A DNA stretch of 7,167 nucleotides from Betaproteobacteria bacterium (GTDB taxonomy: Bacteria > Pseudomonadota > Gammaproteobacteria > Burkholderiales > SG8-39), in assembly GCA_029865405.1 (NCBI GenBank), contig JAOUGZ010000130.1, positions 1 through 7,167 of the forward strand, in the 5' to 3' direction. Position numbers and translations under genes: made by a program. The notes below the pieces were generated by a model. It saw nothing but the letters and a program-made list of their open reading frames with translations. It was not told where the DNA came from and ran no database searches. Positions 1-7,167 of the stretch are shown piece after piece (the first letter of the stretch is position 1; each line of letters begins with the position of its first letter).

Positions 1-812
1 TTGGAGAACTCGAAGATCAGCGCGTAGATGCCCACCAGGATCATCAGGTAGGCGACGCTCGGGTTGGTGATCACGCGCAGCACGTTGGTGCGCCAGTCGG
101 CCTCGATCTCGGCCACTTCGGCGCCGGCGGTGGCGAGCTTGCGCTTCTCGCCGCCCGCCTCGACCGTGCGCCCGTCGATCGCCTTCAGCAGCGCGGGCAC
201 GCTGTCCGCGACGACCTCGATCACCTTGATCTTCTTCGCTTCGGCGGCCGACAGGCTGACCGCCTCGCGCACGGCGCGCTCGGCCCAGTCGGCGTTACGC
301 CCGCGCAGCTCGGCGAGGCTGCGGATGTAGGCGGCGGCGTCATTGGTCACCTTGCGCATCATCGTGTCACCGGCGGGCGCCTTCTTCGCGTCCTTGCCCG
401 AAGGATCCGGCTTGTCGCCGCCGCCCGCAGGCGCCCCGATCGCCACCGGCGAGGCGGCGCCGAGGTTGGTGGCCGGCGCCATGGCCGCGATGTGAGCCGC
501 GTAGATGATGAACGTGCCGGCGCTCGCCGCACGCGCGCCGGAAGGGCCGACCCACGCCACCACGGGCACCGGCGAGGCGAGGATGTCGCGGATGATGTCG
601 CGCATCGATGTGTCGAGCCCGCCCGGCGTATCCAGGCGCAGCACGACCACCGGCGCGCCCTGCTGGGCGGCGGTCTCGAGGCCGCGGCTGACGAAATCCG
701 AGGTCGCCGGGCCGATCGCGCCCTCGACGGCGATGAGCGCCACGGGCGCCGGCAGCGCGAGCGCCGGCGCGAGCGCCAAGACAGCTGCCAAGAACATGCG
801 CCGCGCAACCAT
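1..812 (-). CDS. NfeD-family membrane-bound ClpP-class serine protease (N-terminal part)
   Basis: The visible 270 residues are the N-terminal half of an NfeD/stomatin-operon protease; the C-terminus lies beyond position 1. Residues 1-22 look like a signal peptide or membrane anchor (Arg-Arg, then a hydrophobic Leu/Ala stretch). A ClpP/crotonase-like fold follows, with DTPGG at 61-65 (oxyanion/substrate strand) and ARAASAG at 93-99. Ser97 is the predicted nucleophile and Lys154 (in RKVTND) the general base, matching the Ser-Lys dyad known from the archaeal PH1510 protease. From about residue 253 a hydrophobic stretch (YLMILVGIYALIF) begins the membrane domain; a C-terminal OB-fold NfeD domain is expected off-window. 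Family members cut hydrophobic substrates such as stomatin C-termini, and an SPFH/stomatin gene often follows. The start at 812 puts the signal peptide at the N-terminus; an ATG at 797 and an in-frame ATG at 914 are alternatives. No strong ribosome site is seen. The family call is firm; the substrate is unknown. Confidence 0.9.
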   Translation of the reverse strand, partial: MVARRMFLAAVLALAPALALPAPVALIAVEGAIGPATSDFVSRGLETAAQQGAPVVVLRLDTPGGLDTSMRDIIRDILASPVPVVAWVGPSGARAASAGTFIIYAAHIAAMAPATNLGAASPVAIGAPAGGGDKPDPSGKDAKKAPAGDTMMRKVTNDAAAYIRSLAELRGRNADWAERAVREAVSLSAAEAKKIKVIEVVADSVPALLKAIDGRTVEAGGEKRKLATAGAEVAEIEADWRTNVLRVITNPSVAYLMILVGIYALIFEFS

Positions 813-903
813 GGCGCGACTATAACCCCATCCGCACTGCGTACAGCAGCAATCGCCTTTCTCGCGTGCGTGCTGGAGCCAGCGCACGGCCTTGGCGACG
901 TGA

Positions 904-927
904 CGCCGCGCCATGGCGGACGCGGCG
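904..927. other. GC-rich stem-loop after the cytochrome gene
   Basis: CGCCGCG (904-910) and CGCGGCG (921-927) form a perfect 7-base inverted repeat around a 10-base loop. It starts 8 bases past the cytochrome stop codon, in the 123-base spacer before the protease gene. There is no T-run, so it is not a convincing intrinsic terminator. It could attenuate transcription or stabilise the upstream transcript, or be chance in GC-rich DNA. The rest of the spacer (813-935) shows no other signal. Confidence 0.2.
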
Positions 928-935
928 CCCTCGGG

Positions 936-1364
936 CTACTTCGCTTGCAGCCGGTAGACGTACTCGGTCAACGCCAAGACACGACCACGCGCAAAGGCCC
1001 CGGCGTCATACCGGCCATAGAAGTCCTGATAATGCACGCTGGCCTTCTCCATGTAGCGCGGGCCCCACACGGGCATTTCCCGCGAACCATGGCCCTTCAC
1101 TTCGCGCGATCCGTCGATGGTGTCGTAGACGCGGGCGAACGGGAATACGCCATTGTTTCCCTTGGCGAGCATCGTCAGATCCGGAAGCCTGCCGGAGAGG
1201 TATCCGGCCATCGGCCCGTTGCCTTTGCCAGTCAGCCCGTGACAGGTAGCGCAGGTCGAGTCGTACTCGCTCTTGCCGATGTCGACCATCTGGCTAAACG
1301 CAATACCTGCCGTGCCGCTCAATGCCAGCCCAAGTGCCGCAATCACCACTTTGCGTGCGTTCAT
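936..1364 (-). CDS. Periplasmic monoheme class I c-type cytochrome
   Basis: This is a 142-residue secreted electron-transfer protein. Residues 1-24 form a Sec signal peptide (Asn-Ala-Arg-Lys, hydrophobic core, Ala-Phe-Ser before Gln25 as likely cleavage site). The mature protein has one heme-attachment motif CATCH at 38-42 (thioether Cys38 and Cys41, axial His42) followed by GLTGKGNGP. Met97 in the MPVWG motif is the likely sixth heme ligand, as in many class I cytochromes c. The C-terminal helix (ALTEYVYRLQ) also fits the fold. The ATG at 1364 is chosen over the upstream in-frame ATG at 1394 because GGAGG lies six bases before it and the signal peptide then begins correctly. The NfeD-type protease gene follows 123 bases downstream on the same strand and may be co-transcribed. 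The redox partner cannot be told from the sequence. Confidence 0.92.
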   Translation of the reverse strand: MNARKVVIAALGLALSGTAGIAFSQMVDIGKSEYDSTCATCHGLTGKGNGPMAGYLSGRLPDLTMLAKGNNGVFPFARVYDTIDGSREVKGHGSREMPVWGPRYMEKASVHYQDFYGRYDAGAFARGRVLALTEYVYRLQAK

Positions 1365-1370
1365 GACATA

Positions 1371-1375
1371 CCTCC
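1371..1375 (-). promoter_or_regulatory. Shine-Dalgarno site of the cytochrome gene
   Basis: On the minus strand GGAGG stands six bases upstream of the ATG at 1364. It decides the start codon against the ATG at 1394. Confidence 0.8.
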
Positions 1376-1488
1376 ATTGGATCTCTTCCAACAACCGGCT
1401 TGCAGGCGCGCGTCCGAACCCGCGTCGGGATCACCACACCTGCCCGCGGTCCTTGCTTCTTGTTTAGCACAACAGCGAAATGTCCATG

Positions 1489-1517
1489 TTGCGATAAGTC
1501 AATCAGGCCGCCATAAC
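1489..1517 (+). promoter_or_regulatory. Candidate sigma70-type promoter for uvrA
   Basis: TTGCGA (1489-1494, four of six to TTGACA) and CATAAC (1512-1517, four of six to TATAAT) are separated by exactly 17 bases. Transcription would start near 1524, giving a leader of about 47 bases before the ATG at 1571. The match is moderate and unproven. Confidence 0.35.
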
Positions 1518-1570
1518 TGGCTCGGTCCCCGGACGCTGATTGCCGCCCCGGCGGGCTCCGCGCAGCTATC

Positions 1571-4500
1571 ATGCCGAGCGTGAGGCAGGAAGCCCCCCCG
1601 GCCGACGCGATCGTCATTCGCGGCGCGCGCCAGAACAATCTCAAGAACCTGACGCTCACGCTGCCGGCGAACGAGCTGATCGTCGTCACCGGCGTCTCCG
1701 GCTCGGGCAAGTCCTCGCTCGTCTTCGACACCCTGTACGCCGAAGGCCAGCGGCGCTACGTCGAGACCTTCAGCCCCTACGCGCGCCAGTTCCTCGAGCG
1801 CATGGACAAGCCGCAGGTCGACGCCGTCGAGGGTATCCCGCCGGCGATCGCCATCGACCAGACTAACCCGGTGCGCACCTCGCGCTCCACGGTCGGCACC
1901 ATGACCGAGCTGAACGATCACCTGAAGCTGCTTTACGCGCGCGCCGCGCAGCTGCACTGCCGCGGCTGCGGCCAGCCGGTGCGCCGCGACACGCCGCAGT
2001 CGATCTACGCGGCGCTGCCGCAGGAAAAGGTGACAGTCACCTTTCCGGTGCCGGTGCCGAAGAACTTCACCGAAAAGGAGATCGAAGAGCTCCTGCAGCG
2101 CCAGGGGTACACCAAGCTGCGCTCGCGCTCGAAGACGCTGATCGAGGTAGTTCTGGACACCGTGACGCCCGGCAAGACCGAGAAGTCCAGGGTGATGGAT
2201 GCGATTGAGTCAGCCCTCCGTTTCGGGCAGGGAAAGCTAGTTGCCTACGTTGAAGGTCAGGTCGGTTTGGCAGTTCCTATATCTCCCGACTTGGCCGGAA
2301 GAATCACCCGGCCAAGTCGGGAGACCCTGGGAAATGCAGCGGAGGCGATGCGGTTTTCGACCTCCCTGCATTGCCCGGACTGCGATCTCACCTATTCCGA
2401 CCCCACGCCAGCGCAGTTCTCCTTCAACTCCCCCCTGGGCGCCTGCGACACCTGCCGCGGCTTCGGCCGCGTGATCGGCGTCGACTACGGCCTGGTAATT
2501 CCCGACGAGTCGAAGGCGCTGCGCGAAGGCGCCATTCGTCCCTGGCAGACGCCGAGCTTCAAGGAATGCCAGGACGATCTGGCGAAGTACGCGAAGAAGC
2601 GCGGCGTGTCCCTCGACGTGCCGTGGCGCGAGATGAAGGACGCCGAGCGCCGCTGGGTGATCGACGGCGAAGACGGCTGGGTGAGCTGGAAGAAGTCCTG
2701 GCCGGGCAAGTGGTACGGCGTGGCGCGCTTCTTCAAGTGGCTCGAGTCCAAGGCCTACAAGATGCACATCCGCGTGCTGCTCTCGAAGTATCGCGCGTAC
2801 ACGGAGTGCACGGCCTGCCACGGCACGCGCCTGAAGCCCGACGCGACGCTGTGGCGGCTCGCCGGCAAATCCATCCACGAGCTGATGCTGATGCCGGTGT
2901 CCGACGTGCAGCACCTGTTCGCCGGCCTGGAGCTGCCCAAGCCGCTCGACGAAGCGACCGAGCTGTTGCTCGGCGAGATCCGCACGCGCCTCGCCTACCT
3001 CGGCGAGGTGGGACTGGGCTACCTGACGCTCGACCGGCAGTCGCGCACGCTTTCGGGCGGCGAGGTGCAGCGCATCAACCTGACCACGGCGCTCGGCACC
3101 TCGCTGGTGAACACGCTCTTCGTGCTCGACGAGCCCTCCATCGGCCTGCACCCGCGCGACATGGGGCGCGTGATCGACGTGATGCGGAAACTGCGCGACG
3201 CGGGCAACTCGCTCGTCGTCGTCGAGCACGACCCGCAGATCATGTTCGCTGCCGATCGCATCCTCGACATGGGTCCGGGGCCGGGCGAGCGCGGCGGCGA
3301 GATCGTGTTCTTCGGCGACCCGGGCGCGCTGCGCAAGAAGGACACGCTCACCGGACAGTACCTTTCGGGGCGCAAGCGTGCCGAGGCGCCGCGCGCACCG
3401 CAGGCGCCGCAGAAGTTCCTGCGCCTTTCGGGCGCGGCCGAACACAACCTGAAGGACCTCGACGTCGACTTTCCGCTCGAGCGCCTGGTGTGCGTGACCG
3501 GCGTCTCGGGCTCGGGCAAGTCGACGCTGGTGCAGGATGTGCTCTACGCGGCGCTGCGCAAGGCGAAGGGCAAGCCGACCGAGACGCCCGGACGGCACCG
3601 CGCGCTCGAGGGCGCCGAGAAGATCGGCGAGGTGGTGATGGTCGACCAGTCGCCGATCGGCAAGACCACGCGCTCCAACCCGGCGAGCTACGTCGGCGCC
3701 TTCGACGCCATCCGCGATCTCTATGCGAAGGCCCCGGAATCTAAAGAGCGCAAGTACACCGCGGGCACCTTCAGCTTCAATTCGGGCAACGGCCGCTGCC
3801 CCGCCTGCGGCGGCAACGGCTTCGAGCACGTCGAGATGCAGTTCCTGTCGGACGTCTACCTGCGCTGCCCGGACTGCAACGGCAAGCGCTACCGCCCCGA
3901 AGTGCTGGAGGTGCGCCTGCGCGGCAAGAGCATCGCCGACGCGCTCGAGATGACGGTGTCGGAGGCGGTCGCCTTCTTCAAGGACGTTCCGGCAGTGGTG
4001 TCGACGCTGCAGCCGCTCGCCGACGTGGGGCTCGACTACCTGCGCCTCGGCCAGCCGGTGCCGACGCTCTCGGGCGGCGAGGCGCAGCGCCTGAAGCTCG
4101 CCGGCCACCTGGCCACCGATCCCTCGCCGACGGCCGCCAAGCTCCTCCTGTTCGACGAGCCCACCACCGGCCTGCATTTCGAGGACATCGCGAAGCTCCT
4201 CGGCGCGTTCCGCAAGCTCCTCGCCTCCGGGCACTCGCTCGTCGTCATCGAGCACAACCTCGACGTGATCCGCGCCGCCGACTGGATCATCGACCTCGGC
4301 CCCGAAGGCGGCGCCGCGGGCGGCGCGCTGGTGTGCGCCGGCGCTCCGGCGGAGGTAATGCGGCATGCGACCTCGCACACCGCAAAGGCATTGCGGGACT
4401 ACGAAACGTACGCAAAGGGGACAGACACCATTGCCCGAAGCAACCGGGCAATGGTGTCTGTCCCCACCATCCGCGTGCACAACGCGCGCGAGCACAATCT

Positions 4501-7066
4501 GAAGTCGATCGACGTCGACATCCCGCGCCAGCGCTTCACGGTGATCACCGGCGTCTCGGGCTCGGGCAAGTCGACGCTCGCCTTCGATATCCTGTTCGCC
4601 GAAGGCCAGCGCCGCTACCTCGAGTCGCTGAATGCCTACGCGCGCCAGTTCGTGCAGACGGCCGCGCGCCCCGACGTCGACGCCATCTACGGCATCCCGC
4701 CCACCGTCGCCATCGAGCAGCGCACCAGCCGCGGCGGCAGGAAAAGCACGGTGGGCACGCTCACCGAGATCCACCATTTCCTGAGGCTGCTGTTCGTCAA
4801 GCTCGGCACGCAGCACTGCCCGGACTGCGACGTGCCGATCGAGCCGCAAAGCGAGGAGGCGATCGCCGCGCGGCTGCTGCGCGAGTACAAGGGGCGGAAG
4901 ATCTCGCTGCTTGCCCCGCTCATCGTCAACCGCAAGGGGGTGTATACGGACCTTGCGAAGTGGGCGCGCGGCAAAGGCTACGGCCACCTGCGCGTGGACG
5001 GCAAGCTCCTCCCGGTGCAGCCTTTCCCGCGCATCGAGCGCTTCAAGGAGCACAACATCGAGTTGCCGGTGGGCAGCGTCGACGTCTCGCCGAAGAGCGA
5101 GCGCGAGCTGCGCGAGCGGCTGTCGATCGCGCTCGAGCACGGCAAGGGCAACGTGCAGGTGCTCGCCGGCCGCAAGCTCGCCGGCTACTCGACCAAGCGC
5201 GCCTGCCCGTCGTGCGGGCGCAGCTTCCAGGAGCCCGACCCGCGCCTGTTCTCCTACAACTCGCGCCACGGCTGGTGCCCGGGCTGCGTCGGCACGGGCC
5301 TGCAGCTGAAAGACGTGGGCTGGGACGCGGAGCGCTCGCGCACCGGGCAGGAAGACCACGTGCTCGACAGCTGGCTCGAGTGGCTCGAGGTGGACGAGGC
5401 CTGCCCCGCCTGCGAGGGCAAGCGCCTCAACCCGGAAGCGCTGGCCGTGCGCTGGCGCGGCAAGAACATCGCCGACTACGGCACGCAGCCGGTGTCACAG
5501 CTCGCCGAGCTGTTCGCGCGCATCAAGCTCGAGGGCCGCAGCGCCGAGATCGCGCGCGACCTCGTCGCCGAGCTGCGCAGCCGCCTGGGCTTCCTGAAGG
5601 AAGTCGGCCTCGACTACCTCGCGCTCGATCGCGCCGCCCCCACGCTCTCGGGTGGCGAGGCGCAGAGGATCCGCCTCGCCGCGCAGCTCGGCTCCAACCT
5701 GCGCGGCGTGTGCTACATCCTGGACGAGCCGACCATCGGCCTGCACCACCGCGACAACCGCATCCTCCTCGACGTGCTGGAGAAGCTGGAAGCCAAGGGC
5801 AACACCCTGATCGTGGTCGAGCACGACGAGGACACCATCCGCCGCGCGCACCATGTCATCGACCTCGGCCCCGGCGCCGGGAAGCTCGGCGGACGCGTCA
5901 TCGCCGAAGGCACCGCCGAGGAACTGATGCAAGCGCCCGAATCCGTCACCGGGCGCTTTCTCGCCTACCCCTTGCGCCATCCGCTGCAGCCGCGCCGCCG
6001 CGTGGCGAAGGACGCACCGGCGATCGAGATCGGCGGGGCGACCCTGCACAACCTGAAGACGATCGACGTGCGCGTGCCGCTAGCGCGCCTGAGCGCCATC
6101 ACCGGCGTCTCCGGCTCGGGCAAATCCACGCTCGCGCGCGACGTGCTGCACGACAGCCTTAAAGCCGGCGGCCCGGTGGGCTGCACGACGCTGAAAGGAC
6201 GCAAGCTCATCGAGCGCGTGCTCGAAGTCGACCAGGCGCCGATCGGCAAGACTCCGCGCTCCTGCCCCGCCACCTACGTCGGCTTCTGGGACGCGATCCG
6301 GCGCCTCTTTGCCGACACGAGCGAAGCGCGCATCCGCGGCTGGGGCCCGAGCCGCTTCTCGTTCAACACCAAGGGCGGGCGCTGCGAGACCTGCGAAGGC
6401 CAGGGCCTGAAGAGAATCGAGATGAGCTTCCTGCCCGACGTGAAGGTGGCCTGCGAGGCCTGCAACGGCCTGCGCTTCAACGGCGAGACGCTCGGCGCGC
6501 ACCTGCGCGGCAAGTCGGTCGGCGACGTGCTGGCGATGAGCGTCGACGAGGCGGTCGAGTTCTTCGCCGCGCACCCGTCGATCCACCACGCGCTGCGGCT
6601 GCTGCAGGACGTGGGCCTCGGCTACCTGACGCTCGGACAGCAGAGCCCGACGCTCTCCGGCGGCGAAGCGCAAAGAATCAAGCTCGTTACGGAGCTCGCC
6701 AAGGTTAGGGAGCTTGGAGGTTCTACACATCCCCCGATTTCCGCCTCTTCTTTTGGAAGTCGGGGGACAGCTTTGACAGGCCCCAAGACACTGTACGTCC
6801 TCGACGAACCCACCGTAGGCCTGCACATGGCCGACGTCGAAAAGCTGATCCGCGTCCTGCACCGCCTGGTCGACGCCGGCAACACGGTGGTCGTGGTCGA
6901 GCACAATCTTGACGTCATCGCGGAAGCGGACTGGTTGATAGACCTCGGCCCCGAAGGCGGCGATGCGGGCGGCAAGGCCGTGTACCAGGGCCCGCCCGAG
7001 CGCGCGGCGCGCGGCCATACGGCGCAGGCGCTGAACGCGTTTCTCGCGGAGCGCAAAGCCGCGTGA
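1571..7066 (+). CDS. uvrA: Tandem (dimeric, double-length) UvrA excinuclease subunit
   Basis: UvrA is the damage-sensing ATPase of nucleotide excision repair that loads UvrB on DNA. Normal UvrA is about 940-950 residues and works as a dimer; this 1831-residue protein holds two copies in one chain. Half 1 (1 to about 945): Walker A 41-49 and 644-652, signatures LSGGEVQ 494-500 and LSGGEAQ 833-839, Walker B Asp-Glu 520-521 and 862-863, switch His553 and His895, zinc finger C743/C746/C766/C769. Half 2 (about 966-1831): Walker A 994-1002 and 1512-1520, signatures 1359-1365 and 1695-1701, Walker B 1385-1386 and 1745-1746, His1418 and His1778, zinc finger C1605/C1608/C1628/C1631. Further CxxC pairs begin at 130, 268, 292, 413, 1083, 1212, 1236 and 1278. 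Half 2 lacks most of the insertion domain. Three palindromes are read through in frame. The ATG at 1571 is the first in frame after a TAA at 1514; no clear Shine-Dalgarno. Family certain; whether it replaces a normal UvrA is unknown. Confidence 0.97.
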   Translation: MPSVRQEAPPADAIVIRGARQNNLKNLTLTLPANELIVVTGVSGSGKSSLVFDTLYAEGQRRYVETFSPYARQFLERMDKPQVDAVEGIPPAIAIDQTNPVRTSRSTVGTMTELNDHLKLLYARAAQLHCRGCGQPVRRDTPQSIYAALPQEKVTVTFPVPVPKNFTEKEIEELLQRQGYTKLRSRSKTLIEVVLDTVTPGKTEKSRVMDAIESALRFGQGKLVAYVEGQVGLAVPISPDLAGRITRPSRETLGNAAEAMRFSTSLHCPDCDLTYSDPTPAQFSFNSPLGACDTCRGFGRVIGVDYGLVIPDESKALREGAIRPWQTPSFKECQDDLAKYAKKRGVSLDVPWREMKDAERRWVIDGEDGWVSWKKSWPGKWYGVARFFKWLESKAYKMHIRVLLSKYRAYTECTACHGTRLKPDATLWRLAGKSIHELMLMPVSDVQHLFAGLELPKPLDEATELLLGEIRTRLAYLGEVGLGYLTLDRQSRTLSGGEVQRINLTTALGTSLVNTLFVLDEPSIGLHPRDMGRVIDVMRKLRDAGNSLVVVEHDPQIMFAADRILDMGPGPGERGGEIVFFGDPGALRKKDTLTGQYLSGRKRAEAPRAPQAPQKFLRLSGAAEHNLKDLDVDFPLERLVCVTGVSGSGKSTLVQDVLYAALRKAKGKPTETPGRHRALEGAEKIGEVVMVDQSPIGKTTRSNPASYVGAFDAIRDLYAKAPESKERKYTAGTFSFNSGNGRCPACGGNGFEHVEMQFLSDVYLRCPDCNGKRYRPEVLEVRLRGKSIADALEMTVSEAVAFFKDVPAVVSTLQPLADVGLDYLRLGQPVPTLSGGEAQRLKLAGHLATDPSPTAAKLLLFDEPTTGLHFEDIAKLLGAFRKLLASGHSLVVIEHNLDVIRAADWIIDLGPEGGAAGGALVCAGAPAEVMRHATSHTAKALRDYETYAKGTDTIARSNRAMVSVPTIRVHNAREHNLKSIDVDIPRQRFTVITGVSGSGKSTLAFDILFAEGQRRYLESLNAYARQFVQTAARPDVDAIYGIPPTVAIEQRTSRGGRKSTVGTLTEIHHFLRLLFVKLGTQHCPDCDVPIEPQSEEAIAARLLREYKGRKISLLAPLIVNRKGVYTDLAKWARGKGYGHLRVDGKLLPVQPFPRIERFKEHNIELPVGSVDVSPKSERELRERLSIALEHGKGNVQVLAGRKLAGYSTKRACPSCGRSFQEPDPRLFSYNSRHGWCPGCVGTGLQLKDVGWDAERSRTGQEDHVLDSWLEWLEVDEACPACEGKRLNPEALAVRWRGKNIADYGTQPVSQLAELFARIKLEGRSAEIARDLVAELRSRLGFLKEVGLDYLALDRAAPTLSGGEAQRIRLAAQLGSNLRGVCYILDEPTIGLHHRDNRILLDVLEKLEAKGNTLIVVEHDEDTIRRAHHVIDLGPGAGKLGGRVIAEGTAEELMQAPESVTGRFLAYPLRHPLQPRRRVAKDAPAIEIGGATLHNLKTIDVRVPLARLSAITGVSGSGKSTLARDVLHDSLKAGGPVGCTTLKGRKLIERVLEVDQAPIGKTPRSCPATYVGFWDAIRRLFADTSEARIRGWGPSRFSFNTKGGRCETCEGQGLKRIEMSFLPDVKVACEACNGLRFNGETLGAHLRGKSVGDVLAMSVDEAVEFFAAHPSIHHALRLLQDVGLGYLTLGQQSPTLSGGEAQRIKLVTELAKVRELGGSTHPPISASSFGSRGTALTGPKTLYVLDEPTVGLHMADVEKLIRVLHRLVDAGNTVVVVEHNLDVIAEADWLIDLGPEGGDAGGKAVYQGPPERAARGHTAQALNAFLAERKAA
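2282..2324. repeat. Palindromic element 1, in frame inside uvrA
   Basis: TCTCCCGACTTGGCCGG (2282-2298) and its exact reverse complement (2308-2324) flank a 9-base loop. The element covers codons 238-252, between the UvrB-binding region and the C268/C271 pair of half 1. There half 1 is about 28 residues longer than the matching part of half 2. Perfect 17-base arms are far beyond chance in coding sequence. The tail from 2267 resembles the tail left of element 3. Confidence 0.9.
4417..4465. repeat. Palindromic element 2 at the junction of the two UvrA halves
   Basis: Two perfectly complementary 21-base arms (4417-4437, beginning GGGGACAGACACC, and 4445-4465, ending GGTGTCTGTCCCC) flank the 7-base loop AAGCAAC. 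Codons 949-965 encode most of the linker between the end of the first UvrA unit and the first strand of the second (about residue 966). From memory, GGGGACAGAC-type hairpins are common dispersed repeats in proteobacterial genomes; I could not verify this here. Its arms differ from those of elements 1 and 3. Confidence 0.93.
6730..6767. repeat. Palindromic element 3, in frame inside the fourth ATPase of UvrA
   Basis: TCCCCCGATTTCC (6730-6742) pairs with GGAAGTCGGGGGA (6755-6767) at 12 of 13 positions, the exception being a G:T pair; the loop is 12 bases. It covers codons 1720-1733, between signature LSGGEAQ (1695-1701) and Walker B (1741-1746). The segment is about 22-25 residues longer here than in the other three cassettes of the same protein. 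The arms and the tail from 6714 resemble element 1. Confidence 0.85.
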
Positions 7067-7167
7067 GCGCCCTGCCCCCGCCGCGGCGCACGGTCGCGCT
7101 CGCGCTGATGATCGTCGCGCCGGTGCTGTGGAGCACGGCCGGCGTGCTCACGCGCCAGATCCAGTCC
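7063..7167 (+). CDS. EamA/DMT-family transporter (N-terminal fragment)
   Basis: Only 35 codons are visible. The GTG at 7063 overlaps the uvrA stop codon (GTGA), an arrangement typical of translational coupling, and GGAG at 7048-7051 may serve as ribosome site. After a short proline/arginine-rich start (Ser-Ala-Leu-Pro-Pro-Pro-Arg-Arg), residues about 10-29 form a hydrophobic helix ending in VLWSTAGVLTR. The Trp-Ser-x-x-Gly-Val pattern is what I expect in the first transmembrane helix of drug/metabolite (EamA, formerly DUF6) transporters, which normally have ten helices in about 300 residues. The substrate cannot be told. The family call rests on one helix and is therefore moderate; the reading frame itself is well supported by the overlap and by the absence of stops to the window edge. 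Confidence 0.65.
   Translation, partial: MSALPPPRRTVALALMIVAPVLWSTAGVLTRQIQS

Follow-up and report, generated by a model that had tools for sequence, protein, structure and literature searches.

Palindromic Elements in the Loops of a Double-UvrA Gene and an Apparently New Family of Dispersed Hairpins

A gene for a double UvrA protein, carried by a stretch of DNA of 7,167 nucleotides (hereafter the window, meaning that whole stretch), contains three palindromes in-frame, and these are probably mobile elements kept neutrally in protein loops that are permissive to them. The elements belong to families with copies dispersed in related genomes, they occupy loops in which other uvrA genes carry palindromes as well, and at the site of element 3 facing residues change together. 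The finding is real and the preliminary description of the window was right in its main point; the kind of insertion is known, the family of elements 1 and 3 is apparently new, and the pattern is now sharper. The gene offers a countable record of palindromes lodged in a DNA-repair gene with the frame intact, in which apparently unrelated families recur at the same loops. It makes testable whether REP sequences are present in uvrA and other repair genes by tolerance or by targeting, and how palindromes stay paired as their sequence changes. In addition, the family of elements 1 and 3 represents an abundant repeat without a known mobilizer.

The Host Gene and Its Three Hairpins

The open reading frame at 1571..7066 (forward strand) encodes a double UvrA (excinuclease ABC subunit A) of 1831 amino acids, identified by the NCBIfam model NF001503 (2033 bits) and by solved UvrA relatives. 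The frame runs without interruption and the three hairpins lie in it in-frame, in loops, as had been described. Element 1 (2265..2349, forward strand, residues about 233-260) has its left arm at 2282..2298 and its right arm at 2308..2324, both found by an inverted-repeat search, and all 17 of 17 base pairs are formed. Element 2 (4417..4465, forward strand), recognized by the same kind of search and by a pattern occurring in relatives, is a palindrome of the GGGGACAGA type, similar to the terminal repeats of RAYT-like transposons; it lies in the linker joining the two UvrA halves, and its arms (4417-4437 and 4445-4465) pair at 21/21 positions. Element 3 (6712..6792, forward strand) is located between the ABC signature and the Walker B motif of the last ATPase domain, at a gap in the alignment with a solved UvrA. 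Its arms, read from the sequence at 6730..6742 and 6755..6767 (forward strand), form a stem of 13 bp including one T.G mismatch.

Elements 1 and 3 have similar left tails, TTGGCAGTTC at 2267-2276 and TTGGAGGTTC at 6714-6723, and they are read in different codon phases, the first arm base being codon position 1 in element 1 and position 3 in element 3; both features, noted in the preliminary description, are present. Sixty codon-shuffled copies of the gene served as a chance control; their best stem score had a maximum of 13 and a mean of 9.2, as compared to 17 for element 1 and 21 for element 2. Element 3 is absent from the stems scoring 10 or more, so that its stem by itself is within chance. 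Its assignment is weak and draws on the tails, on a covariance model (R1, described below; E 0.0012), and on counterparts in two related genomes (G046 and G049).

Variable inserts occur at the same three sites in most of the 42 nearest homologs, and the remaining homologs are often shorter there, among the 60 of 120 homologs listed. In the alignments with homologs and solved UvrA proteins, the motifs around the insert sites are intact and the sites themselves are unconserved loops. The genome-wide tests reported below were run in relatives, namely 98 genomes of one family, where the uvrA pieces of G049 and G046 are the closest (84-87%). Upstream of uvrA, the window has two genes on the reverse strand, 936-1394 and 3-914, the first similar to a small c-type cytochrome and the second to an SppA-like protein, both below the NCBIfam cut-offs.

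The TTTG-TCTC Family

Elements 1 and 3 had been proposed to form one family, and copies found outside uvrA bear this out. The family, here called TTTG-TCTC, is laid out as TTTGNCNTTC..GRTCTC, a hypervariable paired stem, and then GAGA..GAA..CAAA, and the mirrored tail is seen in many copies. The outer sequence of intergenic copies in one genome (G012) is the same as that of element 1. The end pattern TTTGNCNTTCN{3,4}GRTCTC gives 46 matches in 19/98 genomes and 0 in the control; 30 of these matches were read as loci and 16 were not, and six further copies came from other loci. With no hairpin filter applied, a GAGA-closed stem follows 30 of the 35 distinct ends, and the cells of these unfiltered stems comprise 446 Watson-Crick, 14 G.U, and 16 other combinations. 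An argument for a palindrome maintained at the DNA level from missing G.U pairs was therefore rejected, as G.U is not rare in unfiltered stems.

Twenty-seven dispersed copies with clear stems were aligned. Five loci were excluded as probable chance matches, four with no hairpin (L341, L345, L350, L353) and one with only a distant weak hairpin (L354); L337, which does have a hairpin, was left out by the position filter. Three loci lie in open reading frames and have short stems (L351, L352, L362), and the last two of them were kept. In the alignment, 97.3% of 408 cells are paired as compared to 69.7% after shuffling, and 109 double changes are found as compared to 35.6; the high pairing and the scarcity of one-sided changes arise partly by construction, because only copies with Watson-Crick stems were selected.

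The covariance model R1 was built from this alignment, and none of the 27 training loci holds uvrA sequence. In the window, R1 finds element 1 at 42.1 bits (E 8.8e-10; 39.7 bits on the other strand) and element 3 weakly, at 17.7 bits (E 0.0012); the counterparts of element 3 in L092 and L101 (G046 and G049) score 25.3-27.9 bits. In 1.58 Mb of control DNA there are 15 R1 sites, 13 of them in G012 and some of these being training copies. The search for further copies over whole genomes, suggested in the preliminary description and run here on relatives, yielded R1 matches at E 1e-4 in 28 of the 98 genomes. The family is abundant in 13 of the 98, with 30-45 matches each; since 45 candidates were scored per genome and a palindrome matches on both strands, these values should be read neither as complete counts nor as numbers of sites. 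Other matches include a copy in G092 and one in G049 inside a gene for uracil-DNA glycosylase (L245:2195-2875), where the hairpin lies ahead of the catalytic domain. Another copy in G049 (L357:1499-1584) has a partial tmRNA match (RF00023, below the gathering score) at a distance of about 1.4 kb.

Stems are open in all six frames in 16 of 27 and in 25 of 55 cases, above the level of shuffled palindromes; once the tails are included, every one of the 27 family copies has at least one closed frame, and the mean is 3.67 open frames. Exact search for the hairpin TCTCCCGACTT..AAGTCGGGAGA gave no match in 399 genomes of the order, a set that does not include G012; the stems are hypervariable. A looser pattern, CCCGNCTT, was discarded as mostly chance: it occurs in 43/98 genomes with similar counts in the control, G012 having 8 versus 1. 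Rfam gave no match in the window, and the 10 matches obtained with E up to 1 at eight loci with family copies all fell short of the gathering score.

A RAYT gene flanked by the hairpin of elements 1 and 3 had been anticipated; of 34 Y1 transposase loci 33 were scanned, none of these carries the TTTG-TCTC family, and no transposase for elements 1 and 3 was found there. In G012, where the family is plentiful, PF01797 gave no match, the genomes being drafts.

Element 2 and Y1 Transposase Loci

Element 2 belongs elsewhere. Its resemblance to R1 is a match in the stem only (11.6 bits), and a single family for all three elements was rejected on this ground. In its arm, GGGGACAG at 4417-4424 fits the motif GGGGWSAS. 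The pattern GGGGACAGAN{4,34}TCTGTCCCC finds 59 sites in 17 of the 98 related genomes and none in the control. When the 34 Y1 loci were read by eye, 18 had the Y1 match flanked by inverted arms of the wider class of element 2, and 15 of these 18 have a GGG(A/T)CAG core, also read by eye; for Y1 loci cut by contig ends, the position of Y1 was assumed. In one genome (G097), the uvrA hairpin has 24 nucleotides in common with the arms at one Y1 locus. Palindromes of the element 2 type are thus present in relatives around Y1 (RAYT-like) genes, inside uvrA, and as dispersed solo copies.

According to a crude gene finder, 26 of the 59 GGGGACAGA sites lie in open reading frames, several of which are N-terminal extensions or doubtful frames; eight of the 59 are in uvrA, in seven of the 17 genomes, where fewer than 0.1 would be expected. 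Short peptides resembling GDRP or GDSP at the element 1 site of some homologs (P0006, P0007, P0014-P0017) might be what is left of one arm of a GGGGACAGA element read in another phase.

The link to REP sequences and RAYT transposases that had been drawn for the inserts as a group is supported for element 2 in relatives, through the Y1-flanking arms there, and is not supported for elements 1 and 3 at the 33 loci. The idea of one undescribed protein-invading family survives for elements 1 and 3, no description of their family having been found, and does not extend to element 2. Since the latter is of another family, the case is less that of one protein-invading family than that of a protein whose loops accept several.

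Relation to Known Systems

The inserts had been likened to the in-gene palindromes of Rickettsia and to REP sequences, and regarded as possibly an undescribed family. Di Nocera et al. (2013; PMC3733652) already reported REPs from several repair genes, among them uvrA of Thioalkalivibrio and O. terrae and uvrB of R. conorii, and described TIRYT transposases with TIR repeats (TIRtrons), some of which have the GGGGWSAS motif. With REPs in uvrA and Y1 transposons both in print, the kind is known. Element 2 resembles the TIRtrons in its fit to GGGGWSAS and in the arms around Y1 genes and solo palindromes of relatives, whereas elements 1 and 3 differ from them in being without this motif and in the absence of their family from the 33 Y1 loci.

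The GTAG- and CGTC-tagged REPs are short dispersed palindromes, mostly extragenic and in some cases inside uvrA, and for the CGTC repeats no dedicated transposase is known, as stated in the relevant passages of PMC3733652. The TTTG-TCTC family is similar in being short, dispersed, and sometimes present in uvrA, and it likewise lacks a known transposase; on the other hand, neither a GTAG nor a CGTC terminal tetranucleotide is found in the consensus of the 27 family copies, the hypervariable stems are longer, and there are tails on both sides. The palindromic elements of Rickettsia (RPE), described through PMC3733652 as in-frame palindromes within protein genes, share this property with the inserts of the window, the likeness being one of description only.

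Elements 1 and 3 are similar in hairpin build to REPINs, although no Y1 gene with their ends occurs at the 33 loci. REPINs, which go together with RAYTs, consist of two inverted ends forming one hairpin and are non-autonomous.

A literature search brought up no further report of uvrA hairpins and none of the TTTG-TCTC family, which is weak evidence, as long result lists were seen in part and most subscription journals lay outside the search; a motif search in paper texts gave nothing to the point among the matches listed. What is apparently new is the family of elements 1 and 3 and the recurrence of hairpins at the same uvrA loops.

Facing Residues at the Element 3 Site

Four facing codon pairs at the element 3 site were compared in 37 of 43 sequences, six being unparsed; one sequence (P0032) is probably mis-registered. 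At the third pair, complementary codons are possible in 34/37 sequences as compared to 22.1 after shuffling, a value reached in none of 5000 shuffles with kinship ignored, and the residue combinations include S-R, T-S, I-N, and F-K. When distinct sequences are counted, the figures are 12/15 versus 6.7 (3/5000). A second codon pair shows a weaker effect (35/37 versus 29.8; 2/5000), and the remaining two pairs show no covariation in the 37 sequences. The window itself, with I-S, is one of three exceptions at the third pair. The joint change of facing residues and the different phases of elements 1 and 3 agree with the proposal that DNA rather than peptide is kept in these two elements. The loop peptide ASSF is common to sequences with different arms, which, as judged from the protein sequences, favours change in place.

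Recurrence of Palindromes at uvrA Loops

The uvrA survey covered 122 other genes or fragments, fragments of one gene being counted separately, with a stem score of 14 or more; the window and eight duplicate loci were left out. It yielded 29 hairpins in 20 of the 122; of these hairpins, 19 are no more than 12 residues away from the window's three sites, which make up 6.3% of residues (P 1.8e-16, kinship ignored). Nine of the other ten fall in three further loops (residues 431, 605-617, and 847-858). Twenty of the surveyed pieces come mainly from family-rich genomes, and two were already known to carry a hairpin. The earlier uvrA set alone, with the window excluded, gave 19 hairpins scoring 14 or more in 105 genes, including L107, whose hairpin maps before the UvrA start and is not in the final survey, and L049, which looks like ordinary coding sequence.

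The uvrA gene of G013 carries three R1 copies at the three sites of the window, between residues 229/253, 950/961, and 1711/1742. At one loop, the palindromes appear by eye to come from different families (GGGGACAGA, GGGGTCAGA, GGGGCCAGGCTC, AGGGACAGTCC, R1, and others). In uvrA genes of other lineages, palindromes of the CCCTCTCCCCC, GGAGCGGCTTCAGCCGCG, CCCCCCTTTG, and TGAGCCTGTCGAA types were seen in similar loops (L006, L038, L003, and L070), those of L006 and L070 having a stem score of 13.

Overall, uvrA shows 29 hairpins in 660 kb. In 1.23 Mb of coding DNA outside uvrA, taken from seven related genomes, there are 8, a count that excludes matches within 60 bp of a gene end and in which three of the 8 were judged repeat-like. 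This excess in uvrA does not separate tolerance from targeting; sister genomes are non-independent and the sample comes partly from family-rich genomes.

Origin and Persistence of the Palindromes

In the reading held here to be probable, non-autonomous palindromic elements would have landed in, or been exchanged at, surface loops of the double UvrA whose length is not critical. Elements 1 and 3 would derive from the abundant TTTG-TCTC family with its conserved ends and hypervariable paired stem, and element 2 would be a solo terminal-repeat palindrome of the kind flanking RAYT-like (TIRYT) transposase genes. Movement would have been by transposition, for element 2 presumably through a Y1 transposase. 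The elements may persist because the loops are permissive and the stems are often stop-free in every frame, and the complementarity of their arms may be kept up either by recopying one arm from its partner or by exchange of the entire copy. No two strains differing in the presence of a single copy were seen, nor was a target-site signature, and this is counted against mobility. A bolder proposition can be put forward tentatively: the abundant palindrome family would keep its stems paired by DNA-level copying of arms during otherwise free drift, and uvrA would be a preferred landing place for palindromes, its three loops acting as a natural trap of repeated unrelated invasions.

It is unlikely that uvrA is actively targeted, or that the inserts are under selection, with hairpins that sit in DNA-repair genes altering repair activity or expression. 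Such an effect was speculated on in PMC3733652, which names uvrA, uvrB, recB, polA, and dnaE2 as REP-bearing genes and doubts that REPs are there fortuitously, while indicating linkers or loops as tolerant places. Of the 59 GGGGACAGA hairpins in 98 genomes, eight are in uvrA, although this gene makes up about 0.145% of a genome (5.5 kb, with genome size assumed to be 3.8 Mb; P 4e-14, kinship ignored), and the gene for uracil-DNA glycosylase contains a hairpin of the R1 family, which fits a preference for repair genes. However, the sites are unconserved loops between intact motifs, 102 of the 122 uvrA genes or fragments are without a hairpin of stem score 14 or more, and sulfite reductase-like and MFS genes carry such hairpins too. 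Moreover, the same class occurs in different phases across uvrA genes, so that no one peptide is kept.

A role of the hairpins as RNA, for example as mRNA structures that make ribosomes pause at the boundaries between domains of a very long protein, is quite improbable. Their positions between domains or between motifs and their strong stems would suit it, and G.U pairs are not avoided, being 14 beside 16 other non-Watson-Crick cells in unfiltered stems; however, the same families are mostly extragenic, often between convergent genes. The near absence of one-sided changes from the filtered alignment also speaks against an RNA role and counts little, as the copies were selected for Watson-Crick stems. 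That the resemblance of elements 1 and 3 is due to chance or codon bias, or that the inserts are assembly errors, is highly improbable: the stem of element 3 by itself is within chance, yet chance is already unlikely for element 1, R1 was trained on other loci and matches both elements, and inserts occur at these sites in a majority of the 42 nearest homologs, which come from several data sources.

Outside uvrA, palindromes of the GGGACAG/GGGGTCAG classes were observed in a gene with a nitrite/sulfite reductase domain (L320:10822-12558, G066) and in an MFS gene (L290:8254-9552, G001).
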